DNA of 51,973 nt, from assembly GCA_027315345.1 (NCBI GenBank), contig DAHUYE010000025.1, forward strand, positions 1-51,973, given 5' to 3'. The position numbers were made by a program, and so were the translations under genes. How positions within the stretch are numbered: position 1 is the first letter of the stretch; each line of letters opens with the position of its first letter. Shown here piece by piece: positions 1 through 51,973 of this stretch. Under the pieces are notes generated by a model. The model did no database searches. It was given only the letters and a program-made list of their open reading frames with translations, and was not told the DNA's origin. This stretch comes from Actinomycetota bacterium. GTDB taxonomy: Bacteria; Actinomycetota; Acidimicrobiia; Acidimicrobiales; JAJPHE01.

Positions 1-366
1 CTGGCACTCACCGATCAGGACATCCGCTCTGCCCTGGCAGGGGACGTTGACTGGGCGAGCCTGATCACCCAGGTGGCTGATGCCATGCCCAGCGATACCT
101 GGATCACGGCTCTTTCCGGGCAGCGGGGTACCGCCACCACACCCGGCACGGTGAGCTTCCAGGGAATGGGCTTCAATCCGACCTCCGCAGCCGAGTGGCT
201 GTCGGACCTGGGCCAACTCGACTCCCTCACTAATCTCTGGGTCTCCTCCGCCGCCCGATCCGGCACGGGCGACATCATCACCTTCGCCTCCACTGCCAAT
301 CTGGGGCCCGGGGCCAGTTCTGGCCAGGCGGCCAGGATCGCTCGCTACACCGGGGGTGCTTCTTGA
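1..366 (+). CDS. pilN: PilN-like type IV pilus assembly protein, C-terminal part
   Basis: The reading frame is open from base 1, so the N-terminus (the cytoplasmic tail and membrane helix of PilN) lies outside the window. The visible 121 residues look like the extracytoplasmic, ferredoxin-like C-terminal half of PilN, with a stretch WITALSG followed by a Ser/Gly-rich region. PilN belongs to the inner-membrane alignment complex PilM-N-O-P that links the pilus motor to the outer parts of the machine. The stop TGA overlaps the ATG of the next gene (ATGA), which itself looks like PilO, and this order supports the call. An ATG at 73 is internal and not the start. Assignment rests on neighbour order and a weak family resemblance. 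Confidence 0.7.
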   Translation: MALTDQDIRSALAGDVDWASLITQVADAMPSDTWITALSGQRGTATTPGTVSFQGMGFNPTSAAEWLSDLGQLDSLTNLWVSSAARSGTGDIITFASTANLGPGASSGQAARIARYTGGAS

Positions 367-1004
367 TGCGATTCGGAAGCATCAAGCCCAGAGTGGCCGG
401 CGCCGGCATCGGGGCCCTGCTGATTGTGCTCATCGCGTGGTATCTGGCGCTCTGGTCGCCCACCCAGCACTCCTACGACCAGGCCCACTCCGCAGCCCAA
501 TCCTCGGCTGCATCCATTCAGGCCCTCCAGGCGCAGATTGCCCAGCTCCGGGCGAGCCAGACGGGCCCAGGTCAGGCGGCCCTGAAGGCCAAATTGGCCA
601 CCGAAATGGCAGCCATTCCGGACGTTCCGGATCTGGCGGGGCTCATCGACCAGGTGAACAGCGCGGCCACCCAGTCCGGCGTTCTGTTCAGCAGCATCTC
701 CCCGGCCCAGCCATCGGCAAATGCAGCGGTGACCACCGGCCCTCCGGTGATAGCGGTTTCACTGGCCGTCAGCGGCGGTTACTACCAGATCATCGACTTC
801 ATCAACCGACTCGACACGATGCCCCGCCTGATGGTGATCCAAGGGATAGACCTCGGCGCCGGCGGCGGTAGCTCGGAGTTGACGGCCACGCTGATGACAG
901 ACGTCTTCATCTCCAAGCCGATCGCGCCTCCGTCTTCGGTAACCTCCACCACCTCGGTAACCACCACCACCTTGCCCTCCACGACCACGACGTCGACGCC
1001 GTGA
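366..1004 (+). CDS. pilO: PilO-like type IV pilus inner-membrane protein
   Basis: A 212-residue protein with a short basic cytoplasmic N-terminus, one membrane helix (about residues 10-30), a coiled-coil-like Ala/Gln/Ser stretch (about 36-75) and a C-terminal domain containing YYQIIDFINRLDTMPRL, which matches the PilO family (pairs with PilN in the alignment complex). The ATG at 366 overlaps the previous stop; a TTG three bases earlier is also possible. The last ~30 residues are a Thr/Ser-rich tail, a common low-complexity end in extracytoplasmic proteins of high-GC actinobacteria. The TGA overlaps the GTG of the next gene. Confidence 0.8.
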   Translation: MRFGSIKPRVAGAGIGALLIVLIAWYLALWSPTQHSYDQAHSAAQSSAASIQALQAQIAQLRASQTGPGQAALKAKLATEMAAIPDVPDLAGLIDQVNSAATQSGVLFSSISPAQPSANAAVTTGPPVIAVSLAVSGGYYQIIDFINRLDTMPRLMVIQGIDLGAGGGSSELTATLMTDVFISKPIAPPSSVTSTTSVTTTTLPSTTTTSTP

Positions 1005-1666
1005 CCAGACCGGGCGAGGGCAACCGGCGGGCCATGATCTTTGGCGGCGTGGGGTTGGTACTGGTGTTGTTGGTGGCGGCCGTCCACTTCCTGACCGGCG
1101 GGGGCGGCGCCCCGCCCGGAGCAGCACCGGCACCCCCGACCACGTTGGCGCCGGGCCTGCCCGGGGCCGGAGGGACGACCAGCACCACGGGCGTTCCACC
1201 CAGCGCCCAGATCTTCACCAGCAAGGATCCCTTCACCCCGCTGGCCGGAGCCGGGTCCACCGGCTCGGGGGCCCCGACCGGTTCCGGGTCAGCGGCGTCG
1301 TCCGCGCCGGCCTCCGGCGGAGCGACATCGACCTCGACCCCGACCGGATCGGGCGGCCCATCGGCTGTCGGCTCCACTACCACCACGACTCCGGGTTCGG
1401 GCGGAGCCAGCGGGGCCGGAACGGCCCCGGGCGGGTCGCCCTCGCCCACTTCGGGCCAGGAGTTCCAGGTGATGGATGTCTACGCCTCGGGCCAGAGCAC
1501 CCAGGCGAGCATCCAGGTCGACGGCCTGCTCTATCAGGTGAGCCCAGGACAGACTTTCGACGGCAACTACTACGTAGTCGACCTCTCCCAGTCAACCCAG
1601 TGCGGGGACTTCACCCACGGGGGCGCCCCGTTCCATTCCTGCAAGGGCCAGCAGGTCCTCAAATAG
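1001..1666 (+). CDS. PilP-like membrane-anchored protein, pilus operon
   Basis: 221 residues: a basic N-terminus, one membrane helix (about residues 12-31), a long Gly/Ser/Thr/Pro linker (about 35-155) and a compact C-terminal domain of ~65 residues beginning near [11 protein letters not shown]. That domain has two cysteines near its end (in TQCGDF and HSCKG) that could form an extracytoplasmic disulfide. Position directly after pilN-pilO and the layout (anchor, flexible linker, small beta-rich end) suggest the role of PilP, but I see no diagnostic PilP motif. GTG start overlaps the pilO stop. Confidence 0.6.
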
Positions 1667-1693
1667 GCGCCGGGACCGGCTGGGCCCGGCCGG

Positions 1694-1699
1694 TAGATT
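1694..1699 (+). promoter_or_regulatory. Candidate -10 element of a leaderless aroC promoter
   Basis: TAGATT fits the actinobacterial -10 pattern TANNNT and lies 7 bases before the GTG start of aroC, so the transcript would begin at or next to the start codon. No Shine-Dalgarno sequence precedes the GTG. I see no convincing -35 box. A GC-rich inverted repeat (ACCGG 1675-1679 with CCGGT 1690-1694) lies just upstream and may end pil operon transcription. Confidence 0.4.
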
Positions 1700-1706
1700 C
1701 CAGGGC

Positions 1707-2891
1707 GTGCTGCGCTACCTGACTGCCGGGGAGTCCCACGGGAAAGGCCTGGTCGTCATCATCGAGGGCCTGCCCGCCGGCCTGTCCCTGACCGCCGAGG
1801 AGGTCCAGGGGGAGTTGGCCCGGCGCCGGCTCGGGTACGGCCGCGGACCCCGGATGCGCTTCGAGGTGGATGAGATCACCCTCCTTGGTGGAATCCGCCA
1901 CGGGCGCACCCTCGGCTCCCCGGTGGCCATCGAGATCGCCAACACCGAGTGGCCCAAATGGACCGAGGAGATGTCCCCGGCCCCGGGGGCGACGGCCAAG
2001 CCCCTGACCCAGCCCCGGCCCGGCCACGCCGACCTGGCCGGGATGCAGAAATACGGATTCGATGATGCCCGGGATGTCCTGGAGCGGGCCTCGGCCCGGG
2101 AGACGGCCGCCCGGGTGGCCGCCGGCACCTGCGCCAAGGCACTGCTGGCCTGCCTGGACATCTCGGTCCTTTCCCATGTGATCCAGCTCGGGCCGGCCCG
2201 CTCCGGTAACGCCGCCCGGCCGGCCCCGGAGGACCTTGAGGTAGTGGATTCGTCTTCGGTGCGGTGCTTCGATCCCGCCGCCGAAGAGGAGATGGTGGCC
2301 GAGATCAAGGCGGCGGCCAAGGTGGGGGACTCACTGGGCGGGGTGGCCGAGGTACTCGCCTACGGCGTTCCAGTGGGCCTGGGCAGCCACGTCCACTGGG
2401 ACCGGAAGCTGGACGCCCAACTGGCCGGTGCCCTCATGAGCATCCAGGCCGTCAAGGCGGTGGAGATTGGAGACGGCTTCGATCTGGCCGGCATGCGGGG
2501 GTCCGAGGCTCACGACGCCATCCATTGGGACGATGCCGACCGGGCCTACACCCGGGAGACGGCCCGGGCCGGCGGCATCGAGGGCGGCATGTCCACCGGC
2601 TCCCTGGTGGTGGCCCGGGTGGGCATGAAGCCCTTGGCCACCCTCAACCGACCGGTGCTGGAGACGGTGGACGTGATGACCAAGGAGTCCACGGTCTCGT
2701 TCAAGGAGCGGACGGATGTCACCGCCGTGCCGGCCATGGGCGTGGTGGCCGAGACCATGGTCGCCCTGGTCCTGGCTGGGGAGGCACTGCGCAAGTTCGG
2801 GGGCGACTCGGTGGCCGAGTTGGTTCGCAACCGGGACGCCTTCCTGGCCGGCCTGCCCGAGCAGCACGGACTGGCCGCCTCCGCCCCGTGA
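1707..2891 (+). CDS. aroC: Chorismate synthase
   Basis: 394 residues, normal length. Catalyses the last shikimate-pathway step, 5-enolpyruvylshikimate-3-phosphate to chorismate, with reduced FMN. Family signatures: AGESHGKG at residues 7-14, the HGRTLGSP segment near 55-62, and the Ser/Gly-rich [15 protein letters not shown] region near 297. The protein is cytosolic and tetrameric in the family. It begins the aroC-aroK-aroB-aroQ run and its TGA overlaps the aroK GTG by two bases, so the four are likely co-translated. The GTG start gives the standard N-terminus ([11 protein letters not shown]). Confidence 0.97.
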
Positions 2892-3421
2892 GAGACCGGA
2901 TCCTGCTCATCGGGATGATGGGGGCGGGCAAGACCACGGTGGGCAAGGAGGTGGCGGCCAGGCTGGGCTGGCGCCACTTTGACAGCGATGCCCAGGTCCA
3001 GGCCCGCACCGGTAAGACGATTCCGGAGATCTTCGCCCAGGAGGGAGAACCCGCCTTCCGCCGGGAGGAAGCCCACGCCCTGGCCGAGGCCATTGATCTG
3101 GACGAGCCCGTGGTGGTGTCCGTGGCGGGCGGGGCTGTTCTCGATCCGGCCAACCGGAGGCTCATGTCCGGTTCGGGCTCGGTCGTCTGGCTACGAGCCG
3201 ACCCGGCCACCCTGGCCAGGAGGGTCGGGTCGGGGGACGGCCGGCCCCTGCTGGAGGACGACCCGGCCGCCAGTCTGGCCCGCCTGGACTCGGTCCGCCG
3301 GCCCCTCTACGAGGCCCTGGCTGACCACACCGTCGACGTGGACGGATTGACCCCCGACCAGGCCGTCGAGGACATCTGCCAGTGGTGGTCCGGACGCCGG
3401 ACCGACCTCAAGCCGGCGTGA
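2888..3421 (+). CDS. aroK: Shikimate kinase
   Basis: 177 residues. Phosphorylates shikimate at the 3-hydroxyl using ATP. The P-loop GMMGAGKTT is at residues 9-17, the Mg/shikimate-binding Asp pair at 32 and 34 (FDSD), a glycine-rich substrate loop (VAGGAV) near 78-83, and the lid Arg in GRPLL. The start is the GTG overlapping the aroC stop (GTGA); it places the P-loop at the normal distance from the N-terminus. The stop overlaps the aroB GTG in the same way. Confidence 0.96.
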
Positions 3422-4428
3422 TCCGGGTCACGGTTCCCCTGGGGGAACGCGCCTATGACGTCCTGGTCGGGGCCGGGGCCAGAGACGAATTGGCCGCTCT
3501 GCTTCCCACCACCGCCAAGCGGGCCGCCATCGTCACCCAGGAGCCGGTGGGGGTGAAGGTCGACACCGGCCGGGAGCAGTCCGTCTTCATGGTCCCCGAT
3601 GGAGAGGAGGCCAAGAGCATCCCCGTGGTGGAGGAGTTGTGCCGCGCCTTCGCCGGCTTCGGCCTGACCCGGGCCGACGTGGTGGTGGGTGTCGGCGGGG
3701 GAGTCGTCACCGATCTGGCTGGCTTCGCCGCCTCCGTCTATCTGCGGGGCGTGGCCGTGGCCCATGTGGCCACCACGCTGTTGGCCCAGGTCGACGCCGC
3801 CATCGGAGGCAAGACGGGGGTAAACCTGCCGGAGGGGAAGAACCTGGTCGGCTCCTTCTGGCAGCCGGCGGCGGTGGTCTGCGACACCGAGACCCTGGCC
3901 AGCCTGCCTCCCCGCCAACTGGCGTCGGGCCGGGGGGAGATGGCCAAGTACGAGTTCCTGGGCGTGCCGGGGCTGGGAAGCCTGCCGATGGAGGAAGCCG
4001 TGGCCGCCTGCGTGGCGTGCAAAGTAGAGGTGGTGGGAGCAGACGAGCGGGAGACCTCCGGCCGCCGGGCCCTGCTCAACTACGGGCACACTCTGGCTCA
4101 TGCCCTCGAGACGGCCGGCCATTACGACATCCTCCACGGGGAGGCTGTGGCGATCGGGCTCGTCTTTGCCGCCCGCCTGGCCCACCGGATGGAGCTGATC
4201 GGTGAGGAGCGCGTCCAGGCCCATGAGCAGGTCGTCTCGAGCTTCGACCTCGGATACGAACTTCCGGCCGGCTCTCGCGCCGAGGAACTCATCACCCTGA
4301 TGGGCCGGGACAAGAAAGCCGTGGAAGGCCTCACCTTCGTTCTCGACGGGCCGCAAGGTTTGTCGGTGCGACCCGGGATCGATCCGGATGTGGTCGGTCA
4401 AGTCCTGCTCGAGATGGGGGCCCGATGA
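3418..4428 (+). CDS. aroB: 3-dehydroquinate synthase
   Basis: 336 residues. Converts DAHP to 3-dehydroquinate using NAD and a divalent metal. Visible signatures: the NAD-binding glycine-rich VGVGGGVVTDLAG near residues 87-99, GGKTGVNLPEGKN near 135, and zinc ligands in NYGHTLAH (His 224) and HGEAVA (His 240). Start is the GTG overlapping the aroK stop; an earlier in-frame GTG at 3382 would overlap aroK by 40 bases and adds residues outside the family pattern. The last four bases overlap aroQ (ATGA). Confidence 0.96.
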   Translation: MIRVTVPLGERAYDVLVGAGARDELAALLPTTAKRAAIVTQEPVGVKVDTGREQSVFMVPDGEEAKSIPVVEELCRAFAGFGLTRADVVVGVGGGVVTDLAGFAASVYLRGVAVAHVATTLLAQVDAAIGGKTGVNLPEGKNLVGSFWQPAAVVCDTETLASLPPRQLASGRGEMAKYEFLGVPGLGSLPMEEAVAACVACKVEVVGADERETSGRRALLNYGHTLAHALETAGHYDILHGEAVAIGLVFAARLAHRMELIGEERVQAHEQVVSSFDLGYELPAGSRAEELITLMGRDKKAVEGLTFVLDGPQGLSVRPGIDPDVVGQVLLEMGAR

Positions 4429-4931
4429 CGGACCAAGGCGGGCCCGCCAGGTCCGAGTCGACTGACAGCCGCTGGGCGGGAGGAGTCATCCTCCTTCTGT
4501 CAGGGCCCAACCTGAGCCTGCTCGGCCGGCGCCAACCCGAGATTTACGGTCGGGAGACTCTGGCCGACCACGAGGAGACCGCCCGCCAGGCCGCCGATCG
4601 CGGTGGCTACCGCCTCGAGGTGCTCCAGTCGGATCATGAAGGTGAGTTGGTGGAGGCAATTCACGGGGCACGGGGACGCTGCGCCGGTGTGATCATCAAT
4701 GCCGGGGCCCTCTCGCACTCCTCGTGGTCGCTGCATGACGCCTTGGCCGCCTTTCCGGGGCCGTCAGTTGAGCTCCACCTCTCCAACCCGGCCGCTCGGG
4801 AGCCCTTCCGGCACCGGTCGGTACTGGCCCCGGTGGTCGACGGCTCGGTGGCCGGCTTCGGAGGGTTGGGCTACCGCCTGGCCGTCGAAGCGATCATCGC
4901 CCTGGTCGGCACGCGAGGGCAGATGCCGTGA
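4425..4931 (+). CDS. aroQ: Type II 3-dehydroquinate dehydratase
   Basis: 168 residues. Dehydrates 3-dehydroquinate to 3-dehydroshikimate; the type II fold is a small flavodoxin-like dodecamer. The signature GPNLSLLGRRQPEIYG (residues 27-42) holds the expected Asn29, Arg36 and catalytic Tyr41; the usual second Asn of GPNLNLLG is Ser here. The general-acid His is His118 in ELHLSN and the substrate Arg follows in FRHRS. About 20 extra residues precede the first strand, so a later start is possible, but no other good start codon lies between. Gene overlaps its neighbours on both sides. Confidence 0.94.
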   Translation: MTDQGGPARSESTDSRWAGGVILLLSGPNLSLLGRRQPEIYGRETLADHEETARQAADRGGYRLEVLQSDHEGELVEAIHGARGRCAGVIINAGALSHSSWSLHDALAAFPGPSVELHLSNPAAREPFRHRSVLAPVVDGSVAGFGGLGYRLAVEAIIALVGTRGQMP

Positions 4932-6034
4932 CGCTCCGGCCGATGGAGGCGACCTCCCGGCTGCCCCGATTGAGAGATCGAATGACCGAGGCCGGCTGCG
5001 ATGGGCTGCTGGTCACTTCTCTCACCAACATCCGCTACCTGACCGGGTTCAGCGGATCGGCGGCCATGCTCATGGTCACTCATGACTCCTCGATGCTGAC
5101 GACCGATGGCCGGTACCGGACCCAGGCCACCGAGCAGTTGGGAGCGGCCGGAGTCGAAGCCATCATCGAGATCGGCCTCCCGGCCGGGCAGCAGGACGCT
5201 CTGGCCGCCTTCACCCGGAAGACGGGCGGCCGGCGCGTGGGTCTGGAGGCGGGGGCCATCACCTGGGCCGCCCAGCGCAGTCTGGAGACGGTTCTGGCTG
5301 GCGTGGAGCTGGTGGCCACCGCTGGGCTGGTCGAGAGCCTGCGCCGGGTCAAGGACGAGGGAGAGCAGGACCGGATCGAAGCCGCCGCCGACATTGCCGA
5401 CGCCGCCTTGGCTGAGGTGGCGGGGATGATCGGCGGTGGTTGCAGCGAGGCGGACCTGGCCTTGGCCCTCGATACGGCCATGCGCCGTCGTGGCGCCCAG
5501 GGTTCGGCCTTCGAGACCATCGTGGCCGCCGGGCCCAACGGGGCCAAGCCCCACGCCCGGCCGACGGACCGCCCCATCCGCCCGGGGGAGATGGTGGTCA
5601 TCGACTTCGGGGCCACCGTGGATGGTTATCGCTCCGACATGACCAGGACCGTGTGCCGGGGGGAACCCGACGGGCCTCAGGCCCGCCGCATGTACGAGGT
5701 GGTCCTGGCCAGCCAGGCCGCCGGGGTGGCCGCCGTCCGCCCTGGCCTGAGGGCCGCCGAGGTGGACGGGGCCTGCCGTTCGGTCATATCCGAGGCGGGC
5801 TGGGCCGACGCTTTCGTCCACGGAACCGGGCACGGGGTTGGCATCGACATCCACGAGGCCCCGGCCGTCTCGGCTACCTCGGCTGATACGCTCGAAGAGG
5901 CGTCGGTGGTGACAGTCGAGCCGGGCGTCTACTTGCCGGGCGAGGGCGGCGTCAGGATCGAGGACACCGTCGTTGTCACCGCCGAGGGCTGTCGGGCTGT
6001 TACCCGGTATCCCAAGGACCTGATCCTCGCTTGA
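4928..6034 (+). CDS. pepP: Xaa-Pro aminopeptidase (M24 family metallopeptidase)
   Basis: 368 residues with the two-domain layout of M24B peptidases: an N-terminal creatinase-like domain (about 1-145) and the pita-bread catalytic domain. All five metal ligands are visible: Asp226 and Asp237 in VIDFGATVDGYRSD, His302 in GTGHGVG, Glu331 in VEPGVY and Glu345 in VRIEDT. It removes N-terminal residues ahead of proline. The gene sits between aroQ and efp, the usual actinobacterial and firmicute order. The GTG start overlaps the aroQ stop; a downstream ATG (codon 6) is an alternative. Other M24 members such as prolidase cannot be fully excluded. Confidence 0.92.
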   Translation: MTLRPMEATSRLPRLRDRMTEAGCDGLLVTSLTNIRYLTGFSGSAAMLMVTHDSSMLTTDGRYRTQATEQLGAAGVEAIIEIGLPAGQQDALAAFTRKTGGRRVGLEAGAITWAAQRSLETVLAGVELVATAGLVESLRRVKDEGEQDRIEAAADIADAALAEVAGMIGGGCSEADLALALDTAMRRRGAQGSAFETIVAAGPNGAKPHARPTDRPIRPGEMVVIDFGATVDGYRSDMTRTVCRGEPDGPQARRMYEVVLASQAAGVAAVRPGLRAAEVDGACRSVISEAGWADAFVHGTGHGVGIDIHEAPAVSATSADTLEEASVVTVEPGVYLPGEGGVRIEDTVVVTAEGCRAVTRYPKDLILA

Positions 6035-6086
6035 TCCCTGGCCCGCCCCGGCCGCCTATTTCCGATGTACCCGAGGTGCCCACCTG

Positions 6087-6647
6087 ATGTCCGTCTCCAC
6101 CAATGACCTGAAGAACGGGATGACCCTGGATCTCCCCGAGGGGCTTTTCGCGGTGGTCGAGTTCCAACATGTCAAGCCCGGCAAGGGCGGTGCCTTCGTC
6201 AGGACCAAGCTCAAGAACGTCCGCAGCGGTGCCGTCATCGAGCGTACCTACCGAGCTGATGAGAAGCTCGAACAGGCCATCGTGGACAAGCGGGAGATGC
6301 AGTTCCTCTACCGCGACGGTGAGGCTTATGTCTTCATGGACAACACCACCTATGACCAGCGCAACGTGGACGAAGACTCACTGGGCAACTCGGCCAAGTA
6401 CCTCAAGGAGGGCGACTCGGCCGTGCTGCAGATATGGGGCACTGAGATTGTCGGAGTGGACCTGCCGGCCTCGGTGGAACTGAGCGTGCGCGAGACCGAA
6501 CCGGGTGTGCAGGGCGACCGGGTATCCGGGGCCCGCAAGCCCGCCACCCTGGAGACGGGTCTCGTCATCCAGGTCCCTCTCTTCGTGAACACCGGTGACC
6601 GGGTCAAGGTAGACACCCGCTCCGGTGAATACCTGACCCGGGCGTAG
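6087..6647 (+). CDS. efp: Translation elongation factor P
   Basis: 186 residues, three beta-barrel (KOW/OB) domains as in all EF-P. It binds between P and E sites and rescues ribosomes stalled at polyproline. The tip of the first domain reads KPGKGGAF with Lys33 at the place that is beta-lysylated in E. coli; no modification gene (epmA/B) is visible here, and many actinobacterial EF-Ps act unmodified. The preceding 52-base gap contains a GAGGTG Shine-Dalgarno-like site 6 bases before the ATG. Polyproline runs are common in this proteome, consistent with a need for EF-P. Confidence 0.96.
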   Translation: MSVSTNDLKNGMTLDLPEGLFAVVEFQHVKPGKGGAFVRTKLKNVRSGAVIERTYRADEKLEQAIVDKREMQFLYRDGEAYVFMDNTTYDQRNVDEDSLGNSAKYLKEGDSAVLQIWGTEIVGVDLPASVELSVRETEPGVQGDRVSGARKPATLETGLVIQVPLFVNTGDRVKVDTRSGEYLTRA

Positions 6648-6657
6648 CCCTACCTCC

Positions 6658-7167
6658 GTGCCCAGGACCGGCCGCCGGGCGGCTCGGGAGAGAGCGCTCT
6701 CCCTGCTCTACGAGGCTGAGGCCAAGGGTGAGGAACCCGGCCACCTGCTGGCCTGTCTGGCCGTGGCCCCGGATCCGTTCGTGGTGACCCTGGTCGAGGG
6801 GGTGGCCCAGCATCGGGACCGGATAGATGCCCTGATCTCCAGCCATTCCCGGGACTGGACGCTGATACGGATGCCGGCCATCGACCGCAACCTGATGCGC
6901 ATAGCGGTGTTCGAGTTGACCTGCCGGCCGGACACGCCCGTAGGGGTCGTCATCGACGAGGCGGTGGAACTGGCCAAGCACTACTCGACCGAGGATTCAG
7001 GCCGATTCGTCAACGGGGTGCTGTCCGCCGTCGCCCGCCAACGGGACCAGGCCGCCCTCGCGGAGGGCGTCAGCGGGGAGGTCAGACCGCCTGTTCGGTC
7101 CCCAAACGGCCCAGACCCGAGGCCGGGTGCCGCAGCCGACGGAGGTTACGGAGAGGGTCCCGGATGA
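6658..7167 (+). CDS. nusB: Transcription antitermination factor NusB
   Basis: 169 residues. NusB with S10 (NusE) binds boxA RNA and promotes rRNA antitermination. The family pattern is clear: RRAARERALSLLYEAE at the N-terminus, then DRNLMRIAVFEL, then VVIDEAVELAKHYSTEDSGRFVNGVL near 100-125. Start is GTG 6658, eleven bases after efp. The last ~28 residues (after base 7081) are Pro/Gly-rich, not conserved, and lie opposite the 3' end of the convergent membrane-protein gene: the two coding sequences share 86 bases. Confidence 0.94.
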   Translation: MPRTGRRAARERALSLLYEAEAKGEEPGHLLACLAVAPDPFVVTLVEGVAQHRDRIDALISSHSRDWTLIRMPAIDRNLMRIAVFELTCRPDTPVGVVIDEAVELAKHYSTEDSGRFVNGVLSAVARQRDQAALAEGVSGEVRPPVRSPNGPDPRPGAAADGGYGEGPG

Positions 7168-8344
7168 GATCTGAGGCGGCCGAGGGAACCGCGGCCCAGA
7201 GAAGGGCAAGCGCCAGGCCCCCCACCAGGAGAGTCCAATAGCTCCAGGGTCCGTAGTGGAAGAAGGAAACGACGGTGGTCGCCAGTACGACGAGACTGAT
7301 CCATAGGAGCCGGGCAGAACCTGAGCGGGTCGCCAGGATCAGGGCACAGATCAGGGCGGGAGTGGCGTAATACGGCACGACCACAGCTTCAAAGGCGGCC
7401 CGGGCGGCAAAGGCAGAGGCGGCGCCGATCAGGAGGACATCCAGACGGCCTCGGTACCGGACTCCGAGGACCACGAGTCCGGATGCGAGAGCGATGGCGA
7501 TGAGGCGCCCCGGTCCGGCAGCAACGGCGTCCTTGCTGATCCGGGGCGCCAGGGCCAGCCAGGGCGTGCTGTGATTGGCCGGCGCGTGGGGAAAGTTCGG
7601 TTGATGAAGCAGCTGGGCCACGGCGGCGTGCCAGTCGGCACTGAGAACAATGGCCACCAGCAGTCCGGGCAGAACGGCAGCCCGGGTCAGCCATCCCACC
7701 GACCTGCGTAGGCCGACCACTCCGGCGATGAGCGGCACGACCAGGATGGTCAGGGGTTGGACCGCCAGGGAAGCGCCCATCCACCAGGCGGAAGCGGTGA
7801 TGCGACCGTCGCGGGCGCTCAGCAGGGAATAGAGACCAAGGGCCAACGCTAGGGCGTCCTCGGGGTGGCCGAAGAGGGCCAGGCAAGGAAAAGCGGCGGC
7901 CGCTACGGCCAGCGAAAGGAGTCTCCGGCTCGCGACCGAGCAGACCAGGCCCTCCGCTATCGCGTCGGCGGCGGTCACCAGGGGAGTGACGCAGGCCAAG
8001 CTGATCGGACCCAGGACGAGCCAGGCCGTCGGGTGCTCGGTCGGCAGAGGAAATGACTCAGTGAGGTGATAGTGGTCAGCGATGGAGCCGAGAGGTGCCA
8101 GGAGAATGGGCAAGCCAGGAAGGGTCACCAGATGGCTGCCGGCGCTGTAGATGGCGCCCAGGCCGCCCCACTCCACGAACTGCGCCGCCCGGAAGGTGGC
8201 CCAGAGGTCGGGCGGCGTGTACCAGGCGGAAGCGCCTCGCCACAGGGGCAGAAATAGGAAGGAGAAAGCCATCCCGACCACCACGAATACGGCACTGACT
8301 CCGAGAGGCCAGGCACGGTGACGCAGACGGGCCGAAAGGCTCAT
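7082..8344 (-). CDS. Multi-pass membrane protein of unknown function
   Basis: 420 residues counted from the ATG at 8344; longer upstream extension is open but has no hydrophobic or conserved character and runs antisense into the DUF2237 gene, so this ATG is preferred. The protein has about nine or ten hydrophobic segments, the first near residues 13-34. A loop with GHPEDALALALGLYSLL between helices and several His/Trp/Tyr-rich extracytoplasmic loops resemble polyprenol-phosphate-dependent glycosyltransferases (GT-C, GT87-like) of actinobacteria, but I do not see a certain catalytic motif. It is a lone minus-strand gene between nusB and the DUF2237 gene. Confidence 0.7.
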   Translation of the reverse strand: MSLSARLRHRAWPLGVSAVFVVVGMAFSFLFLPLWRGASAWYTPPDLWATFRAAQFVEWGGLGAIYSAGSHLVTLPGLPILLAPLGSIADHYHLTESFPLPTEHPTAWLVLGPISLACVTPLVTAADAIAEGLVCSVASRRLLSLAVAAAAFPCLALFGHPEDALALALGLYSLLSARDGRITASAWWMGASLAVQPLTILVVPLIAGVVGLRRSVGWLTRAAVLPGLLVAIVLSADWHAAVAQLLHQPNFPHAPANHSTPWLALAPRISKDAVAAGPGRLIAIALASGLVVLGVRYRGRLDVLLIGAASAFAARAAFEAVVVPYYATPALICALILATRSGSARLLWISLVVLATTVVSFFHYGPWSYWTLLVGGLALALLWAAVPSAASDLIRDPLRNLRRLRHPASGLGRLGTEQAV

Positions 8345-8422
8345 GCACAAATGGTCGGAATCCCGCCCGAATTCCTTTAGGCCCCTCGTGCCGAGGGCGG
8401 GCTCGGCGTGGTGTGATGGGGC

Positions 8423-8782
8423 ATGGCCAAGAACGTCCTCGGTACCGATCTCGCCCCCTGCAGCCAGTCTCCGCTGACCGGATTCTACCGGGACGGCTGT
8501 TGCAACACCGGGGCCGAGGACGTGGGGGTCCACACCGTCTGTGCCCGGGTCACGGCCGAGTTCCTGGTCTTTTCGGCCTCGGTCGGCAACGACCTCAGCA
8601 CCCCTCAACCGACCCATGGGTTCAGCGGGCTGGTGCCGGGGGACTGCTGGTGCCTCTGTGCCGTCCGGTGGAAGGAGGCCTACGACGCCGGCGCCGCTCC
8701 GGGGGTCGTCCTGGAGGCCACCCATGCCGCCACCCTGGAGTGGGCCAGCCTGCCCGAGCTGTCCGCCCACGCCGTCACCTGA
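8423..8782 (+). CDS. DUF2237 family protein
   Basis: 119 residues, the normal size for this uncharacterised family. The cysteine-rich conserved pattern is complete: NVLGTDLAPCS, TGFYRDGCCNTG, GVHTVCARVTAEFL, GNDLSTP and PGDCWCLCAVRW. The conserved Cys/His/Asp positions hint at metal binding or an enzyme role, but the function is not known. It is divergent from the membrane-protein gene (78-base gap with no clear promoter) and is separated from pyrR by a hairpin and the pyr leader, so it is probably its own transcript. Confidence 0.9.
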   Translation: MAKNVLGTDLAPCSQSPLTGFYRDGCCNTGAEDVGVHTVCARVTAEFLVFSASVGNDLSTPQPTHGFSGLVPGDCWCLCAVRWKEAYDAGAAPGVVLEATHAATLEWASLPELSAHAVT

Positions 8783-8802
8783 CCGCCAGCCGGAGGGCGG
8801 TC
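8781..8802 (+). terminator. Hairpin after the DUF2237 gene
   Basis: Inverted repeat GACCGCC (8781-8787) and GGCGGTC (8796-8802) around an 8-base loop, starting inside the TGA stop codon. There is no U-tract, so this would be a non-canonical terminator of the kind often seen in GC-rich actinobacteria. It separates DUF2237 from the pyr promoter. Confidence 0.4.
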
Positions 8803-8843
8803 CGGCGCGGGCCAAAACGTGCCGCGGCGCGGTCGGCGGCTGC

Positions 8844-8849
8844 TAAGTT
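8844..8849 (+). promoter_or_regulatory. Candidate -10 element of the pyr operon
   Basis: TAAGTT fits TANNNT. A transcript from it would begin near 8855-8857, which is the 5' edge of the PyrR-binding hairpin described next, so the spacing makes sense. No recognisable -35 element was found. Confidence 0.35.
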
Positions 8850-8854
8850 CTCTC

Positions 8855-8895
8855 CCTGACCGTGAAGCGGGTCCCGTGAGGCCCGAACGGACAGG
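8855..8895 (+). promoter_or_regulatory. PyrR-binding hairpin of the pyr mRNA leader
   Basis: The RNA folds as in the PyrR-binding loops of pyr leaders. The lower stem is CCTGACCGT (8855-8863) with ACGGACAGG (8887-8895), one A-A mismatch. An asymmetric purine-rich bulge follows (GAAG 8864-8867 against one A at 8886). The upper stem is CGGG (8868-8871) with CCCG (8882-8885), closing the loop UCCCGUGAGG (8872-8881). The B. subtilis loop is UCCAGAGAGG, so eight of ten bases agree. Binding of PyrR plus UMP should stabilise this hairpin and permit the terminator downstream to form. Its place directly before pyrR is as expected. Confidence 0.8.
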
Positions 8896-8931
8896 TGAGG
8901 AGCCTCGTTGGCTGAAAGAGAGCGATTGCTG

Positions 8932-8959
8932 ACGCCCCCGCTCGGGGGCGTTTTCGTTG
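8932..8959 (+). terminator. Attenuator terminator before pyrR
   Basis: Perfect 8-bp stem ACGCCCCC (8932-8939) with GGGGGCGT (8944-8951), tetraloop GCTC, followed by TTTCGTT. It lies between the PyrR-binding hairpin and the ATG of pyrR at 8974. An antiterminator can be proposed: AGCGGG (8866-8871) in the PyrR hairpin is complementary to CCCGCT (8937-8942) in the terminator, so the two structures are mutually exclusive. Confidence 0.75.
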
Positions 8960-8973
8960 CCCGGGCCCAGGTC

Positions 8974-9477
8974 ATGACGGCCGAGGACGTCTCCCGGGCC
9001 ACCACCCGCATCGCCCATGAGGTGGCCGAGCGCAACCACGGCCTGGACGATCTGGTCCTGGTCGGGCTGCAGACCGGCGGGGTACCCCTGGCCCGGCGGG
9101 TGGCCGACGCCCTGGAGACGGCCTACGGCCAGGCCGTGCCGGTCGGCTCCCTGGACGTCGCCTTCTACCGGGATGACATCGGGCTGCGCCCGGTCCTGCC
9201 CGAGGCGGTCACCAACATCCCCTGGGACCTGACCGGGCTGACGGTGGTGCTGGTGGATGACGTCTTCTTCACCGGCCGCACGGTGCGGGCCGCCCTCAAC
9301 GCCCTGGCCGACCACGGCCGGGCCCGGTCGGTCCAGCTGGCGGTGATGGTCGACCGCGGCCACCGGGAGTTGCCGATCCGGCCCGACTTCGTGGGGAAGA
9401 ACCTGCCCACCCGCCGGGATGAGATGGTCGACGTCAGCGCGAGCGGCGTCATGCTCGGGGACGTGGTCGTCAAATGA
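8974..9477 (+). CDS. pyrR: Bifunctional pyr operon regulator / uracil phosphoribosyltransferase PyrR
   Basis: 167 residues from ATG 8974. PyrR binds pyr leader RNA in response to UMP and often has uracil phosphoribosyltransferase activity. The PRPP-binding motif VVLVDDVFFTGRTVRAA is present, as are GLQTGGVPLARR near the N-terminus and the SLDVAFYRDD segment. ATG 8974 gives the usual N-terminus (MTAEDVSRATTRIAHE). A TTG at 8908 with a good GAGGAG upstream would add 22 residues translated straight through the attenuator terminator; I consider that unlikely for PyrR but possible as a leader peptide. Stop overlaps pyrB (ATGA). Confidence 0.92.
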   Translation: MTAEDVSRATTRIAHEVAERNHGLDDLVLVGLQTGGVPLARRVADALETAYGQAVPVGSLDVAFYRDDIGLRPVLPEAVTNIPWDLTGLTVVLVDDVFFTGRTVRAALNALADHGRARSVQLAVMVDRGHRELPIRPDFVGKNLPTRRDEMVDVSASGVMLGDVVVK

Positions 9478-10421
9478 CCAGCCTCCTGGCCGTCGAGGAC
9501 CTCGGCGCCACCGGCATCCGGGAGGTCCTGCGGCTGGCCGACAGCTTCGTGGAGGTGAGCGAGCGGGCCATCCCCCGGGTGCCGGCCCTGCGGGGCCGGA
9601 CCGTCGCCACCGTCTTTTTCGAGGACTCGACCCGGACCCGGCTGTCCTTCGAGACGGCGGCCAAGCGGCTGTCGGCCGACACCATGACCTTCAGCGTCTC
9701 CACCTCCTCGGTCAACAAGGGCGAGTCCCTCCGGGACACGGTCGAGACGGTGGCGGCCATGGGCATCGACGCCATGATCGTGCGGCACCGCTCGGCCGGG
9801 GTCCCTTGGCAGGTGAGCCGTTGGATCGACGCCAGCATCATCAACGCCGGGGACGGCTGGCACGAGCACCCCACCCAGGCCCTGCTCGACTGCTACACGG
9901 TGCGCCAGGCGCTGGGCCGGGACGACCCCTTCCCCGGCCTGCGGGTGGCCATAGTCGGGGACATCAAGCACAGCCGGGTGGCCCGCTCCAACGTGGCCGC
10001 CTTCAGCGCCCTGGGCGCCCGGGTCACCCTGGTGGCGCCGCCGACCCTCATGCCGCCCTCCCTGGAGGGCTGGCCGGTGGAGGTCAGCCACGACCTCGAC
10101 GCCGTCCTGGCCGACACCGATGTCGTCTACCTGCTGCGCATCCAGGCCGAGAGAATGAACGAGGCCCTCTTCCCTTCCCTGCGGGAGTACTCGGCCCGCT
10201 ACGGGATGACCCGGGAGCGGGCCGGCCGGTTGTGCAGCTCGGCGCTCATCATGCATCCCGGGCCCATGAATCGCGGCGTGGAGATAGCCGCCGAGGTCTC
10301 CTCGCTGCCCAACTCACTGATCACCCGGCAGGTGACCAACGGGGTGGCCGTGCGCATGGCCGTCCTCTTCCGGCTGCTGGGGGCGCCGGAAGCCTCTGAG
10401 GCACTGGTGGCCCATGCCTGA
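9474..10421 (+). CDS. pyrB: Aspartate carbamoyltransferase, catalytic chain
   Basis: 315 residues, the size of a stand-alone catalytic chain. Joins carbamoyl phosphate and aspartate to carbamoyl aspartate. The carbamoyl-phosphate motif STRTR is at residues 52-56, followed by the KRLSADT loop and HPTQALLDCYT later. No regulatory chain pyrI is present, as expected in actinobacteria where control is by PyrR. The start overlaps pyrR by four bases and the end overlaps pyrC by eight. Confidence 0.97.
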   Translation: MTSLLAVEDLGATGIREVLRLADSFVEVSERAIPRVPALRGRTVATVFFEDSTRTRLSFETAAKRLSADTMTFSVSTSSVNKGESLRDTVETVAAMGIDAMIVRHRSAGVPWQVSRWIDASIINAGDGWHEHPTQALLDCYTVRQALGRDDPFPGLRVAIVGDIKHSRVARSNVAAFSALGARVTLVAPPTLMPPSLEGWPVEVSHDLDAVLADTDVVYLLRIQAERMNEALFPSLREYSARYGMTRERAGRLCSSALIMHPGPMNRGVEIAAEVSSLPNSLITRQVTNGVAVRMAVLFRLLGAPEASEALVAHA

Positions 10422-11715
10422 GCTCTTCCTGGCCGGCGGGACCGTGCTGGACGCCACGGGCACCCGCCGCGCCCATGTCCGGGTGGTGGATGGAATGGTG
10501 GTCGAGACCGGGGACGGAATCGAGGCCGGGCCCCGGGCCCAGGTCCTGGACGCCTCGGCCGCCGTCGTCTGTCCCGGCCTGGTCGATCTGCACACCCATC
10601 TGCGCCAGCCCGGTAACGAGGAAGCCGAGACGGTCGAGTCGGGCTCGCGGGCCGGGGCTCTGGGGGGCTACACGGCCCTGGTGGCCATGCCCAATACCGA
10701 CCCGCCCATCGACTCGGCGGCGGTGGTCCGCCAGGTGCTAGAGCTGGGCCGGGCCTCGTTGTGCGAGGTGGCGGTGGCCGGGGCCATCACCATGGGCCGG
10801 GCCGGGGAGCGGCTGGCCCCCCTGGCCGAGATGGCCGAGATGGGCGTCCGCCTCTTCACCGATGACGGCGCCGGGGTCCAGGACGGCCGGCTTATGCGCC
10901 GGGCCCTCGAGTACGCCCTTCCCCTCGGCATCACCCTCGCCCAGCACTGCGAAGACGCCTCCCTGGCGGCCGGCTCGGTGATGAACGAAGGCGAGTGGTC
11001 CAGTCGCTTGGGCCTGCCCGGCCAGCCGGCCGAGGCCGAGGAGTTGATGGTGATGCGCGACATCGCCCTGGCCCGCATGACCGGTGGGCGGCTGCACTTC
11101 CTGCATCTCTCCACCGCCGGCTCGGTGGCCATGGTGGGAGCGGCCAAGGCTCAGGGTCTGGCCGTCACCGCCGAGGCCACCCCGCACCACCTGGCCCTGA
11201 CCGAGAGCTGCCTGTCCGGATACGACCCCAACTTCAAGGTCAACCCGCCCCTGCGCACCGAGAGAGACCGGGCCGCCGTGCGCCGGGGACTGGCCGATGG
11301 GGTCATCGACGCCATCGCCACCGATCACGCCCCCCACACCCAGGAGGCCAAGGAGATGCCGCTCGACCAGGCCCCGCCGGGGATGGTCGGTCTGGAGACG
11401 GCTCTGGCCGTGGCCCACACCGAACTGTGCTCCGGGGAGGGGCCCCTGATGTCGCTGGCCGAGCTGCTGGCCGCCCTGACCTGGCGCCCGGCAGCCATAG
11501 CCGGCCTCCACACCCGCCACGGGGGCCCCATCGAAGCGGGACGGCCCGCCAACCTGTGCGTTTTCGACCCGACCGCCCGTTGGCGGGTCGACCCCGAGGC
11601 CATGGCCACCCGGAGCCGGAACAGCCCCTTCGGTGGGCGGGAGATGACCGGGCGGGTCCGCCACACCATCCGGGCCGGTGAGGCCGTGGTCATCGACGGT
11701 CAGGCCCAGCGGTGA
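10414..11715 (+). CDS. pyrC: Dihydroorotase
   Basis: 433 residues, the class I (long, amidohydrolase-fold) dihydroorotase. Cyclises carbamoyl aspartate to dihydroorotate. Metal ligands are visible in [10 protein letters not shown] (residues ~57-66) and the ATDHAPH motif (~303-309). The intermediate His residues lie in [16 protein letters not shown] start overlaps pyrB by eight bases and the stop overlaps the carA GTG, so it is translationally coupled on both sides. Confidence 0.96.
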
Positions 11716-12856
11716 GCGCCATGTCTCCAGCGACCGGCCCGGCCGGCCCGGCGCCTTACCCGCGGTCCGGGCCGCCTGCGGCGCCCGAACCGGCCCTGTT
11801 GGTGCTGGCCGACGGCGCCGTCTTCGAGGGAGAGATGGCCGGGGCCCGACCGCCGGGCGGGGTGGCCACCGGGGAGTTGGTGTTCAACACGGTGATGAGC
11901 GGTTACCAGGAGGTCATCACCGACCCGTCCTACGCCGGTCAGGTCATCGCCTTCACCTATCCCCACATCGGCAACTACGGGATGACCCCGGCCGACCAGG
12001 AGAGCCTGAAGCCCTTCTGCCGCGGGGTGGTGGTTAGGGACTTGGCCGTCCGGCCCAGTAACTGGCGCTCATCGGAAACGGTGGGGGACTTCCTCACCCG
12101 CTTCGGGGTGCCGGCCATGACCGGGGTGGACACCCGCCGGCTGACCCGCCACATCCGCGACGCCGGGGCCATGCCCTGCGCCTTCGGTACGGCTTCGGAG
12201 TCCGAACTGGCCCGGGCGGCGGCGGCCGAGCCGGGCACCGACGGCATCGACATGGTGGCCACGGTTACCACCGACCGGGCCTACCAGGCCGGGTCGGGCC
12301 CGCTGCGGGTGGTGGCCTATGACTTCGGGATCAAGCGCACCATCCTCGATCAGCTCGGCCAGATCGCCACCGTGGAGGTGGTGCCCGCATCCACCCCGGC
12401 CGCCGAGGTTCTGGAGCGGCACCCGGACGGGGTCTTCCTATCCAACGGTCCGGGGGATCCGGCCGCGGTCGGATATGCCGTCGAGGCCATCGGGGCCCTC
12501 CTGGACCAGGTGCCGGTGTTCGGGATCTGCCTGGGCCACCAGCTCCTGGCCACCGCCTTGGGGGCGCGCACTTTCAAGCTGCCCTTCGGCCACCACGGCG
12601 GAAACCATCCCGTCCGGCGCAGCTCGGGCGGGGCGGTGGAAATCACTTCCCAGAACCACAGCTACGCCGTGACCGAGGACAGCCTGTCCGGGGCCGACGT
12701 CACCCACGTCAATCTCCACGACGGGGTCATAGAGGGGATCCGGGCCAAGGGCATCCCCGCCTTCTCGGTCCAGTACCACCCCGAGGCCGGGCCCGGGCCC
12801 CACGACGCCCGCTACCTGTTCGAGGATTTCCGCCAGCTCATGGAAGCGCACCGCTG

Positions 12857-12857
<1 letters not shown>
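11712..12857 (+). CDS. carA: Carbamoyl-phosphate synthase, small (glutaminase) subunit
   Basis: 381 residues. Hydrolyses glutamine and channels ammonia to CarB. The N-terminal CarA domain contains [20 protein letters not shown]. The class I glutaminase triad is Cys273 in GICLGHQ, His356 and Glu358 in YHPEAGPGP. The first ~28 residues are Pro/Ala/Gly-rich and not part of the family core, so an internal start is possible, though GTG 11712 overlaps the pyrC stop like its neighbours. Serves both pyrimidine and arginine synthesis, whose operons are both in this window. Confidence 0.96.
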
Positions 12858-16174
<3,317 letters not shown>

Positions 16175-16191
16175 CCCCGCCTCACGCAGCC

Positions 16192-17148
16192 GTGGATCCG
16201 CAGGACACCGTCGTGGATCTGTCCGCCCGGGTGGGCTCGGTCCGGCTCCGCAACCCGGTCATGACCGCCTCGGGTACCTCCGGTCACGGCGCCGAGTTGG
16301 GGGCCTACTTGGACCTGGCCGAGCTGGGGGCGGTGGTGGTCAAGTCCGTTTCCGCCCAGGCGTGGCCCGGAAATCCGCCGCCCCGCTTGCATCCGCTGCC
16401 GGGCGGGATCGGGATGATCAACAGCGTCGGTCTGCAGGGCCCTGGCATGGAGGCCTGGCTCAATGACGACCTCCCCGCTCTGGAAGAGGCTGGGGCGGCG
16501 GTGGTGGCCAGCATCTGGGGGACCAGCGTGGACGCCTACGCCCGGGCCGCCGACCAGTTGAAGGCGGCCCCGGCCTGCGTGGTGGCGGTGGAGGTCAACG
16601 TCAGCTGTCCCAATGTCGAGGACCGCCGCCGGATGTTCGCCCACTCCGCTTCGGCCACGGCCGAAGTCATCGAGGCCACCGCCGCCTGCGGCCGGCCCCG
16701 CTGGGCCAAGCTGAGTCCGAACGTCACCGACATCACCGAGGTGGCCGGCGCCGCCCTCGGCGCCGGGGCCGAAGCCCTGACCCTCATCAACACCGTGATG
16801 GGCATGGTGATCGATCCGGTGGACGGCTCCTTCGCCCTGGGTGCGGGCGGGGGAGGCCTTTCCGGTCCGGCTGTCCACGCCGTGGCCGTGCGGGCTGTCT
16901 ACGAGTGCCGCTCGGCCTTTCCCTCTGCCGGGATCGTCGGGGTCGGCGGAGTGACCCGGGGTGCGGACGTGGCCGAGATGATGGCGGCGGGGGCGGATGC
17001 GGTGCAGGTGGGGACGGCTACCTTCGCCGATCCCCGCGCCCCGGCCCGGGTGCTGGCCGAGTTCGCCCAGTGGTGCCGGGACAACCGCCTGCGCCGTTCC
17101 GCCGATCTGGTCGGCCGAGCGGGTCGTTCCACCGCCGTCAGCCAGTAG
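16192..17148 (+). CDS. pyrD: Dihydroorotate dehydrogenase, class 1B-like catalytic subunit
   Basis: 318 residues from GTG 16192; an in-frame GTG at 16213 also fits, and a TTG at 16099 would add a Pro/Gly-rich run inside carB. FMN enzyme that oxidises dihydroorotate to orotate. The catalytic Cys is in VEVNVSCPNVED, the type of cytosolic class 1 enzymes; GMINSVGLQGPG and GVGGVTRGADV are FMN/phosphate-binding parts. Class 1B enzymes normally pair with the iron-sulfur flavoprotein PyrK, whose gene usually lies beside pyrD; it is not here. pyrF is also missing after it. Confidence 0.93.
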   Translation: MDPQDTVVDLSARVGSVRLRNPVMTASGTSGHGAELGAYLDLAELGAVVVKSVSAQAWPGNPPPRLHPLPGGIGMINSVGLQGPGMEAWLNDDLPALEEAGAAVVASIWGTSVDAYARAADQLKAAPACVVAVEVNVSCPNVEDRRRMFAHSASATAEVIEATAACGRPRWAKLSPNVTDITEVAGAALGAGAEALTLINTVMGMVIDPVDGSFALGAGGGGLSGPAVHAVAVRAVYECRSAFPSAGIVGVGGVTRGADVAEMMAAGADAVQVGTATFADPRAPARVLAEFAQWCRDNRLRRSADLVGRAGRSTAVSQ

Positions 17149-17151
17149 GGT
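17146..17151 (+). promoter_or_regulatory. Candidate -10 element before mihF
   Basis: TAGGGT, which includes the pyrD stop codon, lies 8 bases before the ATG of mihF. If used, mihF would have a leaderless or nearly leaderless transcript in addition to read-through from pyrD. A chance match is quite possible. Confidence 0.25.
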
Positions 17152-17159
17152 GGCCGCCC

Positions 17160-17480
17160 ATGCCTCAGCCTCCCTCCCTTTCACCCGAGCAGCGCCAGGC
17201 CGCTCTCGAGAAGGCCGGCGTCGCCCGGCGGGCCCGAGCCGAGCTCAAGGAGAAGCTCAAGATGGGCTCCACCACTCTCGAAGAGCTCTTCTCCCAGTCC
17301 AGCGGTGACGAGATCATCGGCAAGATGAAGGTCCTGGCCGTTCTGGAATCACTGCCCGGCGTGGGCAAGGTCAAAGCTCGCCGGCTCATGGAAGAACACG
17401 GCATCCCCGACACCCGCCGGGTGCAGGGCCTGGGCAGCCATCAGCGCGAGGCCCTGCTCCAGGAGACGCGCCGGCCCTGA
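17160..17480 (+). CDS. mihF: Actinobacterial integration host factor mIHF
   Basis: 106 residues. A nucleoid-associated, sequence-tolerant DNA-binding protein found in actinobacteria, unrelated to proteobacterial IHF. The N-terminal half is a basic, Lys/Arg-rich helix. The C-terminal half carries the helix-two-turns-helix module LESLPGVGKVKARRLMEEHG, which binds the DNA backbone. Located before gmk and rpoZ as in other actinobacteria. The end overlaps the inferred CTG start of gmk by four bases. Confidence 0.93.
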   Translation: MPQPPSLSPEQRQAALEKAGVARRARAELKEKLKMGSTTLEELFSQSSGDEIIGKMKVLAVLESLPGVGKVKARRLMEEHGIPDTRRVQGLGSHQREALLQETRRP

Positions 17481-18025
17481 TCCTGGTCGTCATCGGGCCG
17501 GGCGGTGTGGGCAAGGGGACCCTGGTCCGCCGCCTGGTGGAATCGGATCCGAACCTGTGGCTGAGCCGGTCCTGGACCACCCGGGCCCGCCGCCCCGGGG
17601 AGGACGAGGACGCCTATGTCTGGGCCACCCCCGAGGAGTTCGAGGCCCGGGTCCTGGCCGGTGGATTCTTCGAGTGGGCCCGCTTCCTCGATCACCTGTA
17701 CGGGACCCCCGATGACGAGCCCCCCTCCGGATCGGATCTCGTCCTGGAGATAGAGGTCCAGGGGGCCGAACAGGTCAAGGCCCGGTGGCCCGAGGCGGTG
17801 GTGGTGCTGCTGGTGCCGCCCTCGGAGGAGGAGCAGGCGGCCCGGATGCGGGGCCGGGGCGACCAGGAGGACAAGGTCGCCCAGCGGATCGAAGCCGGCC
17901 GCCAGGAGATGGAGCGGGGCCGGCGCCTGGCCGACCACGTGGTGGTCAACGACAGCTTGGATAGGGCCCTGGAGGAGGTGGCCTGTATAATCGCGGCCCA
18001 CCGCAACGCCCCTGAAGGAGCCTGA
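17477..18025 (+). CDS. gmk: Guanylate kinase, inferred CTG start
   Basis: 182 residues if begun at CTG 17477. Phosphorylates GMP to GDP. The first strand and P-loop read [14 protein letters not shown]. The only ATG/GTG/TTG nearby, GTG 17507, falls inside the P-loop and would delete its first glycines. No in-frame ATG, GTG or TTG exists upstream back well into mihF. CTG 17477 overlaps the mihF stop (CTGA) exactly like the ATGA/GTGA overlaps elsewhere here, and AGGAG lies 11 bases before it. The rest ([36 protein letters not shown]) is typical though the lid is shortened. Confidence 0.9.
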
Positions 18026-18291
18026 TGGCTGACCGACCCACGATGATGGACCCTCCGATCGAGGATCTCCTCGACAAGGTTGACTCGAAGTTCACCCTCG
18101 TGACCGTTTCGGCCAAGCGGGCCAGGCAGATCAACTCGTACTTCAACCAGCTGGGCGAGGGCCTGGGGGCCCTGGTTCCCCCCCAGGTCAGCTCGGTGTC
18201 GCTCAAGCCCCTGTCCATCGCCATGGAGGAGGTGGCGGCGGCCAAGATCACCTGGCTGCGTCCGGACGAGGTAGAGGAGTCGGTCAAGTAA
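18025..18291 (+). CDS. rpoZ: RNA polymerase omega subunit
   Basis: 88 residues. Omega clamps the C-terminal region of beta-prime and helps assemble RNA polymerase. Family pattern: [31 protein letters not shown]. The Shine-Dalgarno GAAGGAG lies 6 bases before the ATG, which shares a base with the gmk stop (TGATG). Gene order gmk-rpoZ-coaBC is conserved in many bacteria. Confidence 0.94.
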
Positions 18292-18344
18292 CCGACGCGG
18301 GTCGGGCCGCCCCGGCGGGCCCGTCATCCCTGGCGGGGGCGCGT

Positions 18345-19577
18345 GTGGTCCTGGGGGTGAGCGGCGGTATCGCCGCCTACAAGGCGGTGGAGGTGTGCCG
18401 CCGGCTCTTCGATGCCGGCGCCTACGTCAGCCCCGTCCTGACCCCGGCCGCCCTGCGCTTCGTGGGCGCCGTCACCTTTTCGGCGGTGGCCTCCGAACCG
18501 GCGCGCACCGCCTTATGGGACGACCCCGACCCCATTCCCCACACCCGGCTGGGCCAGAGCGCGGACCTGGTGGTGGTGGCTCCGGCCACTGCCGACCTGC
18601 TGGCCCGCTACGCCGCCGGCATGGCCGATGACCTCCTGACCGCCACCCTGCTGGCGACCCGGGCTCCGGTGTTGGTCTGCCCGGCCATGCACACCGAGAT
18701 GTGGGAGCACCCTTCCGTGCAGGACAACCTGGCCACCCTGCGCCGCCGGGGCGTCCATGTCCTGGAGCCGGCCTCGGGCCGCCTGGCCGGCGGGGACGTC
18801 GGCACCGGCCGGCTGGCTGAACCAGCTGACATCGTCTCCGCCGCCGCCGGCGTGCTGGGCCGGTCCGGTCCCGGTCTCGATCTGGCCGGCCGCCGGGTGC
18901 TGGTCACGGCCGGGGGCACCCGGGAGGCCATCGACCCGGTCCGGGTCATCACCAACCGATCGTCCGGTAAGCAGGGCTACGCCCTGGCCGAGCGGGCCTC
19001 CCGCCGGGGCGCCGAGGTGGTGCTGGTGACCACCGTCGAGCGGCCCACCCCGCCTGGGGTCGAGGTGGTGAGGGTGGTCAGCGCCGCCGACATGGAAGAA
19101 GCGGTCGTGCCGAGGGCGGCCGACATGGACGTGGTCATCATGGCCGCGGCCGTGGCCGACTTCCGCCCCAAGGCGGTGGCCGATCACAAGATCAAGAAGG
19201 GCGACGGCCTGCCCGAGATCATCCTGGAACCGACCCACGACTTCCTCGAGGATCTGGGCCGGCACAAGCCCTCCGGCCAGGTGCTGGTGGGTTTTGCCGC
19301 CGAGACCGAGGCGGTGGAGGACAACGCCCGCCAGAAGCTGACCCGCAAGCGCCTCGACCTGATCGTGGCCAACGACGTCAGCGCCGAGGGGGTCGGCTTC
19401 GAGCACGACACCAACAGCGTCGTCATCCTGGGTTCGGACGGGTCGCGCTCAGAAGTTCCCCTCACCACCAAAGAGGCGGCCGCCGACGCCGTGTTGGATG
19501 CTGTATCCCATCGCCTCCGGGCTGGACAACGATCCTCCCGGTCCCCCGAGGAGCCGACCGGCTCGAGGAGTAGCTAG
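18345..19577 (+). CDS. coaBC: Bifunctional phosphopantothenoylcysteine decarboxylase / phosphopantothenate-cysteine ligase
   Basis: 410 residues. Two steps of coenzyme A synthesis. The N-terminal CoaC flavoprotein domain (1 to ~175) starts GVSGGIAAYKAVEVCRRL and has the PAMHTEMWEHP motif; His in place of the more widespread Asn is the actinobacterial form. The C-terminal CoaB domain starts near LAGRRVLVTAGGTREAIDP, with Asn204 in ITNRSSGKQG as the acyl-cytidylate site. The GTG at 18345 is the only standard start, but conserved residues LAGAR lie just upstream, so a CTG at 18330 cannot be excluded. The tail after ~385 is not conserved. Confidence 0.95.
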   Translation: MVLGVSGGIAAYKAVEVCRRLFDAGAYVSPVLTPAALRFVGAVTFSAVASEPARTALWDDPDPIPHTRLGQSADLVVVAPATADLLARYAAGMADDLLTATLLATRAPVLVCPAMHTEMWEHPSVQDNLATLRRRGVHVLEPASGRLAGGDVGTGRLAEPADIVSAAAGVLGRSGPGLDLAGRRVLVTAGGTREAIDPVRVITNRSSGKQGYALAERASRRGAEVVLVTTVERPTPPGVEVVRVVSAADMEEAVVPRAADMDVVIMAAAVADFRPKAVADHKIKKGDGLPEIILEPTHDFLEDLGRHKPSGQVLVGFAAETEAVEDNARQKLTRKRLDLIVANDVSAEGVGFEHDTNSVVILGSDGSRSEVPLTTKEAAADAVLDAVSHRLRAGQRSSRSPEEPTGSRSS

Positions 19578-20774
19578 ATGCCCGCCCGCTTCCGCTTCAC
19601 ATCCGAGTCGGTGACCGAAGGTCACCCGGACAAGATGGCCGACCAGGTTTCCGACGCCGTGCTGGACGCCGCCCTGGCCGCCGACCCCGACAGCCGGGTG
19701 GCCTGTGAGACCCTGCTCACCACCGGCCTCATCATGGTGGCCGGTGAGATCACCACCGAGGCCTACATCGACATCGCCCGCCTGGCCCGCCAGACCGTGT
19801 GTGAGATCGGCTACGACCGGGAGGAGTACGGCTTCGACGGGAACACCTGCGGTGTCCTCGTCTCCATCGATGAGCAGTCCCCCGACATCTCCCAGGGGGT
19901 CACCACCGCCATGGAGCTGCGCACCGGCAAGGGGGGCGAGGACAAGCTCTCCGCCCAGGGCGCCGGGGACCAGGGGATGATGTTCGGCTACGCCTGTGAT
20001 GAGACCCCCGATCTCATGCCGCTGCCCATCTGGCTGGCCCACCGTCTGGCCGAACGGCTGGCGGCGGTGCGCAAGGACGCCACCGTCGATTACCTGCGCC
20101 CGGATGGGAAGACCCAGGTGACCATCGAATACGAAGGCGACCGGCCCATCGCCCTGCGCACCGTGCTCATCTCCACCCAGCACGGTCCCAAGGTCGATCT
20201 CGAGCATCAGCTGCCCGACGATCTGCGCCACCATGTGATCGACCCCATCGTCCCGCCCGAGCTGTCCGCCGACGGCTTCGATGTGCTCACCAACCCCACC
20301 GGTCGCTTCGAGTTGGGCGGGCCCCGGGCCGACACCGGCCTGACCGGGCGCAAGATCATCGTCGATACCTATGGAGGGGCGGCCCGCCACGGCGGCGGCG
20401 CCTTTTCCGGGAAGGATCCGAGCAAGGTCGACCGCTCGGCCGCCTACGCCGCCCGCTGGGTGGCCAAACACGTGGTCGCCTCGGGGGCGGCCCGCCGTTG
20501 CGAGGTGCAGGTGGCCTACGCCATCGGCGTGGCCCGGCCCGTGTCCATCATGGTGGAGACCTTCGGCACCGAGACGGTGGATCCGGCCCAGATCGGCGCC
20601 GCCCTCGACAGCGTCTTCGACCTGCGTCCGGCCGCCATCATCCGGGACCTGGAGCTGCGCCGGCCCATCTACCGCCGCACCGCCGCCTACGGGCACTTCG
20701 GCCGGGCCGAGCCCGGAATGAGCTGGGAGAAGACCTCCCGCCTGGACGATCTCAAGTCGGCGCTCAACCTGTAG
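19578..20774 (+). CDS. metK: S-adenosylmethionine synthase
   Basis: 398 residues, standard length. Forms SAM from methionine and ATP. Signatures: [18 protein letters not shown] at the N-terminus, [12 protein letters not shown] near 130, and [20 protein letters not shown] near 267. The ATG follows the coaBC stop with no gap. No SAM riboswitch is present because there is no leader; expression must come from the upstream operon. Confidence 0.97.
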
Positions 20775-20797
20775 GAGGTCCGGCCCCGGACCGGATC

Positions 20798-22555
20798 ATG
20801 CGGGTCGTCCGGGTCGTGCCCGACGTGGCCGGCATCGATAAGGAGTTCGACTACTCGGTCCCCGAGGCCCTGGACGCTCTAATCGGCGTGGGGACCTCGG
20901 TCCGGGTTCCTCTGCACGGACGGCGGGTGGCGGGCTGGGTGGTGGCCGATCAGGTCGCCCCACCCCCCGGGGTACGCCTGCTGCCGGTCCGGGCCGTGCG
21001 CGGCCTGGGCCCCGGGCCCGAGGTGGTGGAGCTGGCCGGCTGGGCGGCGTGGCGGTGGGCAGGGCGGATGGCCAGCGTTCTGCGGGCCGCCTCGGCGCCC
21101 CGGTTGGTGGACTCCCTGCCCCGTCCGCCGGCGTCCCGGCTGCCCGCCCCGGCCGGGGAGGAGCGACTCTGGGCGGATGCCTTCAGCGGGCCGCCCACGG
21201 TTGTGCGCCTAGGACCGGCCGCCGATCGCTGGCCTCTGGTGGAGGCGGCCGCCGCCCTCGCCGCCGGGGGAGGCAGTGTCCTGGTTCTGGCCCCGAACGT
21301 CACCGACGCCGGGGTGGTGGCCGGACGCCTGACCCGCCGGGGTGGGGCCGTGGCCCTGATGCCGGACCAGTGGGCCGAGGCGGCCGCCGGAGGGCGGGTG
21401 GTGGTGGGGGCCAGGGGGGCGGCCTGGGCTCCGGCTCCGCATCTGGCCGGGGTGCTGGTGCTCGACGGCCACGATGAGGCCTACAAGGAGGAGAGGAACC
21501 CGTGCTGGTCGGCCTGGCAAGTGGCCGCCGAGCGGGCCGCCCGGGCCGGCGCCCCGTGTGTGATCGCCTCCCCCTGTCCGACGGTGGACTTGCTGGCCGG
21601 GGCCCGCCTGGTGCATCCGCCCCGGCCGGTCGAACGTTCCCAGTGGCCGGTGGTGGAAGTGGTCGACCGCCGGGCCGATGACCCCCGGTCGGGAATGATC
21701 TCCGAGCGACTGGTGGGCCTGCTCCGATCCGGCCCGGGCCAGCCGGGGCGTCCCCTGGTCTGCGTGCTCAACCGGCGGGGCCGGGCCCGGCTGCTGGCCT
21801 GCCGGGCCTGTGGGACCGTGGTCCGTTGCCACGTTTGCACCTCGGCCATGGTGCAACGGCGCGGGGCGGGGCGGCTGTCCTGCACCCGCTGTGATGCCGA
21901 GCGGCCCCTGCTCTGTGCGGACTGCGGCGCCACCCGCCTGTCCGTGCTCCGCCCTGGGGTCACCCGGCTGGTGGAGGAGTTGAGCGCCCTGGCCGGGGTG
22001 GAGGTGGCCGAGGTGAGCTGGGACGTGAAGGCTGACGAGGAATGGGAGGGGGCTTCCATCCTGGTGGGGACGGAGGCGGCTCTGCACCGGGTTCGGCGGG
22101 CGGGGGCGGTCGTCTTTCTGGAGATCGATCAGGAGCTGACGGCTCCCCGCTTCCGCGCCGCCGAGCAGGCCATGGCCCTGATCGTCCGGGCCGGCCGGCT
22201 GGTGGGGGCCCGGGGCCGGGTGGTGGTCCAGACCCGGCTGCCCGAACACGAGGTCCTCCGGGCCGCGGCCGGGGCCGAGCCGGCGGAGTTGGCCCAAGCC
22301 GAGACGGAACGCCGGCGCGCCCTCCGCCTTCCCCCGTACTCGGCCCTGGCCCTCGTCACCACCTCTGAGCCCGCCGCCGTGTCGGCCCAACTGGCGGCGG
22401 CCGGGCTGGCCGTGGCCGACCTGGACGCCGGCTCGCTTCTGGCCCGGGCTCCGGACTCCGCCGCCCTGGCCGACGCCCTGGCCTCGGCCGGCCAGGCCAT
22501 GGACCCGGCCCTGCGGGCCACCATGCGGGTGGAGGTCGACCCGAGTCGGGTGTGA
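20798..22555 (+). CDS. priA: PriA-like primosomal protein N', helicase motifs degenerate
   Basis: 585 residues from ATG 20798. PriA restarts collapsed replication forks. The N-terminal DNA-binding domain is recognisable (VVPDVAGIDKEFDYSVPE, VRVPLHGRRVAGWV), as are the eight zinc-binding cysteines (CRACGTVVRCHVC and CTRCD, CADCG). The Walker A motif GVTGSGKTEVY is absent: the corresponding segment reads VVRLGPAADRWPLV. The DEEH box is replaced by LDGHDEAYKEE. This ATPase-deficient form is known in actinobacteria and presumably acts as a structural loader. Gap to metK is 23 bases with GGAGG. Confidence 0.88.
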   Translation: MRVVRVVPDVAGIDKEFDYSVPEALDALIGVGTSVRVPLHGRRVAGWVVADQVAPPPGVRLLPVRAVRGLGPGPEVVELAGWAAWRWAGRMASVLRAASAPRLVDSLPRPPASRLPAPAGEERLWADAFSGPPTVVRLGPAADRWPLVEAAAALAAGGGSVLVLAPNVTDAGVVAGRLTRRGGAVALMPDQWAEAAAGGRVVVGARGAAWAPAPHLAGVLVLDGHDEAYKEERNPCWSAWQVAAERAARAGAPCVIASPCPTVDLLAGARLVHPPRPVERSQWPVVEVVDRRADDPRSGMISERLVGLLRSGPGQPGRPLVCVLNRRGRARLLACRACGTVVRCHVCTSAMVQRRGAGRLSCTRCDAERPLLCADCGATRLSVLRPGVTRLVEELSALAGVEVAEVSWDVKADEEWEGASILVGTEAALHRVRRAGAVVFLEIDQELTAPRFRAAEQAMALIVRAGRLVGARGRVVVQTRLPEHEVLRAAAGAEPAELAQAETERRRALRLPPYSALALVTTSEPAAVSAQLAAAGLAVADLDAGSLLARAPDSAALADALASAGQAMDPALRATMRVEVDPSRV

Positions 22556-22575
22556 GAAACGGCCCGGCCCCCCGG

Positions 22576-22581
22576 TAACAT
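22576..22581 (+). promoter_or_regulatory. Candidate -10 element of a leaderless def promoter
   Basis: TAACAT, 6 bases before the GTG of def. A partial -35 (GTGAGA, four of six matches to TTGACA) lies about 18 bases upstream at the priA stop codon. The intervening GGGAG could alternatively be a Shine-Dalgarno site. Confidence 0.35.
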
Positions 22582-22587
22582 CGGGAG

Positions 22588-23106
22588 GTGGCCAGCTACG
22601 AGATCCGCATCTTCGGGGACCCCGGACTGCGCCAGCGGACGGCGGACGTCACGACCTTCGACGGTTCCCTGGCCCGGCTGGCCGAGGACATGATCACCAC
22701 CATGTACGACGCCCCGGGGACGGGGCTGGCCGCCAACCAGGTCGGTGTGCGCAAGCGGGTGTTCGTCTACGACGTGGGCGAGGGCCCCCGCACCATCGTC
22801 AACCCCGAGATCGTCGAGTCGAGGGGGGAGTGGACCTTCGAAGAGGGCTGCCTGTCGGTGCCCGGCCTGTACTGGCCCATCGTGCGGCCCAAGGAAGTCC
22901 ACCTGCGGGGCCAGGACCTCGATGGCGAGGAGATCTTCATCGAAGGCGATGAACTACTCGGCCGCGTGTTCCAGCACGAGGTCGATCACCTCGACGGCGT
23001 GCTCCTGCTGGAACGCCTGGACGAGGACCAGCGCAAGGGAGCCCTACGAACCCTGCGCACCCGCACCCTGGGCCTGCCCGACGGCCCGACCGGTCCCGAG
23101 CTCTAG
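22588..23106 (+). CDS. def: Peptide deformylase
   Basis: 172 residues. Removes the formyl group from N-terminal formylmethionine. All three motifs are present: GTGLAANQ (44-51), EEGCLS with metal-ligand Cys88, and QHEVDH with His130, Glu131 and His134. Followed immediately by fmt, the enzyme that adds the formyl group to initiator tRNA, the classical pairing. Confidence 0.97.
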   Translation: MASYEIRIFGDPGLRQRTADVTTFDGSLARLAEDMITTMYDAPGTGLAANQVGVRKRVFVYDVGEGPRTIVNPEIVESRGEWTFEEGCLSVPGLYWPIVRPKEVHLRGQDLDGEEIFIEGDELLGRVFQHEVDHLDGVLLLERLDEDQRKGALRTLRTRTLGLPDGPTGPEL

Positions 23107-23108
23107 TC

Positions 23109-24023
23109 CTGGCCCGCCTGGTCTATCTGGGCACCCCCGCTCTGGCCGTCGGGCCGCTGCGGGCCCTGGTCGAGGCCGGCCACCGGATCGAGCTGGTGGT
23201 GAGCCAGCCTGACCGCCGCCGGGGCCGCGGTTCAGGACTGGTGCCCTCTCCGGTCAAGGCGGCCGCCGCCGAGCTGGGGTTACCGGTCACCTCCCGGGTG
23301 GCCGACGTCAAGGACTCCGGAGCCGAGCTGGGGGTGGTGGTGGCCTTCGGCCGGCTCATCAAGCCCGACGTCCTGGCCGCCGTACCCATGGTCAACCTGC
23401 ACTTCTCCCTCCTGCCCCGCTGGCGGGGGGCGGCCCCGGTGGAGCGGGCCCTCCTGGCCGGTGATGAACGCACCGGCGTCTGCCTCATGGCCCTGGATGA
23501 GGGGCTCGACACCGGGGCGATCTACCGGCGGGCCGAGGTGCCCATCGGGCCCCGGGTCACCCTGGAGGGGTTGCGATCCGAGTTGGTGGAACTGGGGACC
23601 GCCATGCTGATCGAGAGCCTGGCCGGCGGGCCGTCCGGCCTGGGCGGGGCCGTTCCCCAGGATGGGGCGGCGACCTACGCGGCCAAGATCGAACCGGAGG
23701 AGCTTCACATCGACTGGGCCCAGCCCGCCGTCCGGCTGGACCGGCTCGTCCGCCTGGGCGGGGCCTGGACCACGGCCGCCGGCAAGCGCCTTCGGGTCCT
23801 GGCCGCCCGCCCCGAGCCACCGGCGGCGGACGAACCGGAACGCCCGGCCACAGAAGGGCTGCCGCCCGGCTCGGTGCTGCCCGGCCCCGGCGGGCCACTG
23901 GTCGTCACCGGTGACGGGGTCCTCCGCCTGGAGCGGGTCCAACCCGAGGGGCGGGGCCCGATGGATGCGGCGGACTGGCGGCGGGGTGCCCGCCTGCCCG
24001 ACCCGGCCGTCCTCGGCTCTTGA
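23109..24023 (+). CDS. fmt: Methionyl-tRNA formyltransferase, inferred CTG start
   Basis: 304 residues if begun at CTG 23109, a normal Fmt length. Transfers a formyl group from 10-formyl-THF to Met-tRNAi. The N-terminal Rossmann strand (LVYLGTPALAVGPLRALVEAGH) is fully encoded in frame from two bases after the def stop, yet the first standard start is GTG 23196, which would remove 29 conserved residues. No ATG/GTG/TTG lies upstream in frame. The catalytic region VNLHFSLLPRWRGAAP and LDTGAIY are intact, and the C-terminal OB domain ends at the TTG of rsmB. Confidence 0.93.
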   Translation: MARLVYLGTPALAVGPLRALVEAGHRIELVVSQPDRRRGRGSGLVPSPVKAAAAELGLPVTSRVADVKDSGAELGVVVAFGRLIKPDVLAAVPMVNLHFSLLPRWRGAAPVERALLAGDERTGVCLMALDEGLDTGAIYRRAEVPIGPRVTLEGLRSELVELGTAMLIESLAGGPSGLGGAVPQDGAATYAAKIEPEELHIDWAQPAVRLDRLVRLGGAWTTAAGKRLRVLAARPEPPAADEPERPATEGLPPGSVLPGPGGPLVVTGDGVLRLERVQPEGRGPMDAADWRRGARLPDPAVLGS

Positions 24024-25171
24024 GCCCGTCCTTGACCCCCAACGCCCGCTCGGTCGCCCTGGAGGCCCTGGCCCGCATCGACGGCGGCGCCTACGCCAAT
24101 ATCGTCCTTCCCTCCATCCTCCGCCGCAGCGGGCTGGACAGCCGGGACCGGCGTCTGGCCACCGAGCTGGTCTACGGCACCACCCGGATGCGGCGGGCCT
24201 GCGATCACCTGGTGGACCGCTTCGTGCGGGGTGAGCTCGAGGCCGAGGTTCGCCGGGTCCTGCGCCTGGGGGCGTATCAGCTGGCTTTCACGGACATTCC
24301 CGACCACGCCGCCGTCTCCGCCACCGTGGACGAAGCTCCCCGCCGGGCCCGGGGCCTGGTCAACGCCGTATTGCGCAAGGTGGCTCATCTCCCACTGGGT
24401 CAGTGGCCGGACCCGGCCACCCGGCTGTCGTATCCGGACTGGCTGGTGGAACGCCTGGGGCGCGATCTGGGCCCGGCCGACGCCAGCGCGGCCCTGGAGC
24501 AGATGAACCGCCGGCCGGTGGTCACCGAGCGCGAGGACGGCTACATCCAGGATCAGGCCTCCCAGTGGGTGGCCGAGTACGTCGGCGCCGCCGGAGCGCA
24601 CCGGGTAGCCGACATCTGCGCCGCTCCGGGGGGAAAGGCCACCGCCATCGCCTCGGCCCCGGGCCGGCCCGTGGTGGTGGCGGCCGATGTGGATCCGGGC
24701 CGGGCAGGGCTGATCGGCCAGAACACCCGGCGGCTGGAGTTGCCCAACGTGGTGACGTTGGTGGCCGACGGGACCGCTCCGCCGTTGCGCCCGGGGGCCT
24801 TCGACGCCGTCCTGGTCGACGCCCCCTGCTCCGGCCTTGGAGTATTGGGCCGCCGGCCGGATGCCCGCTGGCGCCTCGACGCCGACGGCCCGGAACGCCT
24901 GGCCGGGCTGCAGCGCCGGCTGGTGGCGGCTGCCGCCGCCCTGGTGGCCGGGGGCGGCCGGCTGTACTACTCGGTCTGCACCGTCACCGCCGCCGAGACG
25001 CTCGGGGTCGACGCCTGGGCCAGGGAGAACCTGCCGGGCTGGGAGACGCTGGCCGGCCCGGAGCCGGCCGGAGCGAACGTCGCCTGGCGTCCCCACGGCC
25101 GGGGCTGGCTGTTGCTGCCCCAGGACGCCGGCACCGACGGCATGTACGTCCTCGGATTGCGCCGGCCGTGA
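24020..25171 (+). CDS. rsmB: 16S rRNA (cytosine-967-C5)-methyltransferase RsmB
   Basis: 383 residues. An N-terminal NusB-like RNA-binding domain (1 to ~140, with VALEALARIDGGAYAN and RGLVNAVLRKVAHL) is fused to a Rossmann methyltransferase. The SAM site is ADICAAPGGKATAIA; the two cysteines of m5C enzymes are in DAPCSGLG and YSVCTVTAAE. The TTG start overlaps the fmt stop (TTGA). def-fmt-rsmB is a common order. Confidence 0.95.
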   Translation: MSPSLTPNARSVALEALARIDGGAYANIVLPSILRRSGLDSRDRRLATELVYGTTRMRRACDHLVDRFVRGELEAEVRRVLRLGAYQLAFTDIPDHAAVSATVDEAPRRARGLVNAVLRKVAHLPLGQWPDPATRLSYPDWLVERLGRDLGPADASAALEQMNRRPVVTEREDGYIQDQASQWVAEYVGAAGAHRVADICAAPGGKATAIASAPGRPVVVAADVDPGRAGLIGQNTRRLELPNVVTLVADGTAPPLRPGAFDAVLVDAPCSGLGVLGRRPDARWRLDADGPERLAGLQRRLVAAAAALVAGGGRLYYSVCTVTAAETLGVDAWARENLPGWETLAGPEPAGANVAWRPHGRGWLLLPQDAGTDGMYVLGLRRP

Positions 25172-25199
25172 TCACCGAGGACATAGCCTCGGGCCGGCC

Positions 25200-25913
25200 A
25201 TGAGCGACTCGGAGCGGAGCCGGAGGGTGAGTATCGCCCCGTCCATACTGTCGGCCGACTTTGCCGAACTGGCCCGGGACGTGGAGTGCGTGGCGGCCCA
25301 AACCGACCTTTTGCACGTGGATGTCATGGACGGCCACTTCGTTCCCAACCTCACCATCGGGCCGCCGGTGGTGGCCGCCCTGCGCCGCCACAGTCGGGCT
25401 TATCTCGACTGCCACCTGATGATCACCGATCCGGCCGATTACCTGGAGGCTTTCGCCTCCGCCGGGGCGTCCGGCTGTTCCGTGCACGTCGAGGTCGGCC
25501 AGACCGAATCCCTCATCGCCCAGATGCGCGACCTCGGCCTGGACGCCGGCCTGGCCGTCAACCCCGAGACCCCCTTCGAGGTCTTCGCCCCCTTCCTGGG
25601 CCAGGTCGACCTGGTGCTGTTGATGACGGTCCATCCCGGCTTCGGCGGCCAGTCCTTCATGGCCGAGGTGCTGCCCAAGATCGCCCGGACGGCGGCGGCC
25701 CTGGAGGCCGGGGGCCACCCGGCGGTCCTCCAGGTCGACGGCGGCATCGACCCTGACACCGCCCCGCTGACGTCGGAAGCCGGGGCCCGGGCCTTCGTGG
25801 CCGGCAGCGCCATCTTCGGGCGGGACGACCCGTTGGGGGCCGCGGCCGCCCTGCGTCGAGCCGTAGGGGGCGAGGGAGCCGCCCGGCCCTGGCACCACCC
25901 CGGGGACGCCTGA
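25200..25913 (+). CDS. rpe: Ribulose-phosphate 3-epimerase
   Basis: 237 residues. Interconverts ribulose-5-phosphate and xylulose-5-phosphate in the pentose phosphate pathway; ribulose-5-phosphate is also a substrate of RibBA encoded downstream. TIM-barrel signatures: SILSADFAEL, LHVDVMDGHFVPNLTIGP, DCHLMI, TVHPGFGGQSF and QVDGGI. ATG 25200 gives the standard N-terminus; the 28-base gap after rsmB shows no strong ribosome-binding site. Confidence 0.96.
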   Translation: MSDSERSRRVSIAPSILSADFAELARDVECVAAQTDLLHVDVMDGHFVPNLTIGPPVVAALRRHSRAYLDCHLMITDPADYLEAFASAGASGCSVHVEVGQTESLIAQMRDLGLDAGLAVNPETPFEVFAPFLGQVDLVLLMTVHPGFGGQSFMAEVLPKIARTAAALEAGGHPAVLQVDGGIDPDTAPLTSEAGARAFVAGSAIFGRDDPLGAAAALRRAVGGEGAARPWHHPGDA

Positions 25914-25915
25914 TC

Positions 25916-26386
25916 ATGGCCTGGGCCGCCAAGGTCCTGACCGTTTCGGACGGAGTGATGGCGGGAACCCGGGAGGACCGCTCGGGCGCCGCCCTGGCCG
26001 CCCGCCTGGTCCAGGCCGGCTTCGACCTGGCCGATCAGCAGGTGGTCTCCGACGGCCGGGACGAGGTGGGCCGGCGCCTCACCGGGATGGCCGCCGGCTG
26101 GACCGGGCTGCTGGTCACCACCGGTGGGACGGGATTCGGGCCCCGGGACCTCACCCCCGAGGGCACCGCCGATGTTCTGGAGCGGGACGCGCCCGGCCTG
26201 GCCGAGGCCATGCGGCTGGTGAATCCCCTGGGGCGGCTGTCCCGGGGTCGGGCCGGGACCATCGGAACGTGCCTGGTCCTCAACGTCCCGGGATCCCCGG
26301 CCGGGGCGGTGGAGTGCCTGGAGGCGGTGCTGGACGTGATACCCCATGCTCTGTCGCTCTTGGCCGGGGAAACCGGCCAGCACTAG
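25916..26386 (+). CDS. MogA/MoaB family molybdenum cofactor protein
   Basis: 156 residues. MoCF-fold protein that binds molybdopterin; MogA-type proteins adenylylate it before Mo insertion. Motifs: LTVSDGVMAGTREDRSG, TTGGTGFGPRDLTPEGT and LNVPGSPAGAVECLE. No other moa, moe or mod gene is in the window, so the pathway context is absent and MogA versus MoaB cannot be settled. ATG starts two bases after the rpe stop. Confidence 0.9.
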   Translation: MAWAAKVLTVSDGVMAGTREDRSGAALAARLVQAGFDLADQQVVSDGRDEVGRRLTGMAAGWTGLLVTTGGTGFGPRDLTPEGTADVLERDAPGLAEAMRLVNPLGRLSRGRAGTIGTCLVLNVPGSPAGAVECLEAVLDVIPHALSLLAGETGQH

Positions 26387-26438
26387 ACTGGCCGGTCAAG
26401 AAACCCGGCTGGGCCCGCCCCGGGGCCGCGGCCGTTCG

Positions 26439-26521
26439 TCACGGAGTGCAACTTGCACGACCATGGTCACGGAGTGCACAGGCACGACCAGTCCGACGGA
26501 GTGCACAGGCACGACCAGTCC
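26439..26521 (+). repeat. Three tandem 27-28-base repeats at the start of ribD
   Basis: Copies begin at 26439, 26467 and 26495, sharing ACGGAGTGCACAGGCACGAC; the second and third are nearly identical over 26 bases, the first differs in the middle. The first contains the inferred Shine-Dalgarno (CGGAG) and TTG start of ribD, and the others are translated as GVHRHDQSD twice. There are no spacers, so this is a tandem repeat and not a CRISPR. Confidence 0.85.
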
Positions 26522-27532
26522 GACACGGATGGCGGCCTGATGGGCCTAGCCCTGGCCGCGGCCGAGACCGTTCGGGCCACGACGTCGCCCAACCCCTGGG
26601 TGGGGGCGGTCCTGGTGACCCGGAGCGGTGACCGCTTCCAGGGGGCTACCGAGCCTCCGGGCGGCCGGCACGCCGAGGTCGTGGCCATCGACGCCGCCCG
26701 GGCGGCCGGGGCCGAACTGGCCGGTTCGACCCTGTACACGACCCTGGAACCCTGCTGTCACCAGGGCCGGACCGGGGCCTGCACCGATGCCATCCTGGCG
26801 GCCGGGATCGTCCGGGTGGTGGTGGCCATAGCCGACCCGGATCCGCTGGTCGGAGGCCGGGGCCTGGAGATCCTCAAAGAGGCGGACGTGGAGGTCAGCC
26901 TGGGTGTCGCGGAGGCAGAGGCGGCCGCCCAGCTGGCCCCATACCTCAAGCACCGTCGCACCGGCCGTCCTTATGTGACCCTCAAGATGGCCTCCACCCT
27001 GGACGGCCGCAGCGCTGCCCCGGACGGCTCCAGCCGCTGGATAACCGGACCCGACGCCCGGGCCGACGTCCACCGCCTCCGGGCCGCCCACGACGCCGTC
27101 CTGGTGGGGGCGGGCACGGTGCGGGCCGATGATCCGGAGCTGACCGTCCGGATGGTCGAAGGTCCCCAGCCCCGGCGGGTGGTCCTGGGTCGGGCCGGGC
27201 CGGGGGCCAAGGTGCAGCCGGCCCTGGAGCTGTCCGGGGATCTCACCGAGGTGCTGGACGAACTGGGCCGCCAGGGGGTCCTCTCCGTGCTGGTGGAAGG
27301 GGGAGCCACGGTGGCCGGTTCCTTCCACCGGGCCGCTCTGGTGGACCGCTACGTGGTGTATTTGGCCCCGGCCCTTATGGGTGGGGACGACGGGCGGGGC
27401 CTGTTGGGGGGAGCCGGAGCGGCCACCATGGACGACGTCTGGCGGGGCCGGATAATCGGCGTCCAGCGCCTGGGCGAGGACCTGCGGGTGGATCTCGAGG
27501 CCCAAATCCGGCCTGCGGCGGACGCGGCCTGA
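26453..27532 (+). CDS. ribD: Bifunctional riboflavin biosynthesis deaminase/reductase RibD with His-rich N-terminal repeat
   Basis: 359 residues from TTG 26453. Deaminates then reduces the pyrimidine intermediate of riboflavin synthesis. The deaminase domain has the zinc site His73-Ala-Glu75 and PCCHQGRTGAC (Cys101, Cys110); the reductase domain begins near YVTLKMASTLDGRSA. TTG 26453 has CGGAG six bases upstream. ATG 26540 is unlikely as start because its Met matches an internal conserved position. The first ~27 residues are a His/Asp-rich repeat (GVHRHDQSD twice), absent from ordinary RibD and possibly metal-binding. Overlaps ribE by one base. Confidence 0.93.
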   Translation: MHDHGHGVHRHDQSDGVHRHDQSDTDGGLMGLALAAAETVRATTSPNPWVGAVLVTRSGDRFQGATEPPGGRHAEVVAIDAARAAGAELAGSTLYTTLEPCCHQGRTGACTDAILAAGIVRVVVAIADPDPLVGGRGLEILKEADVEVSLGVAEAEAAAQLAPYLKHRRTGRPYVTLKMASTLDGRSAAPDGSSRWITGPDARADVHRLRAAHDAVLVGAGTVRADDPELTVRMVEGPQPRRVVLGRAGPGAKVQPALELSGDLTEVLDELGRQGVLSVLVEGGATVAGSFHRAALVDRYVVYLAPALMGGDDGRGLLGGAGAATMDDVWRGRIIGVQRLGEDLRVDLEAQIRPAADAA

Positions 27533-28119
27533 TGTTCACCGGCATCGTCGAGGAGATGGGGGTGGTCGAGTCCCGGGAGGGAGGGCGCTTCCGATTCCGG
27601 GCCCCGGTGGTCAGCCAGGACGTCGAGCTGGGCGCCTCCATAGCCGTCAACGGCTGCTGTCTGACCGTGGTCGACTACGGGGACGGCTGGTGGGAGGCCG
27701 ACGTGGTGGAGGAGTCCCTGGGCCGGACCAACCTCGGCGACCTGAACCCGGGGGACCCGGTCAACTTCGAGCGGCCGGTGCGCCTGGCCGACCGGCTGGG
27801 CGGGCACCTGGTCCAGGGTCACGTGGACGGGGTCGGGGTCATAGTCTCGCCCGCTCCGGATCTGGAGGTCCGCACCCCCCCGTCGCTGCTGCGTTACATC
27901 GTGGAGAAGGGCTCGATCACCGTGGACGGTTGCAGCCTCACCGTGGTCACCCCCACCGAAGAAGGCTTCCGCTGCGCCATCATTCCCCACACCACCGAGG
28001 TGACCTCTCTGGCCCGCAAGGGGCCGGGGGACCGGGTCAACCTCGAGGTGGACGTCATCGCCAAGTACACCGAGCGGCTGTTGAGCTTCGCCAACGTGAC
28101 CGCTGATCAGGAAGGCTGA
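27532..28119 (+). CDS. ribE: Riboflavin synthase, alpha chain
   Basis: 195 residues with two tandem lumazine-binding barrels: the first starts [10 protein letters not shown] and holds [10 protein letters not shown], the second starts near [12 protein letters not shown] and holds [10 protein letters not shown]. Dismutates two 6,7-dimethyl-8-ribityllumazine molecules into riboflavin. Also called ribC in Bacillus naming. ATG shares a base with the ribD stop (TGATG). Confidence 0.96.
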
Positions 28120-28123
28120 AGCC

Positions 28124-29344
28124 ATGCCCTTTGCCCCCATCGAGGATGCCATCGACGCCATCGGCCGGGGTGAGATCGTGGTTGTGGTCGATGACGAGGA
28201 CAGGGAGAACGAGGGCGACCTGATCATGGCGGCCGAGTTCGCCACCCCCGAGAAGATTGCCTTCTTCCTGGCCCACACCTCCGGGCTCATCTGCGTGCCG
28301 ATGACCGGGGAGCGCCTGGACGACCTCGATCTCCCCTTGATGGTGAGCACCAACACCGAGTCCCAGCGCACCGCCTTCACCGTGACGGTCGATTACCGCC
28401 ATGGGACCACCACAGGCATCTCGGCCGTGGATCGGGCCGCCACCATCCAGGCCCTCATCGACCCGGGCACCAAGCCCTCGGACCTGGCTCGCCCCGGCCA
28501 CATCCTCCCGCTCCGCTACCGAACGGGCGGGGTGCTGAAGCGGGCCGGCCACACCGAGGCCAGCGTCGATCTGGCCCGGGCCGCCGGCCTGTTCCCAGCC
28601 GGGGTGCTCTGCGAGGTGCTGAGCGAAGACAAGACCGACATGGCTCGCCTGCCCGAGCTGGAACGCTTCGCGGCCGAGCACGATCTCCCGCTCATCTCCA
28701 TAGCCGATCTCATCCGCTACCGCCGCCAGAAGGACAAGCTGGTCAAACGGGTGGGGGAGGCGAGGCTACCCACCCAGTACGGGGAGTTCACCTGTTACGC
28801 CTACGAGTCGGTCATCGACGGTGAAACCCATCTGGCCTTCGTGCACGGAGCGGTCCAAGGGGCCGACAACGTGCTGGTACGGGTCCATTCCGAGTGTCTG
28901 ACCGGTGACGTGTTCGGGTCGTTGCGGTGCGACTGTGGACCGCAGCTGAACGCGGCGATGCAGAAGATCGCCGCCGAAGGGCTCGGGGTGGTGGTCTATC
29001 TACGGGGTCACGAGGGCCGTGGCATCGGGATAGGGCACAAGCTGCGGGCCTACAACCTCCAGGAGCAGGGCCGGGACACGGTGGATGCCAATCTGGAACT
29101 GGGTCTGCCCGTCGACAGCCGGGAATACGGCATCGGATCACAGATCCTGGTCGATCTGGGGATCACCACCATGAGGGTCCTGACCAACAACCCGGCCAAA
29201 TACGGTGGACTGGAGGGCTTCGGGTTGGAGATAGTGGAGCGGGTACCGCTGGAGTCGAAGCCGACTCCAGAGAACATTGCCTACCTGCGCACCAAGCGTG
29301 ATCGCATGGGACACCTACTGGAAGGCCTCGATGACGTCCTCTGA
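28124..29344 (+). CDS. ribBA: Bifunctional 3,4-dihydroxy-2-butanone 4-phosphate synthase / GTP cyclohydrolase II
   Basis: 406 residues. The N-terminal RibB domain (1 to ~200) makes the four-carbon unit from ribulose-5-phosphate: [12 protein letters not shown] and [11 protein letters not shown] are its active-site motifs. The C-terminal RibA domain opens GTP: the zinc site is [15 protein letters not shown] and the catalytic loop GHEGRGIG. Both sets are intact, so both activities are expected. The end overlaps ribH by 14 bases. Confidence 0.97.
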
Positions 29345-29834
29345 CCAGACCCGCCGACCCGCTTACACGGGAGGGGTGCGAGGCGACGGGATGCGCATAG
29401 CCGTGGCCTGCAGTCGCTTCAACGACCTCATTACCGAGCGCCTCCTGGCCGGCGCCCTCGACACCCTGGAGCGCCACGGCGTGGACCGGGCCTCCATTAC
29501 CGAGGCCTGGGTGCCGGGCGCCTTCGAGCTACCCCTGGTGGCCAAGACCCTGGCTGCCTCCGGAGAGGTCGACGCCGTCATCTGTCTGGGGGCGGTCATC
29601 CGGGGCGCCACCGGCCACTACGACCTGGTGGCCGGGCAGTGCGCGGCGGGCATCCAGGCCGCCCAGCTGGAGACCGGGGTGCCCATCATCTTCGGCGTGC
29701 TCACCACCGAGACCATTGACCAGGCCATCGAACGGGCCGGGGCCAAGATGGGCAACAAGGGATCGGAGGTGGCGGTGGCGGCCATCGAGATGGTCGATCT
29801 GCTCCGCCAGCTGCCCAAGCCCGCCGCCGGTTAG
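29331..29834 (+). CDS. ribH: 6,7-dimethyl-8-ribityllumazine synthase
   Basis: 167 residues from ATG 29331, or 147 from ATG 29391, which matches the first strand better ([11 protein letters not shown]). Condenses the RibD and RibB products; assembles as icosahedral shells or pentamers. Signatures: [29 protein letters not shown] with the catalytic His, and [16 protein letters not shown]. Completes a full ribD-E-BA-H set. No FMN riboswitch was found anywhere in the cluster. Confidence 0.95.
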
Positions 29835-29846
29835 GCCGGGGACGGA

Positions 29847-30722
29847 ATGCTCAGGCTGGTCCTGCCCAAGGGTTCGCTGGAGAAGGCCACCATCGCCCTG
29901 TTCGAGTCCGCCGACCTCACCGTCCGGCGCAGCTCGGAGGTCGATTACCGGGCCAGCATCGATGACCCCCGGGTCGACGACGTCCGCATCCTGCGGCCCC
30001 AGGAGATTCCCCGCTACGTGGCCGAGGGCCTCTTCGACATCGGCATCACCGGCCGGGACTGGATCGAGGAGACCGGGGCCGAGGTCCTGACCCTCGGGGA
30101 GCTCAATTACTCGAAGGCGACTTCGTCGCCCATCCGGGTGGTCCTGGCCGTGGCCGAAGGCGACGCGGCCGCATCGGTGGGCGACCTGCCCGACGGCGTC
30201 CGAGTGTCCACCGAGTACCCCGAGCTGACCCGGCGCTTCTTCGAGAAGCACGGCGTGCAGGCCGACATCCGCCTCTCCTATGGAGCCACCGAGGCCAAGG
30301 TCCCCGAGATCGCCGATGCCGTGGTCGAGATCACCGAGACGGGACGGGCCCTGCGGGCGGCCGGCCTGCGCATTCTCGACACCATCCTGGTCTCGCGCAC
30401 CGAGTTGATCGCCAACCCGGCCGTGGCCGACGACCCGGTGCGACGCCACGCCATGGCCCAGTTGTTGACCCTGTTACAGGGGGCCCTGGAGGCCCGGGAC
30501 AAGGTCCTGGTCAAGCTCAACGTGGCCCGGGAGGCCCTCGATCAGGTCATCGCCATGGTTCCGGCCATGAAGGCGCCCACGGTCTCGGAGCTGTCCGGCC
30601 AGGGCGGCTTCGCGGTGGAGACGGTGGTGCCCAAGTCCCAGATCAACATCCTCATCCCTGCCCTCAAGGACGCCGGCGCCACCGACATCATCGAACTGCC
30701 GATCTCCAAGATCGTCCACTGA
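29847..30722 (+). CDS. hisG: ATP phosphoribosyltransferase, long form
   Basis: 291 residues, the long HisG with its own C-terminal ACT-like regulatory domain, so no hisZ is needed. First step of histidine synthesis: PRPP plus ATP. Signatures: LVLPKGSLEKATI at the N-terminus, LFDIGITGRDW, and the regulatory domain from ~215 on (MKAPTVSEL, INILIPALKDAGATDIIELPI). Isolated from the other his genes here. Confidence 0.95.
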   Translation: MLRLVLPKGSLEKATIALFESADLTVRRSSEVDYRASIDDPRVDDVRILRPQEIPRYVAEGLFDIGITGRDWIEETGAEVLTLGELNYSKATSSPIRVVLAVAEGDAAASVGDLPDGVRVSTEYPELTRRFFEKHGVQADIRLSYGATEAKVPEIADAVVEITETGRALRAAGLRILDTILVSRTELIANPAVADDPVRRHAMAQLLTLLQGALEARDKVLVKLNVAREALDQVIAMVPAMKAPTVSELSGQGGFAVETVVPKSQINILIPALKDAGATDIIELPISKIVH

Positions 30723-30723
30723 T

Positions 30724-30957
30724 ATGACGGGGACGGTGGCCGAGTTCGACGGTCAGCGGGGGATGGGCACGGTCGGCTCCGATGACGGGGCCGGACCGTT
30801 CGTCTTCCACTGCACCGCCATTGCCGACGGGTCCAGGACGATCGACCCAGGCGTGAGGGTCGACTTCGAGGTGGTGGCCGGCCATCTGGGCCGGTGGGAG
30901 GCCGCCCACATCCGGCCGGTGGCGGTGGACAACCGGCCCGCTGCCGCGGCGGGCTGA
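30724..30957 (+). CDS. Small cold-shock-domain-like protein
   Basis: 77 residues. GTVAEFDGQRGMGTVGSDDG followed by FVFHCTAIADGSRTIDPG and VDFEVVAGHLGRWEA matches the short actinobacterial cold-shock-like OB-fold family; the RNP1 and RNP2 aromatic residues are reduced, so RNA binding may be weak. ATG lies one base after the hisG stop. Its TGA sits in one arm of an inverted repeat shared with the stop of the convergent DUF1844 gene. Confidence 0.85.
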   Translation: MTGTVAEFDGQRGMGTVGSDDGAGPFVFHCTAIADGSRTIDPGVRVDFEVVAGHLGRWEAAHIRPVAVDNRPAAAAG

Positions 30958-30970
30958 AGCCGGTTCAGCC
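30952..30970. terminator. Candidate bidirectional terminator between convergent genes
   Basis: Inverted repeat GGCTGAA (30952-30958) and TTCAGCC (30964-30970), 5-base loop. Each arm contains a stop codon: TGA of the cold-shock-like gene on the plus strand and TGA of the DUF1844 gene on the minus strand. No T-tract, so termination strength is uncertain. Confidence 0.45.
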
Positions 30971-31429
30971 GGTGGGGGCGCCGCCGGCCTGGACCTGGAC
31001 GAAGGCCAGCCGGATCTGGGCCAGGCCGTCCTGGAGATCGGCCTCGACGTCACCGAGCCGGCCGGCCAGGCCCTCGACCAGCGCCCCCATGCCGTCGATG
31101 GCCAGGCGGGCGGCCACGAAGTCGGGCCGCTCCTGGGAAAGGTGGAGGGCGGCCAGCTGGAACAGGCCGAAGGCGTGGTTGGCCACCACCACCTCGGGAG
31201 GAGCCTCCAGCAGCTGGCGCTGGACCCCGGCCAGTTCGGCCCGGATGGCCTCCTCCTCGGCCGATTCGGCCGGGAGGTCAGTCGGCCCGCCCGCCCCGGA
31301 GCTCCCGGACGGAGGCGGGGAAGCCGGGGGGTAGGGGGTGGACGGAGCCGGGTCCGGACGCTCGGATGCGTGGCCGGAGCCGGGGGGCGGGACCGGTCGT
31401 TCCCCACCGGGGGTCCAGAGGCTGCTCAT
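30965..31429 (-). CDS. DUF1844 domain protein
   Basis: 154 residues from the ATG at 31429. Residues ~1-60 are Pro/Gly/Ser-rich and disordered. The conserved DUF1844 region (~75-150) reads PPEVVVANHAFGLFQLAALH, ARLAIDGMGALVEGLAGRLG and LAQIRLAFVQVQ, all helical. Function unknown; the family lies next to infC-rpmI-rplT in many actinobacteria, so a link to translation has been guessed. The upstream-open extension of the frame antisense to the infC leader is rejected as coding. Confidence 0.88.
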   Translation of the reverse strand: MSSLWTPGGERPVPPPGSGHASERPDPAPSTPYPPASPPPSGSSGAGGPTDLPAESAEEEAIRAELAGVQRQLLEAPPEVVVANHAFGLFQLAALHLSQERPDFVAARLAIDGMGALVEGLAGRLGDVEADLQDGLAQIRLAFVQVQAGGAPTG

Positions 31430-31437
31430 GCGCTGAT

Positions 31438-31443
31438 ACCCTA
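31438..31443 (-). promoter_or_regulatory. Candidate -10 element of the DUF1844 gene
   Basis: On the minus strand TAGGGT stands 8 bases before the ATG at 31429, again fitting a leaderless or nearly leaderless transcript. No clear -35. Confidence 0.35.
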
Positions 31444-31539
31444 TTGGCCAAACCGAATAAGGAAGCGGGGCGCCCAGGCGACCCCCACCCGCCCACAGCC
31501 GCTCCGGCGGATTCCGTGCGTCGGGTCGACGGGCCGCCG

Positions 31540-31574
31540 ACGGCGGGTGCCTGCTTCCGGGGCCCCGCCGTTTT
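31540..31574 (+). terminator. Terminator-like hairpin in the infC leader
   Basis: ACGGCGGG (31540-31547) pairs perfectly with CCCGCCGT (31564-31571); inside it GCC (31549-31551) can pair with GGC (31561-31563). The stem runs into TTTT (31571-31574). It lies 34 bases before the infC start, so it looks like an attenuator of the infC-rpmI-rplT operon. The operon is controlled by L20 or by IF3 in other bacteria. Confidence 0.6.
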
Positions 31575-31594
31575 GCGCGCGGATCCCACAAACC

Positions 31595-31600
31595 AGGAGG
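31595..31600 (+). promoter_or_regulatory. Shine-Dalgarno site that fixes the infC start
   Basis: AGGAGG, followed by 7 bases and then ATA at 31608. This is the only consensus ribosome-binding site in the leader, and it is in ideal register with the ATA codon of the IF3 reading frame. Confidence 0.85.
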
Positions 31601-31607
31601 AGACCGG

Positions 31608-32324
31608 ATAGCCACTGCCCCGATAACCAACGAGCCCAGGATCAACGACAGGATCCGGGCCCGGGAAGTCCGCCTTGTAGACGCCGATGGCCAGCAGCTT
31701 GGGATCAAGCCGCTGCCCGAGGCCCTGCAGATAGCCCAACAGGCCGATCTGGACCTGGTGGAGGTGGCTCCCCAGGCCAACCCCCCGGTCTGTCGGATCA
31801 TGGACTACGGAAAGTTCAAATTCGACGCCGCCCAGAAGGCCAAGGAGTCCAGAAGGAAGTCGACCAGCGTCGGGATCAAGGAAATGAAGTACCGGCCCAA
31901 GATCGGGCCCGGGGACTTCGAGACCAAGACCCGTCAGGTCGGCCGCTTCCTGGGTGAGGGCCACAAGGTCAAGGTCACCATCATGTTCAGAGGCCGGGAG
32001 ATGAGTCACCCGGAGTTGGGCAAGAGGATCCTCGACCGGGTAGCCGAGGAGGTCGGCGCCGTAGCCAAGGTCGAGTCGGCCCCCAAGGTCGACGGGCGCA
32101 ACATGATCATGGTCTTGGCGCCGGACCGCCGAAGCCAGGCCGTGGCGGCCAAGGCCAAGGAGACCTCGGGCGAGGAGCACAACGGAGCCGTGGAGGCTCC
32201 GGCGCCTGCAGCCGAGGTCACCAACGGAGCCGTGGAGGCGCCGATGGCGGCCACCGCCGCCGCCGAGCCGAACATCGGGACAGATGACGGGGCCTCCGCC
32301 CCAGCCACAGTCGCAGAGCAGTAG
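31608..32324 (+). CDS. infC: Translation initiation factor IF-3, AUA start codon
   Basis: 238 residues from ATA 31608. IF3 binds the 30S subunit and proofreads start codons. The N-terminal domain (ITNEPRINDRIRAREVRL, then DLDLVEVAPQANPPVCRIMD) is complete only if translation begins near 31608; the first ATG/GTG/TTG in frame is GTG 31758, far too late. An AUA start behind a perfect AGGAGG suits IF3 autoregulation, as with AUU in E. coli infC. The C-terminal domain ends near residue 183; a further ~55 residues are Ala/Glu/Pro-rich with NGAVEAP twice, encoded by a 17-base direct repeat. Confidence 0.95.
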   Translation: MATAPITNEPRINDRIRAREVRLVDADGQQLGIKPLPEALQIAQQADLDLVEVAPQANPPVCRIMDYGKFKFDAAQKAKESRRKSTSVGIKEMKYRPKIGPGDFETKTRQVGRFLGEGHKVKVTIMFRGREMSHPELGKRILDRVAEEVGAVAKVESAPKVDGRNMIMVLAPDRRSQAVAAKAKETSGEEHNGAVEAPAPAAEVTNGAVEAPMAATAAAEPNIGTDDGASAPATVAEQ

Positions 32325-32356
32325 CAATCGCGGCGGGAGCCGCAGGAGATCAGCAG

Positions 32357-32551
32357 ATGCCGAAGATGAAGACCGACAAAGGTGCCGCCAAGCGGTTCAA
32401 GGTGACGGGCACTGGGCGGCTTCGCCGCCGCAAGGCCTTCAAGAACCACATCCTGGAGAAGAAGGGTCCGACGCGCCTGCGCCGGCTCTCCCGGGATGCG
32501 GATGTGGCCCCGGGCGACGCCCGGGCCGTCCGCCGCATGCTCGGTCTCTGA
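32357..32551 (+). CDS. rpmI: 50S ribosomal protein L35
   Basis: 64 residues, normal. MPKMKTDKGAAKRFKVTGTG and the basic KNHILEKK segment are diagnostic. Lies 32 bases after infC and before rplT, the universal order of this operon. Confidence 0.97.
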   Translation: MPKMKTDKGAAKRFKVTGTGRLRRRKAFKNHILEKKGPTRLRRLSRDADVAPGDARAVRRMLGL

Positions 32552-32596
32552 TCACCCGCCCCCACTCTCACCCACCGAACGAAACGAGGAGGAACC

Positions 32597-33049
32597 ATGG
32601 CCAGGGTAAAGCGCGCTGTCCACGGCCGGAAGCACCATCGGGCCGTACTGGAGAAGGCCCAGGGTTACTACGGAAACAAGAGCCGGAGCTTCCGGGCCGC
32701 CAACGAGCAGGTCATGCACTCCATGCAGTACGCCTTCCGGGACCGGCGGGCCCGCAAGGGTGACTTCCGCCAGCTCTGGATCCAGCGCATCAACGCCGCC
32801 GCCCGCCAGCACGGGCTCTCCTACAGCCGGTTCATAGCCGGTCTGAGGGAGGCCGAGATCGAGGTGGACCGCAAGGTGCTGGCCGATCTGGCCGTCACCG
32901 ATCCGACCGCCTTCGGCCGTCTGGTCGAGCTGGTCCGCTCGGCGGCGCCGGCCACTCCGGCTCAGGCCCCGGTTGCTCAGGCTCCGGCGGAGTCCTCCCG
33001 GTCGGAGAGCCCGCAGGCCTCCGAGGCGGCGGCTTCCACCGCTGAGTGA
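32597..33049 (+). CDS. rplT: 50S ribosomal protein L20
   Basis: 150 residues. L20 is needed early in 50S assembly and represses this operon in several bacteria. The core ([53 protein letters not shown]) ends near residue 118. The remaining ~32 residues are an Ala/Pro/Ser tail not present in most L20. GAGGAGG precedes the ATG by 6 bases. Confidence 0.97.
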
Positions 33050-33884
33050 ACGGGCCGGCGGGCCTCGGGAGGAATCCCGGGGCGGCGTCGGCGGCGGTCT
33101 TCCCTACCGCCATCAGCGGGTCGTCCGTCTGCGCCGGCTGCTGAGCCGGCGCAGCGTCCGGCTGTCGGAGGGCTGCTACGTGGCCGAGGGGGTGACCCTT
33201 CTGAGCGAAGCCCTGCACGCCGGCGTGCCGATCGAGTCCGTCTACGCCGCCCCCGACGCCCCCGCCGATCTGCTCGACCGGGCCGCCTCCGCCGGTCTGC
33301 GCATCTTCGGTCTGGCCCCCGGCGTCCTCGAGCGGGTGGCCGACACCAGCACTCCCCAGCCGGTGCTGGCCGTGCTTCCCATCCCCACCACCCGGTTGGA
33401 GGATCTGCGTCAAGCGTCTCTCATCGTGGTCGGGGTGGAGCTGAGGGATCCCGGTAACGCCGGGACCCTGATCCGCTCGGCCCGGGCCGCCGGAGCTGAC
33501 GGGGTGGTGCTCTGCGGTGAATCGGTGGACGCCTACAACCCCAAGACGGTCCGGGCCTCGGCCGGAGCGATCTTCCGCCTGCCCCTGGTCCAGGCCGGGC
33601 CGGCCGCCGAGGTGATGGACCGCCTGGCGGGGTGGGGTGTCACCCGGCTGGCGGCGGTGGCCCGGGGCGGCCGGGACCCCGCCGAGGTGGACCTGACCGC
33701 TCCCTTCGCCCTGGTGGTGGGAAACGAGGCTCACGGTCTGGACCGGCACGCGCTGACTACCGTGGAGGGGTCGGTCACGATCCCGATGGCCGCGGATACG
33801 GAGTCGTTGAACGTTGGCGTGGCAACCGCGGTGATCTGTTTCGAGGCGGCCCGCCAGCGCCGTGGCGCCGGGGGGTCTTCATGA
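33042..33884 (+). CDS. TrmH/SpoU family RNA 2'-O-methyltransferase
   Basis: About 280 residues. SPOUT methyltransferase of the TrmH/RlmB type: an N-terminal substrate-binding part ([27 protein letters not shown]) and the knotted domain with [31 protein letters not shown] and [16 protein letters not shown]. The target is probably 23S rRNA, not provable here. No ATG or GTG fits the start: a TTG at 32973 would overlap rplT by 77 bases and add an Arg/Pro-rich stretch, while CTG 33042 overlaps the rplT end by 8 bases and begins at the first plausible residues. The stop overlaps the kinase ATG. Confidence 0.88.
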
Positions 33885-34939
33885 GCTTGTCCATCGAGGA
33901 TCTGCCCGACGGGGTGCTGGAACTCGACGCCGGCCGGGTCATCACCGCTGCCAACGCCGCCGTGTGTCACCTGACCGGTCATGTCGTGGCCGAATTGGTG
34001 GGCCGGCCCTGTTCGGTGGCCCTGGCGCCCCGGGACGACGGCGGAAAGGCGTTGCTGGTGGACGGCTGGCACAGCTCGGTCCGCCTGCCCCGGGTCAGGA
34101 TGATCCCCGAGCACGAGGTGGTGGTGAGCGCCTCGGACGGCACCGACGTGCGCACTTTCGTGACCGGCGTGTACCACCGGGACGCCGGTGGGGCGGTCAA
34201 GGGAGCGACGCTGATGCTGCGAGACGCCGGCCGCCGCCGGGAGCTGGCCGCGGCCGGGGCCCAGGTCGTCTCCACGGTCAGCCACGAGCTGCGCTCCCCG
34301 CTGACGTCGGTGAAGGGCTATACCAGCCTGCTCCTCAGCCGCTGGGACCGCCTCGGTGACGATGACAAGAAGATGATGCTGGAGCAGGTCAACCGGGATG
34401 CCGACCGGGTCACCCGCCTCATCACCGAACTGCTGGACATCAACCGGCTGGCGTCGGGCCGCCTGGTGCTGCGCCGCCAGATGGTGGACCTGGCCAAGCT
34501 GGTCCGGTCCGTCCTGGATCAGCTCCAGATGGAGCACGGGGACATGGAGGTGACGGCCGACTTCGCCGAAAATATGCCCGAGGTCTACGCCGATCCGGAC
34601 AAGCTGGTGCAGGTGGTGACCAATCTGGTGGAGAACGCCTGCAAGTACGCCTCCCCCAAGGGGCTGCGGGTGCTGGGTCGGGCCGGCCACTCCGAGGTGA
34701 CCGTCGACGTCATCGACCAGGGCGAAGGCATCCCGGCCGAGGACCTGCCCAAGGTCTTCAACCGCTTCTTCCGCCGGGCGGAGGGAAAGCCCACCGGCTC
34801 CGGACTGGGCCTGTGGATCAGCCGAGGCCTGGTCACGGCCCACGGGGGCCGGCTCACGGTCAGCTCGGTGGTGGGCCAGGGGACGACCTTCCGCTTCAGC
34901 CTGCCCCTGTCCGCCTTCGAAGACGCCCACACCCCATGA
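33881..34939 (+). CDS. PAS-domain sensor histidine kinase, orphan
   Basis: 352 residues, no membrane segment, so cytosolic. A PAS-like domain (about 5-115; GVLELDAGRVITAANAAV) precedes a HisKA domain with the phosphorylated His135 in VSTVSHELRSPLTSVKGY, then an HATPase domain with N box NLVENACKYA, G1 DQGEGI, F box VFNRFFRR and G2 GSGLGLWISRGLV. All catalytic motifs are intact. There is no response regulator gene nearby. It is wedged between the methyltransferase and pheS with ATGA overlaps on both sides, which forces co-expression with translation genes. Confidence 0.9.
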   Translation: MSLSIEDLPDGVLELDAGRVITAANAAVCHLTGHVVAELVGRPCSVALAPRDDGGKALLVDGWHSSVRLPRVRMIPEHEVVVSASDGTDVRTFVTGVYHRDAGGAVKGATLMLRDAGRRRELAAAGAQVVSTVSHELRSPLTSVKGYTSLLLSRWDRLGDDDKKMMLEQVNRDADRVTRLITELLDINRLASGRLVLRRQMVDLAKLVRSVLDQLQMEHGDMEVTADFAENMPEVYADPDKLVQVVTNLVENACKYASPKGLRVLGRAGHSEVTVDVIDQGEGIPAEDLPKVFNRFFRRAEGKPTGSGLGLWISRGLVTAHGGRLTVSSVVGQGTTFRFSLPLSAFEDAHTP

Positions 34940-36027
34940 GCGGGCCCGTGACCGGGCCCCACGGCCCCAGCGGCGCCGGCCCGGCCCCGCTCGACCGGCG
35001 GGAGGAAGCGGCCCGGATCGTGGCCGAGGGCCTCAGGGCGGTGGCCGAGGCCGCCTCGCTGGAGGAACTGAGGGCCCTGCAGGCCGAGCTGGTGGGCAAG
35101 CGCTCCGCTCTGGCCGGACTGGGCCGGAGCCTGGGCAGCCTGGAACCCGAGGCCCGCCGGGTGGTCGGCGCTGAACTGCAGGAGGCCCGCTCCGGATTGG
35201 AGGAGGCCATCGGCTCCCGCCGGAGCGCCTTGGAGCAGGCCGAACGGGCCGTCGCCCTCCAGTCCGACCGACTGGACCTGACCGAGGTCCTGGCCGGCTC
35301 GAGCCGAGGTCATCTGCATCTGCTGACCCAGACCCGCGACGAGTTGGAGGACGTGTTCATCGGCATGGGCTACCGGGTGGCGGAGGGACCCGAGGTGGAG
35401 GACGACTGGCACAACTTCGAAGCCCTCAACCTGCCCGCCGCCCATCCGGCCCGGGGCATGTGGGACACCCTGTATCTCGACCAGGGCGACTCGGAGTCCA
35501 TCCTGTTGCGGACCCACACCTCCCCGGTGCAGATCCGGGTCATGCAGACCCAGCCGCCGCCCATCTACATCGTCGCCCCGGGCCGGGTGTTCCGCCGGGA
35601 CACTCCTGACGCCCGGCACCTGTCCACCTTCCACCAGATCGAGGGTCTGGTCATCGATCGCGGCATCACCCTGGGGGACCTGGCCGGCACCATCGAGTCC
35701 TTCACCACCGCCTACTTCGGGCCGGGCATGCACTCCCGCCTGCGTCCGTCCTATTTCCCCTTCACCGAACCGTCCGGGGAGTTCGAGGTGACCTGCCCCA
35801 TCTGCGCCGGGTCAGGCTGTCGGACCTGCACCGGCACGGGATGGATCGAGCTGGGCGGTTGTGGGATGGTGCATCCCAATGTGCTCGGCGCCGTCGGTCT
35901 CGACCCCGAGGAGTGGTCCGGCTTCGCCTTCGGCTTCGGCATCGATCGCTGCGCCCAGGTGCGCCACCAGGTGCCGGACATGCGGGTCTTTCTCGACAAC
36001 GATCTCCGTCTCCTGACCCAGTTCTGA
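34936..36027 (+). CDS. pheS: Phenylalanine-tRNA ligase alpha subunit
   Basis: 363 residues. Catalytic subunit of the (alpha-beta)2 enzyme. An N-terminal coiled-coil (~20-105) contacts the tRNA, followed by the class II core: HPARGMWDT near 172, motif 2 VFRRDTPDARHLSTFHQIEG, and motif 3 FGFGIDRCAQVRHQVPDMR near the end. The CPICAGSGCRTCTGTGW insert with four cysteines may bind zinc, as in a subset of PheS. ATG overlaps the kinase stop. Confidence 0.96.
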   Translation: MSGPVTGPHGPSGAGPAPLDRREEAARIVAEGLRAVAEAASLEELRALQAELVGKRSALAGLGRSLGSLEPEARRVVGAELQEARSGLEEAIGSRRSALEQAERAVALQSDRLDLTEVLAGSSRGHLHLLTQTRDELEDVFIGMGYRVAEGPEVEDDWHNFEALNLPAAHPARGMWDTLYLDQGDSESILLRTHTSPVQIRVMQTQPPPIYIVAPGRVFRRDTPDARHLSTFHQIEGLVIDRGITLGDLAGTIESFTTAYFGPGMHSRLRPSYFPFTEPSGEFEVTCPICAGSGCRTCTGTGWIELGGCGMVHPNVLGAVGLDPEEWSGFAFGFGIDRCAQVRHQVPDMRVFLDNDLRLLTQF

Positions 36028-36034
36028 GGCAAGG

Positions 36035-38482
36035 ATGCGGACACCTCTCTCCTGGTTGCGCGACTTCGCGCCGATCGACGCCGACGCCGACGTCGACCGT
36101 CTGACCGAGCTGCTCAACGAGCTCGGCCTGGTGGTCGACGGGGTCAGCCGCGTCGGGGAGGGCCTGGATGGGGTGGTGGTGGCCCGGGTGGAGGAGATCC
36201 ACGCCATCGAAGGGGCCGACCGGATCCGGGCCGTGGTGGTGGACGTGGCCGGTACGCCCACCCACGTGGTCTGCGGGGCCTGGAACTTCTCCGTCGGTGA
36301 CCTGGTCCCCCTGGCCCAGGTGGGCACGGTCCTCCCGGGCGCCGACTTCGCCATCGCCCGGCGCAAGATGCGGGGGGCCGAGTCCAACGGGATGCTCTGT
36401 TCCGGAGCCGAACTCGGCCTGTCCGCCGACCACGCCGGCATCCTGGTCCTGCCCGAAGGACTGGAGACGGGCCGGGCCTTCACCGAGGCCATCGGCCTGT
36501 CACCGGACGTGGTCTTCGACCTCGACATCACCGCCAACCGGCCCGACGCCATGAGCGTGGCCGGGGTGGCCCGGGATCTGGCCGCGGCGCTGCGGATTCC
36601 CTTTGCCGTGCCCGCCCGTCCCGGTCCCCCCGGTTCGGAGCCGGCCGGGGCGGCGCCAGTGGGTCCGCCGGCCGGTCCGGGTTCAACTCCGGGGGCGGGG
36701 GAGCGCGATTCGACCACGGGGGCGCGGGTGGGAACCGAGGATGCGTCGCTCTGCCCGCTGTTCACGGCCCGGGTGGTCGAAGGGGTCACGGTCGGGACGT
36801 CCCCGGCCTGGCTGACCACCCGCCTGACCCTGGCCGGCATGCGCTCCATCAACTCGGTGGTGGACGCCTCCAACTACGTGATGCTGGAACTGGGCCAGCC
36901 CACCCACCCCTACGACCTCGACCTCCTCCCCGGTCCGGCGCTGGTGGCCCGGGCCGCCCGGCCGGGCGAGACGCTCAAGACCCTCGACGGGGTGGAACGC
37001 ACCCTCGGTACGGGTGCTCATCCCGATTGCGTCATCACCGACGGGGACGACCGGGTGGTGGGCATCGGCGGGGTCATGGGTGGCGAGTCCTCGGAGATCT
37101 CGGCCCGGACCACCCGGGTGCTGGTGGAGGCGGCTTACTTCGCCCCCATGGCCGTGGCCCGCACCTCCAAGCGGCTGGGCCTGCGCAGTGAGGCTTCGGC
37201 CCGCTTCGAGCGGGGGACGGACCCTGACATCGCCGCCGCCTGCGCCGACCGCGTGGCCGCTCTGGCCGCCGGGGCGGGGGGGACGCTGGGCGCCGGTCTG
37301 TCCACCGGCCGGACACCGGCCCACTCCCGGATCCGCCTGCGCACCAGCCGGGTCAACGCCCTGTTGGGCACCGACCTGGGTGACGCCGTCGTGCACGGCC
37401 ACCTCCAGCGGATCGGCTTCGGGATCGCGGAACTTTCCCCAGGCGAGGCCGAGGTGGAAGTCCCTGGCTGGCGGCCCGACGTCACCGCCGAAGTCGACCT
37501 CATCGAGGAGGTGGCCCGTCACCACGGCTACGCCCAGGTGACCCGGACCGTCCCCACCACCACCCAGGTGGGCCGGCTCAGCCCCTACCAACGGGACCGC
37601 CGGCTCCTGCGCCAGGTGGTGGCCGGTGCTGGGCTGGTGGAGGCGTGGACGCCGTCACTGCTCGGTCCCGATGACCACGGCCTGGTCGGCCGCCCCGAGG
37701 AGGCTCCCGGCCTTGCTCTGACCAATCCCATGACCCGGGAGGAGTCGGAGCTGCGCCGGACCATGATGCCCGGGCTGCTGCGGGCGGTGCGGTTCAACGT
37801 CGGCCACCGCAACGAGAACATCCGCCTGTTCGAGGTCGGCCAGGTCTTCGCCCCTCCGGCGGGCGGGCGGGGTCTGCCCGATGAGCATGAACAGCTGGCC
37901 GCCGTTCTGGCCGGCCCGGGGGACGACGCCCCCGCCGCCGTGCGGCTGTGGCGCACCCTGGCCGACGGTCTGCGCCTCCGGGAGCCCGGCATCCGGGCCG
38001 CCGCCCCCCCCGGGTTGCATCCCACCCGGTCCGGGGAGCTCACGGCCGGGGCGGCGGTGGTCGGTGTGATCGGGGAGGTGGATCCGGCCGTGGCCGCCGC
38101 CTTCGGCCTGGAGGGCCGGCTGGGCTGGCTCCAAGTCGACCTGGAGGCGCTGGCCGGGGCCGAGCGCCGCCCGGCCGCCACCGCCGAGGTCTCCGTCTAC
38201 CCCTCCTCCGATGTCGACCTGGCCTTCGTGGTGGACGAAGCCGTCCCCGCCTCAGAGGTTGAGTCCACCCTGCGCCGAGCCGCCGGTGATCTCCTCATCG
38301 GCCTGCGCCTCTTCGATGTCTTCCGGGACGAGGCCCTCCTGGGGCCGGCCCGGCGCAGCCTGGCCTGGAGCCTGCGCTTCTGCGCTTTGGACCACACCCT
38401 CACCGACGCCGAAGTCGCCTCCCTCCGCCAGACCTGCGTGGACGCCGTTCAGTCCTCCCACCCCGCCGTCCTCCGGGGCTGA
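36035..38482 (+). CDS. pheT: Phenylalanine-tRNA ligase beta subunit
   Basis: 815 residues. Begins RTPLSWLRDFAPID; then the tRNA-binding EMAP domain (~40-150), B3/B4 editing domain (~240-400), B5 domain (~405-475), the catalytic-like core, and the C-terminal anticodon-binding domain starting near EVSVYPSSDVDLAFVVDE. The linker between ~193 and ~235 is unusually long and rich in Pro/Gly/Ala. Separated from pheS by seven bases including AGGCAAGG-like purines. Confidence 0.96.
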   Translation: MRTPLSWLRDFAPIDADADVDRLTELLNELGLVVDGVSRVGEGLDGVVVARVEEIHAIEGADRIRAVVVDVAGTPTHVVCGAWNFSVGDLVPLAQVGTVLPGADFAIARRKMRGAESNGMLCSGAELGLSADHAGILVLPEGLETGRAFTEAIGLSPDVVFDLDITANRPDAMSVAGVARDLAAALRIPFAVPARPGPPGSEPAGAAPVGPPAGPGSTPGAGERDSTTGARVGTEDASLCPLFTARVVEGVTVGTSPAWLTTRLTLAGMRSINSVVDASNYVMLELGQPTHPYDLDLLPGPALVARAARPGETLKTLDGVERTLGTGAHPDCVITDGDDRVVGIGGVMGGESSEISARTTRVLVEAAYFAPMAVARTSKRLGLRSEASARFERGTDPDIAAACADRVAALAAGAGGTLGAGLSTGRTPAHSRIRLRTSRVNALLGTDLGDAVVHGHLQRIGFGIAELSPGEAEVEVPGWRPDVTAEVDLIEEVARHHGYAQVTRTVPTTTQVGRLSPYQRDRRLLRQVVAGAGLVEAWTPSLLGPDDHGLVGRPEEAPGLALTNPMTREESELRRTMMPGLLRAVRFNVGHRNENIRLFEVGQVFAPPAGGRGLPDEHEQLAAVLAGPGDDAPAAVRLWRTLADGLRLREPGIRAAAPPGLHPTRSGELTAGAAVVGVIGEVDPAVAAAFGLEGRLGWLQVDLEALAGAERRPAATAEVSVYPSSDVDLAFVVDEAVPASEVESTLRRAAGDLLIGLRLFDVFRDEALLGPARRSLAWSLRFCALDHTLTDAEVASLRQTCVDAVQSSHPAVLRG

Positions 38483-38509
38483 GCGCCGGCCACCCGTCCG
38501 GTGATTCCT

Positions 38510-38525
38510 CTGCATGATTATGCAG
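38510..38525 (+). promoter_or_regulatory. ARG box (ArgR operator) before argC
   Basis: Perfect 16-base palindrome CTGCATGATTATGCAG, with half sites CTGCAT and ATGCAG around GATT. It fits the ARG-box pattern of AT-containing GCAT/ATGC half sites, stands out in an otherwise GC-rich gap, and lies just upstream of the argC -10 element. ArgR, encoded in the same operon, should bind here with arginine as corepressor. Confidence 0.8.
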
Positions 38526-38532
38526 GGTCGTG

Positions 38533-38538
38533 TATGGT
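38533..38538 (+). promoter_or_regulatory. -10 element of the argC promoter
   Basis: TATGGT, 6 bases before GTG 38545. The -35 position would fall at 38510-38515, inside the ARG box, so ArgR binding would block polymerase directly. The distance to the start codon implies a leaderless mRNA. Confidence 0.55.
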
Positions 38539-38544
38539 GGCGGG

Positions 38545-39558
38545 GTGAACGTCGGGATCATCGGGGCGCCGGGCTACACCGGGGCGGAGCTGTTGCGGAT
38601 GCTCGTCGAGCACCCGTCCCTCAAGGTCACCGTGGCCACCGCCGACAGCCACTCCGGCCAGGGGGCCGCCGAGCTGTACCCCAGCCTGGCCGCCGCCTAT
38701 CCCGACCTGGTGTATTCGGCCACGGACGTCGAGCGGCTGGACGGGTTGGATCTGGTCTTCCTGGCCATGCCCCACGGGCAGTCCCAGGCCCTGGTTCCGG
38801 AACTGGCCGGCCGGGTCGGCCACCTGGTCGATCTGGCCGCCGACTTCCGGCTCAAGGACGCTTCGCTCTATCCCACCTGGTACGGGGCCGAGCACCGGGC
38901 TCCCGAGTGGCTGAAGCGCTTCGCCTTCGGCCTCCCGGAGCTGTTCCGTTCCGAGCTCACCGGGGCGCCTCTGATTGCGGCCGCCGGCTGTTACGTCACC
39001 GCCGCCGCCCTGGCCCTGGCCCCCTTCGTGCGGGCCGGATTGGTGGAGACCACCGGGATCATCGTCGATGCTGCCAGCGGAACCTCGGGATCGGGCCGGG
39101 GGCTGCGGGACTCCATGCACTTCGCCCACGTGGACGGGGACTTCAGCGCCTACGGGCTGCTTGATCACCGCCACACCCCCGAGATGGAACAGGCCATCGG
39201 GGCCCAGATCCTCTTCACGCCGCACCTGGCTCCCATGACCCGGGGCATCCTGGCCACCTGTTACGCCCGGCCCGCCGGCGTGTCCACCACCGCCGAGGCC
39301 ATCGAGGTGCTGCAGACCGCCTACAGGTCCGAACCGTTCGTGGTGGTGACGGAGGCTCCGTCCGGGACCAAGGCCACCTTCGGATCCAACTGTGCCCATG
39401 TCACCGCCCGGGTCGATCCGCGCACCGGCTGGCTGGTAGTGCTCTGCGCCCTCGACAACCTGGTCAAGGGAGCCTCCGGACAGGCGCTGCAGTGCGCCAA
39501 CCTCGCCCTCGGCCTGCCCGAGACGGCCGGCCTCCCCATGGCGGCGGTGTACCCGTGA
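38545..39558 (+). CDS. argC: N-acetyl-gamma-glutamyl-phosphate reductase
   Basis: 337 residues from GTG 38545; GTG 38530 would place the start before the -10 box. NADPH-dependent reduction of N-acetylglutamyl phosphate. Rossmann motif GIIGAPGYTGAELLRML at the N-terminus, catalytic Cys149 in AAAGCYVTA, and the HRHTPEMEQ segment. First gene of the arginine operon. Confidence 0.97.
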   Translation: MNVGIIGAPGYTGAELLRMLVEHPSLKVTVATADSHSGQGAAELYPSLAAAYPDLVYSATDVERLDGLDLVFLAMPHGQSQALVPELAGRVGHLVDLAADFRLKDASLYPTWYGAEHRAPEWLKRFAFGLPELFRSELTGAPLIAAAGCYVTAAALALAPFVRAGLVETTGIIVDAASGTSGSGRGLRDSMHFAHVDGDFSAYGLLDHRHTPEMEQAIGAQILFTPHLAPMTRGILATCYARPAGVSTTAEAIEVLQTAYRSEPFVVVTEAPSGTKATFGSNCAHVTARVDPRTGWLVVLCALDNLVKGASGQALQCANLALGLPETAGLPMAAVYP

Positions 39559-39643
39559 GCGAGACCGGCCTGGCCAGTTCCAGGTCCAGCGCAGTGGACC
39601 GGGGGACGGCGACGGCCGCCGCCGGGACGGGTCGGGTGACGCC

Positions 39644-40813
39644 GTGGGTGTGACCACGCCGGCCGGCTTCCGGGCCGCCGGACTGGCCATCGGCATCAAG
39701 GACGGCTCGGTGCCGGACCTGGCCGTGGTCAGCACCGATGACGGCCGGCCGGTGAACGCCGCCGGGGTGTTCACCTCCAACCTGGCCGCCGCCGCTCCGG
39801 TGCAGGTCAGCCGGGCCCACCTGGCCACCACCGGCGGCCGGGCCGCCGCCGTCGTCCTCAACAGCGGGAACGCCAACGCCGCCACCGGGGAGACCGGGCG
39901 CCGGGACGCCAGGCGCATGGCCGAGTTGACCGCCGCCGGCCTGGGTTGTGCCCCCGAGGAGGTGCTGGTCTGTTCCACCGGGCTGATCGGGTTCTACCTG
40001 CCGGCCCAGTGCCTGGAGACCGGGATCCCGGCTGCCGTCGGCGCGCTGGCGTCATCCGAGGAAGCCGGGGTGGCCGCCGCCCGGGCCATCATGACCACCG
40101 ACACCCGGATGAAGACGACCGACGTCGACGGGGGCGGCTTCCGCATCGGGGGGATGGCCAAGGGGGCGGCCATGCTGGCTCCCAACATGGCCACCATGCT
40201 GGCCGTGCTCACCACCGACGCCGCCGTCGAGGCCGGGGATCTGGCCGCCGCCCTGGGCCGGGCCGTGGCCGGTTCCTTCAACGAGATGACCCTGGACGGG
40301 GCCACCTCCACCAACGACACCGTGCTGGTCCTGGCCTCGGGCCGGGCCGGGCCGGCGCCCCTGGTCCGGCTGGAGGAAGCCCTGGGGCAGGCCTGTGAGG
40401 ACCTGTCCGCCCAGATGGCCGCCGATGCCGAGGGCGGCACCCGGGTGGCGACCATCCGAGTCACCGGCGCCCGCAGCCAGGCCGAGGCCGCCGCCGGGGC
40501 CAGGAAGGTGGCCGAGAGCCAGTTGGTCCAGTGTTCGCTCCACGGAGGCGACCCCTACTGGGGCCGGATCGTCAGCGAGCTGGGCTCGGCCGGCATCGGC
40601 TTCGACATCGACCGGGTATCGGTGGCCTACGGCGGGCACGTGGTGTGCCGGGCCGGCGTGGCCGCCGAGCACGATCGGGCTGCGGTGAGCGCCCACCTGC
40701 AGGGGGTCAAGGTGGAGGTGTCCGCCGACCTCGGCCTGGGCCCGGGGGCGGCCCGGATCGTCACCCGGGATCTCACCGCCGACTACATCCTCGAGAACGA
40801 GCGCACCTCATGA
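39644..40813 (+). CDS. argJ: Glutamate N-acetyltransferase (ArgJ, self-cleaving)
   Basis: 389 residues. Recycles the acetyl group between N-acetylornithine and glutamate; bifunctional members also use acetyl-CoA. The precursor self-cleaves before Thr184 in APNMATML, giving alpha and beta chains; LNSGNANAATG and DGATSTNDT are other signatures. No argE-type deacetylase is in the window, consistent with the cyclic pathway. An 85-base gap to argC has no clear signal. The stop overlaps argB (ATGA). Confidence 0.96.
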   Translation: MGVTTPAGFRAAGLAIGIKDGSVPDLAVVSTDDGRPVNAAGVFTSNLAAAAPVQVSRAHLATTGGRAAAVVLNSGNANAATGETGRRDARRMAELTAAGLGCAPEEVLVCSTGLIGFYLPAQCLETGIPAAVGALASSEEAGVAAARAIMTTDTRMKTTDVDGGGFRIGGMAKGAAMLAPNMATMLAVLTTDAAVEAGDLAAALGRAVAGSFNEMTLDGATSTNDTVLVLASGRAGPAPLVRLEEALGQACEDLSAQMAADAEGGTRVATIRVTGARSQAEAAAGARKVAESQLVQCSLHGGDPYWGRIVSELGSAGIGFDIDRVSVAYGGHVVCRAGVAAEHDRAAVSAHLQGVKVEVSADLGLGPGAARIVTRDLTADYILENERTS

Positions 40814-41670
40814 GCGCCCTTACCAACCCCGACGTCACCGCCGCCGTCCTGGCCGAGGCCCTGCCCTACATCCGGCGCTTCTGGGGACGGGTGGTGGTGG
40901 TCAAGTACGGCGGCAACGCCATGGACGATGACGAATCGCTCCCGCAGTTTGCCCAGGACATCGCCCTGATGCGATCGGTGGGACTGCACCCGGTGGTCGT
41001 GCACGGCGGCGGCCCCCAGATCGGTGACCTCATGGCCCGGCTGGGCAAGACGCCGGAGTTCCGGGACGGCCTTCGGGTCACCGACGCCGAAACTCTCGAC
41101 ATCGCCCGGATGGTGCTGGTGGGCAAGGTCAACCGGGACATCGTGAGCGCCATCAACGTCCATGTCCCCATGGCAGTGGGACTGTCGGGCGAGGACGCCG
41201 GGCTGATCCGGGCCACCGCCCGCCAGGCCGACCTCGGTTTCGTGGGCGATGTCGAGGCAGTGGACGCCGGCATCCTGCACAAGCTGCTGGCCCAGGAACT
41301 CATCCCGGTGGTGGCCACCATTGCCTCGGACCGCTCCGGCCAGGCCTACAACATCAACGCCGACACCGCCGCCGCTGAGGTGGCGTCGGCCCTCGGAGCG
41401 GAGAAGCTGGTCTTTCTGACCAACGTCAAAGGGGTGCTGGCCGATCCGGATGACCCCGACAGCCTGGTGAACCGGGTCACGGTGGGAGAGGTGGAGAAGA
41501 TGATGATCGACGGCACCCTGAGTGGAGGGATGATCCCCAAGATGGAGGCCTGCGTCACCGCCGTGCGCCAGGGGGTGAACCGGGCCCACATCATCGACGG
41601 CCGGGTGCCCCACGCCCTGCTGCTGGAGTTCTTCACCGACCAGGGCGTCGGCACCATGGTGGAGCCGTGA
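40810..41670 (+). CDS. argB: Acetylglutamate kinase
   Basis: 286 residues. Phosphorylates N-acetylglutamate; in the cyclic pathway it is usually the arginine-inhibited step. Signatures: VVVKYGGNAM, VVVHGGGPQIGDLM, YNINADTAAAEVASAL and GGMIPKMEAC. The N-terminal helix (ALPYIRRFWG) that mediates hexamer formation and arginine sensing is present. Confidence 0.97.
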   Translation: MSALTNPDVTAAVLAEALPYIRRFWGRVVVVKYGGNAMDDDESLPQFAQDIALMRSVGLHPVVVHGGGPQIGDLMARLGKTPEFRDGLRVTDAETLDIARMVLVGKVNRDIVSAINVHVPMAVGLSGEDAGLIRATARQADLGFVGDVEAVDAGILHKLLAQELIPVVATIASDRSGQAYNINADTAAAEVASALGAEKLVFLTNVKGVLADPDDPDSLVNRVTVGEVEKMMIDGTLSGGMIPKMEACVTAVRQGVNRAHIIDGRVPHALLLEFFTDQGVGTMVEP

Positions 41671-42908
41671 GCCCGTCCGCCGCCGCCGCCGCCGAGCGGT
41701 CCTACTGGCCGCTGATGCCGTATCCGCAGCCTGCCGTCACCTTTGTCCGGGGCTCGGGCTCCGAGTTGTGGGACGACCAGGGCCGGCGCTATCTCGACTT
41801 TCTGGCCGGCGTCGCCGTCTGTTCCCTGGGTCATTCCCATCCCCGGGTGGCCGAGGCCGTGTGCACCCAGGCCGGCCGGCTCCAGCATGTGTCCAACCTG
41901 TTCGGCAACGAGCTGGCCCCCCAGCTGGCCGAGGAGATCGACACCCTGATCGGGGACGGCACCCGGGCCGGGGGCAAGGTCTTCTTCTCCAACTCCGGCG
42001 CCGAGGCCAACGAGTGCGCCTTCAAGGTGGCCCGGCGCTGGGCCGGCCACGGTCGTTACGTGGTGATCAGCGCCTACGGTTCGTTCCACGGCCGGACCCT
42101 GGCCACTCTCCACGCCACCGGCCAGCCGGCCAAGCACGAGATCTTCCAGCCCCTGCCCGAAGGTTTCCGGCACGTGGCCTGGGCCGAGCCGGAAGCGCTG
42201 ATCGACGCCATCGACCCGTCCACGGCGGCGGTGTTACTCGAGCCGGTGCAGGGGGAGAGCGGGGTCAACCCGGCGCCCCCCGGTTATCTGGCTGCGGTGC
42301 GCAAGCTCTGCGACGAACGGGGAGTGCTGCTGATACTGGACGAGGTTCAGACCGGGTTGGGCCGGACCGGGCGCTGGTTCGGCTTCCACCATGACGAGGT
42401 CAAGCCCGACATCGTCACCATGGCCAAAGCCCTCGGCAACGGCATGCCGATCGGGGCGTGCTGGGCCCGCCGGGAGGTGGCCGACGCCCTGTTACCGGGC
42501 GAACATGCCACCACCTTCGGGGGTCAGCCCCTGGCCGCCTCGGCCGCCCTGGCCACCCTGGCGGTGATGCGGGAGGAGAACATCCCGGCCCGGGCCGCCC
42601 GGATGGGGGAGATCCTGGCCGGCGGCCTGGCCCGGATCCCGGGGGTGGTCAAGGTCCGGGGCCGGGGCCTGCTGCTGGCGGCCGTGCTGGCCGAGCCCCG
42701 CTCGGCCGAGGTGGCCGCCCGGGCCCTGGAGACGGGTCTGGTCGTCAACGCCGTCGCCCCCGACGCCATCCGGCTGGCCCCACCGCTGCTGGTCAGTGAG
42801 GCCGAGATCGATGAGGCGGTCAGCTTGCTGGCCGACGCCGTGTTGTCGACCAATAGTGGAACCGTCTCCGGTACGGATGTACGCACGGACAGGGAGGCCA
42901 AGTCATGA
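41667..42908 (+). CDS. argD: Acetylornithine aminotransferase
   Basis: 413 residues. PLP-dependent class III aminotransferase converting N-acetylglutamate semialdehyde to N-acetylornithine. Signatures: FFSNSGAEANECAFKVAR, LILDEVQTGLGRTGRWF and the PLP Lys in VTMAKALGNGMPIGA. GTG start overlaps argB by four bases and the end overlaps argF (ATGA). Confidence 0.96.
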   Translation: MSPSAAAAAERSYWPLMPYPQPAVTFVRGSGSELWDDQGRRYLDFLAGVAVCSLGHSHPRVAEAVCTQAGRLQHVSNLFGNELAPQLAEEIDTLIGDGTRAGGKVFFSNSGAEANECAFKVARRWAGHGRYVVISAYGSFHGRTLATLHATGQPAKHEIFQPLPEGFRHVAWAEPEALIDAIDPSTAAVLLEPVQGESGVNPAPPGYLAAVRKLCDERGVLLILDEVQTGLGRTGRWFGFHHDEVKPDIVTMAKALGNGMPIGACWARREVADALLPGEHATTFGGQPLAASAALATLAVMREENIPARAARMGEILAGGLARIPGVVKVRGRGLLLAAVLAEPRSAEVAARALETGLVVNAVAPDAIRLAPPLLVSEAEIDEAVSLLADAVLSTNSGTVSGTDVRTDREAKS

Positions 42909-43813
42909 CCCGACACTTCCTGGAGGTGGATGACCTCAGCCGGGCCGAACTGGCCGAGGTCCTGGACCTGGCCGCGCAGCGCGACTATCCCCAGGTGCTG
43001 GCCCGTCGGGGCGTGGCCCTGCTGTTCGAAAAGCCCTCGGCCCGGACCCGCAACTCCACCGAGGTGGCCGTGTTCCAGCTGGGAGGCCACCCGGTCACCA
43101 TCCGGGGCGAGGAGGTCGGCCTCGACACCCGGGAGCCGGCCGAAGACGTGGCCCGGGTCCTGGCCGGTTACCACGCCGCCATCGGGGGGCGGGTCATGGA
43201 CCACCACACCCTGGAGCGCATGGTGGCCGCCATCGACGGCGCCGGGATGACCGTGCCGGTGTTCAACCTCCTGTCCGACCGGGCCCATCCCTGCCAGGCG
43301 GTGGCTGACGTCCTCACCATCAGGGAGGCTCTGGGCGGGACCGAAGGGGTTCAGATCGCCTACGTCGGGGACGGTAACAACATGGCCCGATCCCTGGCCC
43401 GGGCCGCCGCCCTGGTGGGCGCCTCCATCATCCTGGCCACCCCCGAGGGGTACTCCCTGCCGGCCTCTGACATCGAGGCGGTGAGGGCCATCGGGGGTGC
43501 CATCGAGGTCACCACCCAGCCGGAGGAGGCGGTCAAGGGCGCTGACGTTGTCTATACCGACGTGTGGACCTCCATGGGCCAGGAGGCCGAGGCCCAGGCT
43601 CGCCGGGCCGCCTTCACCGGCTTCATGGTGGACCAACGCCTCATCGACCTGGCCTCCCCCGAGGTGCTCGTCATGCACTGCCTGCCCGCCCACCGGGGCG
43701 AGGAGATCAGCGCCGAGGTGGTCGACGGCCCCCGCAGTGTCGTCTGGCACCAGGCCGCCAACCGCATGCACTCCGTCCGGGGCCTGATCGCCTGGCTGAT
43801 AGCTCGTGCCTAA
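42905..43813 (+). CDS. argF: Ornithine carbamoyltransferase
   Basis: 302 residues. Makes citrulline from ornithine and carbamoyl phosphate supplied by carAB. Carbamoyl-phosphate motif is SARTRNS (Ala replacing the first Thr of STRTR, a known variant), then HPCQAVAD and the ornithine-binding MHCLPAHRG. The DLLSDRAHPCQ region appears intact. The end overlaps argR by eight bases. Confidence 0.96.
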   Translation: MTRHFLEVDDLSRAELAEVLDLAAQRDYPQVLARRGVALLFEKPSARTRNSTEVAVFQLGGHPVTIRGEEVGLDTREPAEDVARVLAGYHAAIGGRVMDHHTLERMVAAIDGAGMTVPVFNLLSDRAHPCQAVADVLTIREALGGTEGVQIAYVGDGNNMARSLARAAALVGASIILATPEGYSLPASDIEAVRAIGGAIEVTTQPEEAVKGADVVYTDVWTSMGQEAEAQARRAAFTGFMVDQRLIDLASPEVLVMHCLPAHRGEEISAEVVDGPRSVVWHQAANRMHSVRGLIAWLIARA

Positions 43814-44267
43814 GAACCAGAGGCAGCACCGGATCAGTCGGATCCTGGAACAGCACGCCGTGAGCAGCCAGGCCGAACTGGTCGAACTGCTGGGGGCCGA
43901 AGGGGTAATGGCGACCCAGGCCACCGTGTCCCGGGACCTGGAGGATCTGGGGGCGGTCAAGGTCAGGGTGCCGGGAGGGGAGACCGTCTACGCCATCCCC
44001 GAGGTGACCAAGGACCGCTTCGCCCCCGAGGACCATCTGCGCCGGGTGCTGGGGGACTGGGTGGTGGAAGTGGCCCACTCCGTCAACCTGGTGGTGGTGC
44101 GCACCCCGCCCGGCTCGGCCCACGTGGTGGCCTCCGCCCTGGACCGATCCGGTCTCGACGGCATGCTCGGCACGGTGGCCGGTGATGACACCATCGTGGT
44201 GGTGGCCGCCGAGAAGATGGGTGGCGCCGGGCTGGCGTCCGTACTTTCGTCCCTGGCCGGTCTTTGA
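43806..44267 (+). CDS. argR: Arginine repressor
   Basis: 153 residues. Winged-helix N-terminal domain (RISRILEQHAVSSQAELVELL, ATQATVSRDLEDLGAVKVR) and a C-terminal hexamer and arginine-binding domain with GTVAGDDTIVVV. It should repress argC onward through the palindrome at 38510-38525, so the operon carries its own repressor. GTG start overlaps argF. Confidence 0.96.
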   Translation: MPKNQRQHRISRILEQHAVSSQAELVELLGAEGVMATQATVSRDLEDLGAVKVRVPGGETVYAIPEVTKDRFAPEDHLRRVLGDWVVEVAHSVNLVVVRTPPGSAHVVASALDRSGLDGMLGTVAGDDTIVVVAAEKMGGAGLASVLSSLAGL

Positions 44268-44280
44268 TCCGGTCCAATCC

Positions 44281-44310
44281 GGCTGCCCACCTCCGGTCGG
44301 CAGCCCGTTT
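44281..44310 (+). terminator. Hairpin between argR and argG
   Basis: GGCTGCC (44281-44287) pairs with GGCAGCC (44299-44305) across an 11-base loop and is followed by CGTTT. It may partly terminate transcription after argR or serve as an mRNA-stability element. The argG Shine-Dalgarno AAGGAG follows at 44315-44320. Confidence 0.4.
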
Positions 44311-44325
44311 CCCCAAGGAGATGCA

Positions 44326-45522
44326 GTGGCAAAACGGGTAGTGCTGGCCTACAGCGGCGGTCTGGACACTTCGGTGGCGGTGCGCTGGTTGATGGAGGAG
44401 ACCGGCGTCGAGGTGGTGGCGGTGGCCGTCGATGTCGGTCAGGGCGGTGACTTCGAGGCCATCCGGAATCGGGCCCTGGCGGCCGGGGCCGTGGAAGCCG
44501 TGGTGGTCGACGCCCGGCGGGAGTTTGCCGAGGACTTCGTGGTGCCGGCCCTGCGGGCCAACGCCAAATACGAGGGCAAGTATCCGCTCGTATCGGCCTT
44601 GTCCCGGCCCTGCATCGTCAAGCACCTGGTGGCCCAGGCCCGGGAGCACGGCGCCGACGCCGTGTCCCATGGTTGCACCGGTAAGGGCAACGATCAGGTC
44701 CGCTTCGAGGTGTCCACCCGGGCATTGGCCCCGGATCTGGAGACCATCGCCCCGGTGCGGACCTGGGGCCTCACCCGCGAGCAGTCCATCGAGTACGCCG
44801 AGCGCCACAACATCCCCATCACCGTGACCAAGTCCAGCCCGTACTCCATCGACCAGAACCTGTGGGGCCGCACCATTGAGTGCGGGATCCTGGAGGATCC
44901 CTGGGAGCAGCCGCCGGAGGAGGTCTACGAGCTGACCACGCCCACGGCCACCGAGCCCATCGAGATGGTCATCGGGTTCGACCAGGGGGTGCCGGTGTCC
45001 ATCGACGGGCGGTCGCTGCCCCTGGATGAGCTCATCGGTGAAGTCACCCGGGTGGTGGGCTCCTACGGCTGGGGCCGCCTCGACATGATCGAGAACCGCC
45101 GGGTCGGCATCAAGAGCCGGGAGGTCTACGAATGCCCGGGTTCTCTGGCCCTGCTGATGGCGCATTCGGACCTGGAGGACCTGACCCTGGAGCGGGACCT
45201 CTCCCATGAGAAGGCCCGCCTGGAGCCCCGCTACGCCGACCTGGTCTATGACGGGTTGTGGTTCAGCCCCCTCAAAGAGGCCCTGGACGCCTTCGTGGAG
45301 CGCAGCCAGCAGTTCGTCACCGGTGAGGTGCGTCTGCGTTGTGAGCTGCCCGGCCGCTGCCTGGTGGTGGGCCGGCGCAGCGAGGTCGGCCTCTATGACT
45401 ACTCCCTGGCCACCTACGAGGCGGCCGACGCCTTCCGCCACCAGGACGCCGAGGGCTTCGTCCGCCTATGGGGCTTGGGGGTCGAGACGTGGGCGGCCCG
45501 CCAGTCCCGGCGCCGGCCGTGA
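44326..45522 (+). CDS. argG: Argininosuccinate synthase
   Basis: 398 residues from GTG 44326, with AAGGAG five bases upstream. Joins citrulline and aspartate using ATP. The pyrophosphatase loop AYSGGLDTS is at residues 8-16, followed by HGCTGKGNDQVRFE near 118 and KSSPYSIDQNLWGR near 170. An earlier start inside argR gives unrelated residues and is rejected. The stop overlaps the argH GTG (GTGA). Confidence 0.97.
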   Translation: MAKRVVLAYSGGLDTSVAVRWLMEETGVEVVAVAVDVGQGGDFEAIRNRALAAGAVEAVVVDARREFAEDFVVPALRANAKYEGKYPLVSALSRPCIVKHLVAQAREHGADAVSHGCTGKGNDQVRFEVSTRALAPDLETIAPVRTWGLTREQSIEYAERHNIPITVTKSSPYSIDQNLWGRTIECGILEDPWEQPPEEVYELTTPTATEPIEMVIGFDQGVPVSIDGRSLPLDELIGEVTRVVGSYGWGRLDMIENRRVGIKSREVYECPGSLALLMAHSDLEDLTLERDLSHEKARLEPRYADLVYDGLWFSPLKEALDAFVERSQQFVTGEVRLRCELPGRCLVVGRRSEVGLYDYSLATYEAADAFRHQDAEGFVRLWGLGVETWAARQSRRRP

Positions 45523-46904
45523 CTCTCTGGCACGGCCGCTTCGGAGACCAGTCCCCGGCCGACGCCCTCATGGCCCTCAACGAGAGCCTCTCTTTCGACC
45601 GTCGCCTGGCCGCCGATGACATTGTCGGATCCCGGGCCCACGTGCGGGGCCTGAGCCGGGTCGGCCTGCTGGCCGGGACCGAGGTCGAGGCCATCCTCGG
45701 CGCCCTCGACCGGGTGCAGGCGGAGCTGGAGGGCGGGGAGTTCGTCTTCATTCCGTCGGATGAGGACATCCACACCGCCATCGAGCGCCGGGTCACCGAG
45801 TTGGCCGGGCCGGCCGGGGCCAAGCTGCACACCGGCCGCAGTCGCAACGACCAGGTGGCCACCGATCTGCGCCTGTGGGCCCGGCGGGAGCTGGCCGGGG
45901 TGGGGCGCCTGGTGCTCAACCTGCAGCTCACGCTGCTGGCCCGGGCCGAGGAGGTCGAGGACGCCTACCTGCCGGGATACACCCACATGCAGCGGGCCCA
46001 GCCGGTGCTGCTGGCCCATCATCTGCTGGCCCACGGTTGGGCGCTGTCCCGCGATATCGACCGCTTGCTCAGTGTGATCACCCACATGGACTACTGCCCG
46101 CTGGGGGCGGGGGCACTGGCCGGTTCGTCCCTGCCGCTGGACCCGGACGGGGTGGCTACCGACCTCGGCTTCAGCACTCGCTTCGAGAACTCGCTGGATG
46201 CGGTCAGTGACCGGGACTTCGTGGCCGAGGCGCTCTTCGCCGTGGCCCTGCTGTCCATCCATCTGTCCCGGATGGGCGAAGAGGTCGTCATCTGGTCGAG
46301 TTCGGAGTTCGGCTTCGTCGTCCTCGATGATGCCTACGCCACCGGCTCGTCCATGCTGCCCCAGAAGAAGAACCCCGACGTGGCTGAGCTGGCCCGGGGC
46401 AAGGCCGGCCGGCTGATCGGAAACCTGACCGGACTGCTGGCCACCCTCAAGGGTTTACCGCTGTCGTACAACAAGGACCTGCAGGAGGACAAGGAGGCCC
46501 TGTTCGATTCCGTCGATCAGATCCGCCTGGTCCTCTCCGCCCTGACCGGGATGGTCGCCACCGCCCGCTTCGACACGGTCAAGATGAGGGCGGCCGCCGA
46601 TGAGGAGACGGGGGCGGCCGTGGATCTGGCCGAGTGGCTGGTGCAGGAGGGGACCCCCTTTCGGGAGGCCCACGCCGTGGTCGGGGCGCTGGTGCGGGCC
46701 TCACTGGAGCGCCACGTTCCCCTGGCCGAGCTGGTGGAGGCCGATCCGGCCCTGGGCGCCGAGGCCAGGAAGTTGCTGGAGCCGGGCGTGGCGGTGACCC
46801 GGCGGACGTCGCCCGGGGCCGGGGGCCCCGTGGCCGTGGCCGAGCAGCTGACCCGCTTCCGCCAACGGCTGGGGGTGGACACCGACCGCCTCGGCGGGGA
46901 GTGA
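45519..46904 (+). CDS. argH: Argininosuccinate lyase
   Basis: 461 residues from GTG 45519 (VTLWHGRFG, the family N-terminus). Releases arginine and fumarate. Signatures: LHTGRSRNDQVATDLR near 105, PGYTHMQRAQPV near 150 and the mobile catalytic loop GSSMLPQKKNPD at 276-287 with the catalytic Ser. Final biosynthetic gene of the arginine operon. Confidence 0.96.
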   Translation: MTLWHGRFGDQSPADALMALNESLSFDRRLAADDIVGSRAHVRGLSRVGLLAGTEVEAILGALDRVQAELEGGEFVFIPSDEDIHTAIERRVTELAGPAGAKLHTGRSRNDQVATDLRLWARRELAGVGRLVLNLQLTLLARAEEVEDAYLPGYTHMQRAQPVLLAHHLLAHGWALSRDIDRLLSVITHMDYCPLGAGALAGSSLPLDPDGVATDLGFSTRFENSLDAVSDRDFVAEALFAVALLSIHLSRMGEEVVIWSSSEFGFVVLDDAYATGSSMLPQKKNPDVAELARGKAGRLIGNLTGLLATLKGLPLSYNKDLQEDKEALFDSVDQIRLVLSALTGMVATARFDTVKMRAAADEETGAAVDLAEWLVQEGTPFREAHAVVGALVRASLERHVPLAELVEADPALGAEARKLLEPGVAVTRRTSPGAGGPVAVAEQLTRFRQRLGVDTDRLGGE

Positions 46905-47512
46905 CGCCGGCGGTCCGGGGCCGCCGCCTGCCCCGGAGCTTCTACGCCCGGGACGTGTTGGAAGTCGCCCCCGAGCTGCTCAACAAGGTGCTGGTCTGTG
47001 GGAACCGGGCCGGGCGCATCGTGGAGGTGGAGGCCTACCGCGGCGGGGAGGACCCGGCCTCGCACGCCTACAAGGGCCCCACGGCCCGTAACGCATCCAT
47101 GTTCGGACCTCCGGGCCGCCTGTACGTGTACTTCACCTACGGCATGCACTGGTGCGCCAACGTCGTCTGCATGCCGGAGGGCACGGCCCAGGCGATCCTG
47201 CTTCGCGCTCTATCGCCCCTGGCCGGCCTGGAGGAGATGCGGGCGGCCCGCCCGGCGGCGCGACGCGACCGCGACCTGTGCCGCGGGCCGGCCCGGCTCT
47301 GCCAGGCCCTCGGCATCGACCGGAGTTATGACGGCGCCGATCTGGTCCGCCCCGGCGGGCACCGTTTGAGCATCCTGGATGACGGCGCCGATCCTCCGGC
47401 GGCACCCGGCACCGGCGAACGCATCGGGATCCGCCTGGCGCAGGACCGGCCCTGGCGGTGGTGGGTCCCGGAGGATCCGAACCTGTCCCGGGCCGATCCG
47501 ATCCGCTCCTGA
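46901..47512 (+). CDS. 3-methyladenine DNA glycosylase (AAG/MPG type)
   Basis: 203 residues. Excises alkylated bases in base excision repair. The AAG fold signatures are present: RSFYARDVLEVAPELL, the active-site Glu in IVEVEAYRGGEDPASHA, NASMFGPPGRLYVYFTYGMHWC and a C-terminal RIGIRLAQDRPWRW. GTG start overlaps the argH stop, so it would be transcribed with the arginine genes although functionally unrelated. It ends six bases before the stop of the convergent penicillin-binding protein. Confidence 0.94.
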   Translation: MTPAVRGRRLPRSFYARDVLEVAPELLNKVLVCGNRAGRIVEVEAYRGGEDPASHAYKGPTARNASMFGPPGRLYVYFTYGMHWCANVVCMPEGTAQAILLRALSPLAGLEEMRAARPAARRDRDLCRGPARLCQALGIDRSYDGADLVRPGGHRLSILDDGADPPAAPGTGERIGIRLAQDRPWRWWVPEDPNLSRADPIRS

Positions 47513-47518
47513 TGGGGC

Positions 47519-49600
47519 TCAGTCACTGATCTGCAGAACCACCGTGCTGCCCCCCGGCACGTCGGTACCCCCGGCGGGGGACTGGCTCACCACGTAACCA
47601 GGCGGGTACTCATTGTTGGGCACGCTTTCGGTCCGGACCACGAAACCGTCCCGGTCCAGTTGGGCGGTGGCCTGGGCCTCGGGGAAGCCGACCACGGCAT
47701 CCACGGACAGGCCGGCCGGCCCGTCGATGGCGGCGGCCGGCCCCGAAGGCGGGTTGGGGAAGTCGACCACGGGTTGATCGGCCAGGGCGGCGGAGGCGTA
47801 GAGCTGGAAGATGCGGGCCGGCCAGGTTCCCCCCGTGATCTGGAAAGGGGTGGCGGGGGGCACCATGGGTCGTTCCGCCCCCGGGTAGCCGACCCAGACC
47901 GCCGAGGCCAGCTGGGGGGTCCCACCCACGAACCAGGCGTCGGCCCAGCTGTCGGTGGTGCCGGTCTTGCCCGCCACCGGACGCCCGATGCGGGCCTCCA
48001 CGCCGGTGCCCTGATCCACCACCTGTTGGAGGACCCCGTCGACGGTGTAGGCCACCGCGGCCGGCACCACCCGGCGGGCGTCGCTGTGGTGGCGATAGAG
48101 AACCCGCCCGTGGGGGCCGTCCACCTCGCTGACCATGAACGGGGAGTTGTGCACGCCCCCGTTGATCAAGGTGGCGTAGGCGTCAGCCATCTCCAGGGGG
48201 TCGACCGGGTTGGTGCCGAGCACGGCGGCCGGGTTGGCCTGCAGCGGGGTGGTGATCCCGAGACGGGCGGCCACGGACACCGCGCTGGAAGGGCCGGTCC
48301 GCATCATCAACTGGGCGTACACGACGTTGTCGGAGAAGATGGTGGCCTTGACCAGGTTCATGGTCCCGACCGGCTCGCCCGGGTAGTTCTGGACGTTCCA
48401 GGTGCCGCCGGTAATAGGGATGGAGATGCGGGCCGGGGCGGCGAATTCCTGGTTGAGCCCGATCCCATGCTCCAGGGCGGCGGTGAGTACGAAGGGCTTG
48501 AAGGTCGACCCGCCTTGCCTTTCCGACTGGGTGGCCAGGTCGAGCTGTGAACCAGGTCGTCCGGAATAGAAATCCCGGCCCCCGACCAGGGCGGTCACCG
48601 CCCCGGTGGTCGGGTCGACGGTGGCCAGGGCTGCGGACGGCCCCCTGGCGGGCAGCACCCGACCCGCCGCCTGTTCGGCGTCGGCCTCCTGGGCGAGGTC
48701 GAGGGTGGTGTGGATAATGAGCCCGCCGCCGTAAAGGGCGGCCCGCCGGGCCTCGGGGGTGGCGCCGAAGGCGGGATTGGCGAGGATGGAAGCCTCCACA
48801 TCGGCCACGAAGTACGGGGCTAGCTCACCCTCGGGCACCCCAGCGGAGCCGGAGCCCGTCCCCACCAGCGCCTCGGCGGCGGCGGAGGCCGCCTGGGCAG
48901 CAGTGATATCCCCGGCCGAGCGCATCTCATCCAGCACCACCTGGCGCCGGGCGGCGGCGGCCTGGGGATGAACGAAGGGGTCGTCGGCGCTGGGGGCGTG
49001 GATGACCCCGGCCAGGAGAGCGGCCTGGGCCAGGTCGACCTGGCCCACCGGCCGGCCGAAGTAGGTGAGGGCGGCGGCGCCCACGCCGTAGGCGCCGGCC
49101 CCGAAGTACACGGTGTTGAGGTAGAGGCCCAGGATGTCGGCGCGACTGTGCTGGTGTTCCAGCTCGTAGGCCAGGGTCGCCTCCCTTATCTTTTCGCTCA
49201 GGTGGCGGTTAGCGGCCTCCCCGGCCAGGACGGTCTTGACGTACTGCTCGGGGATGGTGGACGCCCCCTGGGTGGCCTGCCCCTGGCGCAGATCGGTCAG
49301 GGCGGCCCGGATGATGGCCCGGACGTCAATGGCCGGCTCGGTCCAGAAGCCCCGGTCCTCGGTGGTGATCACGGCCTGCTGGAGGATTTCCGGTACGGCC
49401 GAAAGGGCCACCGGCTGGCGGTCGATAGGGCCGTGGAGAGTGGCCAGCACCGATCCGTCGGCGGCCAGGACCACTGAATTGCGCACCCGGCTGACCGAGC
49501 CGGCCCGCAGGGTGGGGATCTGGTAGCTGCACGCCGCCGCCAGCAGGCTCAGGCCGGCCAGGGCGGCGGCGGCTGGCCGTGGCCACCGGGTCCTGGACAT
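47519..49600 (-). CDS. Class A penicillin-binding protein with PASTA domain
   Basis: 693 residues from ATG 49600. An uncleaved signal-anchor or signal peptide lies at ~9-24. The GT51 transglycosylase domain (~65-225) has catalytic Glu81 in TTEDRGFW and GASTIPEQYVK, where Pro-Glu replaces the usual Thr-Gln; the first His of the classic EDxxFxxH is absent, as in several actinobacterial enzymes. The transpeptidase domain has S365xxK in GSTFKP, SDN at 423-425 and KTG at 545-547. A PASTA domain (~627-693) ends the protein. Polymerises and crosslinks peptidoglycan outside the membrane. An upstream-open extension is non-conserved and overlaps the next gene. Confidence 0.94.
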   Translation of the reverse strand: MSRTRWPRPAAAALAGLSLLAAACSYQIPTLRAGSVSRVRNSVVLAADGSVLATLHGPIDRQPVALSAVPEILQQAVITTEDRGFWTEPAIDVRAIIRAALTDLRQGQATQGASTIPEQYVKTVLAGEAANRHLSEKIREATLAYELEHQHSRADILGLYLNTVYFGAGAYGVGAAALTYFGRPVGQVDLAQAALLAGVIHAPSADDPFVHPQAAAARRQVVLDEMRSAGDITAAQAASAAAEALVGTGSGSAGVPEGELAPYFVADVEASILANPAFGATPEARRAALYGGGLIIHTTLDLAQEADAEQAAGRVLPARGPSAALATVDPTTGAVTALVGGRDFYSGRPGSQLDLATQSERQGGSTFKPFVLTAALEHGIGLNQEFAAPARISIPITGGTWNVQNYPGEPVGTMNLVKATIFSDNVVYAQLMMRTGPSSAVSVAARLGITTPLQANPAAVLGTNPVDPLEMADAYATLINGGVHNSPFMVSEVDGPHGRVLYRHHSDARRVVPAAVAYTVDGVLQQVVDQGTGVEARIGRPVAGKTGTTDSWADAWFVGGTPQLASAVWVGYPGAERPMVPPATPFQITGGTWPARIFQLYASAALADQPVVDFPNPPSGPAAAIDGPAGLSVDAVVGFPEAQATAQLDRDGFVVRTESVPNNEYPPGYVVSQSPAGGTDVPGGSTVVLQISD

Positions 49601-49626
49601 ATGAGGGTCAATTCTCCCGGGTGGGT

Positions 49627-50181
49627 CTACGGGGGTGGCGGACCCTCGTCCGACCGCGGCGCGCCTGCCCATTCCTGGCGCCGTAGTTCGTAGAGGGCGA
49701 TGGCGGCGGCGGTGGCCACGTTGAAGGAGCCGACTTTGCCGAGCTGGGGGATGTAGGCGGTGGCGTCCACCGCCGCCAGGGTCTCCCGACCCAGGCCATG
49801 GTCCTCGTTGCCGAGAACCAGGCAGACATCCGGGGCGGCCTGGAGCTGGTGGAGGGCCACGGCCGTATCGGTCAGTTCCAGGCCCAGGACCTGGAAGCCC
49901 CGGGCCCTGGCCGCCTCCACCGCCGGACCGGCCGGACCGGTCTCGATGACCTCGAGGTAGCGCTCGGTGCCCATGGACAGGCGCCGGGCCTGGGGGTGGG
50001 CTGGCCCGGTGGATCCGGCGGCCACCCACAGGACCTCCACCCTCATGGCGGCGGCGGTGCGGACGATGGCGCCCACGTTGAACGGGCTCTGGACCCCGTC
50101 GAGGATGAGGGCCAGGCGCCCGTCGGTGCGCCGCCGCCAGTCCCGGTGCAGGCGCTTGAGGTCGGTGCTACGCAGCTGCAC
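49627..50181 (-). CDS. TrmH/SpoU family RNA methyltransferase
   Basis: 184 residues from GTG 50181. A short SPOUT enzyme with the three family motifs: DGVQSPFNVGAIVRTAAAM, LVLGNEDHGLG and GKVGSFNVATAAAIALYELR. The TrmH-like KLHRDWRRRTDG N-terminus suggests tRNA Gm18-type or related 2'-O-methylation. It overlaps the 3' end of the RsmC-like gene by 14 bases, forming a two-gene minus-strand unit upstream of the penicillin-binding protein. Longer upstream reading frames are rejected because they lie within the RsmC-like gene. Confidence 0.9.
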   Translation of the reverse strand: MQLRSTDLKRLHRDWRRRTDGRLALILDGVQSPFNVGAIVRTAAAMRVEVLWVAAGSTGPAHPQARRLSMGTERYLEVIETGPAGPAVEAARARGFQVLGLELTDTAVALHQLQAAPDVCLVLGNEDHGLGRETLAAVDATAYIPQLGKVGSFNVATAAAIALYELRRQEWAGAPRSDEGPPPP

Positions 50182-50776
50182 GCCCGCCCACCTCCAGGAC
50201 TCGGTAGGCGTTCTCGGAGGTGACCCGCCGGGTCGGATAGCCCTCCGCCTCCAGCCAGCGGGCCAGGGAGTCCGAGCCCAGATGCTTCTGGACCACCAGG
50301 CGGGCCCAGGCCGACGGGGCCAGGCGGTCCAGCCAGCCGGTGAGCAGCCCGTGGAGGGCCGGCTTGCCGATCCGGATGGGCGGATTCGACCACATCCCGG
50401 CGAATCTGACCTCCCCACCCACATCCCCCTCCACTGCCGCCCGGAGATTGGCCAGGCCCAGAGATTCGGCATTGCGCCGGGTCAGTTCCAACGCCCGCTG
50501 GTTGGTGTCCAGGGCCCACACGGTGGCGGCCGGGGCGGCCAGGGCCAGGGCCACCGCCACCGGGCCGTAGCCGCAGCCGAGATCGAGCAGGTGCCCCTCG
50601 GGCGGCACCGGGCCCAGATTGCGGAGGAGGACCTCGGTGCCCGGGTCGAGCCGCCGGGCGGAGAAGACCGCCGCATCCGTCTCCAGCTCCACCCTCCCAC
50701 CCGCCAGCTGCAGGGCGATCCGGCCGGGCCGGGAGGGGGCGTCCGGGTGGGATTGGAAGTACTGAGGCTGGCCCAT
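50168..50776 (-). CDS. RsmC-like class I SAM-dependent methyltransferase
   Basis: 202 residues from ATG 50776. Begins GQPQYFQSHPDAPSRPG, the typical lead-in of stand-alone RsmC-like domains. The SAM-binding motif is LLDLGCGYGPVAVALA, and SNPPIRIGK is the NPP(F/I) motif of N2-guanine/N6-adenine methyltransferases. RsmC modifies G1207 of 16S rRNA in E. coli; here the gene is divergent from a 16S rRNA gene. Exact target unproved. Confidence 0.9.
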   Translation of the reverse strand: MGQPQYFQSHPDAPSRPGRIALQLAGGRVELETDAAVFSARRLDPGTEVLLRNLGPVPPEGHLLDLGCGYGPVAVALALAAPAATVWALDTNQRALELTRRNAESLGLANLRAAVEGDVGGEVRFAGMWSNPPIRIGKPALHGLLTGWLDRLAPSAWARLVVQKHLGSDSLARWLEAEGYPTRRVTSENAYRVLEVGGRAAA

Positions 50777-50784
50777 CTCCGCCC

Positions 50785-50790
50785 AGGGTA
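50785..50790 (-). promoter_or_regulatory. Candidate -10 element of the RsmC-like gene
   Basis: On the minus strand TACCCT lies 8 bases before the ATG at 50776; GGCGGAG between them may act as a Shine-Dalgarno site. Divergent from the rRNA promoter candidate 35 bases away. Confidence 0.3.
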
Positions 50791-50824
50791 GGATGTGCAG
50801 CCGCCCGAAGCGGACCCCACCCGG

Positions 50825-50853
50825 TTGACGGGAGCAAGGATTGCCTATAAGGT
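50825..50853 (+). promoter_or_regulatory. Candidate rRNA operon promoter
   Basis: TTGACG (50825-50830), a 17-base spacer and TAAGGT (50848-50853). This is the best sigma-70-type promoter in the 430-base gap before the 16S gene. It would give a leader of about 345 bases. Confidence 0.5.
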
Positions 50854-51205
50854 TTTCCTTCGCCCCTGGAGCCGGTAAGGCCCTGGAGGCGACACCCGGA
50901 CGAGCCGGAGGATCGGTCACCGACCGAACCCCATGCTCACCGGCGGTGGTAAGGACTCCGGCCCTTCGCGGGCCTGAGTTTCCCACCGGATGATCCTTGA
51001 CAACGGAACAGAGAGAAGCCAAAAGCTAGTGCGGGCGACCGCGCCCGGCTCCGGTAACACGGGGTCTGGTGAAGGTCGTTCACCAAGTCAATGCACAAAA
51101 ACGGACAACATTTTTAACCAGTCCGTCTCGTGCCAGTCGGCCCGAGGGATCAGTGTCCCAGACGGCCGGCTCTCCGATCTAAGCGGGTTTTCCCCCGTGA
51201 TGATC
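50854..51205 (+). other. rRNA leader region without genes
   Basis: No believable coding sequence. It holds two hairpins: ACTCCGGCCC (50955-50964) with GGGCCTGAGT (50970-50979), one mismatch, followed by TTT, and GGTGAA (51068-51073) with TTCACC (51079-51084). An A/T-rich patch stands out at about 51090-51118. These may be antitermination or RNase III processing elements, but I recognise no sure boxA and cannot see the matching 3' half of a processing stem. Confidence 0.5.

Positions 51206-51973
<768 letters not shown>

Follow-up and report, generated by a model that had tools for sequence, protein, structure and literature searches.

How does the argC promoter described here relate to the arginine operators already known? 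In E. coli, the arg genes are transcribed into leadered mRNAs and carry boxes of the TGAAT type. According to the accessible parts of two reports, E. coli ARG operators comprise two boxes that overlap the promoter and are bound by ArgR as a repressor, features that we also propose for the locus in our window (the whole stretch of 51,973 nucleotides that was analysed), from which they differ in that their boxes lie 3 bp apart, or 2 in argR (PMC3293853; PMC5839063). For Streptomyces, the same parts describe a footprinted argC operator of two 18-nt ARG boxes 2 bp apart in S. clavuligerus, two contiguous 20-bp ARG boxes at argC of S. coelicolor, and ARG-box words that include TGCATGAGTATGCA (argH) (PMC3293853; PMC5839063); single-box sites binding ArgR are also reported there for S. 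coelicolor (PMC5839063). Measured against this double box, the window has the same distance of 20 bp from centre to centre and the same location before argC, but its second box is without a right half and its -10 element is spaced for a leaderless start.

For leaderless transcription itself, the accessible excerpts describe a TANNNT element about 12 bp before the start as the mark of leaderless genes in Actinobacteria (PMC3160421), and state that one third of the mRNAs of C. glutamicum are leaderless, with both ATG and GTG starts in use and 21% of these mRNAs GUG-started (PMC3890552). The argC gene of the window has the element and the spacing of these genes, from which it does not differ in principle, and its -10 element also resembles a repressor half-site. 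Our literature search, which covered a minority of the subscription papers and not the original S. clavuligerus footprint, returned no account of such a layout for this group, no paper joining ARG box, argC and leaderless, and none joining Acidimicrobi-, leaderless and promoter; what joins leaderless, argC and transcription start site concerns, judged by title, enterobacteria. The component pieces are known, and the layout found here is, as far as sequence can tell, the Streptomyces double-box plan set on a leaderless start.

In the window, a search with family models gives the gene order argCJBDFRGH, with pheS and pheT in front (Table 1), which puts argR sixth in the argC operon, as the initial annotation had proposed. 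The alignment to the argC model TIGR01850 begins at residue 1 of the frame opened by GTG 38545; a further in-frame GTG exists at 38530, but lies upstream of the -10 element. A terminator-like site was sought in the pheT-argC interval and none was found. While the genes from argJ to argR overlap or abut, an interval of 85 bp (39559-39643) separates argC from argJ. An AAGGAG at 44315, five bases ahead of the argG GTG 44326, indicates that argG is led by a Shine-Dalgarno (SD) sequence, unlike argC. The true start of argH probably lies further inside its ORF. The contig itself ends within a 16S rRNA gene (51206-51973, + strand, model positions 1-778 of 1533), a gene that is a usual break point of assemblies. 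The ArgR encoded in the genome looks ordinary, as judged from its predicted sequence: the nearest solved sequence is 3ere (identical in 3fhz, 3laj and 3lap), the DNA-binding helix and the arginine-binding GDD motif are both present, and the stretches TQATVSRD and GTVAGDDT both align to the solved ArgR.

Table 1. Features of the argC promoter and the surrounding genes, in window coordinates
Feature	Position	Strand	Basis or remark
pheT	36035..38482	+	end 62 bp upstream of argC
ARG box 1, core TGCATGATTATGCA	38511..38524		arms to 38510-38525; over the -35 position
ARG box 2, degenerate	38531..38544		centre 20 bp downstream of box 1; 5/10 positions
-10 element TATGGT (TANNNT)	38533..38538	+	sequence read and comparison of order loci
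GTG, argC start and predicted transcription start (+1), leaderless	38545..38547	+	argC model, comparison
argC	38545..39558	+	TIGR01850, 364 bits
argJ	39644..40813	+	family-model search and ORF list
argB	40810..41670	+	family-model search (searched stretch from 40807); start ATG 40810
argD	41667..42908	+	family-model search and ORF list
argF	42905..43813	+	family-model search and ORF list
argR, presumed repressor, sixth gene	43806..44267	+	TIGR01529 above cut-off, NF002880 below its own
argG	44326..45522	+	family-model search; start GTG 44326
argH ORF	45468..46904	+	family-model search

The operator candidate is CTGCATGATTATGCAG at 38510-38525, upstream of TATGGT at 38533-38538. It is an inverted repeat whose 6-bp arms, CTGCAT and ATGCAG, are perfect and enclose the 4-base centre GATT; this centre is not self-complementary, and the minus-strand read of the 16-mer differs at 2 of its 16 positions, so that the "perfect palindrome" of the initial annotation was an overstatement for an element with perfect arms and an asymmetric centre. 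As the imperfect palindrome TGCATNNNNATGCA, it is present at the promoter of argC, an arginine gene, and in dinucleotide shuffles of the window chance matches to the box with at most 3 mismatches occurred at a mean of 0.02. TATGGT is the sole TANNNT within 38471-38560. The 6 bases which had been claimed to separate it from GTG 38545 are read directly from the sequence, and the claim that the box covers the -35 position holds as well: a 17-nt spacer puts the -35 hexamer at 38510-38515, inside CTGCATGATTATGCAG. This hexamer, CTGCAT, is a poor -35, with 2/6 matches to TTGACA, and no promoter was called when 38300-38700 was scanned for the sigma-70 consensus.

Are these spacings a peculiarity of one contig? 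We searched 59 genomes from 57 families of the same order and found argC in 57 of them. The resulting order set comprises 55 argC loci, one per genome and our own included, and leaves out G050 and G056 (no argC match), G006 and G023 (a fragment without the N-terminus) and a second argC-like piece of G043, L071, whose match starts at residue 73. In 39/55 loci a TANNNT is preceded at 21-23 bp by an ARG box, at exactly 22 bp in 35 and at 21 or 23 bp in 4, compared with a mean of 0.84 and a maximum of 3 in 100 shuffles. At the threshold used, this geometry is missing in the other 16/55, a minority with no clear box or with a different spacing, such as 24 in L044, L049, L050 and L070. The loci share ancestry, so that locus counts of this kind are not counts of independent events; the flanking bases, for their part, show almost no residual similarity among the loci. 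This is also seen in the information content of 52 of the 55 loci aligned on the -10 element, L026, L028 and L065 having been dropped for want of a TANNNT at a gap of 5-10: it does not exceed 0.17 bits upstream of position -23, climbs to 1.05 bits in the half-sites of box 1, then falls, and stands at 0.43 and 0.99 bits in the pair of bases just ahead of the -10 element, whose T, A and T are fixed by the choice of alignment. One locus, L062, has a pair of perfect ARG boxes, at 20 bp from each other, entirely upstream of its -10 element, TAGAGT, in a register that differs from most of the order.

The second spacing, from the -10 element to the start codon, is similarly constant. An in-frame start 6-7 bases after a TANNNT is present in 45 of the 55 loci and missing in 10, while shuffled upstream bases gave a mean of 3.28 and a maximum of 7; starts were allowed up to 60 nt upstream in the real and up to 45 nt in the shuffled sequences, with no counted order locus beyond 30. 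When the 39 loci are picked by box geometry alone, start codons being ignored, an in-frame start follows at gap 6-7 in 34 of them, and the remaining 14 gap pairs, up to 29, are represented by at most 4 loci each. Within the protein alignment these 34 starts range from 0 to -30 nt (25 at 0 or -3); as the start varies in place at a fixed gap, the shifted starts track the -10 element and not the protein. Pairing with the anti-SD sequence is on average weak across the order: over 52 loci it is weaker at argC than in shuffles (mean -2.2 versus -3.8 kcal/mol), even though the window's own argC, at -6.0, is not weak. In L028, near 1480-1501, an ATG 7 bases after the -10 element was seen by eye to be out of the argC frame and to open an ORF of six codons, the stop of which overlaps the ATG of argC (ATGA). 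This ORF could be a leaderless mini-ORF that is coupled to argC, or else an assembly error.

The same signature recurs elsewhere in the genome. In a sample of 442 kb (390 kb plus the window), from which 311 ORFs were taken with a rough codon-position filter and no trained gene finder, TANNNT occurs 22 and 18 times at gaps of 6 and 7 bases, 7 and 9 times at gaps of 8 and 9, and 2.0 times per gap in the background at gaps 12-29; a gap of 6-7 is thus found in 40 of the 311 ORFs. Two more such ORFs lie in the window, near 1707 and 22587 on the + strand, each with a GTG start that follows a TANNNT at 6-7 bases, so that argC is not its only leaderless-type gene; from its motifs we take the ORF near 1707 to resemble chorismate synthase. 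The excess at gaps 6-7 agrees with the leaderless genes described in the accessible parts of PMC3160421 and PMC3890552. Taken together, the near-constant distance from the -10 element to the start in most families, the SD-like pairing that is on average weaker than in shuffles and the signature of the own genome favour the leaderless argC suggested by the initial annotation, just as the near-constant distance from box to -10 element in most families sampled speaks for an ArgR-type operator placed over the promoter.

What the initial annotation overlooked is a second, weaker box, whose left half-site is fused with the -10 element. In the window this half-site, TGTAT, consists of the two bases before the -10 element and the first three of the element itself; the right half, GCGGG, is unrecognisable, with 1/5 matches. 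Better copies exist in relatives, for instance L030, L035, L029 and L054. A T stands two bases before the -10 element in 30/52 argC promoters and in 3/40 leaderless-type promoters of the own genome (Fisher p 3e-7), and as the third -10 base in 37/52 and 5/40, respectively (Fisher p 2e-8), p-values that are only a guide because the compared groups differ in make-up (many genomes versus one, the 40 including argC itself). For the right half, ATGCA, which directly precedes the start codon, 10/52 loci match at 4-5 of 5 positions, with 0.66 expected; an example is TGTATAATCATGCA-ATG in L030. In part of the order, box 2 is accordingly read as overlapping the -10 element and adjoining the start codon. 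L030, L035 and L056 suggested that weakness of box 1 is offset by a strong box 2, but over all loci this found no support (Spearman 0.20, p 0.15).

The initial annotation had also proposed to look for the same palindrome elsewhere in the genome. We ran this search on the 3.84-Mb assembly (97.7% complete), in which TGCATNNNTATGCA, contained in CTGCATGATTATGCAG, is unique to argC, with 0 matches for the reversed-pattern control. The wider pattern TGCATNNNNATGCA has 2 zero-mismatch and 28 one-mismatch places, the second zero-mismatch place being TGCATCGGCATGCA on contig C59, within an ORF; at 2 mismatches there are 515 matches on each strand, compared with 270 when the pattern is reversed, which is more than could be sorted. 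When the centre of the pattern was AT-rich, 6 places matched, among them C48, C78 and C99, versus 4 in the reversed control. Of the candidate arginine operators, C59:31682, C4:85759 and C12:6717 lie within ORFs, and C59:109110 was read by eye, on its other strand, as the beginning of a small protein, presumably resembling an FmdB zinc ribbon by its motif. No second arginine operator was thus found among the four non-argC sites whose surroundings were read.

How, then, could the promoter work? We consider it very probable that it is an ArgR operator-promoter of argCJBDFRGH that gives rise to a leaderless argC mRNA and subjects the operon to feedback repression through box 1 and box 2. RNA polymerase would take TATGGT as its -10 element and start at or beside G38545, so that the first codon of the mRNA would be the argC GTG. 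The ArgR hexamer, itself a product of this operon and presumably loaded with arginine, would bind box 1 over the -35 position and may also touch the degenerate box 2 of the window, the left half-site of which would be the -10 element itself; occupation of the boxes would shut polymerase out of the promoter and thereby feed back on ArgR synthesis. The arginine step may fail here too, given that in S. coelicolor, as far as the accessible part of the report goes, arginine caused no significant repression of most arg genes on microarrays, and loss of argR raised the arg genes (PMC3293853).

The proximity of pheT, a same-strand neighbour whose end lies 62 bp ahead of argC with no terminator-like site in between, raises the alternative that argC is expressed mainly by read-through from pheST or from a promoter inside pheT, yielding a leadered mRNA on which the box would act as a roadblock. 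A pheT match does lie upstream of argC in 28 of the 55 order loci, and 17 of the other 27 had less than 700 bp on which to judge. Yet ten loci with at least 700 bp upstream show no pheT match, and among these L022, L027, L033, L034 and L041 retain the gap of 6-7 bases together with the box geometry; the gap is likewise kept in L023, L036 and L044, where 856-1129 bp separate argC from the end of the pheT match, and SD-like pairing at argC is, order-wide, weaker than in shuffles. As the promoter is kept where pheT is far or not found, read-through may add to argC expression but would not explain the promoter, and we regard it as an improbable main source.

The palindrome could, on the other hand, act as RNA, since perfect 6-bp arms around a 4-base loop might fold, in the spacer between pheT and argC, into a hairpin that serves as terminator or attenuator. 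This reading is scarcely credible: the spacer holds no terminator-like site, the sole Rfam match in the window is the 16S rRNA, and the conserved positions fit the ARG-box consensus at a fixed distance from the -10 element, which a hairpin would not need. That a leaderless promoter is controlled through the box by some regulator other than ArgR appears highly improbable as well; the box, of which ArgR is the predicted binder, fits the actinobacterial ARG box and its spacing in the accessible parts of the published descriptions (PMC5839063; PMC3293853), and argR is located in the same operon.

Traces of the proposed ArgR operator-promoter extend beyond the order. A sample of the phylum yielded argC in 108/119 genomes; of these we read 69 loci with the better matches, 66 with a start match (all except L162, L204 and L205) and 5 from the same order, two of which (L152 and L153) were already in the order set. 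Here the box geometry occurs in 25/66 loci, 21 at exactly 22 bp, against a shuffled mean of 1.93 and maximum of 6. Some of these loci are leaderless by signature, such as L156 and L212, the latter with an in-frame ATG at gap 7, while in L213 and L218, which have both boxes, argC apparently starts further down, behind an AGGAGG-like site. In a set of named genomes, which overlaps the order set and is therefore not independent, the geometry was found in 31/79 loci, with Motilibacter deserti and several Frankiales MAGs being leaderless as well; the signature is not general, being missing from the nine loci with alphaproteobacterial names and from actinobacterial loci of this set, for example the two of Virgisporangium, the two of Adlercreutzia and those of Nitriliruptoraceae. 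The best protein matches in named genomes were Actinobacteria, Acidimicrobiales and Actinomycetota MAGs at about 70% identity, very near records possibly being absent. Outside Actinomycetota, L135, from a Clostridia MAG, has the same spacing from box 1 to the -10 element, which is overlain by a good box 2, and its first in-frame start lies 54 bases downstream.

A more far-reaching scenario would treat the argC promoter of the order as a fused element. A C to T change would turn the left half of box 2, TGCAT, into TGTATNNT, which would serve as ArgR half-site and -10 element at once, the box being followed immediately by the start codon. It is possible, if rather doubtful, that such leaderless fused control was the older state in Actinomycetota and that leaders were added later in some lineages.

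The layout is largely the expected version of a known control switch. For an order of mostly uncultured bacteria, the proposed ArgR operator-promoter would nevertheless provide a concrete and conserved arginine switch, in which operator, promoter and translation start are packed into about 40 bp. As the predicted mRNA has no leader, it is at transcription initiation, not within a leader, that control would have to act. The same arrangement fixes the likely start codon of argC at 38545, where the longest-ORF rule gives 38530.
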